Source: Alphaproteobacteria bacterium
Lineage (GTDB): Bacteria > Pseudomonadota > Alphaproteobacteria > Caulobacterales > Caulobacteraceae
Direction of reading: 5' to 3'
Length of the DNA stretch: 64,000 bases
NCBI GenBank assembly: GCA_025359785.1
Contig: JANYET010000015.1
Coordinates: 1-64,000, forward strand
The notes below the pieces were generated by a model. The model was not told where the DNA came from and did not search any database. It saw nothing but the letters and a program-made list of their open reading frames with translations. Numbering within the stretch: position 1 is the stretch's first letter; every line of letters begins with the position of its first letter. A program made the translations under genes and the position numbers. Positions 1 through 64,000 of this stretch are shown piece after piece.

Positions 1-405
1 CTGGGCGAACGCAGCCTCCGCGCCCGTGGCGTCTCCAAGATTGAACAGCTGATCGCCCAGCGCCCGCCAGGCGTCGGCCAGGTCGCGATTGACGCTGGTG
101 GCGCTGCGCAGCGCCTCGACCGCCGATCGCCTCTCGCCTAGATCCGCGAGGGTCAGGCCCAGTTCGTATTGGGTCATCGCGGCGCGGGGATAGGCCTTGG
201 CCAGCGGCGCGAGAACCGACCGCGCACCCTTCGGATCACCCAGCCGCCGGCGCGCGGAGCCCAGGACCAGCAAGGCCCGCGGATCGTTTCGCGCGACCTT
301 CAGAATGGCTTCGGCCTCGGATCGCGCCCGCGCCGGGTCCGAGGCCAGCAAGGCGGCGGCGCGCTCGGCGGCGGCGTTCAGCCAGCTGATTCCCGCGTCA
401 GCCAT
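1..405 (-). CDS. TPR-repeat protein, 3' part cut by window edge; possibly a TPR-sulfotransferase
   Basis: Reverse frame from ATG at 403-405 is open to base 1: MADAGISWLNAAAERAAALLASDPARARSEAEAILKVARNDPRALLVLGSARRRLGDPKGARSVLAPLAKAYPRAAMTQYELGLTLADLGERRSAVEALRSATSVNRDLADAWRALGDQLFNLGDATGAEAAFAQ; TPR helices. Sulfotransferase part not visible. Confidence 0.7.
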   Translation of the reverse strand, partial: MADAGISWLNAAAERAAALLASDPARARSEAEAILKVARNDPRALLVLGSARRRLGDPKGARSVLAPLAKAYPRAAMTQYELGLTLADLGERRSAVEALRSATSVNRDLADAWRALGDQLFNLGDATGAEAAFAQ

Positions 406-491
406 TGGCGCGCTCTTTGGTCATGCGAGGGCTATCTCGGCCGGCCCGTTCAGCGATGCAAGATCGAATGCGGCGCCGTGACAACGGCGAA

Positions 492-521
492 GGGCGGATC
501 GAAGTCGCCTTCGATCCGCCC
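492..521. other. Perfect 13-bp hairpin (GGGCGGATCGAAG-tcgc-CTTCGATCCGCCC) between TBDR and TPR genes
   Basis: Exact inverted repeat in the intergenic gap; no clear U-tract, so possible attenuator or processing hairpin rather than a canonical terminator. Confidence 0.6.
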
Positions 522-546
522 CAGCCCGCTGCGTCAGTGGATGACG

Positions 547-3126
547 CTAGAAGGTGTAGGTGATGCGACCGTAGTAGTAGCCGCCGCCGGTTCCGTAGGG
601 GGAGAAGCCCCAAGGCACGCCAAACACCCGACCGTTCGTGGTGGGTCGGCCGCCGATATTCGGCGCTTTCGGCGGAATTTTGTTCAGCAGGTTGTCCGCC
701 CCGACATCGAGCTTCAGGTTGTCGGTCACCTTGTAGCCGACATCGAGGTCGAAGATTGCGGCAAGCGGGACTTCCTGCGTGTAGAGTTGGCCGTTGGCGA
801 ACAACAGGGTTTGCTGAGATACCTTCCCGTAGATCGACGACCGTAGGTTGGCGCTCCACTTATCCCGGGTCCAGTTGGCCTGCAGGATGGCCTTCTCCTT
901 TGGCACCGAGGTCTCAAGGCTGCTCTTGGCCGTCGCGCCCAGGATCAGCGCGCCCGGCGCCTGCCCATTCGCCCGCGCGGCCGCCGCCTGGGCAGCGTTG
1001 GCGGTGTTTGTCACCTGGGTTGGCAGGGGCGCGACGCGGGTGAAGGTGTTCTCGTTGTAGTTGAAGCCCACGGTCCAGTCGACGTGGCCCAGGTCCCCGA
1101 AGTCAGAGGCGTAGGTGCCCGTGAGCTCCACGCCCTTCGTCTCGGTGTCGGCCGCGTTGGTGAACACCGAAATGCCCGTATAGGACAGCGATGTCGCATT
1201 CGCGAGCGGCGCACCCAGCTTGTTGGCGATGGCCGCAAGAACGCCAGGCGAGGTGATGTCGGAGCCCACGGTGCCAAAGATCGTGTTGGTCGTCAGGATC
1301 CGATCCTTGATCTTGATATAGTAGGCGTCGAGCGTGATCTGGAGGCCTTCCATCGGGTGGGCGACGAAGCCCACGCTGTAGTTGGTCGATTTTTCAGGCT
1401 GCAGCGGCTTGAATCCGGCGAGCGCCGCAGACACCGAATTCGCCGGTAGGGTCAGGGAGGCGGAACCGGGGCTTACGTTGGTGCCGGAATAGAACTCCTC
1501 GGCCAGGGTCGGGGCCCTGAAGCCAGTGCTGACCGTGCCACGGATAGCGAACATCGGATTGAAGTCGTAGCGGCTGGTGAGCTTGCCCACCGTGGACTCA
1601 CCGAAGTCGCTGTAGTGTTCGTAGCGGGCCGCCAGGTCGATGTGCCATCCCTTGATCGGATCGGCCGCGCCGTCGATGTAGAAGCCGTAGTTGGTCCGGG
1701 AGTGCTCGCCGGCGTCGAACGGGGTGTAGCCGTCGAACGACTGCGCGCCGCTGCCGAAGTAGGAAGACGGCTCGCCGGCGCTGATCGAATAGGTCTCGCG
1801 GCGGCTTTCCGCCCCGAAGGCGATGTTCAGCGGCGACGCCATGCCGACGTCGAAGGCCCGGTCGAAATCGGCCGAGATGACCGACTGGGTGCCTTTGAAG
1901 GCGCCGTCGTAGAACAGGCGCTGCGGAACGATCTGGGTCGCGGACTGAGCGGCCAGGATCGGGAAGAGTTCGGCGTTGGCCGTGTTCTTGACGAAGATCT
2001 GGTTCTCGTCGGCGCCGTAGGTCACCGCGAGATCGTAGTTCCAGTCGGCGAGCGTGCCGCGAGCGCCGCCGGTGATCGAATAGTCGGTCTCATGGTCCGC
2101 TTCGCTCGGGTCGAAGCCATTGGGCAGCGGGTAGTAGGTGACGCCCGTCGAGGTCGTGCCCTTGATCAGCGCCGGCACGCGGTAGTTTTCGAAGTGGGAC
2201 GAATGCCGGTCGCCGTAGCTGCCGAAGCCGTACAGCTCGATGGTGTCGGTCAACTTGTACGCGGCGTTGAACGTGCCGTTGTAGATGTTGTACTGGGGCG
2301 CGCCGTTTACACCGTTTTCCCGCGGAAAATTCTTCGCGTTCACAACGTTCCTGTTCACCAGGTTGTTGGCCGGATTGCTTCCGTTGAAGGCCGAGCCGGC
2401 GGCGTTGATGCTGCCGTCGGGGTTCTGGAACCGCCGGTCGCCAATCCCTTCGATCGTTTCTTCGCCGTATCGCTGTTCAAGGGTGACATTGACGAAGCCC
2501 CGGTCGCCAAGGCTGAAGCCCTTGTTCAGGGACCAAGCGCCCCGCTTGCCCTCACCCTTGTAGTTTTGGCCACCCGTGCCCGAAATGAAACCGCCGTCGG
2601 CCTTCGTCTTCAGGATGAGGTTCACAACGCCGGCGATGGCGTCGGTGCCGTACTGAGCCGCCGCGCCGTCGGTCAACACTTCGACGTGGTCGATGGCGCC
2701 AACGGGGATGAAGCTGAGGTCGGTCGTGGCCGAACCGGAGTAGGCCGAGCCGCCGAGGACGGACAGGTTCGACGTGACGTGTCGGCGCTTGCCGTTCACC
2801 AGCACCAGGGTGTCATTGGGGCTGAGGCCGCGCAGGGCCGCCTGAATGCTCAGGGCCGCCAGGTCGCCGCCCGTGTTGTTGATGTTCAGCGACGGAACCG
2901 CCGTCGATAGCGCGCTGGACAGGTCGGTCGAGCCGGTCCTGGCCAACGCCAGCCCGCCGACCACCTGGACCGGCGCGGCGCTGTCCTCGGCCTTGACGCC
3001 GAGCGCCCGCGTGCCGGTGACGATGACCTCGCTTACCTCCGAGGCGGCGGTCGCTTCAGCGAAGGCCGGAGCGGCCAGCGCGGTGGCGAGCGCCAGCATG
3101 CTGGCGCCAGTGAGTAGCTTCTTCAT
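547..3126 (-). CDS. TonB-dependent receptor
   Basis: 859 aa, signal peptide, SEVIVTGTRA TonB-box region, plug ([29 protein letters not shown]), C-terminal aromatic YYYGRITYTF. Confidence 0.95.
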   Translation of the reverse strand: MKKLLTGASMLALATALAAPAFAEATAASEVSEVIVTGTRALGVKAEDSAAPVQVVGGLALARTGSTDLSSALSTAVPSLNINNTGGDLAALSIQAALRGLSPNDTLVLVNGKRRHVTSNLSVLGGSAYSGSATTDLSFIPVGAIDHVEVLTDGAAAQYGTDAIAGVVNLILKTKADGGFISGTGGQNYKGEGKRGAWSLNKGFSLGDRGFVNVTLEQRYGEETIEGIGDRRFQNPDGSINAAGSAFNGSNPANNLVNRNVVNAKNFPRENGVNGAPQYNIYNGTFNAAYKLTDTIELYGFGSYGDRHSSHFENYRVPALIKGTTSTGVTYYPLPNGFDPSEADHETDYSITGGARGTLADWNYDLAVTYGADENQIFVKNTANAELFPILAAQSATQIVPQRLFYDGAFKGTQSVISADFDRAFDVGMASPLNIAFGAESRRETYSISAGEPSSYFGSGAQSFDGYTPFDAGEHSRTNYGFYIDGAADPIKGWHIDLAARYEHYSDFGESTVGKLTSRYDFNPMFAIRGTVSTGFRAPTLAEEFYSGTNVSPGSASLTLPANSVSAALAGFKPLQPEKSTNYSVGFVAHPMEGLQITLDAYYIKIKDRILTTNTIFGTVGSDITSPGVLAAIANKLGAPLANATSLSYTGISVFTNAADTETKGVELTGTYASDFGDLGHVDWTVGFNYNENTFTRVAPLPTQVTNTANAAQAAAARANGQAPGALILGATAKSSLETSVPKEKAILQANWTRDKWSANLRSSIYGKVSQQTLLFANGQLYTQEVPLAAIFDLDVGYKVTDNLKLDVGADNLLNKIPPKAPNIGGRPTTNGRVFGVPWGFSPYGTGGGYYYGRITYTF

Positions 3127-3635
3127 GTCTTAAACCCCCTTTGTTTTTGTCGTCATTTGATATTCGAAAACACTGCCTTGCTTTAGAATTCGCGACATCC
3201 GGCCAATACCGTGCTCAAATCGAATAATAATTCGCACATTATTCAATATACAGCATGTATATTTCAAACGAATACCTACAGCGGCAGCGTCTATCGATTC
3301 CTAGGTACGCTTCTATTCTAAATCCGTGGATACGGACGTGTCGGACCGCCGCCAGTTCTTTTGGCGGCGCTGGATTCTGAAATGTCATGAAAATGATGCA
3401 GTGCACCATGGTTATGCCGGTATTGACTTGGAGCTGACCCAATTGACCAAGGAATGGGCGAAATCAGACCCGCGGCGGGTCGAATAGGCGCGCGGTGGGG
3501 CGCCGGCGAGGCTGGCGCCCACGGGTCAGGCGATCTGAGGCGCCCAAACGTTGATCAACCCTGGGCGCGCTCCTAGGATATCGCACACTGCGGAAGAGCC
3601 ACCGCGCGGCGCCTTGGAGCCTCTGGAATGCCGCG

Positions 3636-5621
3636 ATGAAGCTCAGGGTTCGTTTTCAGCAGCTGCCGATCCTGTTCGACGCCGACAAGCTGGCGCAAGA
3701 GGTCGCCGCCATCCCCGAGAGCGCTTGGCGCCCACACCCTCAGGGCTACCCGGGCAATGACGCCCTGCCGTTGATCACCACCAATGGCGATCCGGACAGC
3801 GACGCGCGCGCCGGCGCCATGGGACCGACCCCGCACCTTCTCGCCTGTCCCTACCTCATGGAGGTGCTCGAAGCCCTGGGCGCGACCTGGGGCCGCTCGC
3901 GACTGATGCGACTCTCAGGTGAGGCCGAAGTCACCCCCCACGTCGACACCGACTACTACTGGCGCGACCACATGCGCGTGCATGTGCCGATCGTCACGCA
4001 GCCGACCGTGCGCTTCTGCTGTGGCGACGAGCAGGTGAACATGGCCGCCGGCGAATGCTGGATCTTCGACACCTGGAGCCTGCACAGCGTTCACAATGAC
4101 GCCTCGCGTTCGCGCATTCATCTGGTCGCCGACACCGTGGGCGGCGACGGTCTGCTGAGCTTGATCGAACAGGGCCGCTCAACAGGCGACGATCGGCCGG
4201 AATGGTCGCCGCGCCTGTCGCCGCCACGCCTTGGTCAATCAGGGGGCGGACCCGTCCCGATCCTGGCTTACGAAAGTCGCAACACGCCGGTGACGATGAC
4301 TCCGTGGGAGTTGCGCGACCACCTGGGTTTCCTGATGAACGAGGTCGCGCCGGGGCAGCCGCTGATCGGCCCCGTCGGACAGGCCCTGAATCGGTTGCGT
4401 GTGAACTGGCACGCTCTGTGGGCGCAACACGGCGACGCCGCTGCCGCCAGGCCGGCCTACGCCACCCTCCTGGAGCGGACGTGGTCGACGTTGCAAACGG
4501 CGGGCGTCGACAGCCTGGTGCTGAAAAATCGGATGCCGCTGGCGAAATGCCTGCGGGCGTTGATCTTCGAACCCGCGCTGGCGGACAGCGGCTCGGCGAT
4601 GGACAGCGACGCCCGCGAAGCCCCCCGTGAAACCTCCGGTGGTCCCAACCGGGCCGCCGCTCCACCACCGGCGCCCGCTATCGTATCCAGTCTGAGCCGC
4701 GATCCGGAGTTCGACCGGCCTGTCTTCATCGTCAGTTCGCCCAGGTCTGGCTCAACGCTGCTCTTTGAAACCCTCTCGAACGCGCCCGGTCTGGCGACGA
4801 TCGGAGGAGAGGCGCACGGACTGATGGAATCCATCCCCCAGCTCAGTCCCGCCGTGCGAGGCTGGGAGTCCAATCGGCTCACCGCCGCGGACGCCGAGCT
4901 TTCGACCGTCGCTCTACTGCGTGAACGGTTCCGCGCGGCGATCCGCTATCGCGACGGCGCGCCGCCGACGCCGGGTCCGGTTCGCATGCTCGAAAAGACG
5001 CCTAAGAACGCGCTGCGCGTGCCGTTCTTGGCCGCCGCCTTTCCCGAGGCGCGGTTCATCTACCTTTACCGCCATCCCCGTCCGACCCTGGCCAGCATGC
5101 TCGAAGCCTGGTCATCGGGCGGGTTTCGAACCTATCCGCAACTCCCTGGATGGACCGGTCTCGCCTGGTCGTTGCTGCTGATCCCCGGCTGGCGGGAGCT
5201 GGCAGGCGCGCCGCTGGAGCGCATCGTCGCCCAGCAGTGGAGCGCCACAACCCGCATTCTGTTGGACGATTTGGCGGCATTGCCGAAGGATCGCTGGCTG
5301 GCCTTGCGCTATGAGTCCTTCATCGCGTCCCCTCAGACTGCCATCTCGCGTCTGTGCGAGGGGCTGGATCTGGCCTGGGATCGTCAGCTTGGCGCCAGCC
5401 TGCCGCTCGCCCGACATACGCTGACGAGGCCGAGCGCTGACAAATGGCGCGCTCACGCAGAGGTGATCGAAACGGTGTTTCCGCTCGTGGAGCGAGAAAA
5501 CGATCGCGCCTTGGCGCTTTTGGGTGAAAGCGACAGGTCTTTGGGCCTTGGGACTCAACCCAACGGTTCCCCCACGCGCACGCTGTCGTCTTCGACGATT
5601 TTGGCGCCCGACCCCACCTGA
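3636..5621 (+). CDS. Fusion: aspartyl/asparaginyl beta-hydroxylase domain + sulfotransferase domain
   Basis: N-terminus TPHVDTDYYWRDHMRVHVPI...CWIFDTWSLHSVHND (Asp/Asn hydroxylase style); C-terminal half FIVSSPRSGSTLLFETL (5'-PAPS loop) and FIYLYRHPRPTLASMLEAW (3'-phosphate motif). Confidence 0.85.
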   Translation: MKLRVRFQQLPILFDADKLAQEVAAIPESAWRPHPQGYPGNDALPLITTNGDPDSDARAGAMGPTPHLLACPYLMEVLEALGATWGRSRLMRLSGEAEVTPHVDTDYYWRDHMRVHVPIVTQPTVRFCCGDEQVNMAAGECWIFDTWSLHSVHNDASRSRIHLVADTVGGDGLLSLIEQGRSTGDDRPEWSPRLSPPRLGQSGGGPVPILAYESRNTPVTMTPWELRDHLGFLMNEVAPGQPLIGPVGQALNRLRVNWHALWAQHGDAAAARPAYATLLERTWSTLQTAGVDSLVLKNRMPLAKCLRALIFEPALADSGSAMDSDAREAPRETSGGPNRAAAPPPAPAIVSSLSRDPEFDRPVFIVSSPRSGSTLLFETLSNAPGLATIGGEAHGLMESIPQLSPAVRGWESNRLTAADAELSTVALLRERFRAAIRYRDGAPPTPGPVRMLEKTPKNALRVPFLAAAFPEARFIYLYRHPRPTLASMLEAWSSGGFRTYPQLPGWTGLAWSLLLIPGWRELAGAPLERIVAQQWSATTRILLDDLAALPKDRWLALRYESFIASPQTAISRLCEGLDLAWDRQLGASLPLARHTLTRPSADKWRAHAEVIETVFPLVERENDRALALLGESDRSLGLGTQPNGSPTRTLSSSTILAPDPT

Positions 5622-5831
5622 TCGGTCGATCCCCACAGGCATTCCCCGGCCTCAGCCCTCTTCGTCAAGGCCGCTTCGTCAAGGCCGCACGCTTGTCGGG
5701 CCGCGCTCGACGGGTCGTGGCCGAACTCGCGTCCGAGGCGAAACCGGTTGCTTCGGCCGCGTTCACGACCGAGTCTCCGTCCCGACGGCGCAAGATCGCG
5801 CTTCCGCCAACGACGACCAAGGAACGCCAAG

Positions 5832-6407
5832 ATGAAATTGCAACTGTTGGCTTCCGCCTTCGCGGCGCTGGCTTTGGGCGTTGCGGCGACCCCCGCCGCG
5901 GCCGGTCTCCTCGGGTCTACCGTTGACGTGTCCGCGCGCTATCCCAACGACGCCACGGTCTACAGCGATCCGGGCAACGCCGTGGTCACGAACGGCATTG
6001 AGTACGCCTCGGGATCCTACGCGGCATACAACCAGTCCTGGCAGGTTGATGTTCAGGACAACCAGATCTCCATCACCGACGCGCTCGGAACCGGGCTGAG
6101 CTTCGGAACGGCGACCTTCAACGGCTTCGTACTCAATGTCATTTCCGGTCCGCAAATCCTGTCGGCCAGCATCAACAACGGCAGCACGATCGTGCCGGTT
6201 GGGTTGAGCATTTCGAACGGCTCCCTGTTCATAAATTTTAGTGGTGTGAGTCAGCAGCCGTTCGGCTCGGCGATCATCGATTTCACCACCGGGGACAACG
6301 GGGGCGGCGTGCCGGAGCCGGCGACCGGGGCGATGATGCTGCTGGGCTTCGGCGGCATGGGTGCGGCGCTGCGCCGGACCCGCAAGGCCGTCGCGACGGC
6401 CGGCTGA
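5832..6407 (+). CDS. PEP-CTERM sorting domain protein
   Basis: Start MKLQLLASAFAALALGVAATPAAAG; C-terminus GGVPEPATGAMMLLGFGGMGAALRRTRK. The ORF track start (5748) is likely too long. Confidence 0.85.
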   Translation: MKLQLLASAFAALALGVAATPAAAGLLGSTVDVSARYPNDATVYSDPGNAVVTNGIEYASGSYAAYNQSWQVDVQDNQISITDALGTGLSFGTATFNGFVLNVISGPQILSASINNGSTIVPVGLSISNGSLFINFSGVSQQPFGSAIIDFTTGDNGGGVPEPATGAMMLLGFGGMGAALRRTRKAVATAG

Positions 6408-6700
6408 TTCCAGCGATTTCTCCGTGAGAGCGAGCGCCGCCGGTCTGATGATCGGCGGCGCGCTGCGTTTGGCCGGCCCGCCGGATCCTGCGATTCGGCG
6501 CGCCCGGTCGCGGCGTGTGGCGCGGAATCGACCTGCGGTCGCCAAAGCTGAACGCGGCTTGTGCAGTCTCGACCGGCCGCAGGGGCCCGCCGCTGAATTC
6601 GATTGCCACTGCCCCGCTCTCGTCGCCAACTGTGCTGCAGGATTTTAATGCCCGCCGGCCGCAACACCGGCCAGGGCGACGAAAAAAGGGAACCCGCTAA

Positions 6701-7915
6701 ATGAGCGAAGCCGAGACCGAAGCCCACACCCCCCTGATGGGCCGCCGCTCCTTTCTCTGGGCCACGGCGATGGCCACCGCCCTGCCGATCATGGGCGAGG
6801 CCGAACTGGCCCACGCCAAGCTGGCGTCGCAGATGATGGGCGTCCTGCCGCCGGACGCGGTGATCATCAACGCCAACGAAAACCCGCTCGGCCCCTGCAA
6901 GGCGGCCTGCGAGGCGATCACTAAGATCCTGCCCCTGGGCGGCCGCTACGACCGGATGGGCGAGCTCGGCGCGCTGACCGATGAATACGCCGCGATGCAC
7001 GGCCTGAAGCCCGAGAACATCGCCTTCTACGCCGGCTCCTCGGAGCCGCTGCACTACACCACGCTCGCCTTCACCTCGCCGACCAAGAGCCTGGTGATGG
7101 CCGACCCGTCCTATGAGTCGGCCAACATGGCGGCCCAGATCTCCAAGGCCAAGGTCATCAAGGTGCCGCTCACCGCGACCTACTCGCACGACGTCAAGAA
7201 GATGGTCGCCGCCGATCCGAACGCCGGTCTGATCTATCTGGTGAACCCGAACAACCCGACCGGCACCATCACGCCGCGCGAGGAGATCCTCTGGGCGCTG
7301 GAAAACAAGCCCAAGGGTTCGATCCTGCTGGTCGACGAAGCCTACATCCACCTCTCCGACGAGCACGACGTGCTGGACCAGGTGGCGGCGGGCAAGGACA
7401 TCGTGGTCCTGCGCACCTTCTCCAAGATCTACGGCATGGCCGGCATCCGTTGCGGCGTCGCCATCGCCCGCCCGGACCTGCTGGAAAAGCTGACGCCCTA
7501 CTATCAGAACGCCATGCCGGTGACGGCCCTGGTCGCCGCCCGCGCCTCGCTGGCCGACAAGGACCTGATCCCGACCCGCAAGAAGTGGATCGCCGACAGC
7601 CGCAATGAAACGCTGAGCTTCCTCAAGGCCAATGGCTACAAGCCCGTCGGGACCTCGGTCTCCAACTGCTTCATGATCGACACCGGCCGCCCGGCCCACA
7701 AGGTCATCGCCGCCCTGCAGAAGGAAAAGGTCTACATCGGCCGCATCTGGCCGGTCTGGCCGAACGCGGTGCGCGTGTCCGTGGGCTCGCCCGACGACAT
7801 GGCCAAGTTCCGCGCCGCCTTCAAGAAGGTGATGGACGCCCCGGTGTCGACCGCGTCGAACACGCCCAAGGACCTGCCCTACACCTCGACCGGCGGTAAG
7901 AAGTTCCTGTCGTAG
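6701..7915 (+). CDS. PLP-dependent aminotransferase, HisC-like, with twin-arginine-like signal
   Basis: GRRSFLWATAMATALP leader; NANENPLGP, NPNNPTGT, LVDEAY, RTFSKIYGMAGIRCG aminotransferase motifs. Confidence 0.88.
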   Translation: MSEAETEAHTPLMGRRSFLWATAMATALPIMGEAELAHAKLASQMMGVLPPDAVIINANENPLGPCKAACEAITKILPLGGRYDRMGELGALTDEYAAMHGLKPENIAFYAGSSEPLHYTTLAFTSPTKSLVMADPSYESANMAAQISKAKVIKVPLTATYSHDVKKMVAADPNAGLIYLVNPNNPTGTITPREEILWALENKPKGSILLVDEAYIHLSDEHDVLDQVAAGKDIVVLRTFSKIYGMAGIRCGVAIARPDLLEKLTPYYQNAMPVTALVAARASLADKDLIPTRKKWIADSRNETLSFLKANGYKPVGTSVSNCFMIDTGRPAHKVIAALQKEKVYIGRIWPVWPNAVRVSVGSPDDMAKFRAAFKKVMDAPVSTASNTPKDLPYTSTGGKKFLS

Positions 7916-7942
7916 CCCGAGCGCGTCTAGGTCTGAATTCGG

Positions 7943-7971
7943 AGCCCCGGCCTCACGGTCGGGGTTTTCGT
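7943..7971 (+). terminator. Intrinsic terminator after the aminotransferase gene
   Basis: CCCCGGCC-tcac-GGTCGGGG followed by TTTTCG. Confidence 0.75.
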
Positions 7972-8003
7972 TTGTGCGGGCCGGTTCGCGGGCGCGCGGC
8001 GCC

Positions 8004-9017
8004 CTAAGACGCCGGCCCGAACCCGGTTTCCTTAGCGATCACCGCGCGGGCTTCGGTGGTCGCTGCCGCCGTGCTCGTCTTGCCCTCGGCGATATCGTCG
8101 GCCAGGCCCATCAGGCGCGGCCCGGTCATCGACCCGTTCGAGGCCTCTTCGCGGACGCTCATCCCGCCCTTGGCGCGCTCGGTCTCGGCCCAGGCCATCC
8201 GAACCGCCGCCCAATAGTCCTTGGTCTTGGCCCAATAGTCGTCCGCCGCCTGCACCTGCGTCAGGCCGGCGGTGCGAGTGTAACTGTTCAGCACGATTTC
8301 ATGGGCGAAGGTGACGGGCTTGCCGTCAACCAGGCCGATCTTGGCGTTGTCCTGCTCATGCACCCAGCCGGCCGGCGTCAGGACATGGCGGTTCTGGCCC
8401 ACGTACCAGCTGTAGGGCGGATGGCGGGTGGCGTCGCGCCGCGCCAGCGGCCGCAGCGTCTCGTTGCTGACCCAGCGGGTCGCGCCATTGTCATAGGCCC
8501 AGCGCCCGACCCCGCCATAGCGGGGTGAGTCGTCGGTCTGCCAGACGGTCTGAGACCAGGCGCCCTTGCGCTCCGCCGCCGACACCGGCGCCGTCACCCA
8601 GCGGCCGGCGCTCTTGTAGCTCAGCACCGTCTTCGGCTGGTAGGTCCAGTCCTGGCGCCAGTGCTTGACCACCACCGTCTTGCCCTCATCCTGGACCACC
8701 AGCAGGTGCTGCAGGCCGATGAAATCGCCCCGGTCCTCCACGACTCGAACGGCCTCGACGCCGCCCGCGACCTTCGGCTCGAACAGCTTGTATCCAGGCG
8801 TCATGGCCACGGTCTCGCGCATGTCGAAGCGGACCTTGAAGTCTCCCGCCATCCCCAGAATGGCGTCGTGATCCCGCTTCATCGCGGCCTCGGCCGGCGC
8901 GGCGAAGGCTGGGGCGGCGAAGGCTGGGGCGGCGAAGGCGGGGGCGGTGAAGGCGGGCGCGGCGGCGCTCAGGGCGCCCGCGGCCAGGAGAGCGAGACAG
9001 AGGCGGCGCGTGGTCAT
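8004..9017 (-). CDS. DUF6607-like exported protein
   Basis: Start MTTRRLCLALLAAGALSAAAP; contains VVKHWRQDWTYQPKTVLSYKSAGRWV; lies 23 bp downstream of the heme-type TBDR. Confidence 0.75.
   Translation of the reverse strand: MTTRRLCLALLAAGALSAAAPAFTAPAFAAPAFAAPAFAAPAEAAMKRDHDAILGMAGDFKVRFDMRETVAMTPGYKLFEPKVAGGVEAVRVVEDRGDFIGLQHLLVVQDEGKTVVVKHWRQDWTYQPKTVLSYKSAGRWVTAPVSAAERKGAWSQTVWQTDDSPRYGGVGRWAYDNGATRWVSNETLRPLARRDATRHPPYSWYVGQNRHVLTPAGWVHEQDNAKIGLVDGKPVTFAHEIVLNSYTRTAGLTQVQAADDYWAKTKDYWAAVRMAWAETERAKGGMSVREEASNGSMTGPRLMGLADDIAEGKTSTAAATTEARAVIAKETGFGPAS
8896..8955. repeat. 15-bp tandem repeat, about 4 units, encoding (APAFA)n in the signal peptide region
   Basis: GGCGCGGCGAAGGCT / GGGGCGGCGAAGGCT / GGGGCGGCGAAGGCG / GGGGCGGTGAAGGCG. 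Confidence 0.85.
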
Positions 9018-9040
9018 GTGTTGGGTCCTGAAGCGGAGGA

Positions 9041-11257
9041 TCAGAAGGCGTAGGCGAGAGACACCGAGGCGTTGCGCCCCGGCTGCGTATAGGCGTCGCG
9101 GCTGCCGGCCGAGGCCGTCAGGCCGCGAACGTCGTTCCACCACCAGTACTTCTGGTCGCCGAGGTTGAACACGCCGGCCCGGGCCGTGATCTGGTCGGTG
9201 ACCCGCCAGTGGGCGGTCACGTCGAGGGTGGTGAACGGGTGCAGCGTAAAGCAGGCGCCCGTACAGGCCGCGGTGGTGACCCGGCTCGCCGCCTTGCCAT
9301 CGGAGTGCGTGGCCGTGACCTCGCCGCCCCAGCGGTCGCCATCGGCGCGATAGCTGACGCCGGCCACGACCTTCACTGGATCGATGCTGTCCAGCGGCGA
9401 CGTCACACCCGCCGTCGAGGTCGTCCAGCCGTGCGCGTAGGAGGCCGCCACGAACCCGCCGAAGCCATTCTTCAATGCCAGCCGGCCCTGCGCCTCCAAC
9501 CCCTGAATCTTGACCCGGCCCAGGTTCACGAACTGGAAGACGCCGGGATTGGTCGGGCTGAACGCGCCCGAGATCAGCGCCTGGTCGATGAAGTCGCGGT
9601 ACTCGCCGGCAAAGGCCGTCACCCCGGCCGACCAGACCGTCGAGGTCCAGCGCGCACCGCCCTCCACCGTCTGGCTGGTCTCGGGCCGCAGCCCCGGATT
9701 GGGGATCGAGCGGTAGTTCTGGATAGGGTTGCTGAAGGCGTTGTTCACCTGGCTGGGCGCGGGCGCCTTGAAGCCCTCCGCGGCGTTCAGGAACAGGTTC
9801 AGCGTCGGGGTGACCTTCAGCACCGCGCCGAACTTCGGCGAGACCCGCCCACCGCTCGACGCTGCCGGGACCAGCCCGACCACCAGGGCGTCGGTGTGCG
9901 GGTTCAGGTCATAGTAGTCGTAGCGCAGCGCCGGGTAGAGCGTCAGCCGCCCATCCAGGAGTGCGATCTCGTCCTGCGCGAAGACGCCCACCAGAGTGTA
10001 GTCGGTGTTGGGGAAGGCCCGCGTCGGGAAGGTCTCGCCCGCCGGCGGCACGGTCCCGTCGCGCAACCCCGTCTGGCGGGTCCGCGAAAGGTCGCCGCCA
10101 TAGATCAACCGGTTAGCGACACCGCCTGCGACGAAGCGGCTCTCCAGCTCCAGCGAGGCCCCGATCACCCGGTTGTCGAAGCTGTTGCGCCGCGTGCGGT
10201 CGGCGGCGGTGTTGCGGTCTTCGGCGGTGAACTGCTCGGTCGTGCTGGCCTGGCCATAGACCAGGGCCGTCAGCTTGGAGACCGGTCCGCTTGCGGGCTC
10301 ATAGCGGTAGTCGACGCTCACCCGGTCGCGCTTCGTGGTGTCCGCCGCCGTCAGACCCAGCACGCTGGTCGCGCCCAGCGGCGGCTTTGCGATGCCGCTC
10401 AGCACGCTGGTATCGACGTGGCGGTCGAAGTGCTCGCCGGTCAGCCGCAGGCGCTGGCCCTCGGCCGGCTCGAGCACCAGCTTGCCCAGCACCGAGTTGG
10501 ACTGGATGTCCTGCGGATTGGCGGTCGTGCGGTCGGTGTTGGCCGCATCGTTCGACCCGCGGGTCTCCTGCTCATGGCCGTCGCGCCGCGTGTAGGCCAG
10601 CAGGCCCGAGACCGCGCCCTGACGCCAGGCGCTCAGCACCGTGCCCACCGCGCTGTCGTCCGCCGAAGCATAGCCCGCCCGCGCCAGGCCGCCGAAGGTC
10701 TGGCCGGCCTTCAGCACGTCGCCGGGGTCCTTGGTGGTGAAGCTGACCGCACCCGCCACGCCATCGCTGCCGTAGAGCGCCGAGGCTGGCCCCCGCAGGA
10801 TCTCCACCGACTTCAGCACCTCGAGGTCCTGGTAGTCGCCGCGGCCCACGGACTGGGCGCCGAAGCTGAAGGCGTCCGGCGCGCGGATGCCGTCCTCCTG
10901 GATCAGCACCCGGTTGCCTTCCAGGCCCCGGATATTGAACCCGGACTCGCCGTCGCGGCCCGTCGTCCCCTGCGCCGCGCCGAACCGCGCCGGGCTGGAG
11001 CGGACGCTGACGCCGGGCTCGTAGCGGACGATGTCCTTGATGTCGGCGGCGAGCTGGTCGGCGATCTGTTCGGCGCCGATCACGCTCACCGTCGCCGGGA
11101 CTTCGCTGGCCGGCCTCGCGGTGCGCGTCCCGATCACCGTCACCGGATCGACCGCCGGGCCCTCCGCGGTGGCCGCGGCCGCCTCGCCAAACGCCGACCC
11201 CAGCGCCAGCATCGAGACAAAACCGAACAGTCCGACGCGCATGCAAAACCCTCTCAA
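9041..11257 (-). CDS. TonB-dependent receptor of hemoglobin/transferrin/lactoferrin type
   Basis: VDPVTVIGTRTARP box, plug FNIRGLEGNRVLIQEDGIRAPDAFSFGAQSVGRGDYQDLEVLKSVEILRGPASALYGSDGVAGAVSFTTKDP; start may be the internal ATG (MRVGLFG). Confidence 0.9.
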   Translation of the reverse strand: MRGFCMRVGLFGFVSMLALGSAFGEAAAATAEGPAVDPVTVIGTRTARPASEVPATVSVIGAEQIADQLAADIKDIVRYEPGVSVRSSPARFGAAQGTTGRDGESGFNIRGLEGNRVLIQEDGIRAPDAFSFGAQSVGRGDYQDLEVLKSVEILRGPASALYGSDGVAGAVSFTTKDPGDVLKAGQTFGGLARAGYASADDSAVGTVLSAWRQGAVSGLLAYTRRDGHEQETRGSNDAANTDRTTANPQDIQSNSVLGKLVLEPAEGQRLRLTGEHFDRHVDTSVLSGIAKPPLGATSVLGLTAADTTKRDRVSVDYRYEPASGPVSKLTALVYGQASTTEQFTAEDRNTAADRTRRNSFDNRVIGASLELESRFVAGGVANRLIYGGDLSRTRQTGLRDGTVPPAGETFPTRAFPNTDYTLVGVFAQDEIALLDGRLTLYPALRYDYYDLNPHTDALVVGLVPAASSGGRVSPKFGAVLKVTPTLNLFLNAAEGFKAPAPSQVNNAFSNPIQNYRSIPNPGLRPETSQTVEGGARWTSTVWSAGVTAFAGEYRDFIDQALISGAFSPTNPGVFQFVNLGRVKIQGLEAQGRLALKNGFGGFVAASYAHGWTTSTAGVTSPLDSIDPVKVVAGVSYRADGDRWGGEVTATHSDGKAASRVTTAACTGACFTLHPFTTLDVTAHWRVTDQITARAGVFNLGDQKYWWWNDVRGLTASAGSRDAYTQPGRNASVSLAYAF

Positions 11258-11279
11258 AGCCGAGCTTGATGATCTTATT

Positions 11280-11298
11280 GCTAATGATTATCAGAATC
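11280..11298 (-). promoter_or_regulatory. Fur-box-like site upstream of heme-type TBDR
   Basis: Minus strand GATTCTGATAATCATTAGC matches GATAATGATAATCATTATC at 16 of 19 positions; 23 bp upstream of the annotated ORF start. Confidence 0.75.
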
Positions 11299-11330
11299 AA
11301 TATCAATCGCTCAGCGCCACCCCGCGGGTA

Positions 11331-11363
11331 CGAAAAAGCCCTGGGACGCGAACGCCCCAGGGC
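11331..11363 (-). terminator. Intrinsic terminator for the 11414-13480 gene
   Basis: Minus strand GCCCTGGG-loop-CCCAGGGC followed by TTTTTCG. Confidence 0.75.
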
Positions 11364-11413
11364 CTGATCCTGGTCGGCTGGTAGGGCCGCGCGGAACGCG
11401 GCCAGGCCGAGCC

Positions 11414-13480
11414 TTACTTCCCGCCGGCGGCCGGCGTGCTCGCGGAGGCCGCGGCAGCCTTCGGCGCGGCCGGAGCCGCCGACGCGGTTTCCTGACGGCG
11501 ACGCCCGCCCATCATCTTCATGGCCACGGCCAGCTCGTCCTTGTCGATGACGCCGTCGTGGTTCTTGTCCAGGGCATCCCAGTTCTTCAGCAGCATGCCG
11601 CCGATCTGGCTTTGCGGCTTCAGCTCCGACTTCTGGATCTTGCCGTCGATGTTGGAGTCCAGCATGCCCATCAGCATGCCTTGGCCGATGTCCTGATCGT
11701 AGTTCACCAGGTGCTTGGAGGTCTCTTCCATCCAGCGGTAGCGGATGCGGGTGAAGAACATCTCTTCAAAGGACTGGTCGCCCCAGACGACGGTCTTGGA
11801 CGGGTCCGGGTTGTGCGGGTTCGACTTGGAGTTGTCGTAGACGTAGTGGGCGATCAGCTTCGAGCCCGCCGGGATCTTGATCGGCTCGGCGAAGTTGTAG
11901 TGGCCCTGCCAGCCGAAGTCATAGCGCGGCAGGGTCAGCAGCAGCTTTTCCTTGCCGTCCGGATAGCGGATCCACAGGTCCGACGAGGTCGCGCGATAGT
12001 GGGCGTGCGGGAAGGCCGAATAGAGCAGCGCGTCCTTCGGGAACTCCATGTACGCCACTTCTTGGTGATGCCCGTCGTACGGCGGCAGCACGATCGCGTT
12101 GTTCACGATCTGGTTGTTGTGCATCACGATGTCCGGCACCTCGCCGGCCTTGTAGAAATAGAGGCCGATCTTGGAGTGCGTGACGACTTCCTTGCCGAAC
12201 GGCGTGTAGTGGTTCTGGAAGCCGATGGCGCCGCCCGGCGGGATGTAGGTGCCGGCGTCGGTCGGCGCGACCTCGCTCTCGGCCCCGACCGCGTAGCTGC
12301 CGACCGAGGCGCCCCACCTGTTCTCGAAGGCCGGCTGGCCGGCCTTCGGGGCCTCATCCATGAAGCCGGTCAGGATATGGTGCACGGCCTGACGCGAGTC
12401 GACCTTGATGGTCGAGGCCTTCAGCCAGCGGCCTGCGGTCAGCGGGTTGTTCACCCAGGGATGCTGATAGTCGACGACGCCGGTGGCCGGGATCGTGTAG
12501 CTCGGCACGTCCAGCACGACGTCCGGCTTACCCAGCGGCCATTCGACGGCCACGATGTGCTTGACGCCCAGCGGGTCGGCGCCTTCGCCGCGCACCGCGC
12601 CCTGATCGATCCAGTGGACCAGGGTCTTGGTCTCGTCAGGCGTCAGGCGACGGTCGTTGCTGAACTTGCCGACGTGCGGGTCGGAGTGGAACGGCGGCAT
12701 CCGGTCGGTGCGGATCGTCTCGCGGATCATCGGCGAGAAGCCTTTGACCGTCGCGTAGTCCTTCATGGCGAAGGGACCGATGCCGCCTTCCGAGTGACAG
12801 GCCGTGCATTTGGCTTCCAGGATCGGCGCCACGTCCTTGACGTAGGTGATCTGCATCTTCTTGGCGCGGGCCGGGAAGTCGATCATCGCGCCGTTGCTGG
12901 CCGAAGCCTGCGTCGCCATCACCGGGTGACCGGCGGTCAGGGCCTCAAGCGCCTTGGCGGTCGCCGGATCGGACAGCGCGCCGCGGTAGGCCACGCCCCA
13001 GGTCTTCGGATCGATCACGATCACCTCGGCCGAGCGGGTTACACCCAGGCCCTCACCGACCAGCTGGTAGCTGTCCATCAGGACCGGCGTGTCGTAACCG
13101 GCCTTGGTCATCTCGGCCAGGATCGCCTCGCGGCTATCCTTCAGGTTGGAGTTCAGCATCATGAACTCGACGCCCTTGGCGGCGTAGGCGGCCTTCAGCG
13201 CCTTCAGCGCCGGGGCCTGGCTCCGCATCACCGCGTCGCCGTTCGCCTGGGTGACCAGCACCACCGCCTTGAACTCACCCAGCCGGTAGAGTTCGTGGGC
13301 TTCGAAATTCGCATCGACCAGCAGGAAATTGTCGACCCGCGCGCTGGCGGTCGCCGCCGCATCCTTGGCCGCGGGTGCCACACTCGCCGCCGGGCTGGAG
13401 AAACCGTAGACCAGCAGCGCACTCACCGCCGCCCCAAACACGCCAAGTCGCGCAGACATCATCGGGCCACCCTTTGCCAT
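11414..13480 (-). CDS. Multidomain protein: redoxin-like, cytochrome c, Cu(II) monooxygenase-like, two EF-hands
   Basis: Start MAKGGPMMSARLG; thioredoxin-like N-terminus; CTACH heme site; QAVHHILTGFMDE and FPHAHYRATSSDLWIRYPDG copper-monooxygenase-like; DSNIDGKIQKSE and DKNHDGVIDKDE EF-hands. Confidence 0.85.
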   Translation of the reverse strand: MAKGGPMMSARLGVFGAAVSALLVYGFSSPAASVAPAAKDAAATASARVDNFLLVDANFEAHELYRLGEFKAVVLVTQANGDAVMRSQAPALKALKAAYAAKGVEFMMLNSNLKDSREAILAEMTKAGYDTPVLMDSYQLVGEGLGVTRSAEVIVIDPKTWGVAYRGALSDPATAKALEALTAGHPVMATQASASNGAMIDFPARAKKMQITYVKDVAPILEAKCTACHSEGGIGPFAMKDYATVKGFSPMIRETIRTDRMPPFHSDPHVGKFSNDRRLTPDETKTLVHWIDQGAVRGEGADPLGVKHIVAVEWPLGKPDVVLDVPSYTIPATGVVDYQHPWVNNPLTAGRWLKASTIKVDSRQAVHHILTGFMDEAPKAGQPAFENRWGASVGSYAVGAESEVAPTDAGTYIPPGGAIGFQNHYTPFGKEVVTHSKIGLYFYKAGEVPDIVMHNNQIVNNAIVLPPYDGHHQEVAYMEFPKDALLYSAFPHAHYRATSSDLWIRYPDGKEKLLLTLPRYDFGWQGHYNFAEPIKIPAGSKLIAHYVYDNSKSNPHNPDPSKTVVWGDQSFEEMFFTRIRYRWMEETSKHLVNYDQDIGQGMLMGMLDSNIDGKIQKSELKPQSQIGGMLLKNWDALDKNHDGVIDKDELAVAMKMMGGRRRQETASAAPAAPKAAAASASTPAAGGK

Positions 13481-13591
13481 GCTGAAGCCGCCACCATCGC
13501 AGCGAGTCCCTTCAGCTAGGTTATCACTCGTCACCTGTCGAACCGCGTTCCGCAAATGAATTCGCCGACAGGAACGGGGGCCCTGCGTTTC

Positions 13592-14203
13592 CTACCGGAT
13601 CGTGCCGCGCACCGGCCGGCCCATCAGCACCTCCAGCCCCGACACCGCGTTGGTGGCCAGCGTGCGCCCCGCGCCCGGTTCGGCCTCGTCGGCGGCGATG
13701 GACAGCGCCGCGATCCCGCGGCCCAGCGCCCAGAGCGTCAGGGCGCTGTTGCGCAGGTCGTCTTCGTCGCCTTCCTGGGTCCCGATCAGCTGGGCGAAGG
13801 TGGCGAACGCCTGCCGCTCGGCGGCCCGCACGCCTTCGTGCCCGGTCAGGATCCGCTCGGAATACATCAGCTTATAGAGCATCGGATTGTGCCGTATGAA
13901 CTGCAGATAGGCATAGCCACAGGCTCGGATCGCCGCGCGGCGCTGCTCGTCGTCATAGGCCTGGATGACCTCGGCCTCGAGCCGGCGGAACCCCTGCGCG
14001 GCCACCTCCGCCAGCAGCGCGTCCTTGTTCTTGAAGTGGTAATAGAGGCTGGCCGCCCCGGTGTTCAGCTCGGCGGCGATATCCCGCAGATTGATCCCGT
14101 CGGGCCCACGCGCCACCACCAGGGCCATCGCCGCATCCAGTGCGCGCGCGCGCAGGGTCGTCGAGCGATGCAGGTCCCCCGAAAGCGCGCCGTCGTCGTC
14201 CAT
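13592..14203 (-). CDS. TetR/AcrR family transcriptional regulator
   Basis: ALDAAMALVVARGPDGINLRDIAAELNTGAASLYYHFKNKDALLAEV. Confidence 0.93.
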   Translation of the reverse strand: MDDDGALSGDLHRSTTLRARALDAAMALVVARGPDGINLRDIAAELNTGAASLYYHFKNKDALLAEVAAQGFRRLEAEVIQAYDDEQRRAAIRACGYAYLQFIRHNPMLYKLMYSERILTGHEGVRAAERQAFATFAQLIGTQEGDEDDLRNSALTLWALGRGIAALSIAADEAEPGAGRTLATNAVSGLEVLMGRPVRGTIR

Positions 14204-14316
14204 TCGCCCATCCCCTGCCCGGCTCTGGTCTGCGCCGGCCCGGGCGAAGGAATTCTACGGCTCCTGCACGCCGCCCGCCAGTCTCGCACGCGACATCGGG
14301 AGCCTGGTTTGAAGGG

Positions 14317-15180
14317 TTAGAGTCCCGCCACCTTCGCCGCATGGACCACGCCGGCGAAACTGGGCGCGGCCTTCAGCAACAGGCCCAGGCCCGAGACGCC
14401 GAGCAGGATGAAAGTCACCCGCCGGAAGTTGACGTCCGACAGCGACTTGTAGAGCCGCACGCCAATCAGGGTGCAGGGCAGCACGATCGGCACGGTGATC
14501 GCCACCAGCAACCAGTAGGTCTTGCCGAACGTCTCCGGCTTCTGCAGCGCCAGCAGCGCGATGGAGAGGATCTGCAGGCCCAGGATATAGGGCTGCACGA
14601 TGGCCCGTGATTCCCGCTTGGGCAGGTGGCGCAGCCCGCTCCACACCACCACCGGCGCGCCGGGGAAGGCGGTGAACCCGCCGATTACCCCGCCGGACAT
14701 GCCGACCAGCGACGAGGTCAACCAGTTGCCCTGCACCGTGGCGTGCGCCCCGTGCGGCCGGACCAGCGAGTAGATCGCGTAGATCACCAGGAAGCCGCCG
14801 AACACCAGCATCAGCTTGGCGGTGGGCAGCGCCCCCAGGATCGCCAGGCCGATCGGCACGCCCACCAGCCCGCCCAGCAGGTAGGGCGCGGGTCCGTCCG
14901 GCCACCACTGCCGTATCGGCTTCATGTCGGCCTTCAGCTGGCGAAGGGACATCAGCTGGTTCGCCGCCGACAGGGTCATCAGCAAAGGCACCCCAAGCTT
15001 CGGCGGCAACAGGATCAGACAGAGCGCCCCGATCGCCGAAAACCCGAAGCCCGACAGCCCGCTCATCAGCGCCGAGGCCGCAAGGATCGCCACCAGGAGC
15101 GCGATCGTCAGCGGCGGAAACCCGTCGATCAGCAAGATATCACCCTCAAAAGAACCTACGCGTGGGCCGGGCCGCAACAT
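14317..15180 (-). CDS. TauE/SafE family sulfite exporter-like membrane protein
   Basis: Multiple TM helices, LSGLSGFGFSAIGALCLILLPPKLGVPLLMTLSAANQLMSLRQL, GMSGGVIGGFTAFPGAPVVVW. Confidence 0.88.
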   Translation of the reverse strand: MLRPGPRVGSFEGDILLIDGFPPLTIALLVAILAASALMSGLSGFGFSAIGALCLILLPPKLGVPLLMTLSAANQLMSLRQLKADMKPIRQWWPDGPAPYLLGGLVGVPIGLAILGALPTAKLMLVFGGFLVIYAIYSLVRPHGAHATVQGNWLTSSLVGMSGGVIGGFTAFPGAPVVVWSGLRHLPKRESRAIVQPYILGLQILSIALLALQKPETFGKTYWLLVAITVPIVLPCTLIGVRLYKSLSDVNFRRVTFILLGVSGLGLLLKAAPSFAGVVHAAKVAGL

Positions 15181-15524
15181 GGCGCAGGCCCGGTGCGAAC
15201 CGCAGGCCGCCCGCCCGTCCGTCTGCGCCTTGCCGCACCATCGCCCAGTTTCGCGGCACTTGACCAGTGCGGCGCCTACCGGAAGGCCGATGGGCGCCTC
15301 TCAAACAGGCGCGACGGTCCGATCGCGACGATAGCGATCCGCCTACAGACGGCGTCGCGCAAGCCGAGACGACTCGTCCGGCGTCGCGCCGAAACTGGCG
15401 CCCGGGACGCAAATGACCCTATGCTCCGCGAACAGCGCGTCCGTTGAACGCGGCGCCGCGCACAGCCCGATCCGCGTCGCGCCGAACGGCGGCGCGAGCG
15501 CCGACTCTGGGGGGAGACGCCGCC

Positions 15525-16682
15525 ATGCTTGCTCTGATCCTGGCCTTCGCATCACAGGCCTTGGCGTTACAGGCCTCCCCGTCCCCGGCTTCAACGCCAC
15601 AGGCCCCGCCGACGACGGTCACCGGCGTCGAGGTCACCGCTCAGGCCAAGGGCAAGCCGCCGCCCGCCGATGTCACCGTCAACATGCAGGCCAGCGACGA
15701 CGATCTGACGCAAATGGTCACCATCTGGCCCGGCGCGGCCTACCAGAACCGGGTCAGCGGCCGCGTCCGCCTGCGCTGCCGCATCGATGTCCATGGGCTG
15801 GCCGAGACCTGTGAGATCGCCTCCGAAGTCCCGCAGGGCAAGGGCTTTGGCAAGGCCGCGCTGGAGCTCCGCCCGACCTTCAAGCTGGCCCCGACCCTGG
15901 GCCCCGACGGTCCCATCGCCGCCACCAAGATCATCGCCATCGGCTTCAAGGCGCCCGACAGCCAGATCTCCGGCAAGCAGATCGCCGAGACCCTGGCGAT
16001 GAATTCGGTGGCGCCGGACATGAGCCAGATCACCTTCGGCAACAACAACCCCATCGCCATGCGCGACGTGACCATGCTGGACCGGCCGGTCTGGGCCCAG
16101 GCGGCCAGCTTCGACGACCTGGCCCGCGCCTATCCGGCCCGCGGCGGCGGGGTCGAGGGCTACGCCGTCGACCACTGCAGGGTCCTGCGCACCGGCCTGC
16201 TCGACAACTGCCAGATCATCAAGGAAGAGCCGGAAGGTCGCGGTTTCGACAAGGCCGCGCTCAGCCTGGCGTCGAAGTTCAAGGTGGTCCCCGAGCAGGC
16301 GACGGTGCGCCAGCGTTCCCCGGTCTGGGTGGACATCGCCATCCGCCTGCCCCCACCGGACCAGCTGAAGGACCGCACGGTCATGGCCCCGATCTGGCTG
16401 CTGGGCGTCGACCCCAACGCCACGCCCAAGGTGTTTCCGCCCGAGGCCGCCGCCCAGGGCCTCGCCACCGGCCGCGGCGTAACCCGCTGCACCATCGGGG
16501 CCGGCGGGACGATGAGCGCCTGCGTGCCCGAGCCGGGTGAGCCAGACGGCCTGGGCTTTTCGGAAGCGGCCGCCAGGCTCGCCTCGCAGATGAAGATGAA
16601 CCTCTGGTCCGCCGACGCCGCGCCGGTGCAGGGCGGCGTCGTCCACATTCCCATCCGGCTCAATCTGCGGGCCCCTGGCTGA
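15525..16682 (+). CDS. Exported protein with three TonB C-terminal-like repeats
   Basis: SD ggggaga before ATG 15525; signal peptide; three repeats of the pattern C-x(n)-G...C-x-I..E.P.G.GF.KAAL.L...FK. Confidence 0.75.
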   Translation: MLALILAFASQALALQASPSPASTPQAPPTTVTGVEVTAQAKGKPPPADVTVNMQASDDDLTQMVTIWPGAAYQNRVSGRVRLRCRIDVHGLAETCEIASEVPQGKGFGKAALELRPTFKLAPTLGPDGPIAATKIIAIGFKAPDSQISGKQIAETLAMNSVAPDMSQITFGNNNPIAMRDVTMLDRPVWAQAASFDDLARAYPARGGGVEGYAVDHCRVLRTGLLDNCQIIKEEPEGRGFDKAALSLASKFKVVPEQATVRQRSPVWVDIAIRLPPPDQLKDRTVMAPIWLLGVDPNATPKVFPPEAAAQGLATGRGVTRCTIGAGGTMSACVPEPGEPDGLGFSEAAARLASQMKMNLWSADAAPVQGGVVHIPIRLNLRAPG

Positions 16683-16701
16683 ACCCCGAGCCCAAAGCGT
16701 T

Positions 16702-16728
16702 CGGAACAACCTTCTCCGGAACAACCTT
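16702..16728. repeat. Direct repeat CGGAACAACCTT x2, 15-bp period
   Basis: 16702-16713 and 16717-16728, identical 12-mers, upstream of the PLD gene. Confidence 0.9.
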
Positions 16729-16772
16729 GGCCTTGGCGATTTAGGTTGGGCGTCACTGAGAGGGACCGCTGC

Positions 16773-18263
16773 GTGTTGCTGGAACCGGGATCGACCTGCT
16801 GGCGCCGTGAGGTCTCCGGCCGCGCCGCGCTGATCGTCGACATGGCCGCCTATTTCGACGCCGCCATGACCGCGATGGGCCGGGCCAAACACACCGTCCA
16901 CCTGCTGAACTGGGCCTTCGAACCCCAGACGCTGTTCCATCCGCAACCGGGCTGCACGGGCCCCGACAGCGACCGCATCGCCAACTTCCTGAAGCGCCTG
17001 GCCAAGGACAACCCCGACCTCGACGTGCGCATCCTGTGCTGGCAGTCCGCCGCGCCGGTCGCCGCCACCCAGAACTGGTTTCCGCTGGCCGACCGCAAGG
17101 AATTCGCCGGCAGCCGGGTCAAGTTCCACCTCGACGGCAAGCTGCCCATGGGCGCCTCGCACCACCAGAAGGTCATCGTCATCGACGACGCCATCGCCTT
17201 CTGCGGCGGCGGCGACATCGGCCCCGACCGCTGGGACACGCCGCAACACCTCGACGACGATCCCCGCCGCCAGAAGACCAGGCATGCGCACGGCAATTCG
17301 GAGAACGACTTCGACAGCCGCCACGAGGTGATGGGTCTCGTCGAGGGCGCGCCCGCCAAGGCGCTGGGCCTGCTGTTCCGCGAGCGCTGGACGCGAGCCA
17401 CCGGTGAAATCCTGCCCGAACCGCCGACCACCCGCCCAGCCTGGCCCGCCCAGGTCACCGCCCAGTTCAAGGCGGTGGAGGTCGGCCTGTCACGCACCCA
17501 CGGCGCCTGGGGGCATCACCCGGAGGTGCGCGAGGTCGAGGCCCTGCACCTGGCCGCCATCGCTGACGCCAGGCGCTGCATCTACATGGAGAACCAGTAT
17601 TTCACCTCGCCGCTGATCGCCGCCGCCCTGGCCGGGCGGCTCAGCGAACCGGAGGGGCCCGAGGTGGTGCTGATCGGCACGGAGCATTCCCCCAGCTTCT
17701 TCGATCAGGCGACCATGGACCGCACGCGGGTCAAGTTCCTTGAACGGTTGAAACGCGCCGACCGGTACGGCCGCTTCCAGGCCTACAGCCCGGTCACCAC
17801 GCTCGGCCGGATCATCATCGTCCACGCCAAGCTGACGATCATCGACGACCGCCTGCTGCGCATCGGCTCGGCGAATATCAACAACCGCTCCCTGGGCTTC
17901 GATACCGAGTGCGACCTCTCCTTCGAGGCCACAGGCCGCGCCGGGACCGGCAACCGGCTAGAGATCACCCGCCTGCGCACCCACCTGCTCGCCCACTGGC
18001 TGGGCTGCGACCACGCCATCGTGGAGGCCGCGATCCGCAAGGCGGGCGGCATCGGCGCGGGCCTCGAAGCGCTGCGCAACGCCGGCTACGCGCGCCTGCG
18101 GCCCATCGCGATGAAGCCGGTGGAGGGCCTCGCCGCCGCCATCGCCGCCTACCACCTGGGCGACCCCTTCAGCCCCGGAGACGGCTGGCGCCCCTGGCGA
18201 CGCAAGAGCCTCTCCAAAAGCGCCGACCGCCGCGGCCACGAGGCGGCCAAGGCGCACGCTTGA
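16773..18263 (+). CDS. Phospholipase D/cardiolipin synthase-like protein
   Basis: Two HKD motifs HHQKVIVIDD and HAKLTIIDD...GSANINNRS. GTG start at 16773 preceded by gagaggg; ORF track start is 16746. Confidence 0.9.
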   Translation: MLLEPGSTCWRREVSGRAALIVDMAAYFDAAMTAMGRAKHTVHLLNWAFEPQTLFHPQPGCTGPDSDRIANFLKRLAKDNPDLDVRILCWQSAAPVAATQNWFPLADRKEFAGSRVKFHLDGKLPMGASHHQKVIVIDDAIAFCGGGDIGPDRWDTPQHLDDDPRRQKTRHAHGNSENDFDSRHEVMGLVEGAPAKALGLLFRERWTRATGEILPEPPTTRPAWPAQVTAQFKAVEVGLSRTHGAWGHHPEVREVEALHLAAIADARRCIYMENQYFTSPLIAAALAGRLSEPEGPEVVLIGTEHSPSFFDQATMDRTRVKFLERLKRADRYGRFQAYSPVTTLGRIIIVHAKLTIIDDRLLRIGSANINNRSLGFDTECDLSFEATGRAGTGNRLEITRLRTHLLAHWLGCDHAIVEAAIRKAGGIGAGLEALRNAGYARLRPIAMKPVEGLAAAIAAYHLGDPFSPGDGWRPWRRKSLSKSADRRGHEAAKAHA

Positions 18264-18328
18264 GCGGAAATCGAAGGGCGCTCCCGCACGCCCATAGTAA
18301 GACACGACAACACCCGAAGGAGCCCGCC

Positions 18329-18697
18329 ATGCGCACCCTGATGAACGTCCTGTGGTTCATTTTCGGCGGCTGGATTTCCGGCAGCCTGTGGGTCCTGGCC
18401 GGCTGCATCTTCGCCATCACCATCGTCGGCCTGCCCTGGGTCCCGGCCGCCTTCCGCATGGCCGGCTTCAGCTATTTCCCATTCGGCAAGCTGGTCGTTG
18501 ACCGCGACGACGGCCCGGCGAGCCTCGTCCTGAACGTGCTCTGGCTGGTGTTCGCCGGCTGGTGGCTGGCCCTGCACCACCTGGTCCTGGCCGTGGCGCT
18601 CGCCGTCACCATCATCGGCCTGCCCTTCGCCTGGCAGCACGTGAAACTCGCCCTGCTCTCCCTCACCCCGGTCGGCAAGGCGGTGATCGAGGTCTAA
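18329..18697 (+). CDS. yccF: YccF domain-containing membrane protein
   Basis: MRTLMNVLWFIFGGWISGSLWVLAGCIFAITIVGLPW...LTPVGKAVIEV. Confidence 0.9.
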   Translation: MRTLMNVLWFIFGGWISGSLWVLAGCIFAITIVGLPWVPAAFRMAGFSYFPFGKLVVDRDDGPASLVLNVLWLVFAGWWLALHHLVLAVALAVTIIGLPFAWQHVKLALLSLTPVGKAVIEV

Positions 18698-19338
18698 CCC
18701 GCCCCCGGAAGCGGCCAGCCGGGCCGGCGCATCTCGAACATCGCGTCGGGCCGCACCTCGATATAGTCGCCCATCCGCCCGGCCCGCAGGATCGGGTGCG
18801 CCTGCGCCGTCTGATAGACACCCTCTTTCAGCAGCGCCTTGTCGATATGGACGCAGACCACCTCGCCGATGGTCAGCCACGCCTCCGCCGCCTGCCCGTC
18901 CGCGCCCTTCAGCCGGATGATCTCGGAAAGCCGGCACTCGAAGTTCACCGGGCTCTCCAGAATGCGCGGCGCGGCCACCACCTGGCCCTCGACCGCCGTC
19001 AGGCCAGCCACCGCGAACTCGTCCACATCCGGCGGCGCCGGCGCCGCGGTCAGGTTCATCGCCTCCCCCAGCGCCTTGGTCGCCAGGTTCCAGCAGAACA
19101 CCCCGGTCTCTTCGATATTGGCCAGGCTGTCCTTGCGCCCCGTGCTCGAAAACCCGATCAGCGGCGGCGTGTAGCTGAGCGCATTGAAGAAGCTGTAGGG
19201 TGCCAGGTTCGCCACCCCGCTCGACCCGCGCGACGAAATCCAGCCGATCGGCCTGGGCCCGACGATCGCGTTGAACGGATCGTGCCGCAGGCCATGGCCG
19301 TTGCGGGGCTCATAGATGTGGGCGTTCGCGTCAGCCAT
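18694..19338 (-). CDS. Flavin reductase family protein (FMN-binding split barrel)
   Basis: DPFNAIVGPRPIGWISSRGSSGVANLAPYSFFNALSYTPPLIGFSS. Confidence 0.92.
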   Translation of the reverse strand: MADANAHIYEPRNGHGLRHDPFNAIVGPRPIGWISSRGSSGVANLAPYSFFNALSYTPPLIGFSSTGRKDSLANIEETGVFCWNLATKALGEAMNLTAAPAPPDVDEFAVAGLTAVEGQVVAAPRILESPVNFECRLSEIIRLKGADGQAAEAWLTIGEVVCVHIDKALLKEGVYQTAQAHPILRAGRMGDYIEVRPDAMFEMRRPGWPLPGAG

Positions 19339-19385
19339 CGCGCCGGTTTACGGCCCTCCGCGCCATGCCGCTAGCCCATCCGCCG

Positions 19386-20075
19386 CTAACCCATCCAACG
19401 ATAGCCGACCCCTGGCTCGGTGAGGATCAGGGCCGGCGCCGTCGGGTCCGGCTCGATCTTCTGGCGCAGCTGGCCCACGAAGACCCGCAGATACTGCACG
19501 TCCTGCTCGTGCGCGGGACCCCAGACGGCGGTGAGGAGCTGGCGGTGCGTCACCACCTTGCCGGCTCCGGCGACCAGTTGCGCCAGCAAGTCGTATTCGC
19601 GCGGCGACAGGCGGATCGCCACGCCGGCCCGCGTCACCAGACGCTTGATCAGGTCGACCGTGAGGTCGCCCACGGTCACCACCGGCGCGGCCCCGCCGTC
19701 CTGCAGCTTGTGCCGCAGCGCCGCGCGGATGCGGGCCAGCAGCTCGCCCACCCCGAACGGCTTTTCCACATAGTCGTCAGCGCCCAGATCGAGCGCGTCG
19801 ATCTTCTCCGTCTCCCGGTCCCGCGCCGACAGGATGATCAGCGGCCCCTTGTAGAAGGCCCGCGCCTTTTCCAGCGCCTGCTTGCCGTCCATGTCCGGCA
19901 GGCCGAGGTCCAGCACCACCACGTCAGGCGCCTTGCGCGCGATCTCCTTCAGCCCCGCCGCCGCCGTGTCGGCGCGCACATGCTCATAGCCGCTGGCGTC
20001 CAGGGCCGGGCCCAGGAACCGATGGATCTGCGGCTCATCGTCGATGACCAGGATGCGGGGCCTGTAGGCAGTCAC
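19386..20075 (-). CDS. kdpE: KdpE response regulator
   Basis: Receiver DVVVLDLGLPDMDGKQAL and winged-helix C-terminus; directly follows kdpD. Confidence 0.93.
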   Translation of the reverse strand: MTAYRPRILVIDDEPQIHRFLGPALDASGYEHVRADTAAAGLKEIARKAPDVVVLDLGLPDMDGKQALEKARAFYKGPLIILSARDRETEKIDALDLGADDYVEKPFGVGELLARIRAALRHKLQDGGAAPVVTVGDLTVDLIKRLVTRAGVAIRLSPREYDLLAQLVAGAGKVVTHRQLLTAVWGPAHEQDVQYLRVFVGQLRQKIEPDPTAPALILTEPGVGYRWMG

Positions 20076-20136
20076 CCTGCTGCGCTCCTGCGGAGCTTCG
20101 CAGGGCTTGTCCTTCGAAGCCTTGGCGAAGGATGGA

Positions 20137-22815
20137 TCAAAGCAGGTCTCCGGGGTGGGCCCGCTCTTTCGGCAGGCTGATCAGGATACGGGTGCCGCGC
20201 CCCTCGTGGATCGGTGAGGCCGCCGCGATGCGTCCGCCCATGGCCTCCACGAAACCCTTGGAAATGGCAAGGCCCAGGCCGGCGCCCTTGCCCCGGTCGG
20301 TGGCCTCCTCCATCCGCCGGAAGCGCTCGAACACCCGCTCCAGCTCGGTGGTCGGGATGCCGCGCCCCTCGTCTTCGATGGAGATCACCACATTGCCCCG
20401 ATCCTCGTAGGCGGCGACCTCGATGGCCGTGCCGTCCGGGCTGTAGGCGATGGCGTTCTCCAGGATATTGACCAGCGCCTGCTCCAGCAGCGAGGCGTCG
20501 GCCATCACCATCGACAGCTGCCCCGGAAAATCGCGGTCGAGCGTGCGTCCCTCCAGCCGCCGCTTAACCCGGTCCACGGCGGCGCGCAGCACGTCGCGCA
20601 CATCGACCCATTCCCGCCGGGTCGACAGTCCGCCGCCCTCCAGCCGGGTCATGTCCAACAGGTCGCCCACGTAGCGGTTCAGCCGCTCGGCTTCCTCGCG
20701 GATCGACTGCAGCAGGTCGTCTCGCACCTTCGGCGTCAGCGTCTTGCCGAAGTCGATCAGGGTGGTGGCCGACCCCAGCACGGTGGAGAGCGGCGTGCGC
20801 AGGTCGTGGCTGATCGAGTTGAACAGCGCCGAGCGCAGACGGTCGGACCGCCGCAACGCCTCCGCGCCCGCCGCCGCCGCCGCGAACTCGGCCCGCTCCA
20901 GCGCCACGGCGCCCTGGTCCAGCAGCGCGCTGACGAACCGCTCGCCGTCCTCCGTGGCCACCGCCTTGGGCTCGACGCCGACCACCCCGGCCCGGGACTT
21001 CACCCCCTGCAGCGGGCGGAAGGTCCAGGCGGCGTTGGGCAAGGTGCCGGTGCCCGCGCCCGCCGGCTCGCCCCGGTCCCAGGCCCAGCGCGCCGCGGCC
21101 ATGTCGCCGGGGGTCAGCGCGGCCGACGGCGGCGAGGCGGCGGTGACCTGGATGTCCTCGCCCACCGGCGTCAGCACCACGGCGGCCGAACCGGTCGCGG
21201 CGGCCAGCTGTTCGGCCAGGGCGATCGCGGCGTCCTCCGCCCGGGCCGCGGCCGACAGCCGCCGGGTGGCCGACAGCACCGCGGAAATCCCCGACGCCCG
21301 CCGCGAGACCGCCAGCGACTGGTCGCGGATGCGGCCGGTCAGCCAGCCCGTGGTCATGGCGACGGCGAAGAATACCGCGAAGGTGAACACGTCGGCGGCG
21401 TGGCCGATGTAGAAAGTCAGCCGCGGCTCAAGGAAGAAGAAGTTGTAGACCAGCGCCGCCGCCGTCGCCGCCGTCACCGCCGGCCAGAGGCCGAACGCCA
21501 GGCCCGAGACCAGCACGCTGAGCATGAACACCATCGCCAGGTTGGCGCTCTGCGCATAGCGATCGACCACATAGGCCACGCCGCCCGCCACGCCCACGAC
21601 GGCCAGCGCGCCCAGGTGCCCAAGCCACGGAAACACCAGCGGCCCGCGCCGCGTCGCCGGCTCCGGCGTCTCGGCGTCCAGCGACTCGGTGATCACATGC
21701 ACCGCCGCCCCGCTGGTCTCGGTCAGCAGGGCGCCGATCAGATTTTTCTGGAACGGCCGGCGGCGATGCCGGGTCTTGCCGACCACGATCTGGGTCAGGT
21801 TGTTGCGCCGCGCATAGTCCAGCACGCAGCCGACCAGGTCGTCGCCAGTCAGGCTCACCGTCGCCCCGCCCAGCTGGTCGGCCAGCTTCAGCGCCTCACG
21901 AAGCTTCTGCGCCGCGGCCGCCGAGGGCGGGGCGAGGTTCGGCCGCTCGACGTGGGCCACCGTCCAGGGCGCGTCCATCATCATGTCGGAGAGCCGGCGG
22001 CCGGCCCGCACCAGCGCCGCGGCCATGGCGTCCGGACCCACCAGCACCAGGATCCGCTCGCCCGCCGCCCAGGGCCCCTCGACGCCGGCCCGCTTCATGG
22101 CTCCGATCAGTTGGCCGTCCACGGTCTGGGCCGCGCGCCGCAGCGCCAGCTCGCGCAAGGCGGTCAGGTTCTCGGTCTTGAAGAACCGCTCGGCGGCCAG
22201 TTGCGCGGTCTCGCCCAGATAGACCTTGCCCTCGGCCATCCGTTCGCGGAGCTCGGCGGGCGTGATGTCGATCAGCTCGATCTCGTCGGCGCGGGAGAGC
22301 GCTCCGTCCGGCACCGTTTCGCGCTGCCGCACCCCGGTGATCTTCCAGACCACGTCCACGAGGCTCTCCAGATGCTGGACGTTCAACGTGGTCCAGACGT
22401 CGATCCCCGCCGAAAGGATCTCCTCCACGTCCTGCCAGCGCTTGGGGTGACGCGAGCCCGGGGCGTTGGAGTGGGCGTATTCGTCGACCAGCAGCAGGCC
22501 GGGCTTGCGGGCCAGGGCGGCGTCAATGTCGAACTCCAGCAGCGTGCCGCCGCGATGCTCGATCGGCTTGCGCGACATGACGTCCAGTCCGCGCAGCAGG
22601 GCCTGTGTATCGCGCCGTCCGTGGGTCTCGACCACGCCGACAATGACGTCGCCGCCCTCGGCCTTTCGGCGGCGGGCGGCGCGCAACATCTCGTAGGTCT
22701 TGCCGACCCCGGGCGACATGCCCAGGAAGACCTTCAGCCGGCCTCGCCCCGGGCGATCCGTAGCCGCCAGCAGGGCGTCCGGATCGGGTCGCCTGGGCTC
22801 GTCGTTCTTCATCAA
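20137..22815 (-). CDS. kdpD: KdpD sensor histidine kinase
   Basis: GRLKVFLGMSPGVGKTYEMLRAA, LLVDEYAHSNAPGSRHPKRWQDVEEIL, SISHDLRTPLSTVLGSATTL. Confidence 0.97.
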   Translation of the reverse strand: MMKNDEPRRPDPDALLAATDRPGRGRLKVFLGMSPGVGKTYEMLRAARRRKAEGGDVIVGVVETHGRRDTQALLRGLDVMSRKPIEHRGGTLLEFDIDAALARKPGLLLVDEYAHSNAPGSRHPKRWQDVEEILSAGIDVWTTLNVQHLESLVDVVWKITGVRQRETVPDGALSRADEIELIDITPAELRERMAEGKVYLGETAQLAAERFFKTENLTALRELALRRAAQTVDGQLIGAMKRAGVEGPWAAGERILVLVGPDAMAAALVRAGRRLSDMMMDAPWTVAHVERPNLAPPSAAAAQKLREALKLADQLGGATVSLTGDDLVGCVLDYARRNNLTQIVVGKTRHRRRPFQKNLIGALLTETSGAAVHVITESLDAETPEPATRRGPLVFPWLGHLGALAVVGVAGGVAYVVDRYAQSANLAMVFMLSVLVSGLAFGLWPAVTAATAAALVYNFFFLEPRLTFYIGHAADVFTFAVFFAVAMTTGWLTGRIRDQSLAVSRRASGISAVLSATRRLSAAARAEDAAIALAEQLAAATGSAAVVLTPVGEDIQVTAASPPSAALTPGDMAAARWAWDRGEPAGAGTGTLPNAAWTFRPLQGVKSRAGVVGVEPKAVATEDGERFVSALLDQGAVALERAEFAAAAAGAEALRRSDRLRSALFNSISHDLRTPLSTVLGSATTLIDFGKTLTPKVRDDLLQSIREEAERLNRYVGDLLDMTRLEGGGLSTRREWVDVRDVLRAAVDRVKRRLEGRTLDRDFPGQLSMVMADASLLEQALVNILENAIAYSPDGTAIEVAAYEDRGNVVISIEDEGRGIPTTELERVFERFRRMEEATDRGKGAGLGLAISKGFVEAMGGRIAAASPIHEGRGTRILISLPKERAHPGDLL

Positions 22816-23399
22816 GGCCTAGGGTGCGCCATGGGCCAGGCGGCGTCGAGAGCCAGGTTGGTCTTCAGCACATTGACATGCGCCTGTCCGAACACGCCCA
22901 GCCAGGGGCCGTCGGTATTGTCGGCGATGACCTTCTCGATCTCGCTCACCGGCGCGGTCCGGGCCGCGGCCAGGCGGGCGATCTGCCGGGCGGCGTTGGC
23001 CGGCGACACATCGGGGTCGAGGCCGGAGGCCGAGGTCGTGACCGCATCGGCCGGAACCGGCCCCGCGCCCTCGGCCTGCAAACCCGCCGTGTCCTTGGCG
23101 ATGCGCTTGGCGAGGTCCGGGTTCAGCGGACCCAGGTTGGAACCGGAAGAGTTCGAGGCGTCGTAGCCGTCGGTCCCGGCCGCCGAGGGACGCGGATGCA
23201 GGTATTCAGACTTGGCGAAATTCTGCCCGATCAGGGCGGAGCCCACCACCTGGCCGCTCGCGTCGCGGATCAGGCTGCCGGCCGCCTGCGCCGGGAAGGC
23301 CAGGTGGGCGATGCCGGTGACCGCCAGCGGATAACCGACCCCCAACAGCAGGGTAAAGAACAGGGTGGCGACGAGCGCCGGACGGATCTGGGAGAGCAT
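22812..23399 (-). CDS. kdpC: K+-transporting ATPase subunit C
   Basis: MLSQIRPALVATLFFTLLLGVGYPLAVTGIAHLAFP...GSALIGQNFAKSEYLHPRPSAAG; 4-nt overlap with kdpD. Confidence 0.96.
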   Translation of the reverse strand: MLSQIRPALVATLFFTLLLGVGYPLAVTGIAHLAFPAQAAGSLIRDASGQVVGSALIGQNFAKSEYLHPRPSAAGTDGYDASNSSGSNLGPLNPDLAKRIAKDTAGLQAEGAGPVPADAVTTSASGLDPDVSPANAARQIARLAAARTAPVSEIEKVIADNTDGPWLGVFGQAHVNVLKTNLALDAAWPMAHPRP

Positions 23400-23407
23400 G
23401 GTGGTTC

Positions 23408-25480
23408 TCACACGAGGCCGATATTGGAGACGATCAGGTCGATAAGCTTGATGCCGACGAACGGGGCGACGATGCCGCCCAGGCCATAGACCAGCAGGTT
23501 GCGCTGCAGAAGCTTCGCCGCCCCGATCGCCCGGTACTTCACCCCGCGCAGCGCCAGCGGGATCAGCGCGATGATCACCAGGGCGTTGAAGATCACCGCC
23601 GACAGGATGGCGCTCTTCGGGCTGGCCAGATGCATGACGTTGAGCGCGCCCAGGGCCGGCATGGCGACCACGAACAGCGCCGGGATGATCGCGAAATACT
23701 TGGCCACGTCGTTGGCGATGGAGAAGGTGGTCAGCGCGCCGCGGGTGATCAGCATCTGTTTGCCGACTTCGACGATCTCGATGACCTTGGTCGGGTCTGA
23801 GTCCAGGTCGACCATGTTGCCGGCCTCGCGGGCGGCCTGGGCGCCGGTCTGCATGGCGACGCCGACGTCGGACTGGGCGAGCGCCGGCGCATCGTTGGCG
23901 CCGTCGCCGCACATCGCCACCAGGCGTCCCTTGCCCTGCTCCTCGCGGATCAGCCGCAGCTTGTCCTCGGGCGTGGCCTCGGCCAGGAAGTCATCGACCC
24001 CGGCTTCCGAGGCGATGGCCGCCGCCGTCACCGGGTTGTCGCCGGTGATCATCACCGTGCGCAGGCCCATGCGGCGCAGGTCCGCGAACCGCGCCTTCAC
24101 ATTGGGCTTCACCACGTCTTTCAGATGGATGACGCCGAACAGCACGCCGTTCTCGCTGACCGCCAGCGGCGTGCCGCCGGAGCGCGCGATACGGTCCACG
24201 GCGGCCGAGAACTCGGCCGGCGCCTCGCCGGGCGCAAGGCCCGCGTCCTTCAGCACCGCATCCACCGCGCCCTTGCGCCAGCGGTCCCCATTTCCATCTG
24301 GGCCGGCGTCCAGGCCGGACTGGCGCGTCATGGCGCTGAACGGGATCACCGTTGCGCCCTCCGGGGCCTCCAGCACCAAGCCCTGGTTGCGGCCAAGCTC
24401 CAGGATCGAGCGGCCTTCCGGCGTCTGGTCGCCCAGCGAGGCCAGCAGGGTCGCGCGCAGCATCATGTCCGGGCGCACGCCCGGCGCGGCGATCAGCTCG
24501 GTCGCCATGCGGTTGCCGAAAGTGATGGTGCCGGTCTTGTCGAGCAGCAGGGTGTCGACGTCGCCGGCGGCTTCCACCGCGCGGCCGGAGGTGGCCAGCA
24601 CATTGACCTTCAACAGCCGGTCCATGCCGGCGATGCCGACCGCTGACAGCAGCCCGCCGATGGTCGTCGGGATCAGGCAGATGAACAGCGCGCCCAGCAC
24701 CATCGGGTCGAGCGTCACACCGGAATAGGCGCCCAGGCCCAGCAGGGTCACCACCGCGATCAGGAAGATCAGCGTCAGGCCGGCCAGCAGCACCGCCAGG
24801 GCGATCTCGTTGGGGGTCTTTCGCCGGTCCGCGCCCTCGACCATGGCGATCATCCGGTCAAGGAAGGTGGCGCCCGCCTCGGACGTGATGCGCACCTTGA
24901 TCCAGTCGGAGACCACCGTCGTGCCGCCGGTCACCGCCGAGCGGTCGCCGCCGCTCTCGCGGATCACCGGCGCGCTTTCGCCGGTGATGGCGGCCTCGTT
25001 GACCGAGGCGACGCCCTCGATGATCTCGCCGTCGGCGGGGACCACGTCGCCCGCCTCCACCAGGACGATCTGGCCGACGCCCAGCTGGTGGGCCGGCGTC
25101 GGTACGATCGTCCCGGTCTTCGGATCGACGATCAGCTTGGCCTTGGTGGTCACCCGCGTGGCCCGCAGGCTGTCGGCGGCGGCCTTGCCCCGGCCCTCGG
25201 CGACGCTCTCGGCGAAGTTGGCGAACAGCACCGTCGCCCAAAGCCAGAGCGCGATCTGCAGGGCAAAGCCCCACGCCCCGTGATCCTTGATCGCCAGAAC
25301 CGTGGAGATCGAGGCCAGGATCGCCACGATCTCGGTGGCGAAGATCACCGGATTGCCGAGCAGCTTGCGCGGATCGAGCTTGACGAAGGCGTCGCGCGCC
25401 GCGCGGCCCAGCATGGCCGGCGAGAAGCTGCCGCCGAGGCCCGCGGCGCCGCGCGCCGTCACGGATGAGGTCATGGTCAT
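23408..25480 (-). CDS. kdpB: K+-transporting ATPase subunit B
   Basis: Start [44 protein letters not shown]. Confidence 0.97.
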
Positions 25481-25500
25481 GTCAGTTGCCCGGTTGGGGT

Positions 25501-27225
25501 TCAGCGGGCCGCGACGGCGTGGAGCGCCTGGAAGTGCTCCACGATCGGGCCAAGGGCTAAGGCGGGGAAGAACTGCAGGCCGCCCATGATCAGGATCACC
25601 CCGATCAAAAGGCCGATGAACAGCGGCCCGTCCGTGGGGAAGGTGCCGGTGGTCGCGCCCAGCTTCGGCTTGGCGGCCAGCGACCCGGCGATGGCCAGCA
25701 CCGGCACCGCATAGGCGAAGCGGCCCAGCAGCATGGCGATGCCCAGCGTCGTGTTCCACCACGGCGTGTTGGCGGAAAGGCCCGCGAAGGCCGAGCCGTT
25801 GTTCCCGGTCGCCGAGGAGTAGGCGTAGAGGATCTCCGACAGGCCGTGGGCGCCGGGGTTGGCCAGCCCCTTCAGCGCCACCGGCAACACCGCCGCGACG
25901 CCCGAGAAGCCGAGGATCGCCAGCGGCAGGATCAGCACCGCCAGCATGGCGTATTTGATCTCGCGCGCCTCGACCTTCTTGCCGAGATATTCCGGGGTGC
26001 GCCCGACCATCAGCCCGGCCACGAACACCGCGATCAGCGCCATCACCACCATGCCGTAGAGGCCGGAGCCGACACCGCCTGGCAGCATTTCGCCGAGCTG
26101 GATCATGAACATCGCGACGCCGCCGCCCAAGGGCATGAAGCTGTCGTGCATGCCGTTGACGCCGCCGTCCGAGGCGCCCGTCGTGTTGGCCGCCCAGACC
26201 GCCGTCGAGGGCGCGCCGAAGCGGACTTCCTTGCCTTCCATGTTGACCGACGCGTCCGCGTGGGCGGCCGCCAGGGCCGGCGCCCTCTGCGTCTCGGTCG
26301 CGTAGATCGCCGCCGAGGCGCCCAGCACGAAGATCGCCATCACCGCCACCAGGGCGCGGGCTTCCTTCGCCGCCAGCACGATCCGGCCGAAGGCCACGAC
26401 GCAGGCGTAGGACAGCACGTTCATAGAGATGATCTCGATCAGGTTGGTGATCGCGTTCGGGTTCTCGAAGGGGTGAGCGGAGTTGGCGTTGAAGATGCCG
26501 CCGCCGTTGGTGCCGAACTGCTTGATGGCTTCCTGGCTGGCGGTGGGGAACAGCGCGATGGTCTGCTTGGCGCCCTCCAGCGTATGGGCCGTGACGTTGG
26601 CGATCAGGGTCTGGGGTTCGCCCAGCGCCACATAGGCCAGCGCGATGACGATCGAGAATGGCAACAGGATGTAGAGGCTGATCCGGGTCAGATCGACCCA
26701 GAAGTCGCCGAGGTTTTCACTGCGGTTGGCCGCGAACGCCCGCGCCACGGCGGCCGCGAGCGCGATGCCCGCCGCGGCCGACAGGAAGTTGTGCGACGTC
26801 AGGCCCGCCATCTGGCTGAAGGTCGAGAGCGTCGTCTCCGGCACGTAAGCCTGCCAGTTGGTGTTGGTGATGAAGCTGACCGAGGTGTTGAACGCCAGGT
26901 CCGGCGACAGGCCGGCGAACCCCTGCGGGTTCAGCGGCAGCAGGTTCTGGAACCTGAGCGTCAGATAGAGGATCACGAAGCTGGCGATCGAGAACGCCAG
27001 GAAGCTCATGGCGTAGGCGAGCCAGCCCTGCCCCCCCTTCGCGGCAAAGGCGTCGGGCTTCACGCCGCACCCGGCGTAGATCAGGCGCTCGACCGGCTTC
27101 AGGACGGGATCGAGCCACGTCCGCTCCCCCTTCCAGACGCGGGCCATATAGAGGCCCAGCGGCCAGGCGAGGCCAACCGTGACGGCGATGGTCAGGACGA
27201 TTTCCGCCCAGCCCTGCGGGTTCAT
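25501..27225 (-). CDS. kdpA: K+-transporting ATPase subunit A
   Basis: [60 protein letters not shown]. Confidence 0.97.
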
Positions 27226-27311
27226 CAGAATTTCTCCGGACGAAGCAGGGCGACGATCATGTAGCCGCCGATGATGAGGGCGCCGAGGCCCCAGATCAGG
27301 TCCGCCAGCAT
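27225..27311 (-). CDS. kdpF: K+-transporting ATPase subunit F, not in supplied ORF track
   Basis: [33 protein letters not shown] overlap with kdpA start. Confidence 0.92.
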
Positions 27312-27394
27312 CAGATGCGCCTCAGCAGCGCGGCGTAGACGCCGAACAGCGCCAGCACGGCGACGCCGGCGGCGAGATAGATCAGATCGAGCAT
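27311..27394 (-). CDS. 27-aa single-TM protein upstream of kdpF, not in supplied ORF track
   Basis: [32 protein letters not shown] overlap with kdpF. Confidence 0.75.
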
Positions 27395-27532
27395 GGTCAG
27401 CCTCTAGGTCACCGCGAAGGAAAGCGGCCAGGCTGCAAGCTCGCGCTAAAGCGTCTCAGCGTTCGAGACGCCGTTCAGCGGCGGAGCATAAAGGGTTCGT
27501 AAGGGTGGGCGGCGGCAGTCGTTGAGTTCCGG

Positions 27533-28210
27533 CTACGCGACGACGACGGCCCTGCGGCGGCGCAGGACCGCGCCGGCAAGACCGAAACCGCCGATCATCA
27601 GCGCCCACGAGGCTGGCTCGGGAACGCCTGCGGCGGCGCCGTCGAACCGGACTTCGTCGGTGAAGGCCCACGGGCCGTTGGACACTTCCTGGACCCGGAC
27701 AAACTGTGCGTTGATGCCCAGGGCGCCGACATCCAGCCAGACGTGGGGGCTATGGTCGGTGAAGGTCGCACGGTTGTTCGCGGTGCTCGGCGGCACGATC
27801 AGCGCGCCGGCCTGAATCCAGAAGAGCCCGTCGCTTGAGGAGAAGATCTTCAGCGACGGCAGCACCACATCGACCAGGCTATCCTGGGTGGTCCCGACGG
27901 AGACCAAGTCGATCTGTCTGGGCGCGCCGAAGTTGAAGTCGATGTTCACGATCCCGCCGGCTTCGACGCGCCAGCCCACCCAGGGCGCGGCGTCGTTGAT
28001 GCCCCAGCCGGCAAAGCCCGTGACGCCATCGGTGAGCTTCGCGAACCCCGGATCGAGGTAGCAGAACTGTCCACAGTTGGCGCCCGGCGCGAAGGTGTAG
28101 CTGACCGGGATCACCGGCGCCGCCGAGGCGGCCGTCGCCCCGATGGCCAGGAGGGCCGCGGCCATGAGCGGAAGGGAGAGGCGCGCGGCGCCTTGCAAGC
28201 GTTTCGACAC
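27533..28210 (-). CDS. PEP-CTERM sorting domain protein (PEPxxWA type)
   Basis: GTG start at 28210 with AAAGGA upstream (VSKRLQGAARLSLPLMAAALLAIGATAASA); C-terminus VPEPASWALMIGGFGLAGAVLRRRRAVVVA. Confidence 0.87.
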   Translation of the reverse strand: MSKRLQGAARLSLPLMAAALLAIGATAASAAPVIPVSYTFAPGANCGQFCYLDPGFAKLTDGVTGFAGWGINDAAPWVGWRVEAGGIVNIDFNFGAPRQIDLVSVGTTQDSLVDVVLPSLKIFSSSDGLFWIQAGALIVPPSTANNRATFTDHSPHVWLDVGALGINAQFVRVQEVSNGPWAFTDEVRFDGAAAGVPEPASWALMIGGFGLAGAVLRRRRAVVVA

Positions 28211-28259
28211 TAGGAAATTCCTTTGAGCGGCCTGTCCGCGCCCTGCGGCGCGGCGGATG

Positions 28260-28985
28260 TCAGAGTTGGGCGGCGACCAGCGGTTTGCGGCGGCGCAGGG
28301 CCGCGCCGACACCGCCGAAACCCGCGATCATCAGCGCCCAGGACGCGGGCTCGGGGACGGCCGCGCCGGCGGTGACGAAGGTCAGGTTGTCGAAAGCGAT
28401 GAAATCCTGGCCGACCGCCGCGGCGGTGACCCGAACCTTGGCGACGGGAGCGCCGGTTACCCGAAACCCGAAGAAGCCGTTGGGGCCCTCATCCAGGGTC
28501 GCAAGACCGACGTCGCTAAAACTGTAGAGGCCCAGGCTGGCGTTTGAGCCGTCGAACAGCTCGAACTTATGGGCGCCCAAGCCCGCGCCCTGAATCGCCA
28601 TTCCGAAGGCGGACACCGAGGTCGCGAAATCGATGTCGAAGGATCGCAGCGTGCTGGCGGAATAGTCGGGCGCCAGGCCGGTATCGGAGATCAGACCGTT
28701 GAAGGTGCTGCCGAAGGCGTTGCTGCTGAGGTTTCCGATGCCGGAAAAGAAGCCGGCAGGGGTCACGAACGTGTGGGCCCGCGGATCGAGGCTGTGAAGG
28801 GCCACGCCGTAGTTCGTCTGCACCTCGGCGATGGTGTCGCTGTCCGGCGTGTCAAACGTGACCACCTTCAGCGTCCCGCCAAACAAGGCCGAGTCGTTGA
28901 CGATGGTGACGCCCGCCTGAACGGGCGACGCCGCTAAGGCCGTCGCAGCGGCGGCGAAGGCGAAAATAGCCAGGGGCCTGAACAT
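28260..28985 (-). CDS. PEP-CTERM sorting domain protein (PEPxxWA type)
   Basis: Start MFRPLAIFAFAAAATALAASPVQAG; C-terminus VPEPASWALMIAGFGGVGAALRRRKPLVAAQL. Confidence 0.87.
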   Translation of the reverse strand: MFRPLAIFAFAAAATALAASPVQAGVTIVNDSALFGGTLKVVTFDTPDSDTIAEVQTNYGVALHSLDPRAHTFVTPAGFFSGIGNLSSNAFGSTFNGLISDTGLAPDYSASTLRSFDIDFATSVSAFGMAIQGAGLGAHKFELFDGSNASLGLYSFSDVGLATLDEGPNGFFGFRVTGAPVAKVRVTAAAVGQDFIAFDNLTFVTAGAAVPEPASWALMIAGFGGVGAALRRRKPLVAAQL

Positions 28986-29084
28986 GCGTAACTTTCCTCG
29001 GTGACTTGCACGCGCCACCCAGCACGACCGATCCTTGGGGGCCCGGCATCGGCCACTAGCCTCGCGGACGCAGCGCGGTCAGCC

Positions 29085-29121
29085 CCATTTGGGGTAGGTT
29101 CGGGAATTCCATTTGGGGTAG
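29085..29121. promoter_or_regulatory. Direct repeat CCATTTGGGGTAG x2, 24-bp period, in divergent intergenic region
   Basis: Identical 13-mers at 29085-29097 and 29109-29121 between a PEP-CTERM gene and the LuxR-hydrolase gene. Confidence 0.7.
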
Positions 29122-29161
29122 ACCGGTTGGGACGTTTCCAACTTGCCGGGATAGTGGCTCC

Positions 29162-31015
29162 ATGAGTCTCGCGGCCGAGTTCCTGAAACGCTTTCGAACC
29201 GCCGAGCGCGCCGGGGACCCGATGCTGGCCCTGCTGGAAGATCCGGTCGGCTTCGGCTCGGCGATGGAGCTCAAGACCGAGGAACTCGACCAGGCCCTGG
29301 CCGAGGCGGTCGATGGAGACTTCGGCGGCCCGGCGATCCTGAACCGCGAAGGCTTCGCGTCCGCGGCCTGCGACCGGAACGGCGCGGTGATCTACGCCGG
29401 GCCGCGATTCCAGGACTGGTTTCGCGAGGCGGACCTGTTCAGCGCGACCCTGGCGGGCCTGGCCATCGATCGGCCCAACGTGTCGCTGCTCACCCACGAC
29501 CGAACCGGCCGGCCGGTCGCCGTGGCCGCGGGCCTGGCGTCCGTCGCCCTCAACTGGCCCCTGGACGCCGGCGTCCGCGCGGCCCTTGAAACGGTCCCGG
29601 AGGGCTACGCCGTCGTGGCGTTCCAGCCGAGCGGCTACTCGTGGGAACGGGTGCGGGACGCCTATGGGCTGACTATCGCCGAGGGCCTCCTGGTGGCCGC
29701 CCTGGCGCGGCATGGCGACCTGCAACGCGCCGCCGCCGAACGCGGCATCGCCTACGAGACCGCCCGAAAATTCGTCGCCTCGGCCATGCGCAAGACCGGC
29801 GCCCGACGGCAGACGGAACTGATCCGGCAGGCCCTTAACGTCGCGGCCGGCGAAATCGCCGAGCCCGCGCAATTCACCCCGGTGTTGCGGGACCTCTTCG
29901 CCCTGTCGCAGGACCAGGCGAACCTCGCTGTCCTGCTGTCCCAGGGCATGACCCGGGAGGGCGCCGGCGCCCAGCTGGGCCTGTCCTCCAACCAGGCAAA
30001 GGCCGCCCTGAAATCGATCTTCGAGAATTGCGGCGTGGCCAGCGCCGTCGATCTTGCGCGTATCGTATCGGAGGTCAGCGCGCTGGAAGGACTGGCCACC
30101 GCCTGCCACGTTTCGCTGAAGTCGTCGGGCGAGGCGATGGAGCCCCTGCGCCTGGCGCCGCGCCGGCGGGGCCAGGGCGCCATCGCGGTGGCCGACTATG
30201 GCCCGGCAAGCCACAGGCCCGTGCTGATCTTCCATGGCGGCAGCAGCGGGCGGACGCAGGTCAGGGGCTTCATCGGCGCCCTGCAGGCGGCGGGCTGGCG
30301 TCCGATCAGCATTGAGCGCGCGGGTTTCGGCCTGTCGTCCTTCGTCGAGGGCGATCCGTTGGCGACGGCGGTCCAGGATATCTCAGACGTGCTCGACGCC
30401 CTGGGCATCAAGAGCGCGCCGGCCATCGCCCTCAGCACCTTCGCCGCCGTGGTGGCCTGTGCAGCGCAGAACTCCGGCCGCGTGACGGGTGGCGTCATCA
30501 TCAATCCTGATCCGCCAAGGGTCACCGATCCGACCGTCGGCCACGTGCTGCTCAACTACATGAAGATGCTGATCGGCAATCATCCGGACCTGGGAGCCAG
30601 GTTCATTCGGCTGATCTATCGACGCGCGACCTCAGCCTCGATTGAACGCTCCTTTCGAAGCGCCGCGAAAGGTTCGCCTTCCGACGAGGCCTTGTTTGAC
30701 GATCCCGCCTGCCTCGCCGACTTCGAGCGTGGCGCCCGGCAGGCCGCCGTGGGCGAGCGTGGGGTGATCAACGAGATGCGGGCGCTCATGCGGGGCCCTC
30801 AACCCGCCCCGGTGGCGGACTCGAGTGTCTGGACGATCCTGTTTGGCGCGCAAGACCGCACCCTCGATGTCGCCGACGGCCGCGCGCACTGGGCTGGGAA
30901 ACTTCCGGCGGCGCGCATTGAAACCCTCGCCGAGGGCGGCCACTGGCTCCATGCCAGCCATTCCGCCGCCGTGGCCGCGGCGCTGGCGCGACAGGTCAGG
31001 ACCTCGTCGATCTAG
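29162..31015 (+). CDS. Double LuxR-type HTH + alpha/beta hydrolase fusion protein
   Basis: Two HTH-like blocks (YGLTIAEGLLVAALARHGDLQRAAAERGIAYETARKFVASAMRKTG; FALSQDQANLAVLLSQGMTREGAGAQLGLSSNQAKAALKSIFENCG), then PVLIFHGGSSGRTQV...RAGFGLSS...ALSTFAAV...LFGAQDRTLD...EGGHWLHASH. Confidence 0.8.
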   Translation: MSLAAEFLKRFRTAERAGDPMLALLEDPVGFGSAMELKTEELDQALAEAVDGDFGGPAILNREGFASAACDRNGAVIYAGPRFQDWFREADLFSATLAGLAIDRPNVSLLTHDRTGRPVAVAAGLASVALNWPLDAGVRAALETVPEGYAVVAFQPSGYSWERVRDAYGLTIAEGLLVAALARHGDLQRAAAERGIAYETARKFVASAMRKTGARRQTELIRQALNVAAGEIAEPAQFTPVLRDLFALSQDQANLAVLLSQGMTREGAGAQLGLSSNQAKAALKSIFENCGVASAVDLARIVSEVSALEGLATACHVSLKSSGEAMEPLRLAPRRRGQGAIAVADYGPASHRPVLIFHGGSSGRTQVRGFIGALQAAGWRPISIERAGFGLSSFVEGDPLATAVQDISDVLDALGIKSAPAIALSTFAAVVACAAQNSGRVTGGVIINPDPPRVTDPTVGHVLLNYMKMLIGNHPDLGARFIRLIYRRATSASIERSFRSAAKGSPSDEALFDDPACLADFERGARQAAVGERGVINEMRALMRGPQPAPVADSSVWTILFGAQDRTLDVADGRAHWAGKLPAARIETLAEGGHWLHASHSAAVAAALARQVRTSSI

Positions 31016-31049
31016 CCTCAGCCAGGGGGGCCAGCGCGCCCTCCCGCCC

Positions 31050-31760
31050 TCAGTCGTCGCAGCTCAGGCGGTAGCCGATGCCCGGCTCGGTCATCAGCAG
31101 TTCGGGGCTCGAGGGGTTGGCCTCCAGCTTCTGGCGCAGCTGGGCCATCAGCACACGGACGAACTGGGCGTCGGCGTTGGTGTCGGCGCCCCACACCGCC
31201 AGGATGATCTGTTTGTGGGTGACCACCCGGCCGGCGTGGCCCGCCAGGATGCGCAGCAGCTGATACTCCCGTGGCGTCAGCCGCACCTCCTCGCCCTGGA
31301 TCATCACCCGGCGCGCCGGAAAGTTCACCTCCAGCTCGCCGAATTGGAACTTGGGCTGGGCCGAGAACCGCCGCTCGCGCCCGCGCAGCACCGCGCGGAT
31401 CCGCGCCAGCAGCTCACCGACCCCCACCGGCTTGTTGACGAAATCGTCTGCGCCGAGGTCCAGCGCGGCGATCTTTTCGCTTTCAAGATCGCGGGCCGAC
31501 AGCACGATGATCGGCGCGTCCGACCATTCGCGGATGCGCTGGATCACGTCCTTGCCGTCCATGTCCGGCAGGCCGAGGTCGAGGATCACCACCTCCGAGG
31601 GCTCGCTGGCCAGCTGCGCCAGCGCCGCCTCGCCGGTGTCGGCCGTCGCGACCGTGAACCCCGCCGCGTCCAGCGCCGGCGTCAGCGCACGGACGATCTG
31701 CGGCTCGTCGTCGACAATCAGCAAGCGCCCCAGGTCCGCCCCCATCCCGTAGTCCTTCAT
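31050..31760 (-). CDS. KdpE-like response regulator (second copy)
   Basis: LLIVDDEPQIVRALTPALDAAGF, VVILDLGLPDMDGKDVI, winged-helix C-terminus. Confidence 0.9.
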   Translation of the reverse strand: MKDYGMGADLGRLLIVDDEPQIVRALTPALDAAGFTVATADTGEAALAQLASEPSEVVILDLGLPDMDGKDVIQRIREWSDAPIIVLSARDLESEKIAALDLGADDFVNKPVGVGELLARIRAVLRGRERRFSAQPKFQFGELEVNFPARRVMIQGEEVRLTPREYQLLRILAGHAGRVVTHKQIILAVWGADTNADAQFVRVLMAQLRQKLEANPSSPELLMTEPGIGYRLSCDD

Positions 31761-33250
31761 CCGCGCACCGCCGGCGGCGCCGCTGGAAGCACCAGCGACA
31801 ACACCATCCCACTGGGCGCGTCGGCGCGAAGTTTCGCGTCCGCCTGGCCCCCCATGCCCTGCATGACGCCACGGACGATAGAGAGCCCCAATCCGGTGCC
31901 GGGCATTCGCTTGGCGGCCGCGCCGCGGTAGAACTTGTCGAACAGCCTGGGCAGCTCGCTTTCCGGCACGCCCGGCCCCTCGTCGGCCACCTCCACCACG
32001 ATAAAATCGTCCTTCGGGAAGCTCGACAGCGCGATGACGCCGCCGTCCGGCGAATAGCGGATGGCGTTTTCCAGCACATTGGCCAGCGCCACCTCGAACA
32101 GCACCGGATCGCCCAGCGCCACGCCGGCCGCCGCGCCCAGGTGGCAGACGATGGTCCGGCGCCCCCGCAGCCGCTCGAAGCGCTTGCGCGTGCGCTCGAC
32201 CACCTCGGCCAGGTCGAAGGCCGCGCTATCGGCGTCCAGCGCCCCGCTCTCCAGCCGGCTCATCTGCAGGAGGTTGGTCACGAAGGCGTTCAACCGCTCG
32301 GCCTCTTCCTGGATGGTGGCGGTCAGGTCGTGGCGGGTCTGGGCGTCGAAGCGGTCGCCGAACTCCAGCAGCGAGGTGGCCGAGGCCAGCACGGCGGCCA
32401 GCGGCGTGCGCAGGTCGTGGCTGATCGACGACAGCAGCGCGTTGCGCAGGTCCTCGGTGCGCGCCCGGGCCTCGGCGCTGGCCTTGTCCACCGCCAGCTG
32501 CGCGCGGGCGATCGCCGCGGCGCCGGCGTCGGCCAGGATCTGCAGCAGGTCCTGCTCGTCCTCGCTCAGCGGCGGCTCGGCGCGCCAGCCCGCCAGCGCC
32601 CCGCCGGCCAGCGCCCGCAGCCGCCAGCCCTGCGCCTCGATGGTGGTCGGTCCGGCCTGCGCCGCCGCCGCCAGGGTGCGCGCCGCGCTCAGCACCGTCG
32701 CCGCCGGGGCCTCTCCGCCCGCCGCGCACAGCATCTCGCCCGCCAGCACGAACGCCTGCCCGCGCGCGCCCGCCGCCAGGTGGTCGGCCAGCCGTGCGTG
32801 GATGAAGCTCGGATCGTCCAAGGCCGAGAACTCCCGCGTGCCCTCGAACAGCACCGCCGTCGCCAGCGCGCGCGCCTGCGCCCGCTTGGCCTGGTCGCGG
32901 ACCCGCCCGGTCAGGTTGCCCATCAGGAACGCCACGGTGGGGTAGGTCGCCAGCACCAGGATGTCCTCGGCGTTATACGAGCCCTGGCTGAAGTACGGCA
33001 GGGCCACATAGGCGTTGTAGATGACGAACGAGATCAGCGCCGCCAGATAACCTGGCCCCGATCCCGCCAGATAGGACGTCACCAGCACGCCCAGATAGAA
33101 CGCCCCGCCGATCCGGTTTGACCCGGTCAGAAGATAGAGCCCCTGAGCCCCCGCCGTGGAGGCGGCGACCATCAGTATCGCCAGTCCATAGCGGCCCGGC
33201 GCGCTCAGCCGGTCGGCCCAGAATGGCGGTTTTAGCGTGCGGCGGGGCAC
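31757..33250 (-). CDS. Sensor histidine kinase resembling the KdpD C-terminal half, lacking KdpD/Usp N-terminal domains
   Basis: TM block (DUF4118-like), SSISHDLRTPLAAVLASATSLLEFGDRF, HATPase motifs; 4-nt overlap with the response regulator. Confidence 0.9.
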   Translation of the reverse strand: MPRRTLKPPFWADRLSAPGRYGLAILMVAASTAGAQGLYLLTGSNRIGGAFYLGVLVTSYLAGSGPGYLAALISFVIYNAYVALPYFSQGSYNAEDILVLATYPTVAFLMGNLTGRVRDQAKRAQARALATAVLFEGTREFSALDDPSFIHARLADHLAAGARGQAFVLAGEMLCAAGGEAPAATVLSAARTLAAAAQAGPTTIEAQGWRLRALAGGALAGWRAEPPLSEDEQDLLQILADAGAAAIARAQLAVDKASAEARARTEDLRNALLSSISHDLRTPLAAVLASATSLLEFGDRFDAQTRHDLTATIQEEAERLNAFVTNLLQMSRLESGALDADSAAFDLAEVVERTRKRFERLRGRRTIVCHLGAAAGVALGDPVLFEVALANVLENAIRYSPDGGVIALSSFPKDDFIVVEVADEGPGVPESELPRLFDKFYRGAAAKRMPGTGLGLSIVRGVMQGMGGQADAKLRADAPSGMVLSLVLPAAPPAVRG

Positions 33251-33323
33251 GGGCGGCTCACAAAACTTGGCCGGAGACGTCGGCCTTCGCCATTCGGCGG
33301 CTTTCCACCCTCATGGCAAGGGG

Positions 33324-33950
33324 TCAGATTTCCGCTTCCCAGGCCAGGAACTCCGGCCGCGCCAGCAGCCGCGCGCCATAGGCCGCCGCGCCGCCCGCAT
33401 CGCCGAAGTCGGCCAGCCGCACCCCATAGGTCCGAAACCGCGTCGCCACCGGCGTGAACATCGCGTCGGCGATCCCCCAGCCGGCGCCGCCCAGCCACGG
33501 CCCGCCGAAGCGGTCCAGGAGCCCGTTCCACAGCGCCACGATGCGGCGGATGTCCTTATGCGTCGCCTCGGACAGCGTCACCGCCCGAGGCGTGGCGGCC
33601 AAGTCCATCGGGCACTCGCCGCGCAGGCTCGAAAACCCCGAATGCATCTCCGCCGCGGCGGCGCGCGCATAGGCCCGCGCCACCGGGTCCGCCGGCCACA
33701 GCCCCGCCTCGGGAAACCGCTCCGCCAGATACTCACAGATCGCCAGCGAATCCCCGATCGTCATCGCCCCCTCCTTCAGCGCCGGAACCAGACCCGACGG
33801 CGAATGGGCCACAATCGCCGCGGCGCTGAGGTTGTTCTCCTGGCGCAGCGGGATCAGCGTCTCGTCGAACGCGGCGCCAACCGCCTTCAACACCAGCCAA
33901 GGCCGCATCGACCACGTCGACCACGCCTTGGTGCCGATAATCAGTTCCAT
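33324..33950 (-). CDS. Glutathione S-transferase family protein
   Basis: MELIIGTKAWSTWSMRPWLVLKAVGAAFDETLIPLRQ...PSGLVPALKEGAMTIGDSLAICEYLAERFPEAGLWP. Confidence 0.9.
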   Translation of the reverse strand: MELIIGTKAWSTWSMRPWLVLKAVGAAFDETLIPLRQENNLSAAAIVAHSPSGLVPALKEGAMTIGDSLAICEYLAERFPEAGLWPADPVARAYARAAAAEMHSGFSSLRGECPMDLAATPRAVTLSEATHKDIRRIVALWNGLLDRFGGPWLGGAGWGIADAMFTPVATRFRTYGVRLADFGDAGGAAAYGARLLARPEFLAWEAEI

Positions 33951-34017
33951 GGGGGTCAGGCTCCGGGGTTACGACCGCCCGCAGGTAAGTCGCCATGGCA
34001 GCCAAGTCCACCGCCGG

Positions 34018-34150
34018 CTAAGCCGCCCGAACCTCCAACGCCACCCCGCTGTCGCGCTGCAGCGCCGAGATCACCGCAAACAGGTTCCGCGCGCTCGGAT
34101 TGCCGCCCGGCCCAAACATCCGCATCAGGCTCTTGGCCGGCGTCCCGTTC
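34018..34150 (-). pseudogene. Possible remnant of a HigA-like/addiction-module HTH antidote protein (C-terminus only)
   Basis: Minus-strand reading AKSLMRMFGPGGNPSARNLFAVISALQRDSGVALEVRAA* resembles the end of probable addiction module antidote proteins; no recognisable N-terminal HTH in frame. Confidence 0.35.
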
Positions 34151-34434
34151 GCCGTCCCTGGCCCCCCGAAGCGGCGGAAACGCGTAATCCTCGCGTGATG
34201 CCCGCGCTGCCCACAAGGCGCGTTGACGCCTTGGCGAAGCGCAATGCTCAACGTGGTTTGCCAGCAGCCTGCCTTATCGCGGGCGAACAAGTTCAGGGCC
34301 CGAGACCGTCGGTTGGCACTGGAGCGCTCTGCCCCCTATCCACCCGCGGCTCCCCCCGCTAACCTCCCCCCAACAACACCAAAAACCGCCGCCCGGTCCA
34401 CGGGGGCGCATAACGCTTCGGGGGAAGCCGCCAG

Positions 34435-35952
34435 ATGACCGACACCACCGCGCCAGCGCCTGGATCGAGCGCCGCCGCCGCGCCGGCCGCGAAGCCCGTC
34501 TATTCCGCCAACTACAAGCGGCTGGTGCTGTTCCTGCTGGTGGTGGCCTACACGCTGAACTTCATCGACCGGACGATCATCGCGACGCTGGGCCAGCCGA
34601 TCAAGGACGCGCTGAAGATCACCGACGCGCAGCTGGGCCTCTTGGGCGGGCTCTATTTCGCCCTGCTCTACACCTTCCTGGGCATCCCGATCGCGCGGCT
34701 CGCCGAGCGGTTTTCCCGCGTCAACATCATCACCGCCGCCATCCTCATCTGGTCCGGCTTTACGGCGCTCTGCGGGTTCGCGGCCAATTTCGCCATGCTG
34801 GGCGCCTTCCGCTTCGGGGTGGGGATCGGCGAGGCGGGCCTGTCGCCGCCGGCCCATTCGCTGATCAGCGACTACTATGAGCCGAAGCAGCGGGCCTCGG
34901 CCCTGTCGATCTACAGCTTCGGCATTCCGCTGGGCACCATGATCGGAGCCATCGCGGCCAGCCAGATCGCCGCGGCCTTCGGCTGGCGGGCGGCCTTCAT
35001 GGTGGTGGGCCTGCCGGGCGTGGCCGTGGCGCTGGCGCTGAAACTGCTGGTGAAGGAGCCGCCGCGCGGACACTCAGAGGCAGAAGGCTTCGTGACCGTG
35101 ACCAAGCCCAAGGCCACCCTGGCCGGCGAGTTCGCCGAAATGTGGGCGGTGGTGAAACTGCTGTTCGGCAAGTGGCCCATCTTCAACATGGTGATGGGGA
35201 TCACTCTGGTCAGCTTCGCCGGCTACGGCGGCGGCCAGTTCGTGCAGCCCTATTTCCTGCGCAACTTCCACCAGCTCGACCTCAAGTCGGTGGGCCTGAT
35301 CGTCGGCCTCGCGGCGGGCTTTTCGCAGGGCATCGGCACCCTGATCGGCGGGCCGATCACCGACCGGATGTCGCGGCTGAGCCCGCGCTGGTACGCGCTG
35401 GTGCCGGCCATCGGCGTGGCCTGCGCCTATCCGTTCGTCGTGGGGATCTACACGGCCGGTTCGTGGCAGGCGGCGGCGACCTTCATGCTGGTCCCCGGCA
35501 TCCTGTCCTACGTCTATCTCGCCCCGACGTTCGGGGTGATCCAGAACATGGCCCCGACGCACCAGCGCGCGACCGCGGCGGCGATCATGCTGTTCTTCCT
35601 GAACCTGATCGCGCTGGGCGGCGGGCCGCCCTTCGCCGGCTGGGTGATCGACCACTTCTCGGCCTTCCACTACGCCCATCCCGGCGCGAACAGCCTGTGG
35701 GACGCGATTTCGGGCTTCGGCGGCACGCATCCGGCGGATTTCCAGCACGCCTGCCCGGGCGGCAAGGCGGCCAAGGAGGCCACGGACGCCGCCAAGGCGG
35801 CCTGCGGCGGCGCCCTGGTGCTGGGCACGCGCCAAGGGGTGATCCTGGCCTACGCCTTCAGCCTGTGGGGCGCGTTCCACTACCTGCTGGGCTCCTTCGG
35901 CCTGAAGGAAGCGCTGGCCAAGGCCCGCGCCGACCGCGGGGAGGCGGACTGA
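34435..35952 (+). CDS. MFS transporter (spinster-like)
   Basis: LVVAYTLNFIDRTIIATLGQPIKDALKITDAQLGLLGGLYFALLYTFLGIPIARLAERFSR. Confidence 0.92.
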   Translation: MTDTTAPAPGSSAAAAPAAKPVYSANYKRLVLFLLVVAYTLNFIDRTIIATLGQPIKDALKITDAQLGLLGGLYFALLYTFLGIPIARLAERFSRVNIITAAILIWSGFTALCGFAANFAMLGAFRFGVGIGEAGLSPPAHSLISDYYEPKQRASALSIYSFGIPLGTMIGAIAASQIAAAFGWRAAFMVVGLPGVAVALALKLLVKEPPRGHSEAEGFVTVTKPKATLAGEFAEMWAVVKLLFGKWPIFNMVMGITLVSFAGYGGGQFVQPYFLRNFHQLDLKSVGLIVGLAAGFSQGIGTLIGGPITDRMSRLSPRWYALVPAIGVACAYPFVVGIYTAGSWQAAATFMLVPGILSYVYLAPTFGVIQNMAPTHQRATAAAIMLFFLNLIALGGGPPFAGWVIDHFSAFHYAHPGANSLWDAISGFGGTHPADFQHACPGGKAAKEATDAAKAACGGALVLGTRQGVILAYAFSLWGAFHYLLGSFGLKEALAKARADRGEAD

Positions 35953-36152
35953 CCTCGCCGGTCGCGTCCGGAAGGGGCAAGTCGGCGCCCCGGCCGGATC
36001 GCTGGTACTTCCGCCACAGCCACCCCAGATTGTGTAACACGATCGACACCTGGGCGTTGACAGTCGTAACAAACGCAACCGTATCTTCCGCCATCTGACG
36101 AAACCACGGCGGGCAAAGGGGCCTCGCCGGGATCGTCCGGGGAGGTCTCCAG

Positions 36153-39014
36153 ATGCATCGACTTACGAGGGGCGCGACCCTTCTGGCCGCCAGCGCGCTC
36201 GCCGCCGGCGGCGCCTTCGGTATCGCCAACGCGCAGACCAAGTCCGGCCCGGCCGCGGCGGTCTCGGTCAGCGAGATCGTCGTCACCGGCTCGCGCATCC
36301 GCACCAGTCCGCTCGACCAGGACCAGCCGGTCATTTCGATCGACCAGGCCGCGGTCGCCAAGACCGGTCTCACCTCGACGGTGGAAGTGCTGCAGCGCAT
36401 CCCCTCGGCGGGCGGCGGATTAAACAGCAAATTCAATAACTCGGGCAATCTCGGCAACCCGCCGGACGGCGGCGGCGTCGGGGCCGGCTCCGCGGAAATC
36501 GACCTGCGCTACCTGTCCTCGCGCCGGGTGCTGGTGCTGGTCGATGGCATGCGCTGGGTGTCCGGCGCCTCGGCCTCGGGCGTGCCCGGCGCGGTCGACC
36601 TCAACACCATTCCCACGGCGATGATCAGCCGCATGGAGGTGCTGCAGGAAGGCGCCTCGCCGATCTATGGCTCAGACGCCATCGCCGGCGTGGTCAATAT
36701 CATCACCAAGCGCAGCCAGGACGGGTTCCAGGCCAGCGCCCAGGCCGGCAAGTTCGGCAACGGCGACGGGTTCAGCCAGGACTACAACTTCTCGTGGGGC
36801 CTCAGCCAGGATCACACCCACGTGGTGTTCGGCGGCGGCTACTTCAAACAGGACCCGGTGTTCTCCGGCAGCCGGGCGATTTCCCGGTTCCCCAACCCCT
36901 ATCAGACCTCCTGCCTGGGCGGCGGCTGCTCCTCGGGCACGCCGCTCGGCCGCCTGATCGTGCACGACCCCAACACCAACCAGGACCTGAACATCACCCT
37001 GAAGCAGGCCCTGCAACCCGGCCAGCGCCCGATCTATGTGCCGGGCGACCCGACCGGCGCGGCCGGCAGCTACAAGGCCTTCACCACCGCCGACCGTTTC
37101 GACTTCCAGCCCTACAACTACATCGAGACGCCGCTGGAACGCACCAGCGCCTTCCTGTCGGTCACCCAGGATCTGACCGACAGCATTCGCTTCCACGGCC
37201 GGGCCAGCTACGTCGAGCGCAAGTCCGCCAACCAGGCCGCGCCCCTGCCGCTGTTCGTCGGGCCTGACGCCGGCAACGGCAATCTGCTCGACACCGTCGC
37301 CGTCGACCGGACCAACCCCTACAACCCCTTCGGCTTCACGCTCACCGACGGGACCTATTCCTTCATCGGCCGCCGCCTGATCGAGGCGGGCCCCCGTCAC
37401 TATGAGCAGACGGTCGATACGGTCAACCTGACCGCCACGCTGGAGGGCGATCTGCCGGTCGGCGCGCGCACCTGGCACTGGGACGCCAACGCGGTGTGGT
37501 CGCGCAATCACGCCGACCAGACCTTCACCGGCAACGTCAACGCGCAACGGGTGCAACAGGCGCTCGGTCCGCTCGCCGGCTGCACCGGCGCCTGCGTGCC
37601 GCTCAACCTGTTCGGCGGCGCCGGCACCATCACGCCGGCGATGTTGTCCTACATTGGCTTCACCCAGGTCGATTCCTCGCAACAGGACCTGCGCGACTAT
37701 TCGGCCAACCTGACCGGCGACCTGATCGACCTGCCGGCCGGACCCCTGGCGTTCGCGGTCGGCGTCGAGCATCGGCAAACCAGCGGCTACTTCCAGCCCG
37801 ACCCCATCGTCGCGGCTGGCCTGTCCTCCGACATTCCGGCCCAGCCGGCGCGCGGCTCGATCACCGTCAAGGAGGGCTATGGCGAGCTGAAAATCCCGAT
37901 CCTCAAGGACCAGCCGTTCTTCTATCGCCTTGAGGCCTCGGTCGCCGGGCGCTGGTTCGACTATTCCACCTCGGGCTCGGACTCGACCTACAAGGCCGGC
38001 GTCAACTGGCGGCCGGTGCACGACGTCCTGGTCCGCGGCTCCTGGGGCCAGGGCTTCCGGGCGCCTTCGATCGGCGAGCTGTTCGGGTCCGCCTCGCGCT
38101 TCGATCAGGTGATCACCGACCCCTGTTCCGGATTCCTCACCAACGGCTCCAGCGCCGCGGTCCGCGCCAACTGCATCGCCCGCGGCGTGCCGGCCAACGG
38201 CAGCTACACCCAGCTCAACTCTCAGATCCCGGTGACCACCAGCGGCAACCGCGGCCTGAAGCCCGAAACCAGCGACGGACGGAACTATTCCATCGTCTGG
38301 CAGCCGGAGGCGCTGCGCGAAGCGTCCTGGGCCAGCGGCGGGTCGATCGAGGTCGCCTACTCCGAGATCAACCTCGACGGCGCGATCCAGGCGCTGGACG
38401 GCCAGACCGTGCTGAACCGCTGCGCCAACACCAATGATGTGCTGTCCTGCGCCACCATCACCCGCACGGCCTCCGGCGCCATCGCGGCGATCGCCAACCC
38501 GCTGATCAACATCGGCGGGATCAAGACCCGGGCGGTGGATCTGAACATCCTCTGGTCGTCGCCGGAATGGTCGCTGGGCCGCTTCACCCTCAGCTCCAAC
38601 ACCACCTTCCTGCTGGAGTTCGCCGAGCGTCAGCCCACCGACACCGGCTTCGCCAGCGTCGAGCGCAAGGGGACCGAGCGCGGCAGTCCGGACCAGGCCT
38701 ATCCGAAGACCAAGTCCAACCTCAGCCTCGACTGGCAGCAGGGCCAGTGGGGCGCCACCGGCACGGCCCGCTACATCTCGGCGGTCGAGGAGACCCAGCA
38801 ACCGAACCGGCTGGACGCGCGCACCTACTTCGACGCCCAGCTCCGCTGGACCCCGCCCATGTGGGACAGCCAGTTCCGCATCGCCGCGGGCGTCAACAAC
38901 CTGTTCGACAAGGACCCGCCGGGCTGCTTCAGCTGCAGCCTGAACAACTTCGACCCGAACGCCTATGACGTCCCGGGCCGCTTCTTCTACCTGCGCCTGA
39001 GCTACCGGCAGTAG
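36153..39014 (+). CDS. TonB-dependent receptor
   Basis: [14 protein letters not shown] box; [32 protein letters not shown]-terminal [10 protein letters not shown]. Confidence 0.95.
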
Positions 39015-39083
39015 GCTGCCAGCTGGCTCCAGGAGCGTCGCCCGCCGCTTGACTCCGGCGGCCGGCGGCGCTCCAAGCCGCAC

Positions 39084-40421
39084 ATGATCCCCCGTTACGC
39101 CCGCAAGGAAGCCGCCGCGATCTGGAGCCCCCAGACGCGCTTCCAGATTATGTTCGAAATCGAAGCCCACGCCGCCGACGCCATGGCTGAGCTGGGCGTC
39201 ATCCCGAAGGAGGCCGCCCGCGTCATTTGGGAAAAAGGCCGCGACGCCATCTGGGACGCCGACCGCATCGACGAGATCGAGCGCGAGGTGAAGCACGACG
39301 TCATCGCCTTCCTGACCCACGTCACCGAGATCGTCGGGCCCGAGGCCCGCTTCCTGCACCAGGGCATGACCAGTTCTGACGTCAACGACACGGCGCTGGC
39401 GGTGCAGCTTTCCCGCGCCACCGACCTGTTGATCGAGGACGTCGATCTGGTGCTGGCCGCGCTCAAGCGCCGGGCCTACGAGCACCGCATGACCCCGATG
39501 GTGGGGCGAAGCCACGCCATCCACGCCGAGCCGATCACCTTCGGCCTCAAGCTCGCCGGCCACTACGCCGAGTTCGTCCGCGCCAAGGAACGCCTGGCGA
39601 TGGCGAAGTTCGAGATCGCCACCTGCGCGATCTCCGGCGCGGTCGGCACCTTCGCCAACGTCGACCCGCGGGTGGAGGAATACGTCGCCGAAAAGCTGGG
39701 CCTGGCTGTCGAGCCGGTCTCGACCCAGGTGATCCCCCGCGACCGCCACGCGGCCTATTTCGCGGCCCTGGGCGTCGTCGCCTCCTCCATCGAGCGCCTG
39801 GCGACCGAGGTCCGCCACCTGCAGCGCACCGAGGTGCTGGAAGCCGAAGAGCCGTTCGAGATCGGCCAGAAGGGCTCCTCGGCCATGCCGCACAAGCGCA
39901 ACCCGATTCTCACCGAGAACCTGACGGGCCTCGCCCGCCTCGTCCGCTCGGCGGTCGTGCCGGCCCTGGAAAACGTCACGCTGTGGCACGAGCGCGACAT
40001 CAGCCACTCCTCCGTCGAGCGCGGCATAGCGCCGGACGCCACCGTGCACCTAGATTTCGCGCTGCGCCGCCTGGCCTCGGTGATGGAGCGCCTGGTGATC
40101 TATCCGCAGAACATGGCCAAGAACCTCGACCGCCTGGGCGGCCTGGTCCATTCGCAGCGCGTGCTGCTGGCGCTGACCCAGAAGGGCATGTCGCGGGAGG
40201 CGTCCTATGCTGCCGTCCAGCGCAACGCCATGCGCGTCTGGCGCGGCGAGGGGAATTTCCTCGACTTCCTGAAGGCCGACCCGGAGGTCACGCTGTCCGA
40301 CGCCGAGCTCTCAGAGCTCTTCGACCTCGCCTACCATTTCAAGCACGTCGACCACGTCTTCGCCCGGGTATTCGGCGACGAGGCGAACAATGGGTCCTAC
40401 CCCAGGCCGAAGGCCGATTGA
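39084..40421 (+). CDS. purB: Adenylosuccinate lyase
   Basis: MIPRYARKEAAAIWSPQTRFQIMFEIEAHAADAMAELG; GSSAMPHKRNPILTENLTGLAR. Confidence 0.97.
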   Translation: MIPRYARKEAAAIWSPQTRFQIMFEIEAHAADAMAELGVIPKEAARVIWEKGRDAIWDADRIDEIEREVKHDVIAFLTHVTEIVGPEARFLHQGMTSSDVNDTALAVQLSRATDLLIEDVDLVLAALKRRAYEHRMTPMVGRSHAIHAEPITFGLKLAGHYAEFVRAKERLAMAKFEIATCAISGAVGTFANVDPRVEEYVAEKLGLAVEPVSTQVIPRDRHAAYFAALGVVASSIERLATEVRHLQRTEVLEAEEPFEIGQKGSSAMPHKRNPILTENLTGLARLVRSAVVPALENVTLWHERDISHSSVERGIAPDATVHLDFALRRLASVMERLVIYPQNMAKNLDRLGGLVHSQRVLLALTQKGMSREASYAAVQRNAMRVWRGEGNFLDFLKADPEVTLSDAELSELFDLAYHFKHVDHVFARVFGDEANNGSYPRPKAD

Positions 40422-40590
40422 GGGGGAGGTGGATTGTGGCGCAGCCACAAGACGGAGGGGGTTTCAGCCCACTCCGCTTGCTCCACCGATAGCGATCTCG
40501 AATTCGTGAGGGCGGTGGGTTTCAACCCCCTCCGTATCGTCGCGTATCCGCGCCGATCCACCTCCCCCTCAATCGGCCTGCGGCCTGGGG
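40400..40590. repeat. Nested palindromic intergenic repeat: 35-nt arms (34/35 match) plus inner imperfect inverted repeat
   Basis: Arms 40400-40434 and 40556-40590 (ccccaggccg[a/c]aggccgattgagggggaggtggat); inner pair acggagggggtttcagccca / tgggtttcaaccccctccgt. Confidence 0.85.
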
Positions 40591-40603
40591 GAGAATCTAG
40601 ACC

Positions 40604-40927
40604 CTATTTCCCTTCGCGCAGCGCTTCTCGCGCCTGGGCCAGCAGTTCGGCCATCTTCATGCGCACGTCGCCTTCGGAGATCTGCACGCCGGACCCCTTG
40701 AGGTCCTCATAGACCTTGCGCAGGACGTCGTCCTCGCCGGGCTGCTCGAGATCGGACTTCACGATCACCTGGGCGTATTCGGCGACCCGTTCGGCCGCCA
40801 GGCCCATCAGGCCGGCCGCCCACTCGCCCAGCGCGCGGTTGCGGCGGGCCGCGGCCTTGAATTCCTGCTCTTGATCGAGCGCGAAACGCTTCTCGAAGCC
40901 ACGTTCACGGTCGTCAAAGGTGGTCAT
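40604..40927 (-). CDS. DUF1476 protein (F1-ATPase inhibitor zeta-subunit type)
   Basis: [43 protein letters not shown]; start at internal ATG 40927. Confidence 0.92.
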
Positions 40928-41094
40928 GGGGTCCCCAAGAAGCATCACGGCGAAACCGCGCGACGGGCGACCACATATCCCGCCCGTCGCGTGCTCGCAA
41001 TCGAAAGGCGGGGCTGCGGCGAGGTTTGCGCCTGAGCTCCCTATCCGCTAATTCTGCCGCGCCTCATAGGACGCGAGACGCCGAGTCGGATTTC

Positions 41095-41123
41095 CGCGCG
41101 AGGGATGGCGCCTCGCGCGTTTT
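41095..41123 (+). terminator. Terminator-like hairpin in the purC leader (possible attenuator)
   Basis: CGCGCGAGG-gatggcg-CCTCGCGCG followed by TTTT, 47 nt upstream of the purC ATG. Confidence 0.55.
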
Positions 41124-41169
41124 CATTGTCCTGACCGGCACAACCCTCGCCCACGGAGAAGGCGCGACG

Positions 41170-41925
41170 ATGACCCGCCGTAAGAAGATCTACGAGGGCA
41201 AGGCGAAGATCCTCTACGAGGGACCCGAGCCCGGCACTCTGATCCAGTACTTCAAGGATGACACCACCGCCTTCGACGCCACCAAAAAGGCGGTGCTGGA
41301 AGGCAAGGGCGTCATCAACAACCGGATCAGCGAGCACATCATGACTAAGCTCGCCTCGATCGGGGTGCAGAACCACTTCATCCGCCGACTGAACCTGCGC
41401 GAGCAGCTGATCCGCGAGGTCGAGATCGTCCCGCTGGAGGTGATCTGCCGCAACGTGGCCGCCGGCTCGCTGTCGACCCGCCTGGGCATCCCCGAGGGCC
41501 AGGCCCTGCCGCGCTCGATCATCGAGTTCTGCCTGAAGGACGACAAGCTGCACGACCCGCTGGTCTCCGAAGAGCACATCACCGCCTTCAACTGGGCCAC
41601 CACCCAGGAGATCGACGACATCATGGCGCTGACGCTCCGGGTCAACGATTTCCTGACCGGCATGTTCGGCGCGGTCGGCATCACCCTCGTCGACTTCAAG
41701 GTCGAGTATGGCCGCATCTGGGAGAACGACTTCGCCCGGATCATCCTGGCCGATGAGATCAGCCCGGACAGCTGCCGTCTGTGGGACACCGCCACCAACG
41801 AAAAGCTCGACAAGGACCGCTTCCGCCGCGACCTCGGCAACGTCATCGAGAGCTATACCGAAGTCGCCCGCCGGCTCGGGATCATGAAGGAGATGCCGAC
41901 CGTCATCCAAGGCGGTCTGCACTGA
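41170..41925 (+). CDS. purC: Phosphoribosylaminoimidazole-succinocarboxamide synthase
   Basis: [36 protein letters not shown]...[15 protein letters not shown]-like; ATG at 41170. Confidence 0.97.
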
Positions 41926-42164
41926 TGAAAGCGACGGTCCATGTATTCCTGAAGCCCGGCGTCCTCGACGTGCAGGGCAAGGCGGTCGAACAAGCGCTGC
42001 ACGGCCTGGGCTGGGGCGGCGTCTCGGCCGTCCGGGTCGGCCGCACGATCGAGTTCGATCTGGCCGCCACCGACCCCGTCGCCGCCGAGGCCGAGGTCAA
42101 GGCCATGTGCGATAAGCTGCTCGCCAACACGGTGATCGAAAGCTACCGCGTGGAGGTGGCGTGA
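41925..42164 (+). CDS. purS: Phosphoribosylformylglycinamidine synthase subunit PurS
   Basis: [51 protein letters not shown] overlap with purC. Confidence 0.95.
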   Translation: MKATVHVFLKPGVLDVQGKAVEQALHGLGWGGVSAVRVGRTIEFDLAATDPVAAEAEVKAMCDKLLANTVIESYRVEVA

Positions 42165-42541
42165 AGGGCCTAGGCGCTCTTCTCCTCCTCATCGCACTCC
42201 CGCTCTGCGCCCGCGCGCCGAAGGCCGAGGCGCCGCCGCCCGCGCCGTTGGCGCTGGACTGCGCGCAGGCCTTCGAGGCCCAGGCTGCGAAAATCACCGC
42301 CCAGCCAAACCTCGTCCCGGCGCCCAAGGAGCCCGGCGAGCCCTACCGGTTCTATTCGGTCCAGGGCGGCTCGGCGTCTTATGTGATCACTGAGAAGGGC
42401 GCCCCCGGTCATCCGGCGATCATCATGCAGACCGCCACGGGCGGCCAGCTCAAGACCACAGGCTGCCCCTACGGCGACGCCAAGGGCTATGCCAAGGTCC
42501 TCGCCTATATCGACAGCCTCAAGACGGTGACCAAACGATGA
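42161..42541 (+). CDS. Small exported hypothetical protein
   Basis: GTG start overlapping purS stop (GTGA); MKGLGALLLLIALPLCARAPKAEA leader; two Cys in the mature part. Confidence 0.75.
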   Translation: MKGLGALLLLIALPLCARAPKAEAPPPAPLALDCAQAFEAQAAKITAQPNLVPAPKEPGEPYRFYSVQGGSASYVITEKGAPGHPAIIMQTATGGQLKTTGCPYGDAKGYAKVLAYIDSLKTVTKR

Positions 42542-43026
42542 GCGGCTTCCACCTCGCCGAAATCAACATCGGCCGCCTGCGCGCAGCCGTAGACGACCCG
42601 CTGATCGCCGACTTCGTGGCCAATCTCGACCGGATCAACGCGCTTGCCGACGGCGCGCCAGGCTTCATCTGGCGCCTAGTCGGCGAAGGCGACAACGCCA
42701 CCGACATCCAGCCCGACGCCGGCGACCCGCTGATGGCGCTGAACATGTCGGTCTGGACGGACCCGCAGGCGCTCGGCGCCTTCGTCTATCGCTCGGACCA
42801 CATCGCGATCATGCGCCGGCGCGCGGAGTGGTTCGAGAAGATCGAGCTCTACATGGCGCTCTGGTGGGTCCCCATCGGCCATCGGCCCAACGTCGAAGAG
42901 GGCTGGGGCAAGGTCCAGACCCTGCGCCGCCTCGGCCCCACGAGCGAAGCCTTCACGTTCCGCCACCCGTTCCCGGCGCCCGACGCCGAGCACGCGCCAC
43001 CGCCTGTCCTGGATGAATGCGCATGA
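42538..43026 (+). CDS. DUF3291 domain-containing protein
   Basis: [44 protein letters not shown]...[36 protein letters not shown]. Confidence 0.88.
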
Positions 43027-43036
43027 AAGCCGCCCA

Positions 43037-43699
43037 ATGAAAGCCGCCGTCATTGTCTTCCCCGGCTCCAACTGCGACCGCGACTGCAAGGTGGCGATCG
43101 AACGGTCCACCGGCGCCCACGTCGACATGGTCTGGCACGGCGACACCACCCTGCCCGACGGCCTCGACCTGATCGTCCTGCCGGGCGGCTTCTCCTACGG
43201 CGACTATCTGCGCTGCGGGGCGATGGCCTCGCTGTCGCCGGTGATGACCGAGGTCAAGGCGGCCGCCGAGCGCGGCGTCGCCACCGTCGGCATCTGCAAC
43301 GGCTTCCAGGTGCTCTGCGAGGCCCGGATGCTGCCGGGCGCCCTCCTACGCAACGAGCGCCTCAAATACGTCTGCAGGTCCGTCGAGCTGGAGGTCACCA
43401 ACGCCCAGACCCGCTTCACCGCGGGCTACGCCGGCCGCCGCCAGGTCGCCATGACGGTCGGCAACGGCGAGGGCAATTTCTTCGCCGACGATGCCACCCT
43501 CGACCGGCTGGAGGGCGAGGGCCAGGTGGTCTTCCGCTACCTCGACAACCCCAACGGCTCGGCCCGCGGCATCGCCGGCGTCGTCAACAGCCGCGGCAAC
43601 GTCCTGGGCCTGATGCCGCACCCCGACCGCGCCTTCGAAGCCGAACTCGGCTCGGCGGACGGCGCCATCCTCTTCCAGAGCGCGCTGGCCAGCGCCTGA
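43037..43699 (+). CDS. purQ: Phosphoribosylformylglycinamidine synthase subunit PurQ
   Basis: [57 protein letters not shown]. Confidence 0.97.
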
Positions 43700-43842
43700 T
43701 CGCGCGTTCACGGCGCCGGAATTCCGCTCACCACAAGCGGGTTGCAAAACTGCATAACACCGGTCAAGGTTGTCCCGCCTCGGGGGAGCACGATGGCCAG
43801 GTCCGACCAAATTCCGCGCCGCGATTGTGCCGGAGACGGCGC

Positions 43843-44178
43843 ATGAGCCTCACCCAACTGGCGTCGCTCGCCCAGGCCGGTTTCGAGGTCTGGCTGGCGG
43901 CCTTCGCGATCCTGGTGATCTGGAGCCTTGCGACCAACCCCGAACGCCTGAGCGGCTTGCTGACCACCCGACCCGACGGCGCCATCGAGCCCGAGCGACT
44001 GCAGAGTCTGATCATCATGCTGGCGGCCGCCGTGGCCTACCTGACCCTGGGCGCCAAGGCGCTGGGCCAGTCGCCGATCCCGCATCGGCTTCCCGACATT
44101 TCAAAGACCTGGCTGACGGCCTTGACCGGCAGCCAGATCCTCTACCTGGGCGGCAAGATCGGCCGCACCCTCAGCTAA
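43843..44178 (+). CDS. Small multi-TM membrane protein
   Basis: MSLTQLASLAQAGFEVWLAAFAILVIWSLAT...ERLQSLIIMLAAAVAYLTLG...LPDISKTWLTALTGSQILYLGGKIGRTLS. Confidence 0.78.
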   Translation: MSLTQLASLAQAGFEVWLAAFAILVIWSLATNPERLSGLLTTRPDGAIEPERLQSLIIMLAAAVAYLTLGAKALGQSPIPHRLPDISKTWLTALTGSQILYLGGKIGRTLS

Positions 44179-44191
44179 CCGGAGCGAACCC

Positions 44192-44593
44192 ATGGGACCG
44201 TGGTTGCAACTGCCCGTCATCATCGGCCTTCTCACCATGCTGGTGGTGCTGGGCCTCGCCGTCGTCGTGCTTTGGAAGGTGGCCACCGGGGCCATCGACC
44301 TCACCTACCTGATCTCCGAGCCGGACAAGAAGGCCAGCCTTTCGCGCTTTCAGTTCCTGATCTTCACCTTCGTGGTCGCCGGCCTCTTCCTGCTGCTGTC
44401 GATCGAGAGCGGCACCTTCGTGGACATCCCGCCCAATGTCCTGCTGCTGCTGGGCATCAGCGGCGGCAGCTACGCGGTCTCCAAGGGGATCGCCGCCAGT
44501 GTGGCCAAGTCCAATCCCGCGACACAGAGCAAGGGCGCACCGGAAAATTCCGACGTCGCCCCGGTCCCGCCGGCGGCCGGACAAAATCAATGA
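44192..44593 (+). CDS. Small multi-TM membrane protein, layout similar to preceding gene
   Basis: LPVIIGLLTMLVVLGLAVVVLWKV...LSRFQFLIFTFVVAGLFLLLSI...IPPNVLLLLGISGGSYAVSKGIAA. Confidence 0.8.
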   Translation: MGPWLQLPVIIGLLTMLVVLGLAVVVLWKVATGAIDLTYLISEPDKKASLSRFQFLIFTFVVAGLFLLLSIESGTFVDIPPNVLLLLGISGGSYAVSKGIAASVAKSNPATQSKGAPENSDVAPVPPAAGQNQ

Positions 44594-45495
44594 GACTCAT
44601 GACCTTGCGGCGGCTTCCCCTGGCCCCCGTGGCCTTGGCCCTCCTGGCCCTGGCGAGCGCGTCGCTTGCTCAGCCGGCCCCGGCGCCCGCGCCAAAAATC
44701 TCAACGGCCGCCGCCGCGACGGCCGCCAGTCCAGTTCAGGATCCCGCCGCGCTCAGCGCCTGCCTGGCGCGCTTCTCCGAGATCGGCGTGCCCCGCCACC
44801 GCGGGGACGGCGCGACCACGGGCTTGACCCTCTGCCGCCGCGGCTACGCGCTGTTCTACAATCTCGACAAGCACAATCCCGACTGGGTGATCGAGCGCCT
44901 GACGCCAGTCGAGCTCAAGGGCAAGGCCGTCCGCACCGACAAATTCCTCGCCGACCCTCTCGTGTCCGGCAGCGCGGAGAGCGGCGATTTCGACACCACC
45001 GGGTTCGACCGCGGCCACCAGGCCCCGGCCGGCGACGACCGCTTCGACCAGCAGGTCATGAACGAGACCTTCTACATGTCGAACATGTCGCCGCAGGTGG
45101 GCATCGGGTTCAATCGCGGCCAGTGGAAATATCTTGAAGAGGCGGTCCGCGCCTGGGTGCTGTGCGGTGGCCGGCCCGACGTGATCGTCATGACCGGCCC
45201 GATCTACGGCGACGGCAAACAGACCATCTCGGCGCGCAAGATCGCCGTGCCCCAGGGCTACTACAAGATCCTCTATGACGTGAAGACCACCCGGGCGGTC
45301 GGGTTTAAGCTGCTGAACCAGAAGTACGCCAAGACCGACCTGCAGACCTTCATCGTCCCCATCGCCCAGATCGAGGACGAGACCGGTCTGGACTTCTTCG
45401 CCGCCCTCAACCGGCGCAAACAGACCCAGCTCGAGACGCCCAAGGGCCTGCTCTGGGGCCACGACCAGGCCTGCGCCAACGCTCAGGGGGAATAG
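44590..45495 (+). CDS. Secreted DNA/RNA non-specific endonuclease (NUC1 family)
   Basis: ATGA overlap with upstream gene; signal peptide; FDRGHQAPAGDDRFDQQVMNETFYMSNMSPQ catalytic region; GPIYGDG. Confidence 0.9.
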   Translation: MRLMTLRRLPLAPVALALLALASASLAQPAPAPAPKISTAAAATAASPVQDPAALSACLARFSEIGVPRHRGDGATTGLTLCRRGYALFYNLDKHNPDWVIERLTPVELKGKAVRTDKFLADPLVSGSAESGDFDTTGFDRGHQAPAGDDRFDQQVMNETFYMSNMSPQVGIGFNRGQWKYLEEAVRAWVLCGGRPDVIVMTGPIYGDGKQTISARKIAVPQGYYKILYDVKTTRAVGFKLLNQKYAKTDLQTFIVPIAQIEDETGLDFFAALNRRKQTQLETPKGLLWGHDQACANAQGE

Positions 45496-45544
45496 CGTCC
45501 GGCGAGACGCTGGCAAAGGGCGCGCCATCGGCTAGGCTCGCGGC

Positions 45545-47509
45545 ATGAAACGTCACGCCCAGCTCGCCGCCGCACTCGCCGCCGCCCCCGCCGCGCTCGC
45601 CCTGATCGCGCTGGTTCTCACCGCCGCGCCGGCCTCCGCCCAGCCGCCGCCGATGACGCCCGACATCCCGGCCCGGTTCGAGGCCCCGACGGCGCGCAAC
45701 GACTGGGTCAAGCGCACGGCGATGATCCCCATGCGCGATGGGGTCCGGCTCTACACCGTCATCGTCATGATGAAAGGCATCAAGGACGCTCCGATCCTGC
45801 TGACCCGGACGCCCTACAACGCCAAGAAGCGCGCCGAGCGCATCGCCTCGCCGCATATCGCCGGCGAACTGGCCCAGCTGGACGAGCCCTTCGTCACCGA
45901 CGGCTACATCCGGGTCTACCAGGACATCCGCGGCAAACATGGCTCCGAGGGCGAGTATGTGGTCACCCGGCCCCTGGTCGGACCGCTGAACACCAGCAAG
46001 GTCGATCACAGCACCGACACCTATGACACTATCGAGTGGCTGACCCGGAACGTGCCCGAGACCAACGGTCGGGTCGGCATGATCGGCTCGTCCTACGACG
46101 GCTTCACCACCCTGATGGGCCTGATCAATCCGCACCCGGCGCTGAAGGCCGCCGTGCCGCAGTCGGCCATGGTCGACGGCTGGATGGGAGACGACTTCTT
46201 CCACTACGGCGCCTTCCGCACCACCAACCTGGACTACTTCGCCCATCAGATGACGGCGCGGGGTGAAGGGTCTGATGTTCCCCGGGAATCGCTGGACGAC
46301 TACACCAATTTCCTGCGCGCCGGCTCGACGGACGACTACGCCCGGGCCGCTGGCCTCGACCAGATTCCCTACTACCGCAAGATGACTGAGCATGCGGCCT
46401 ACGACGACTTCTGGAGCCTGCAAGCCCTGGACAAGGAGATGGCCCGCCAGCCGTTGACGGTGCCGACCATGTGGGTGGGCGCCCTGTGGGACCAGGAGGA
46501 CATGTGGGGCACGATCCACGCCTATCTGGCCACCGAGCCCAAGGACGTGGGCAACACCATGAACTATCTGGTGCTAGGCCCCTGGCGGCATTCCGGCGTC
46601 AACTATGAACAGCGTCAGCTGGGCGCGCTGAAACTGCCCGGCGACACCGCCACCGAGTTCCGCATCAAGGTGCTGAAGCCCTTCCTGGACGAGCATCTGA
46701 AGACCAACGGCCCGAAGGCCAACACCCCGCCGGTGTTCATCTTCCGCACCGGCGATATGCAATGGGACCGCCTGGCCAAGTGGCCGCTGGCCTGCGAGAG
46801 CGGCTGCGGAGCCCGCATGAAGCCGCTCTACCTGCAGCCCGGCCAGGGCCTGGGTTTCGCCGCGCCGCCGGCCTCGGGCGCCGAATACGACGAATATGTC
46901 TCCGACCCCGCCAAGCCCGTGCCCTATGTGCGCCGGCCGGTCCGCGCGGACGACGGCGACCAATGGCGTTACTGGCTGACCACCGACCAGCGGCACGTGG
47001 ACGGCCGCACGGACGTGCTCACCTATTCGAGCGAGGTCCTCACCGCCCCGCTGCGCATCGCCGGAGCCCCCATCGTCAACCTGTTCGCCGCCACCAGCGG
47101 CACGGACTCGGACTGGGTGGTCAAGATCATCGACGTCTACCCCGACACCGTGCCCAGCCAGCTCGAGCTCGGCGGCTACGAACTGCCGATCGCCATGGAC
47201 ATCTTCCGCGGCCGCTACCGGGAGAGCTTCTCCGCGCCCCGGCCGATCCCGGCGGGCAAGGTGCAGAAGTACCGCTTCGTCCTGCCGACCGCGAACCACG
47301 TCTTCCTGCCGGGCCATCGGATCATGGTGCAGATTCAGTCGAGCTGGTTCCCGCTCTACGACCGCAATCCACAGACCTTCACGCCCAACATCTTCTTCGC
47401 CAAGCCGGCCGACTATGTGAAGGCGACCCAGCGGGTCTTCCACGCAGGCGCTCAGGCGACCAACATCGAACTACCGGTCGTCGAACTTTCCGGGGTCGAG
47501 GCGCATTGA
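45545..47509 (+). CDS. CocE/NonD family hydrolase (X-Pro dipeptidyl-peptidase-like)
   Basis: IPMRDGVRLYTVIVMMKGIKDAPILLTRTPYN...NGRVGMIGSSYDGFTTLM; C-terminal jelly-roll VDVYPD-like segment. Confidence 0.93.
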   Translation: MKRHAQLAAALAAAPAALALIALVLTAAPASAQPPPMTPDIPARFEAPTARNDWVKRTAMIPMRDGVRLYTVIVMMKGIKDAPILLTRTPYNAKKRAERIASPHIAGELAQLDEPFVTDGYIRVYQDIRGKHGSEGEYVVTRPLVGPLNTSKVDHSTDTYDTIEWLTRNVPETNGRVGMIGSSYDGFTTLMGLINPHPALKAAVPQSAMVDGWMGDDFFHYGAFRTTNLDYFAHQMTARGEGSDVPRESLDDYTNFLRAGSTDDYARAAGLDQIPYYRKMTEHAAYDDFWSLQALDKEMARQPLTVPTMWVGALWDQEDMWGTIHAYLATEPKDVGNTMNYLVLGPWRHSGVNYEQRQLGALKLPGDTATEFRIKVLKPFLDEHLKTNGPKANTPPVFIFRTGDMQWDRLAKWPLACESGCGARMKPLYLQPGQGLGFAAPPASGAEYDEYVSDPAKPVPYVRRPVRADDGDQWRYWLTTDQRHVDGRTDVLTYSSEVLTAPLRIAGAPIVNLFAATSGTDSDWVVKIIDVYPDTVPSQLELGGYELPIAMDIFRGRYRESFSAPRPIPAGKVQKYRFVLPTANHVFLPGHRIMVQIQSSWFPLYDRNPQTFTPNIFFAKPADYVKATQRVFHAGAQATNIELPVVELSGVEAH

Positions 47510-47683
47510 TCGGTCGCGGCGGATCGCTATGTTGCGCCCGCGCTGCATAGCGGTTTGGCAACAATACGAAATGCTGGCGCCGTGTTTCCGATAGACGGTG
47601 GTGGCGCATGGCATTGCGGCATCGTGAGCCGGCTGTGTCTCCATCGACCCCCAGCGGGTTGCCCTTTGAATTAGGTCCCGCGG

Positions 47684-48883
47684 GTGCGTACCCAGATCAA
47701 GCTGTTTCATTTTCCTGCGCTGGCTCTGCTCGTCCTGCTTTCGGCCTGCGCCGCCAAACCCACCAAGCCCCCGCCGCGCACGCCCGAGGTCGGCTTCGTG
47801 GTGATGAAGGCCGAGACCGTGCCTTTGCAGATCGAGCTGGCCGGACGGACCAGCGCCTATGAGACCTCCGAGGTTCGGCCTCAGGTCACCGGCGTGATCA
47901 GGGCCCGCAAGTTCGTCGAGGGCAGCCTCGTGCGGCAGGGCCAGACCCTTTACGAGATCGACCCCAGCCTCTACCGCGTCGCCGTCACCCAGGCCCAGGC
48001 CAACGTCCAGAGCGCCGAGGCGACCGCGGCCTCCACCGCCGCCAAGGCGGCCCGCTACAAGCCGTTGGCCGACATCGAGGCCGTCTCCAAGCAGGACTAC
48101 GCCGACGCCCAGGCCGCCGCGCGACAATCGGCATCGAACGTCGCCCAGACCAAGGCCGCGCTCGAGACCGCGACGATCAATCTGCGCTTCACCACCGTGC
48201 CCGCGCCGATCACCGGCCGCATCGGCCGCTCGCTGGTCACCACGGGCGCCCTCGTCACGGTGGGCCAGGCCGCCTCGCTGACGTCGATCCAGCGGCTCGA
48301 CCCGATCTTCGTCGACATCCAGCAGTCCAGCGCCGACCTCGTGTCGCTGCGCCGCACGCTGGCCGCCGGTGGCGCCACGGCCTCCTCGACCGCCGTGACG
48401 CTGACCTTGGAAGACGGCTCCGACTACGGCCTGCCCGGCAAAGTGGAGTTCGCCGAGCCGGTCGTCGATCCGAACACCGGCACGGTCACCCTGCGCGCCA
48501 GTTTCCCCAATCCGGCCGGCCTGCTCCTGCCGGGGATGTATGTCCGCGCGCGGCTGTCCCAGGCGACGGCCCAGAACGCCATCCTGGTGCCGCAACAGGG
48601 CGTCGCGCGCGACCCGAAGGGGTCGGCGACGGTCTTCCTGGTCGGTCCGAACGGCAAGGCGATGCTCAGGACGATCACGGCCGAGCGCACGGTCGGCGAC
48701 AAGTGGCTGGTCACCGAAGGGCTGGCCCCCGGCGACAAGGTGATCACCGAAGGCCTCGACAAGGTGAAGCCGAACCAGCCGGTGCGTCCCGTGCCCGCCG
48801 GCTCCGCGCCGCGTCGTCCCGGCGGTCCGGGTGGCGGCCAGGGCGGCGGTCCCGATAGCGGCCACAACCGGCCGGGGCGCTAG
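47684..48883 (+). CDS. RND efflux periplasmic adaptor subunit
   Basis: Lipoprotein signal LLSACAAK; SEVRPQVTGVIRARKFVEGSLVRQGQTLYEIDPSLY. Confidence 0.95.
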   Translation: MRTQIKLFHFPALALLVLLSACAAKPTKPPPRTPEVGFVVMKAETVPLQIELAGRTSAYETSEVRPQVTGVIRARKFVEGSLVRQGQTLYEIDPSLYRVAVTQAQANVQSAEATAASTAAKAARYKPLADIEAVSKQDYADAQAAARQSASNVAQTKAALETATINLRFTTVPAPITGRIGRSLVTTGALVTVGQAASLTSIQRLDPIFVDIQQSSADLVSLRRTLAAGGATASSTAVTLTLEDGSDYGLPGKVEFAEPVVDPNTGTVTLRASFPNPAGLLLPGMYVRARLSQATAQNAILVPQQGVARDPKGSATVFLVGPNGKAMLRTITAERTVGDKWLVTEGLAPGDKVITEGLDKVKPNQPVRPVPAGSAPRRPGGPGGGQGGGPDSGHNRPGR

Positions 48884-48889
48884 GCCCGC

Positions 48890-51800
48890 ATGATCTCGCG
48901 GATTTTCATCGATCGGCCGGTCTTCGCCTGGGTCATCGCGCTGGTCATCATGCTGGTGGGCCTGGGCGCAATCCGCAGCCTGCCGGTCGAGCAGTATCCC
49001 GATATCGCCCCGCCGCAGGTCAATATCCGCGCCGCCTATCCCGGCGCCTCGGCCGAGGTGATCGAAAACAGCGTCACCCAGGTCATTGAGCAGCAGCTCA
49101 CCGGCATCGACGGGATGATCTATTTCTCGTCGAACTCCGCTTCGACCGGCCAGGTCAATATCACGGTGACCTTCAAGAAGGGCACGAACCCGGACATCGC
49201 CCAGGTTCAGGTGCAGAACAAGGTGCAGCAGGCGCTTCCGCGGCTTCCCCAGGAAGTGCAGGCCCAAGGGCTCGGCGTCACCAAGGCCAACCCGGACTTC
49301 CTGCTGATCACCACCATCTACGACACCACCGACCGCGCCGTGAGCTCGGACATCGCCGACTATGTGGTGACCAATCTCCAGGAAAAGGTCGGCCGCCTGC
49401 CGGGGGTCGGCGACATCAATGTCTTCGGCGCGCCCTACGCCATGCGGATCTGGCTCGATCCGTTCAAGCTGGCCGCGGTCCGGGCCGTGCCGGGCGACGT
49501 GATCACCGCGATCCGCGAGCAGAATACTCAGGTCGCCGCCGGACAGATCGGCGGTCTGCCGTCGGCCGAAACCCAGATGCTGAGCGCCACGGTCACCGCC
49601 CACTCCCGGCTGACCACCCCCGAGCAATTTCGCAAAATCATCATCAAGACCAAGACCGACGGCTCGCGCGTCCTGCTGCAGGATGTCGCGCGGATCGAGC
49701 TCGGCAGCGAGAACTACGGTGTTATCAGCCGGCTGAACGGCCACCCCGCCGCGGGCATCGGGGTCAACCTGGCGCCGGGCGCCGATGCGTTGCAGACGGC
49801 CGACCTGGTCCGTGGCGCGGTCGCCGAACAGGCTAAAAGCTTCCCGCCCGGCTACCAGTACATCTTCCCCAACGACTCCACGGCCTTCATCAAGCTCTCG
49901 ATCCGCGAGGTCGTGCAGACCCTGGCCGAAGCCATCCTGCTGGTGGTCCTGGTGATGTTCGTCTTCCTGCAGAGCTGGCGCGCGACCCTGATCCCGGCGA
50001 TCGCCGTGCCGGTGGTGCTGCTGGGCACCTTCGGCGTCCTGGCGGCGTTCCACTACAGCATCAATGTGCTCACGCTGTTCGCCTTCGTGCTCTCCATCGG
50101 CCTGCTGGTCGACGACGCCATCGTGGTGGTCGAGAACGTCGAGCGGATCCTGCATGAGGAGCCGGGCATCTCGCCCCGCGAGGCGACGATCAAGTCGATG
50201 GGCCAGGTGCAGGGCGCCCTGATCGCCATCGCCCTGGTGCTCTCGGCGGTCTTCCTGCCCATGGCGTTTTTCGGCGGCTCGGTGGGGGTGATCTACCGCC
50301 AGTTCTCGGTCACCATCGTGTCGTCCATGGTGCTGTCGATCATCGTCGCCCTGGTGCTGTCGCCGGCGCTCGCCGCCACCCTGCTGCGGCGTCCCGGCGA
50401 GGAGCACCACAGCGGCAATTTCCTCGACCGTGCGCTGACCCGGTTCGGCGCCCGCTTCAACGCCGTCTTCAACGAGAACGCCCTTCGCTATCAGCGCGCG
50501 GTGGCCTGGGTGATCAGCAAGATGCGCCTGGCCCTGCTGGTCTATGCGGCGCTGGTGGTGGTGCTGATCGTCGTCTTCCTGAAGCTGCCCACCAGCTTCC
50601 TGCCATCCGAGGACCAAGGCACCGCGCAGATCCAGTACACCCTGCCGCCCGGCGCCACCGTGCCGCGGACGCTGGCGGCGGTGAAGGCCATCGAGCACTA
50701 CTTCCTGACCCAGGAAAAGGCCAACGTCGCGGCGGTCTATCCGGTGATCGGCCGTGGCAATTCCGGAACTGGCCAGAACGCCGGCTCTGGCTTCATCTCC
50801 TTCAAGCCCTGGTCCGAAAGGCGCGGCAAGGACAACGCGTCGGCGGCCATCACCCAGCGCGCCAGCCGCGCGATCGGCGGCCAGCTCCGCGACGTGCAGT
50901 TCTTCGCGCTCAACCCGCCGCCCGTACGCGGCCTGGGCCAGTCCAGCGGGTTCACCCTGGAGCTGCTCAACTCCGGCGGACTCAGCCGCCAGCAGTTCAA
51001 GGGGGCGATGAGGCAGGTTCTGAGCGAGGCGAAGAACGATCCCCTGCTGACCGGCGTCCGCCAGAATTCGCTCGATGACAATCCGACCCTCAGCGTGAAT
51101 ATCGACGAGGAGAAGGTCGGCGCGCTGGGCATTCCCCAGGCGCAGGTCGATCAGACCCTGACCGCCGCCTGGGGCGGGTCCTACGTCGGTGACTTCGTCG
51201 ATCGCGGGCGGGTGAAGCGGGTCTATGTGCAGGGCGATGCGCCTTACCGCAGCCGGCCGGAGGACCTGGCGACCTGGTTTGTCCGTGGCGCCAGCGGCGA
51301 GATGGCGCCCTTCTCGTCGTTTTCGCAGATCACCTGGGGCCAGGCGCCGGCGACACTCGGCCGTTTCAACGGCATCGCCAGCTACGAGATCCAGGGGGAC
51401 GCCGCCGAGGGCAAGTCCACCGGCGAGGCGATGGACCACATCGCGGCCATCGCCGCCAGGCTGCCCGGCGTGTCGGTCGCCTGGAGCGGGCTGTCCTATC
51501 AGGAGCGCCTGTCCGGCGGCCAGGCGCCACTGCTCTACGCGATCTCGCTGCTGGTCGTTTTCCTGTGCCTGGCGGCGCTCTACGAGAGCTGGTCCGTGCC
51601 GTTGGCGGTGATGCTGATCATTCCCCTGGGCCTGCTGGGCGCGGCCCTGGCGGTGTCGGCGCGGGGCCTCTCCAACGACGTCTATTTCCAGGTGGGCCTG
51701 CTCACCACCATCGGCCTGTCGGCCAAGAATGCGATCCTGATCATCGAGTTCGCGGAGGGCGCCGAGCGGCGGGGCATGAAGCCCTATGAAGCCGCGCTGG

Positions 51801-52063
51801 AGGGGGTGCGCCTGCGCCTGCGGCCGATCCTGATGACCAGCCTGTCGTTCATCTTCGGCGTCATGCCGCTGGCGATCTCCACCGGCGCCGGCGCGCAAAG
51901 CCGCATCGCCATCGGCACCGCGGTGATCGGCGGCATGATTTCGGCCACGGCGCTGGCGCTGTTCTTCGTGCCCATGTTCTTCGTCATGGTGCGGATGGTC
52001 TTCCGCAACCGCCACGCCCCGGACGAGGCTGCGCGCAAGGCGCGGCAGGCGGCGCCGGCATGA
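48890..52063 (+). CDS. RND efflux transporter permease (HAE1-like)
   Basis: MISRIFIDRPVFAWVIALVIMLVGLGAIRSLPVEQYPDIAPPQVNI; 1057 aa. Confidence 0.97.
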   Translation: MISRIFIDRPVFAWVIALVIMLVGLGAIRSLPVEQYPDIAPPQVNIRAAYPGASAEVIENSVTQVIEQQLTGIDGMIYFSSNSASTGQVNITVTFKKGTNPDIAQVQVQNKVQQALPRLPQEVQAQGLGVTKANPDFLLITTIYDTTDRAVSSDIADYVVTNLQEKVGRLPGVGDINVFGAPYAMRIWLDPFKLAAVRAVPGDVITAIREQNTQVAAGQIGGLPSAETQMLSATVTAHSRLTTPEQFRKIIIKTKTDGSRVLLQDVARIELGSENYGVISRLNGHPAAGIGVNLAPGADALQTADLVRGAVAEQAKSFPPGYQYIFPNDSTAFIKLSIREVVQTLAEAILLVVLVMFVFLQSWRATLIPAIAVPVVLLGTFGVLAAFHYSINVLTLFAFVLSIGLLVDDAIVVVENVERILHEEPGISPREATIKSMGQVQGALIAIALVLSAVFLPMAFFGGSVGVIYRQFSVTIVSSMVLSIIVALVLSPALAATLLRRPGEEHHSGNFLDRALTRFGARFNAVFNENALRYQRAVAWVISKMRLALLVYAALVVVLIVVFLKLPTSFLPSEDQGTAQIQYTLPPGATVPRTLAAVKAIEHYFLTQEKANVAAVYPVIGRGNSGTGQNAGSGFISFKPWSERRGKDNASAAITQRASRAIGGQLRDVQFFALNPPPVRGLGQSSGFTLELLNSGGLSRQQFKGAMRQVLSEAKNDPLLTGVRQNSLDDNPTLSVNIDEEKVGALGIPQAQVDQTLTAAWGGSYVGDFVDRGRVKRVYVQGDAPYRSRPEDLATWFVRGASGEMAPFSSFSQITWGQAPATLGRFNGIASYEIQGDAAEGKSTGEAMDHIAAIAARLPGVSVAWSGLSYQERLSGGQAPLLYAISLLVVFLCLAALYESWSVPLAVMLIIPLGLLGAALAVSARGLSNDVYFQVGLLTTIGLSAKNAILIIEFAEGAERRGMKPYEAALEGVRLRLRPILMTSLSFIFGVMPLAISTGAGAQSRIAIGTAVIGGMISATALALFFVPMFFVMVRMVFRNRHAPDEAARKARQAAPA

Positions 52064-53511
52064 GGTCTTTCCTCGCCATCCTGCTGGCCGGCGCGGCCCT
52101 GGCCGGCTGCACGCTTGAGCCCGCCTACCGTCGCCCGACGCCTTCGGTCCCGCAGACCTGGCCGGTGGGCGCCGCCTATCCGACGACCAGCGCGCCCGCC
52201 CTGCCCTCGGTCAGCTACCGCGACGTCTTCAAGGACCCGCATCTGCAGGCGATCATCGAGCGCGCCCTGGTCAATAACCGCGACCTGCAGATCGCCATGG
52301 CCAACGTCGCCATCGCCCGCTCGCAGTACCGGGTGCAGCGCGCCGCCCTGCTGCCGCGGGTCGGGATCGACGCCGGCGCCGCGGAGTTTCGCACCCGGTC
52401 GACCGCCGCCGCCAGCGGCGTCAACGGCGGTGTCAGCGGCCAGCGCAACACCACCCGCGCCTACACCGAAGACGTCGGCTTCTCGGCCTTCCAGATCGAC
52501 CTGTTCGGCCGCCTGCGCTCAGCCACCAAGGCGGCGCAACAGCAGTACCTGGCCAGCGACGCCGGCGCCCACGCCGCGCACCTGACGATCGTCTCCGAGG
52601 TCGCTGCGGCCTACCTCACCCTGGCCACCGACCGCACCCTGCTGACCATCGCGTCAGACACCGCGGCCAGCGCCCAGAAGAGTGTCGACCTCACCCGCGC
52701 CCGCCTGGTCGGGGGCATCGCGCCGCGCACCGATCTGCGTCAGGCCGAGACCGTCCTCGAACAGGCCAGATCCGACCTCGCCAACTTCACCACCTTCGTG
52801 GCCCAGGACCGCAACGCCCTGGAACTGCTGGTGGGCGCGCCGGTCGCCGACGCCGACCTGCCGGCCTCCATCGAAAGCGTCGAGGGTCTGCTGGGCGAAA
52901 TCCCGGCCGGTCTCGACAGCCGCATCCTGCTGCGTCGCCCCGATGTGGTGCAGGCCGAATACCGCCTGCGCGCCGCCAACGCGCAGATCGGCGTGGCGCG
53001 CGCCAACTTCTTCCCGACCATCAGCCTGACGGCCCTGGCTGGCGCGGCGAGCCCGGCGCTGGGCGCGCTGTTCAACGGGAACAACTTCAACTGGACCGTC
53101 TCAAGCGCGGCGTCGCAGACCCTGTTCGCCGGCGGCGCCAACCTGGCCACGCTGGCCCAGGCTCGCGGGCAGCGCGAGCTGACGCTGGCCCAGTACCAGC
53201 TGGCTATCGAGACGGCCTTCCGCGAGGTCTCCGACGCGCTCGCCCGGCGCGGCACGATCAACGACCAGATGGCGGCCCAGGACGCCCTGGTGGCGGCCGC
53301 CACCGACGCCTACGTCTTGGAAGAGGCCCGCTACCGCCAGGGCATCGACCCGTTCCTGAACAGCCTGACAAACCAGCGCACACTCTACGCCGCGCGTCGC
53401 ACCCAGGCCTCCACCCGCCTGCTGCGCGCCGACAGCCTGGTGGCGCTCTACCGCACCCTCGGCGGCGACCAGCTCATCGACACAGCCCTCGCCCGACCCC
53501 CCGCGCGCTGA
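52060..53511 (+). CDS. NodT-family outer membrane efflux lipoprotein
   Basis: LAGCTLEPAYRRPTPSVPQTWP; ARANFFPTISLTALAG; 4-nt overlap with permease. Confidence 0.95.
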   Translation: MRSFLAILLAGAALAGCTLEPAYRRPTPSVPQTWPVGAAYPTTSAPALPSVSYRDVFKDPHLQAIIERALVNNRDLQIAMANVAIARSQYRVQRAALLPRVGIDAGAAEFRTRSTAAASGVNGGVSGQRNTTRAYTEDVGFSAFQIDLFGRLRSATKAAQQQYLASDAGAHAAHLTIVSEVAAAYLTLATDRTLLTIASDTAASAQKSVDLTRARLVGGIAPRTDLRQAETVLEQARSDLANFTTFVAQDRNALELLVGAPVADADLPASIESVEGLLGEIPAGLDSRILLRRPDVVQAEYRLRAANAQIGVARANFFPTISLTALAGAASPALGALFNGNNFNWTVSSAASQTLFAGGANLATLAQARGQRELTLAQYQLAIETAFREVSDALARRGTINDQMAAQDALVAAATDAYVLEEARYRQGIDPFLNSLTNQRTLYAARRTQASTRLLRADSLVALYRTLGGDQLIDTALARPPAR

Positions 53512-53603
53512 CCTCCTGACCTTGGCGCACGCTGACCTTGGGGCACGCTTGTCGTCGCGCGACAGCGGACTAAGATGTGCGCCGACAGAACGGGAGATGC
53601 GAC

Positions 53604-54809
53604 ATGGCCGACTTTGGAGGCGACCTCGAGCTTGAGGACTTCCGCGCCGAGGCGCGCGCCTGGCTGGACTCAAGCTTCCCCAAATCCCTCGCGGGCAAGG
53701 GCGCAGTCGCCATGTCGGAGCGGCAGGGCCAGAGCGCCGATCTCGCGCAGTGGCGCAAGGCGATCGGCGAAAAGGGCTGGGCCACGCCGACCTGGCCGGC
53801 CCAGTACGGCGGCGGCGGCCTCTCCGGCCCGCAGGCCCGCGTGCTGCAGCAGGAAATGGCCAAGGCGCAGGCCTTCAATCCCCTGCTGTTCGGCATGGGC
53901 GTCACCATGATCGGCCCGACGATCCTCGACTACGGGACCGAGGCCCAGAAGGCCCAGCACATCCCGCCGATCGTGCGCGGCGAGGTGCAATGGTGCGTCG
54001 GCTATTCCGAGCCCAACGCCGGCTCCGACCTGGCCTCGTTGCAGACCAAGGCGGTGGACGCCGGGGATCATTGGGTGATCAACGGCCAAAAGACGTGGAC
54101 CAGCGGCGCGCAATATTCCGACTGGTGCGGCCTGCTCACCCGCACCGACCCCGCGGCCCGCAAGCACGACGGCATCTCCTTCATGCTGGTCGATATGCAC
54201 CAGCCGGGGATCGAGACCCGGCCGATCGCGCTGATCGCCGGGGCCTCGCCCTTCTGCGAGACCTTCTTCACCGACGCCACGGCCCCGAAGGACGCCCTGC
54301 TGGGCCAGCTGAATGTCGGCTGGACCGTGGGCAAGCGCCTCCTGCAGCACGAACGCGCCAGCCAGACCGGCGCCATCGGCGGCGGCCGCACCGTTCCGCT
54401 CAACCAGCTCGCCAAGCGCTATGTCGAGGTCGACGCCGACGGTCGCATCTCTGACCCGGACCTGCGCATCCGCCTGGTGCGCCACGAGATGGACGCCAGG
54501 ACCCACGCCCTGACCCTGGCCCGCGTGGTGGCCGAGTCCAAGGAAGCCAACGGCGCCACCAACGGCGCCTCGGTGCTGAAGAACTCCGCCACCCACGTCG
54601 CCCAGACCCGCGCCGAACTGACGCTGGAGATCATGGGCGCCCAGGGCCTCGGCTGGCAGGGAGACGACTACACCCGCGAGGAGATCGAGACCGTCCGCGG
54701 CTGGCTCTCCGGCAAGGCCATGTCGATCTACGGCGGCTCCTCCGAGATCCAGAACAACATCATCTCCAAGCGCATCCTGGGCCTGCCGGACAACACGCAG
54801 GCGAGCTGA
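53604..54809 (+). CDS. Acyl-CoA dehydrogenase family protein
   Basis: QWCVGYSEPNAGSDLASLQTKAV, GQKTWTSGAQYSDWCGLLTRTDP, YGGSSEIQNNIISKRILGLP; ATG at 53604. Confidence 0.95.
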   Translation: MADFGGDLELEDFRAEARAWLDSSFPKSLAGKGAVAMSERQGQSADLAQWRKAIGEKGWATPTWPAQYGGGGLSGPQARVLQQEMAKAQAFNPLLFGMGVTMIGPTILDYGTEAQKAQHIPPIVRGEVQWCVGYSEPNAGSDLASLQTKAVDAGDHWVINGQKTWTSGAQYSDWCGLLTRTDPAARKHDGISFMLVDMHQPGIETRPIALIAGASPFCETFFTDATAPKDALLGQLNVGWTVGKRLLQHERASQTGAIGGGRTVPLNQLAKRYVEVDADGRISDPDLRIRLVRHEMDARTHALTLARVVAESKEANGATNGASVLKNSATHVAQTRAELTLEIMGAQGLGWQGDDYTREEIETVRGWLSGKAMSIYGGSSEIQNNIISKRILGLPDNTQAS

Positions 54810-54828
54810 GGGCCGGCCTGGCCGAGGC

Positions 54829-54878
54829 GCCTAAATAGGCAATTCGTCACCTTCAGTGACCTGCCTAAATAGGCAATT
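54829..54878. promoter_or_regulatory. Direct repeat of palindromic GCCTAAATAGGCAATT x2 flanking a GTCAC-cttca-GTGAC dyad
   Basis: Identical 16-mers at 54829-54844 and 54863-54878 (34-bp period); inner dyad 54846-54860; upstream of a PEP-CTERM gene. Confidence 0.75.
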
Positions 54879-55020
54879 TACAAGGACTTTTTGACGAATC
54901 TTGGCCGAAAAGTTCGCCTGAGACGTGATAGCGCTGGCGGCGCTTCGCAAAACCCGCTTTGCAGATTCGCGATGGCGCTCGCCGACGAGCGCCGCTTGGA
55001 TTTCATGTGGGGTAATCAGC

Positions 55021-55722
55021 ATGCGTAAACAGCTCTTGTGGGCCGCCGCCAGCGCCGTCGCCGTCGCCATGGCCGCCGGTGGCGCCCAGGCCGCCGCCTT
55101 CCAGAACGGCAGCTTCGAGACCGGGTCCTTCGTCAACAACACCGGGAACAACGATGATCAGCTGTTTCAGGGCAGCACGGTCATCACCGGCTGGACGGTT
55201 GTCGGCTCAGGCGACCTAGCCTGGGAGACCGCGAACACGCCGTTCAACGAAACGCCGTCGAACGGCAGTTTCCACCTCGACCTTACCGGCTACCACGATC
55301 AATCGCCCTACAGTGGCGTGCAGCAGACCTTCGACACCGTCGCCAACCATCTCTACACGCTGACCTTCGATGTGGGGAACAGCGGCCGCTACAACGGCCC
55401 CGCTGGAGCGAGCGTCGCGGCCTTCATCAATGGCAGCGCCATTTACACCTTCAACAATGCCGACCACGACCCGAATGACGCCCAGCATAGCTGGTGGGAA
55501 ACCGGCTCGACCGCCTTCATCGCCGGCAGCGGCAGCACGACCCTGGCCCTCATCGGCCAGGTGGGCGGCCAGTTCATCGGCCTCGACAACGTGACCATAA
55601 CCGACGCGGGCCCGGTTGGCGGCGGCGTGCCGGAACCGGCGAGCTGGGCCCTGATGCTGCTCGGCTTCGGCGGCCTGGGCGCGGCCCTGCGCCAACGCCG
55701 CCGCGCGGCCCTCACGGCCTAG
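55021..55722 (+). CDS. PEP-CTERM sorting domain protein (PEPxxWA type)
   Basis: MRKQLLWAAASAVAVAMAAGGAQAAAFQNGSFETGSF; C-terminus VPEPASWALMLLGFGGLGAALRQRRRAALTA. Confidence 0.9.
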   Translation: MRKQLLWAAASAVAVAMAAGGAQAAAFQNGSFETGSFVNNTGNNDDQLFQGSTVITGWTVVGSGDLAWETANTPFNETPSNGSFHLDLTGYHDQSPYSGVQQTFDTVANHLYTLTFDVGNSGRYNGPAGASVAAFINGSAIYTFNNADHDPNDAQHSWWETGSTAFIAGSGSTTLALIGQVGGQFIGLDNVTITDAGPVGGGVPEPASWALMLLGFGGLGAALRQRRRAALTA

Positions 55723-55760
55723 CCAAACGCGCGGCGGCATCGCCGCGCAGGTACAGCATT

Positions 55761-55793
55761 CGGCCCAGTCGATGGAATCGGCTGGGCCGTTTT
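55761..55793 (+). terminator. Intrinsic terminator after PEP-CTERM gene
   Basis: CGGCCCAG-tcgatggaatcgg-CTGGGCCG followed by TTTT. Confidence 0.75.
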
Positions 55794-55903
55794 CGTGCGC
55801 CCACGTACCCTACGCGCCACCGCACGGCGTTCCCTGAGATTCTCCCGCCCGGCCTGTTTACGCCGCGTGCAACCTCGGCCTATCGTCGCGCCTCGTTTCG
55901 GGG

Positions 55904-57379
55904 ATGGGGCTGAACTTGATGCGCTTATGGACGTGGACGGTCGCGCTGGCCGCGGCGGCGACGCTGGCGGGATGCGCCACCACCTCGCAGCCGGCGAAAA
56001 CGCCCGCCAAGACCGCCGACGCAGCCCCGGCCGCCAGGCCCAAACCCCTGCCGCCAGGCCTCGACCCGATGGTCCACGCCGACGCCTTCCCGTCGACCTA
56101 CAAGCCCATGCCCAGCCGGCCGACCGCCATCGTCGGCGCCCATGTGTTCACGGCCGCGGGCCCGCTGATCGACAATGGCGTGATCCTGGTGAAGGACGGC
56201 CGGATCGAAGCCGTCGGCGCGGGTCTCGCCATCCCCGCCGGCTATGAAAAAGTCGACGGCGCCGGCAAGTGGGTCACCCCTGGCCTGATCGACGCGCACA
56301 GCCACCTGGGGGTTTATGCCTCCCCCGCCGTGCAGGCCAATTCCGACGGCAACGAGCTGACCAATCCGGTGACCGCCGAGGTGTGGGCCGAGCATTCGGT
56401 GTGGCCCCAGGACCCAGGCTTCAACACCGCCCGCATCGGCGGCGTCACCACCCTGCTGATCCTGCCGGGCTCCGGCAATCTGATCGGCGGCCGCGGCGTG
56501 GTCCTGCGCAACATCCCCGCGCGCACCGTTCAGGACATGAAGTTCCCCGACGCGCCCTATGCGCTGAAGATGGCCTGCGGCGAGAACCCCAAGCGGGTCT
56601 ATGGCTCCAAGGGCCGCGCGCCCTCCACGCGGATGGGCAATGTGGCCGGCTATCGCGCCGCCTGGATCAACGCCGCCGACTACGCCCGCAAGTGGGACGA
56701 CTACCGCGCCAAGGTCGCCAAGAATGAAAAGGCCGATCCGCCCAAGCGCGACCTGGGCCTCGACACCCTGGCCGCCGTGCTGCGCGGCGAGATCCAGGTG
56801 GAGAACCACTGCTACCGCGCCGACGAGATGGTCCAGATGATCGATATCTCGAAGGAGTTCGGCTACCACATCGCCGCCTTCCACCACGCCGTGGAGGCCT
56901 ACAAGATCGCCGACATCCTGGCCGCCAACGACATCTGCGTCGCCACCTGGACCAACTGGTGGGGTGGCAAGATGGAGATGCTCGACGGCATCGAGGCCAA
57001 TGCGGCGCTGGTCAATGCGGCCAAGGGCGGCTGCGCGATCATCAAGTCCGACGACCCGGACCTGATCCAGCGGCTGAACCAGGAGGCCGCCGAGGCGCTC
57101 GCCGCCGGCCGCGCCGCCGGCCTGCAGATCAGCGAGGCCGAGGCGATCCGGTGGATCACCGCCAACCCGGCCAAGGCGCTGGGCATCGCCAAACAGGTGG
57201 GCAGCCTGGAGCCCGGCAAGCGGGCCGACGTGGTGATCTGGGACCACAACCCCTTCTCGATCTACGCGCGCGCCGACCGGGTCTATCTCGACGGGGCCAT
57301 CGCCTATGACCGCCACGATCCCCGATATCAGCCGCGGTCCGACTTCGACCTTGGCCAGGCCGGCGCGGGAGTCCGCTGA
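55904..57379 (+). CDS. Amidohydrolase (lipoprotein), imidazolonepropionase-like
   Basis: LAGCATTS lipobox; GKWVTPGLIDAHSHLGVYASP; GSLEPGKRADVVIWDHNPFS. Confidence 0.92.
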   Translation: MGLNLMRLWTWTVALAAAATLAGCATTSQPAKTPAKTADAAPAARPKPLPPGLDPMVHADAFPSTYKPMPSRPTAIVGAHVFTAAGPLIDNGVILVKDGRIEAVGAGLAIPAGYEKVDGAGKWVTPGLIDAHSHLGVYASPAVQANSDGNELTNPVTAEVWAEHSVWPQDPGFNTARIGGVTTLLILPGSGNLIGGRGVVLRNIPARTVQDMKFPDAPYALKMACGENPKRVYGSKGRAPSTRMGNVAGYRAAWINAADYARKWDDYRAKVAKNEKADPPKRDLGLDTLAAVLRGEIQVENHCYRADEMVQMIDISKEFGYHIAAFHHAVEAYKIADILAANDICVATWTNWWGGKMEMLDGIEANAALVNAAKGGCAIIKSDDPDLIQRLNQEAAEALAAGRAAGLQISEAEAIRWITANPAKALGIAKQVGSLEPGKRADVVIWDHNPFSIYARADRVYLDGAIAYDRHDPRYQPRSDFDLGQAGAGVR

Positions 57380-58749
57380 TGCGTAACATCCTCATGAGCG
57401 CCGCCGCCCTGGCCGCCCTGACACTCTGCCTTTCGGCGGCCCCCGCGGTTTCGGCCGAGACCGTGGCCATCACCAACGCCCGCATCCTGACCGCCGGTCC
57501 AGCCGGCGAGATCGCCTCGGGCACGGTGGTGATCCGGGACGGCAAGATCGTCTCGGTCGGCGCCGCCGCGGCCCCGGCCGGCGCGCGGGTTATCGACGCC
57601 CACGGCGGCGTGGTCGCCCCCGGCTTCTTCGCCACCGGCACGGAGCTTGGCCTGGTCGAGGTCGGCGCGCTGGGCAACGACGCCACCGTCAACAATCCCG
57701 ACCTGGGCGCGGCCTTCGATGTCCAGTACGGCCTCAACGCCGAGTCCGTGCAGTTTCCCGTCGCCCGCCTGGGCGGCCTGACCAGCGCGATCGTCCTGCC
57801 ACAGTCAGCCTTCGACCGCGGCGGCGACGCGGACGATGAAGAGCTCGACGCGCGCGACTTAACCGCCGGCCCCGAGCGCGGCGGCGGACGCAGCCACGGC
57901 CTGTTCGCCGGCCAGGCAGCCGTCATTCACATGGCCCAGAGCGACAACGTGCTGACCAAGGCTCGCGTCGCCATGGTGGTCCCCTTCGGGCGGGCCGGCG
58001 CCGGTGTCGCCGGCGGCGCGCGGGGCGCCGAGGTCGTGGCCTTCAAGGAAGCCCTGGCCGACGTCCGCGCCTTCATGAAGAACCGCGCGGCCTACGAGCG
58101 TGGCGGCTATCGCGACCTGGCGCTGTCCCGCGCCGACCTCGAGGCCCTGATCCCGGTGGTGGAGGGCCGGATGCCGATCGTCGCCAGCGTCCACCGCGCC
58201 TCCGACATCCGTGAGGTGCTGCGTCTCGCCCGCGAGGAGCACCTGAAGGTGATCCTGAACGGCGCCGAGGAAGGCTGGAAGGTCGCCGCCGAGATCGCCA
58301 AGGCCGGCGTTCCCGTCCTGCTCAACCCCCTGGACGACCGCCCGGAGAGCTACGAGATGCTGGGCGCGACCATGGACAACGCCGCGCGCCTGCAGGCGGC
58401 CGGCGTGACCGTGGCCCTGGAAGCCACCGGCGGCTCCAGCCGTAGCCGCGAGACCCGCTATGGCGCCGGCAACGCCGTCAGCCACGGCATGCCCTATGCC
58501 GCCGCCCTGGCCGCCATCACCATCAATCCGGCGAAGATCTTCGGCGTGGCCGACCGCACTGGCAGCCTGGAGCCCGGCAAGGACGCCGACCTGGTGATCT
58601 GGACCGCCGACCCGTTCGAGCCGCTCAGCCAGCCCACCGCCGTCTTCATCCACGGCGCCCAGCAGCCGATGACCTCGCGCCAGACCGAGCTGCGCGACCG
58701 CTACAAGGATCTCGGCCGCCCGCTGCCGCCCGCCTACAGTCATCCGTAG
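57379..58749 (+). CDS. Amidohydrolase, exported, tandem paralog
   Basis: AVAITNARILTAG-like start, GGVVAPGFFATGTELGLVEV; GSLEPGKDADLVIWTADPFEPLS; TGATG overlap with upstream gene. Confidence 0.92.
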   Translation: MRNILMSAAALAALTLCLSAAPAVSAETVAITNARILTAGPAGEIASGTVVIRDGKIVSVGAAAAPAGARVIDAHGGVVAPGFFATGTELGLVEVGALGNDATVNNPDLGAAFDVQYGLNAESVQFPVARLGGLTSAIVLPQSAFDRGGDADDEELDARDLTAGPERGGGRSHGLFAGQAAVIHMAQSDNVLTKARVAMVVPFGRAGAGVAGGARGAEVVAFKEALADVRAFMKNRAAYERGGYRDLALSRADLEALIPVVEGRMPIVASVHRASDIREVLRLAREEHLKVILNGAEEGWKVAAEIAKAGVPVLLNPLDDRPESYEMLGATMDNAARLQAAGVTVALEATGGSSRSRETRYGAGNAVSHGMPYAAALAAITINPAKIFGVADRTGSLEPGKDADLVIWTADPFEPLSQPTAVFIHGAQQPMTSRQTELRDRYKDLGRPLPPAYSHP

Positions 58750-58753
58750 ACGC

Positions 58754-58780
58754 GAAAAAGGCAGCCCTCGCGGGCTGCCT
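58754..58780. terminator. Hairpin GGCAGCCC-tcgc-GGGCTGCC after amidohydrolase
   Basis: Perfect 8-bp stem; A-tract on 5' side (U-tract on minus strand), weak T-run on plus strand. Confidence 0.55.
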
Positions 58781-59143
58781 CTGCCGTTTCCTCTTGATCC
58801 GCGCAGGACCGAAATCCTGGGAAACGCCGCGGGGCCCCTCGCCCTGACGGTCGAGTGACCAACCGCCGTTGAGCGAACTGTTCCATCAGCGTCGGCGACG
58901 TTGCAAGCGCGCCGACGCCGCGCCCTGCGGGTTCCCCGCCGCCTGTGGCTGCAACACAACGCCCCGAAATGGCCCCATTGGGACCCAGCGCCGGACACAT
59001 CCGCCGCCCAAATAGGGATTGTCGGTTGATCGGCATCCGGTCCGGATCCTGAAAAGCCCCCCCAGCCCCTCCAGATTGGGCGCCCGGTCAGCCGACACCT
59101 TTTCGCCTCATCTCGAAACGTCGCGGCCGCGGCGCCGCCAAGT

Positions 59144-59179
59144 CCTCCCCCAGGCGCGCAGCGCCGATCAGGGGGGAGG
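59144..59179. repeat. Short palindromic element related in sequence style to the 40.4 kb repeat
   Basis: CCTCCCCC aGGCGCgcaGCGCC gatca GGGGGGAGG. Confidence 0.6.
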
Positions 59180-59309
59180 TCGCTCGCGCCACGATCTGGA
59201 TCTGATGACTTTACGTCGACAGACGATACGGGTGCCGCAGCTTATCCTGTGCTAGCCGCAAGCATTGCAATTGGTTGCGCCGCTGTCCGACAAGCTAGAA
59301 TAGTTCGAG

Positions 59310-59678
59310 ATGCCGCGCTTCTGGTGGGTCAACCATAATCAAACGGCCAGCCAAGAGATCGGCGGCCAGTACCTATGGTCACCGAAGGTCGAGCGCGGCG
59401 GGGTCCGCAGTCAGTTCTATGACAACATGCGGGAGGCTCGGCTTACGCCGGACGCTGACTTGCTCTTCGATCGTGGCTTCATCAGCTTCAAGGATGACGG
59501 AGAAGCGCTGGTGTCGTCCCGCGTGGAGAAGGCCGACTTGCGGCGGCTTGGATTTGATCAGCTCGCCGCCGAGCGCTTCGGTTTTGAAGAGGCTCCGGCC
59601 GTTTGGCGCACAGAGAGCTTCGCTGCGCACCAACAAGGTTATTTGGCCTACCACCTCGCCCAAGTCTTCATCAGCTAG
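59310..59678 (+). pseudogene. Short ORF looking like an HNH-endonuclease remnant (N-terminal segment joined to C-terminal segment)
   Basis: [40 protein letters not shown] resembles N-termini of HNH endonucleases of the 'FWVNQ.QT...GGYLWSPK' type; [20 protein letters not shown] resembles the C-terminal part; the core HNH segment between them is absent. Confidence 0.55.
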
Positions 59679-59724
59679 CCATCCGCCCCTCCCATCCCGG
59701 CCCGAGTCCGGCTACACCCCGCCC

Positions 59725-61931
<2,207 letters not shown>

Positions 61932-61932
<1 letters not shown>

Positions 61933-63074
61933 TGGCGAGCCGCGCCGCCGACCCCGACCTGATCGGCCAGGTGGGTTCCCGCGCCCTGATCCCGACGCCC
62001 GCCGCCGTCCTCGACCTCGACGCCTTCGACCGCAACGTGGCCAAGATGGCCGCCCGCGCCAAGGCAGCGGGCCTCGCGCTTCGCCCCCACGCCAAGTCGC
62101 ACAAGTGCTCGGCCGTGGCGCAGCGCCAGATCGCGGCCGGCGCCGTCGGCATCTGCTGCGCCAAGCTCGCCGAGGCCGAAGCCATGGCGGCGGCCGGCGT
62201 CGCGGCGATCCTGGTCACCTCGCCCATCGCCGGCGCGGCTCAGGCGGCCCGCGCCGCGAAGCTCGCCGAGAATCTCGCGGATTTCCGCATCGTGATCGAT
62301 CACCCCGACGGCGCGGCCGAACTCGGCGGCGCGGCTCAAGGCCCCCTCCAGGTGCTGATCGACGTCGATCCCGGCATGGGCCGCACCGGCGTCCACGACG
62401 CCGCCCAGGCGGTCGCGGTGTTCCGCGCCATACAGGCCCAGCCCAAGCTCAAATTCCTCGGCGTCCAGTGCTACGGCGGCCACTGGCAGCACCTGGAGGG
62501 CGTCAACGCCCGGGCCGCCGCCATCGCCGACGGCATGGCCTACCTATCCACGGTGATCGCCGCGCTACGCCAAGCCGGCGCGGACGTCCAGGTCGTCACC
62601 GGCGGCGGCACCGGCTCCTTCGCCAGCGACGCCGCGCAGGGCGTGCTGACCGAGGTCCAGCCCGGCTCCTACGCCTTCATGGACCGCGAATACCGCGACG
62701 CCCTGAAGGACGACCCCGACGGCGCCTTCGAACAGGCCCTGACCATCGCGGCCACCGTGATCAGCGCCAACCATCCGAAGTGGGTCACGGTCGACGCGGG
62801 CCTGAAAGCCTTTGCCACCGACGGCCCCATGCCCGTCCCTATGACGCCAAAGTTCGCCGCCAGCGCCTACCGCTTCTTCGGCGATGAGCACGGCCGGCTG
62901 ATGCGGCCCCCTGTCATGCAAGATGGAGAGGCCGACGTCGCGCGCGGCGAGCGCGTCGACTTCGTCCCGCCGCACGTCGATCCGACGCTCGACCGCTACG
63001 ACGTCCTGCACATGGTCCGCGGCGACGTCCTGGTCGAGATCGCCCCCATCGAGGCGCGCGGCGCGGCGCAGTAG
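61932..63074 (+). CDS. DSD1 family PLP-dependent enzyme (D-threonine aldolase/D-serine dehydratase-like)
   Basis: LIPTPAAVLDLDAFDRNVAKMAARAKAAGLALRPHAKSHKC; VVTGGGTGSF; GDEHGRL; TGATG overlap with purL. Confidence 0.92.
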
Positions 63075-63081
63075 CCGCCGT

Positions 63082-63894
63082 CTAAGGCAGTTCACGCACC
63101 CAGATATTCCGGAAGCTCAAGGGCGGGCTCGGGTCGCCGTGCGCCTGCAGCTTGATCGGCGCCGAGGCGTAGGCCTTGTAATAGGGCTTGCCGATGTAGA
63201 GCGTCTCGCCGGTCAGGACGGCGTTGTTCTGCACCAGCACGCCGTTGTGCAGCACGCTCGCCCGGGCGGGCGACGTCACCGCGCCATCGGGAGCAAAGGT
63301 CGGGGCGGTCCAGACGATGTCATAGGACTGCCATTCGCCCGGCTTGCGGCTGGCGTTCACCAGCGGCGCATACTGCTTGTAGAGGCTAGCCGCCTGGCCG
63401 TTGACGTAGGTCTCGTTCTGATAGCTGTCGAGGATCTGCAGCTCGTAGCCAGCGTCCGCGGGGCCGGTGGAGGCCAGGAACACGCCGGAGTTGCCGCGCC
63501 CCTGCCCCTTGCCGGTGACGTCCTTCGGAATCCGCCACTCCAGGTGCAGCTGATAGTTCTTGAAACTGCGCCGCGTCTCGATGTTGCCGGCGCCCTTGGC
63601 CACCGTGATCACGCCGCCCGCGACGGTCCAGGCGGCCGGCGACCTGTCGCGCGTGTTGACCCACTCGCTTAAGGACTTGCCGTCGAACAGCACGATGGCG
63701 TCGGAGGGTGGCGCTTGCGGCGGCTCGGCGGCCGGTCCCGGCGTCACTACCGGCGGAACCGGGGTCCAGACCTCGGTGTCCTGCGGCTTGGCGCCGGGTG
63801 TCGGCGACGCGACGGCCTGGGCCATGGCGCCGGTGGCTCCGAACAGCAGCAGGCCTGCCGCACCCGCCGCCAGCCAGCCGCGGGCGGGTTTCAC
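63082..63894 (-). CDS. DUF1080 (3-keto-disaccharide hydrolase-like) exported protein
   Basis: [14 protein letters not shown]...[24 protein letters not shown]...[52 protein letters not shown] start overlapping upstream stop. Confidence 0.92.
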
Positions 63895-64000
63895 AGTTCC
63901 CAACCCGGCCGGTACTGCCGGCTGAGATATTTGTTGGCCTCGGGAAGGTTGGTGACCTTCCCCGCGACGCCGTCGTACTCGATGACATGGTCGGCCTGCA
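63891..64000 (-). CDS. C-terminus of a Gfo/Idh/MocA-like oxidoreductase (partial)
   Basis: Minus strand reads [35 protein letters not shown]; the LPEAN...YRxGWxL ending is typical of that family. Confidence 0.6.

Follow-up and report, generated by a model that had tools for sequence, protein, structure and literature searches.

In the Caulobacterales, genes for sulfotransferases that carry N-terminal TPRs (TPR-STs) are paired with genes for TonB receptors (TBDRs). A same-strand TBDR, called with an HMM built from five seeds, immediately adjoined 30 of the 35 TPR-STs in our sample (40 places hand-picked across genera from a ranked list, five of them without a usable TPR-ST call); many of the loci, being related, do not count as independent. 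The whole home genome (4.2 Mb) has 42 TBDRs, and with an assumed ~4,000 genes we estimate that chance alone would put a TBDR next to a gene in ~2% of cases. TPR-ST was present in 124 of 199 Caulobacterales genomes, and no description of TPR-ST/TBDR pairs, or of the locus arrangement reported here, was found in the open-access PMC literature. The robust, general link is that of TPR-ST with TBDR; it was invisible to the preliminary description of the locus studied here because the TPR gene there is cut. The hydroxylase-sulfotransferase fusion (HYD-ST) found at this locus is usually an orphan in more distant relatives. We tentatively read the locus as a receptor-plus-modifier module, in which the TBDR would be sulfated in the cytosol before export and HYD-ST would be an accessory.

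The window, the whole stretch of DNA analyzed, is the first 64 kb of one contig (C4:1-64000) of a 4.2-Mb assembly in 75 contigs, and its position 1 is the end of that contig. Among relatives of the fusion that bear a name, the nearest come from Caulobacter and uncultured Caulobacteraceae, and on this ground we take the source to be a member of the Caulobacteraceae. Genes were called with a codon-usage caller made for this study, not with a standard annotator. The TPR gene, the TBDR and the fusion were all recovered where the preliminary description had placed them and in the divergent layout it had reported, the first two on the minus strand and the fusion on the plus strand. TPR-ST is represented by its N-terminal 135 codons (positions 1 to 405, minus strand; Pfam TPR_14/TPR_16), with the sulfotransferase domain beyond the contig end. 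The TBDR (547 to 3126, minus strand; 859 amino acids) has a plug (Pfam, 8.6e-18), a barrel (Pfam, 2.3e-40) and, as N-terminal export signal, a hydrophobic N-terminus that appears to be a signal peptide. HYD-ST (3636 to 5621, plus strand; 661 amino acids) consists of a 2OG-Fe(II) hydroxylase fused to a sulfotransferase and has no apparent signal peptide. Just 3' of HYD-ST, 5832-6407(+) encodes a PEP-CTERM (PEPxxWA) protein with a signal peptide, which was not at the same place in the closest relative, L040. Further on are a PtaA-like aminotransferase with a Tat-type N-terminus, at 6701-7915(+), and, at 8004-11257(-), a further pairing of a receptor with an unknown, in which a DUF6607 protein lies immediately downstream of a TBDR unrelated to the first.

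Whether the TPR protein bears a sulfotransferase domain had been left as a point to check, and full-length orthologues show that it does. The 135-residue window fragment was 51-60% identical to the N-termini of the TPR-STs in L041-L044 and L046, proteins of 657-690 amino acids in which the TPRs are followed by a sulfotransferase domain (in the L041 protein, PF13469 at residues 419-609, E 2.1e-46). The PAPS loop (P426, R427, G429, S430, T431) and E448 were invariant in 32 TPR-STs, and by its motif position E448 is the likely counterpart of the TPST2 catalytic Glu. The window gene being cut, the L041 orthologue was used for an AF2 model (pLDDT 91.4, pTM 0.87), in which a TPR superhelix lies N-terminal to the catalytic domain. 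Its best TPR match was the OGT TPR superhelix (1w3b), and it also matched a tick TPST. TPR-ST thus joins a TPR superhelix resembling that of OGT to a TPST-like catalytic domain, the build expected of an enzyme that acts on extended polypeptides, and this combination favors cytosolic O-sulfation of the TBDR precursor. In both OGT and TPR-ST the TPR superhelix comes first and the catalytic domain, which transfers a group, comes after it; this domain is a glycosyltransferase in OGT and a sulfotransferase in TPR-ST. The sulfotransferase domains of both TPR-ST and HYD-ST match TPST1/TPST2 (PDB 3ap3, 5wri, 8w5z) by sequence profile or fold, and share with them the PAPS loop and a Glu in a G-x-E-like motif. 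Unlike the animal TPSTs, they are bacterial, have TPRs or an oxygenase as fusion partner, and show no signal peptide or membrane anchor; their activity on protein Tyr is predicted from the likeness.

Another contig of the home assembly, C10 (G000:C10:1-1707, the same as L120:1-1707), starts partway through a TPR-ST (568 amino acids, 62% identical to that of L041) that belongs to the subfamily of the window TPR gene, and was considered as the missing half of that gene. Subfamily and position fit, but its first 117 bp overlap window positions 1-117 at only 83% DNA identity, and we did not accept the join; the two may be variants of one gene from co-binned strains, or else paralogues. Contig C37 of the home genome (L123:2799-9314) carries a TBDR and two tandem TPR-STs on one strand, this TBDR belonging to another cluster than the window TBDR.

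The genes around TPR-ST/TBDR pairs differed from locus to locus. Thirty-nine pairs were spread over four clusters of TBDRs and occurred in both gene orders. Some were accompanied by BCCT carriers and MarR regulators, others by an amino acid/polyamine antiporter and an Xaa-Pro dipeptidase, by glutamine-synthetase-like, peptidase C26 and class-III aminotransferase genes, or by kynureninase, an ornithine-cyclodeaminase-like protein (OCD) and a RidA-like protein. Since the accompanying genes vary, the constant partner of TPR-ST is the receptor and not any one pathway, and a single biosynthetic product for the pairs is unlikely. Near L044/L046, OCD and Ser/Thr dehydratase genes brought the beta-hydroxyaspartate cycle into consideration, and it was rejected as they scored far below the BhcB/BhcD cut-offs. 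Apparently secreted RidA-like proteins were seen beside the TBDR of two loci that also hold HYD-ST (L041:10573-11067, L046:16639-17079).

The preliminary description had suggested that the receptor, its ligand or an exported peptide is modified. If the enzymes made an exported, sulfated and hydroxylated peptide or siderophore-like ligand, the TBDR would re-import it, as with the methanobactins, whose operons place the TBDR MbnT beside the sulfotransferase MbnS (PMC3621798). An oxygenase and a sulfotransferase are indeed tailoring-type activities, and RaxST of Xanthomonas, a bacterial sulfotransferase acting on tyrosine of a secreted peptide, is encoded with a peptide secretion system (PMC4216712), whereas here a TBDR is the partner and the search for a peptide was negative. 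We nevertheless regard such a re-imported ligand as quite unlikely. Methanobactin operons all contain the short precursor MbnA together with MbnB, and MbnS belongs to PF00685, whereas the sulfotransferase domains here belong to PF13469. Comparison of the window with L040 yielded no convincing conserved precursor ORF in the divergent interval between TBDR and HYD-ST (3127 to 3635) and no short precursor beside the modifying genes; the interval was 75% identical in nucleotides, and its small ORFs matched in several frames that compete with one another, the pattern that non-coding DNA would give. MbnB/MbnC were not among the annotated window genes (part of the ORFs scanned, on a cut contig), and no dedicated exporter or peptidase was noted among the annotated genes near the three. 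The neighbors of the pairs are, moreover, mostly uptake and catabolism genes that differ by locus. The proposal of a modified exported peptide is thus weakened, since no precursor was found. Indirect support for the receptor as target comes from the spread of the pairs over TBDR clusters and from the tyrosine motif described below.

The joining of hydroxylase and sulfotransferase in a single polypeptide was borne out by an uninterrupted ORF that is kept in >70 other loci. Pfam places Asp_Arg_Hydrox (PF05118) at residues 69-167 (E 1.4e-15) and Sulfotransfer_3 (PF13469) at residues 362-582 (E 1.2e-27), and the AlphaFold model shows two confident domains connected by a disordered linker (333-352). 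The hydroxylase domain with its helical extension (residues 1-330; 3636 to 4625, plus strand) contains the iron triad H102-x-D104...H150 and the 2OG-binding R160. The sulfotransferase domain (residues 355-635; 4698 to 5540, plus strand) contains the PAPS loop PRSGSTLL, which is the 5'-phosphosulfate loop of PF13469 enzymes, E392 in GGEAH, K454, and the 3'-phosphate-binding R479 and S487. All four residues of the hydroxylase site, and P369, R370, G372, S373, E392, K454, R479 and S487 of the sulfotransferase, were invariant in an alignment of 59 HYD-STs, the others being 42-85% identical to the window copy. E392 is, judging from its motif position, the probable equivalent of the TPST2 catalytic Glu. 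No N-terminal hydrophobic stretch was apparent in either HYD-ST or TPR-ST; the window TBDR has one. PAPS and 2-oxoglutarate are cytosolic cofactors, and HYD-ST and TPR-ST should therefore act in the cytosol.

The description of the hydroxylase as Asp/Asn beta-hydroxylase-like agrees with the PF05118 family match, but the sequence profile is nearer to L-proline cis-4-hydroxylase than to AspH; for HYD-ST the term names a family and should not be taken to assign a substrate, and Asp/Asn of a protein is only a putative substrate residue. The hydroxylase half resembles L-proline cis-4-hydroxylase (4p7w), proline 3-hydroxylase (1e5r) and AspH, and also a nucleoside-antibiotic hydroxylase (7v4f, TMt 0.76), its closest solved relatives being the free-proline hydroxylases. 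Fold, HxD...H metal site and 2OG-binding Arg are common to HYD-ST and the oxygenases of the AspH and L-proline cis-4-hydroxylase types, from which HYD-ST differs in its fusion to a sulfotransferase and in keeping the HxD carboxylate, which human AspH lacks. The sulfotransferase half resembles human TPST1/TPST2 and the polyketide sulfotransferase CurM. These likenesses bear on the possibility that TPR-ST and HYD-ST modify small molecules, lipids or glycans, such as amines or amino acids taken up by the cell, or lipids or polysaccharides at its surface. The free-proline hydroxylases are consistent with it, as is PF05118 also including the lipid A hydroxylase LpxO; the presence of the small-molecule sulfotransferase CurM among PF13469-like enzymes counts against a protein substrate, and amine and amino-acid transport genes lie nearby. 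The TPST-like fold of TPR-ST with its OGT-like, peptide-binding superhelix argues the other way, as does the constancy of TPR-ST and TBDR while the neighboring pathways vary, and we consider a small-molecule, lipid or glycan substrate rather unlikely.

Association of all three genes was local. TPR-ST and TBDR both lay within 5 kb of the fusion in 6 of the 7 nearest HYD-ST loci, in several arrangements, and near it in 12 of 78 gene-called loci overall, many of them on short contigs. The expected co-occurrence of the three genes thus held among close relatives and failed more widely, as the fusion is an orphan in most genomes. No TPR-ST lay nearby in 28 Xanthomonadales HYD-ST loci. In the related genus g2, HYD-ST is found amid housekeeping genes, and 5 of 6 sampled fusion-bearing genomes had no TPR-ST gene at E<=1e-60; at L285:8274-8441 and similar g2 loci, a ribosomal protein L33-like gene is beside HYD-ST, with TPR-ST/TBDR not within reach. 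The fusion or one of its halves was found in 37 of 299 genomes of the order and in 0 of 11 other listed genomes of the window's genus. A Klebsiella pneumoniae MAG, as its record is titled, also has an HYD-ST gene (L117) and is probably mis-binned or mislabelled.

HYD-ST could accordingly be mobile or independent, lying beside a functional TPR-ST/TBDR pair by chance in one Caulobacteraceae clade. The orphan copies in Xanthomonadales and g2 favor this, and so do the variable gene order of the trio and the finding that trio-linked TBDR orthologues form one clade (support 90/93). Between loci whose proteins are roughly 55-75% identical, however, the trio survives, with its genes arranged in several ways. 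L054/L059/L069, L055, L079 and L111 also have trio-like sets. HYD-ST or a stand-alone HYD also adjoins TPR-ST in other lineages, in the order HYD-TPRST-HYD in L150, L153, L297 and L301 and HYD-ST-TPRST in L289, L290 and L292-L294. We judge it unlikely that HYD-ST is such a mobile or independent enzyme. In Rhodanobacter/Dyella loci (L054, L059, L069, L076), a TBDR, several TPR-STs (five in this expanded version of the locus), HYD-ST and a TPR-AspH-like protein are stacked together; this last protein, in the Rhodanobacter version of the locus (L054:17784-19106), has the same domain order as mammalian AspH. A Rhodanobacteraceae MAG (L119:1-14816) has a dense hydroxylase/sulfotransferase cluster, in which TPR-STs are interleaved with PF13640 2OG oxygenases, HYD-ST and stand-alone HYD.

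Receptors linked to TPR-ST were compared with unlinked relatives for candidate tyrosine sites. In cluster 0, the largest TBDR family, D-Y-[STA]-x-Y occurred at one aligned site in 48 of 48 linked TBDRs (TPR-ST adjoining, but divergent in L218 and one gene away in L220; 8 of the 48 entered through a further, class-wide draw made once the motif was known) and in 0 of the 10 nearest relatives without an adjacent TPR-ST. The closest unlinked relative, L219, has D-N-T-A-Y at the site, and the motif was found nowhere in 30 home-genome TBDRs. By alignment it sits just after an outward beta strand, where we take an extracellular loop to begin. The linked cluster-0 TBDRs form one clade, so motif and linkage could reflect one historical event, and their association is suggestive only as a sign of receptor modification.

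The window TBDR and its family do not contain D-Y-[STA]-x-Y. In this family, position 467 was Tyr in 8 of 8 linked receptors, and Phe in 26 and Tyr in 5 of 31 others, this being one of several discriminating columns, picked post hoc without multiple-testing correction. Tyr467, in the loop SFDGYTP (codon at 1726 to 1728, minus strand), is accordingly a weak candidate modification site. Two other signals were set aside. Tyr349 (ETDYS) is not specific to linked receptors, since Tyr occupies this position in 77% of the unlinked relatives as well, and an excess of acid-flanked Tyr in linked over unlinked TBDRs (7.2 vs 2.6 per 1000 residues) comes mostly from a single clade. A dedicated receptor Tyr-sulfation, in which TPR-ST would recognize its partner TBDR in the cytosol and act on the acidic Tyr pair, and the Caulobacteraceae HYD-ST would add a second, two-step modification, is possible and in our view doubtful.

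In the receptor-plus-modifier module that we favor, TPR-ST would be a cytosolic PAPS-dependent protein sulfotransferase whose OGT-like superhelix would grip a polypeptide in extended form, in the simplest case the neighboring TBDR as a precursor that has yet to fold. The TPST-like domain would then sulfate Tyr in segments destined for extracellular loops, and the TBDR, once exported and folded, would carry a permanent negative charge close to the face that binds its ligand. HYD-ST may assist, its oxygenase domain hydroxylating a residue and its sulfotransferase domain sulfating that or a nearby hydroxyl. The frequent orphan HYD-STs and a window TBDR lacking the motif count against this model, and no sulfated outer-membrane protein was reported in the open-access PMC literature searched.

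To our knowledge, bacterial tyrosine sulfation is known mainly from the Xanthomonas Rax system. Caulobacterales and sphingomonads possess TBDRs by the dozen, and little is understood of how these select their ligands. The TPR-ST/TBDR pairing is widespread in cultivable bacteria, and a conserved sulfotransferase partner would offer a new handle on how these receptors are tuned.
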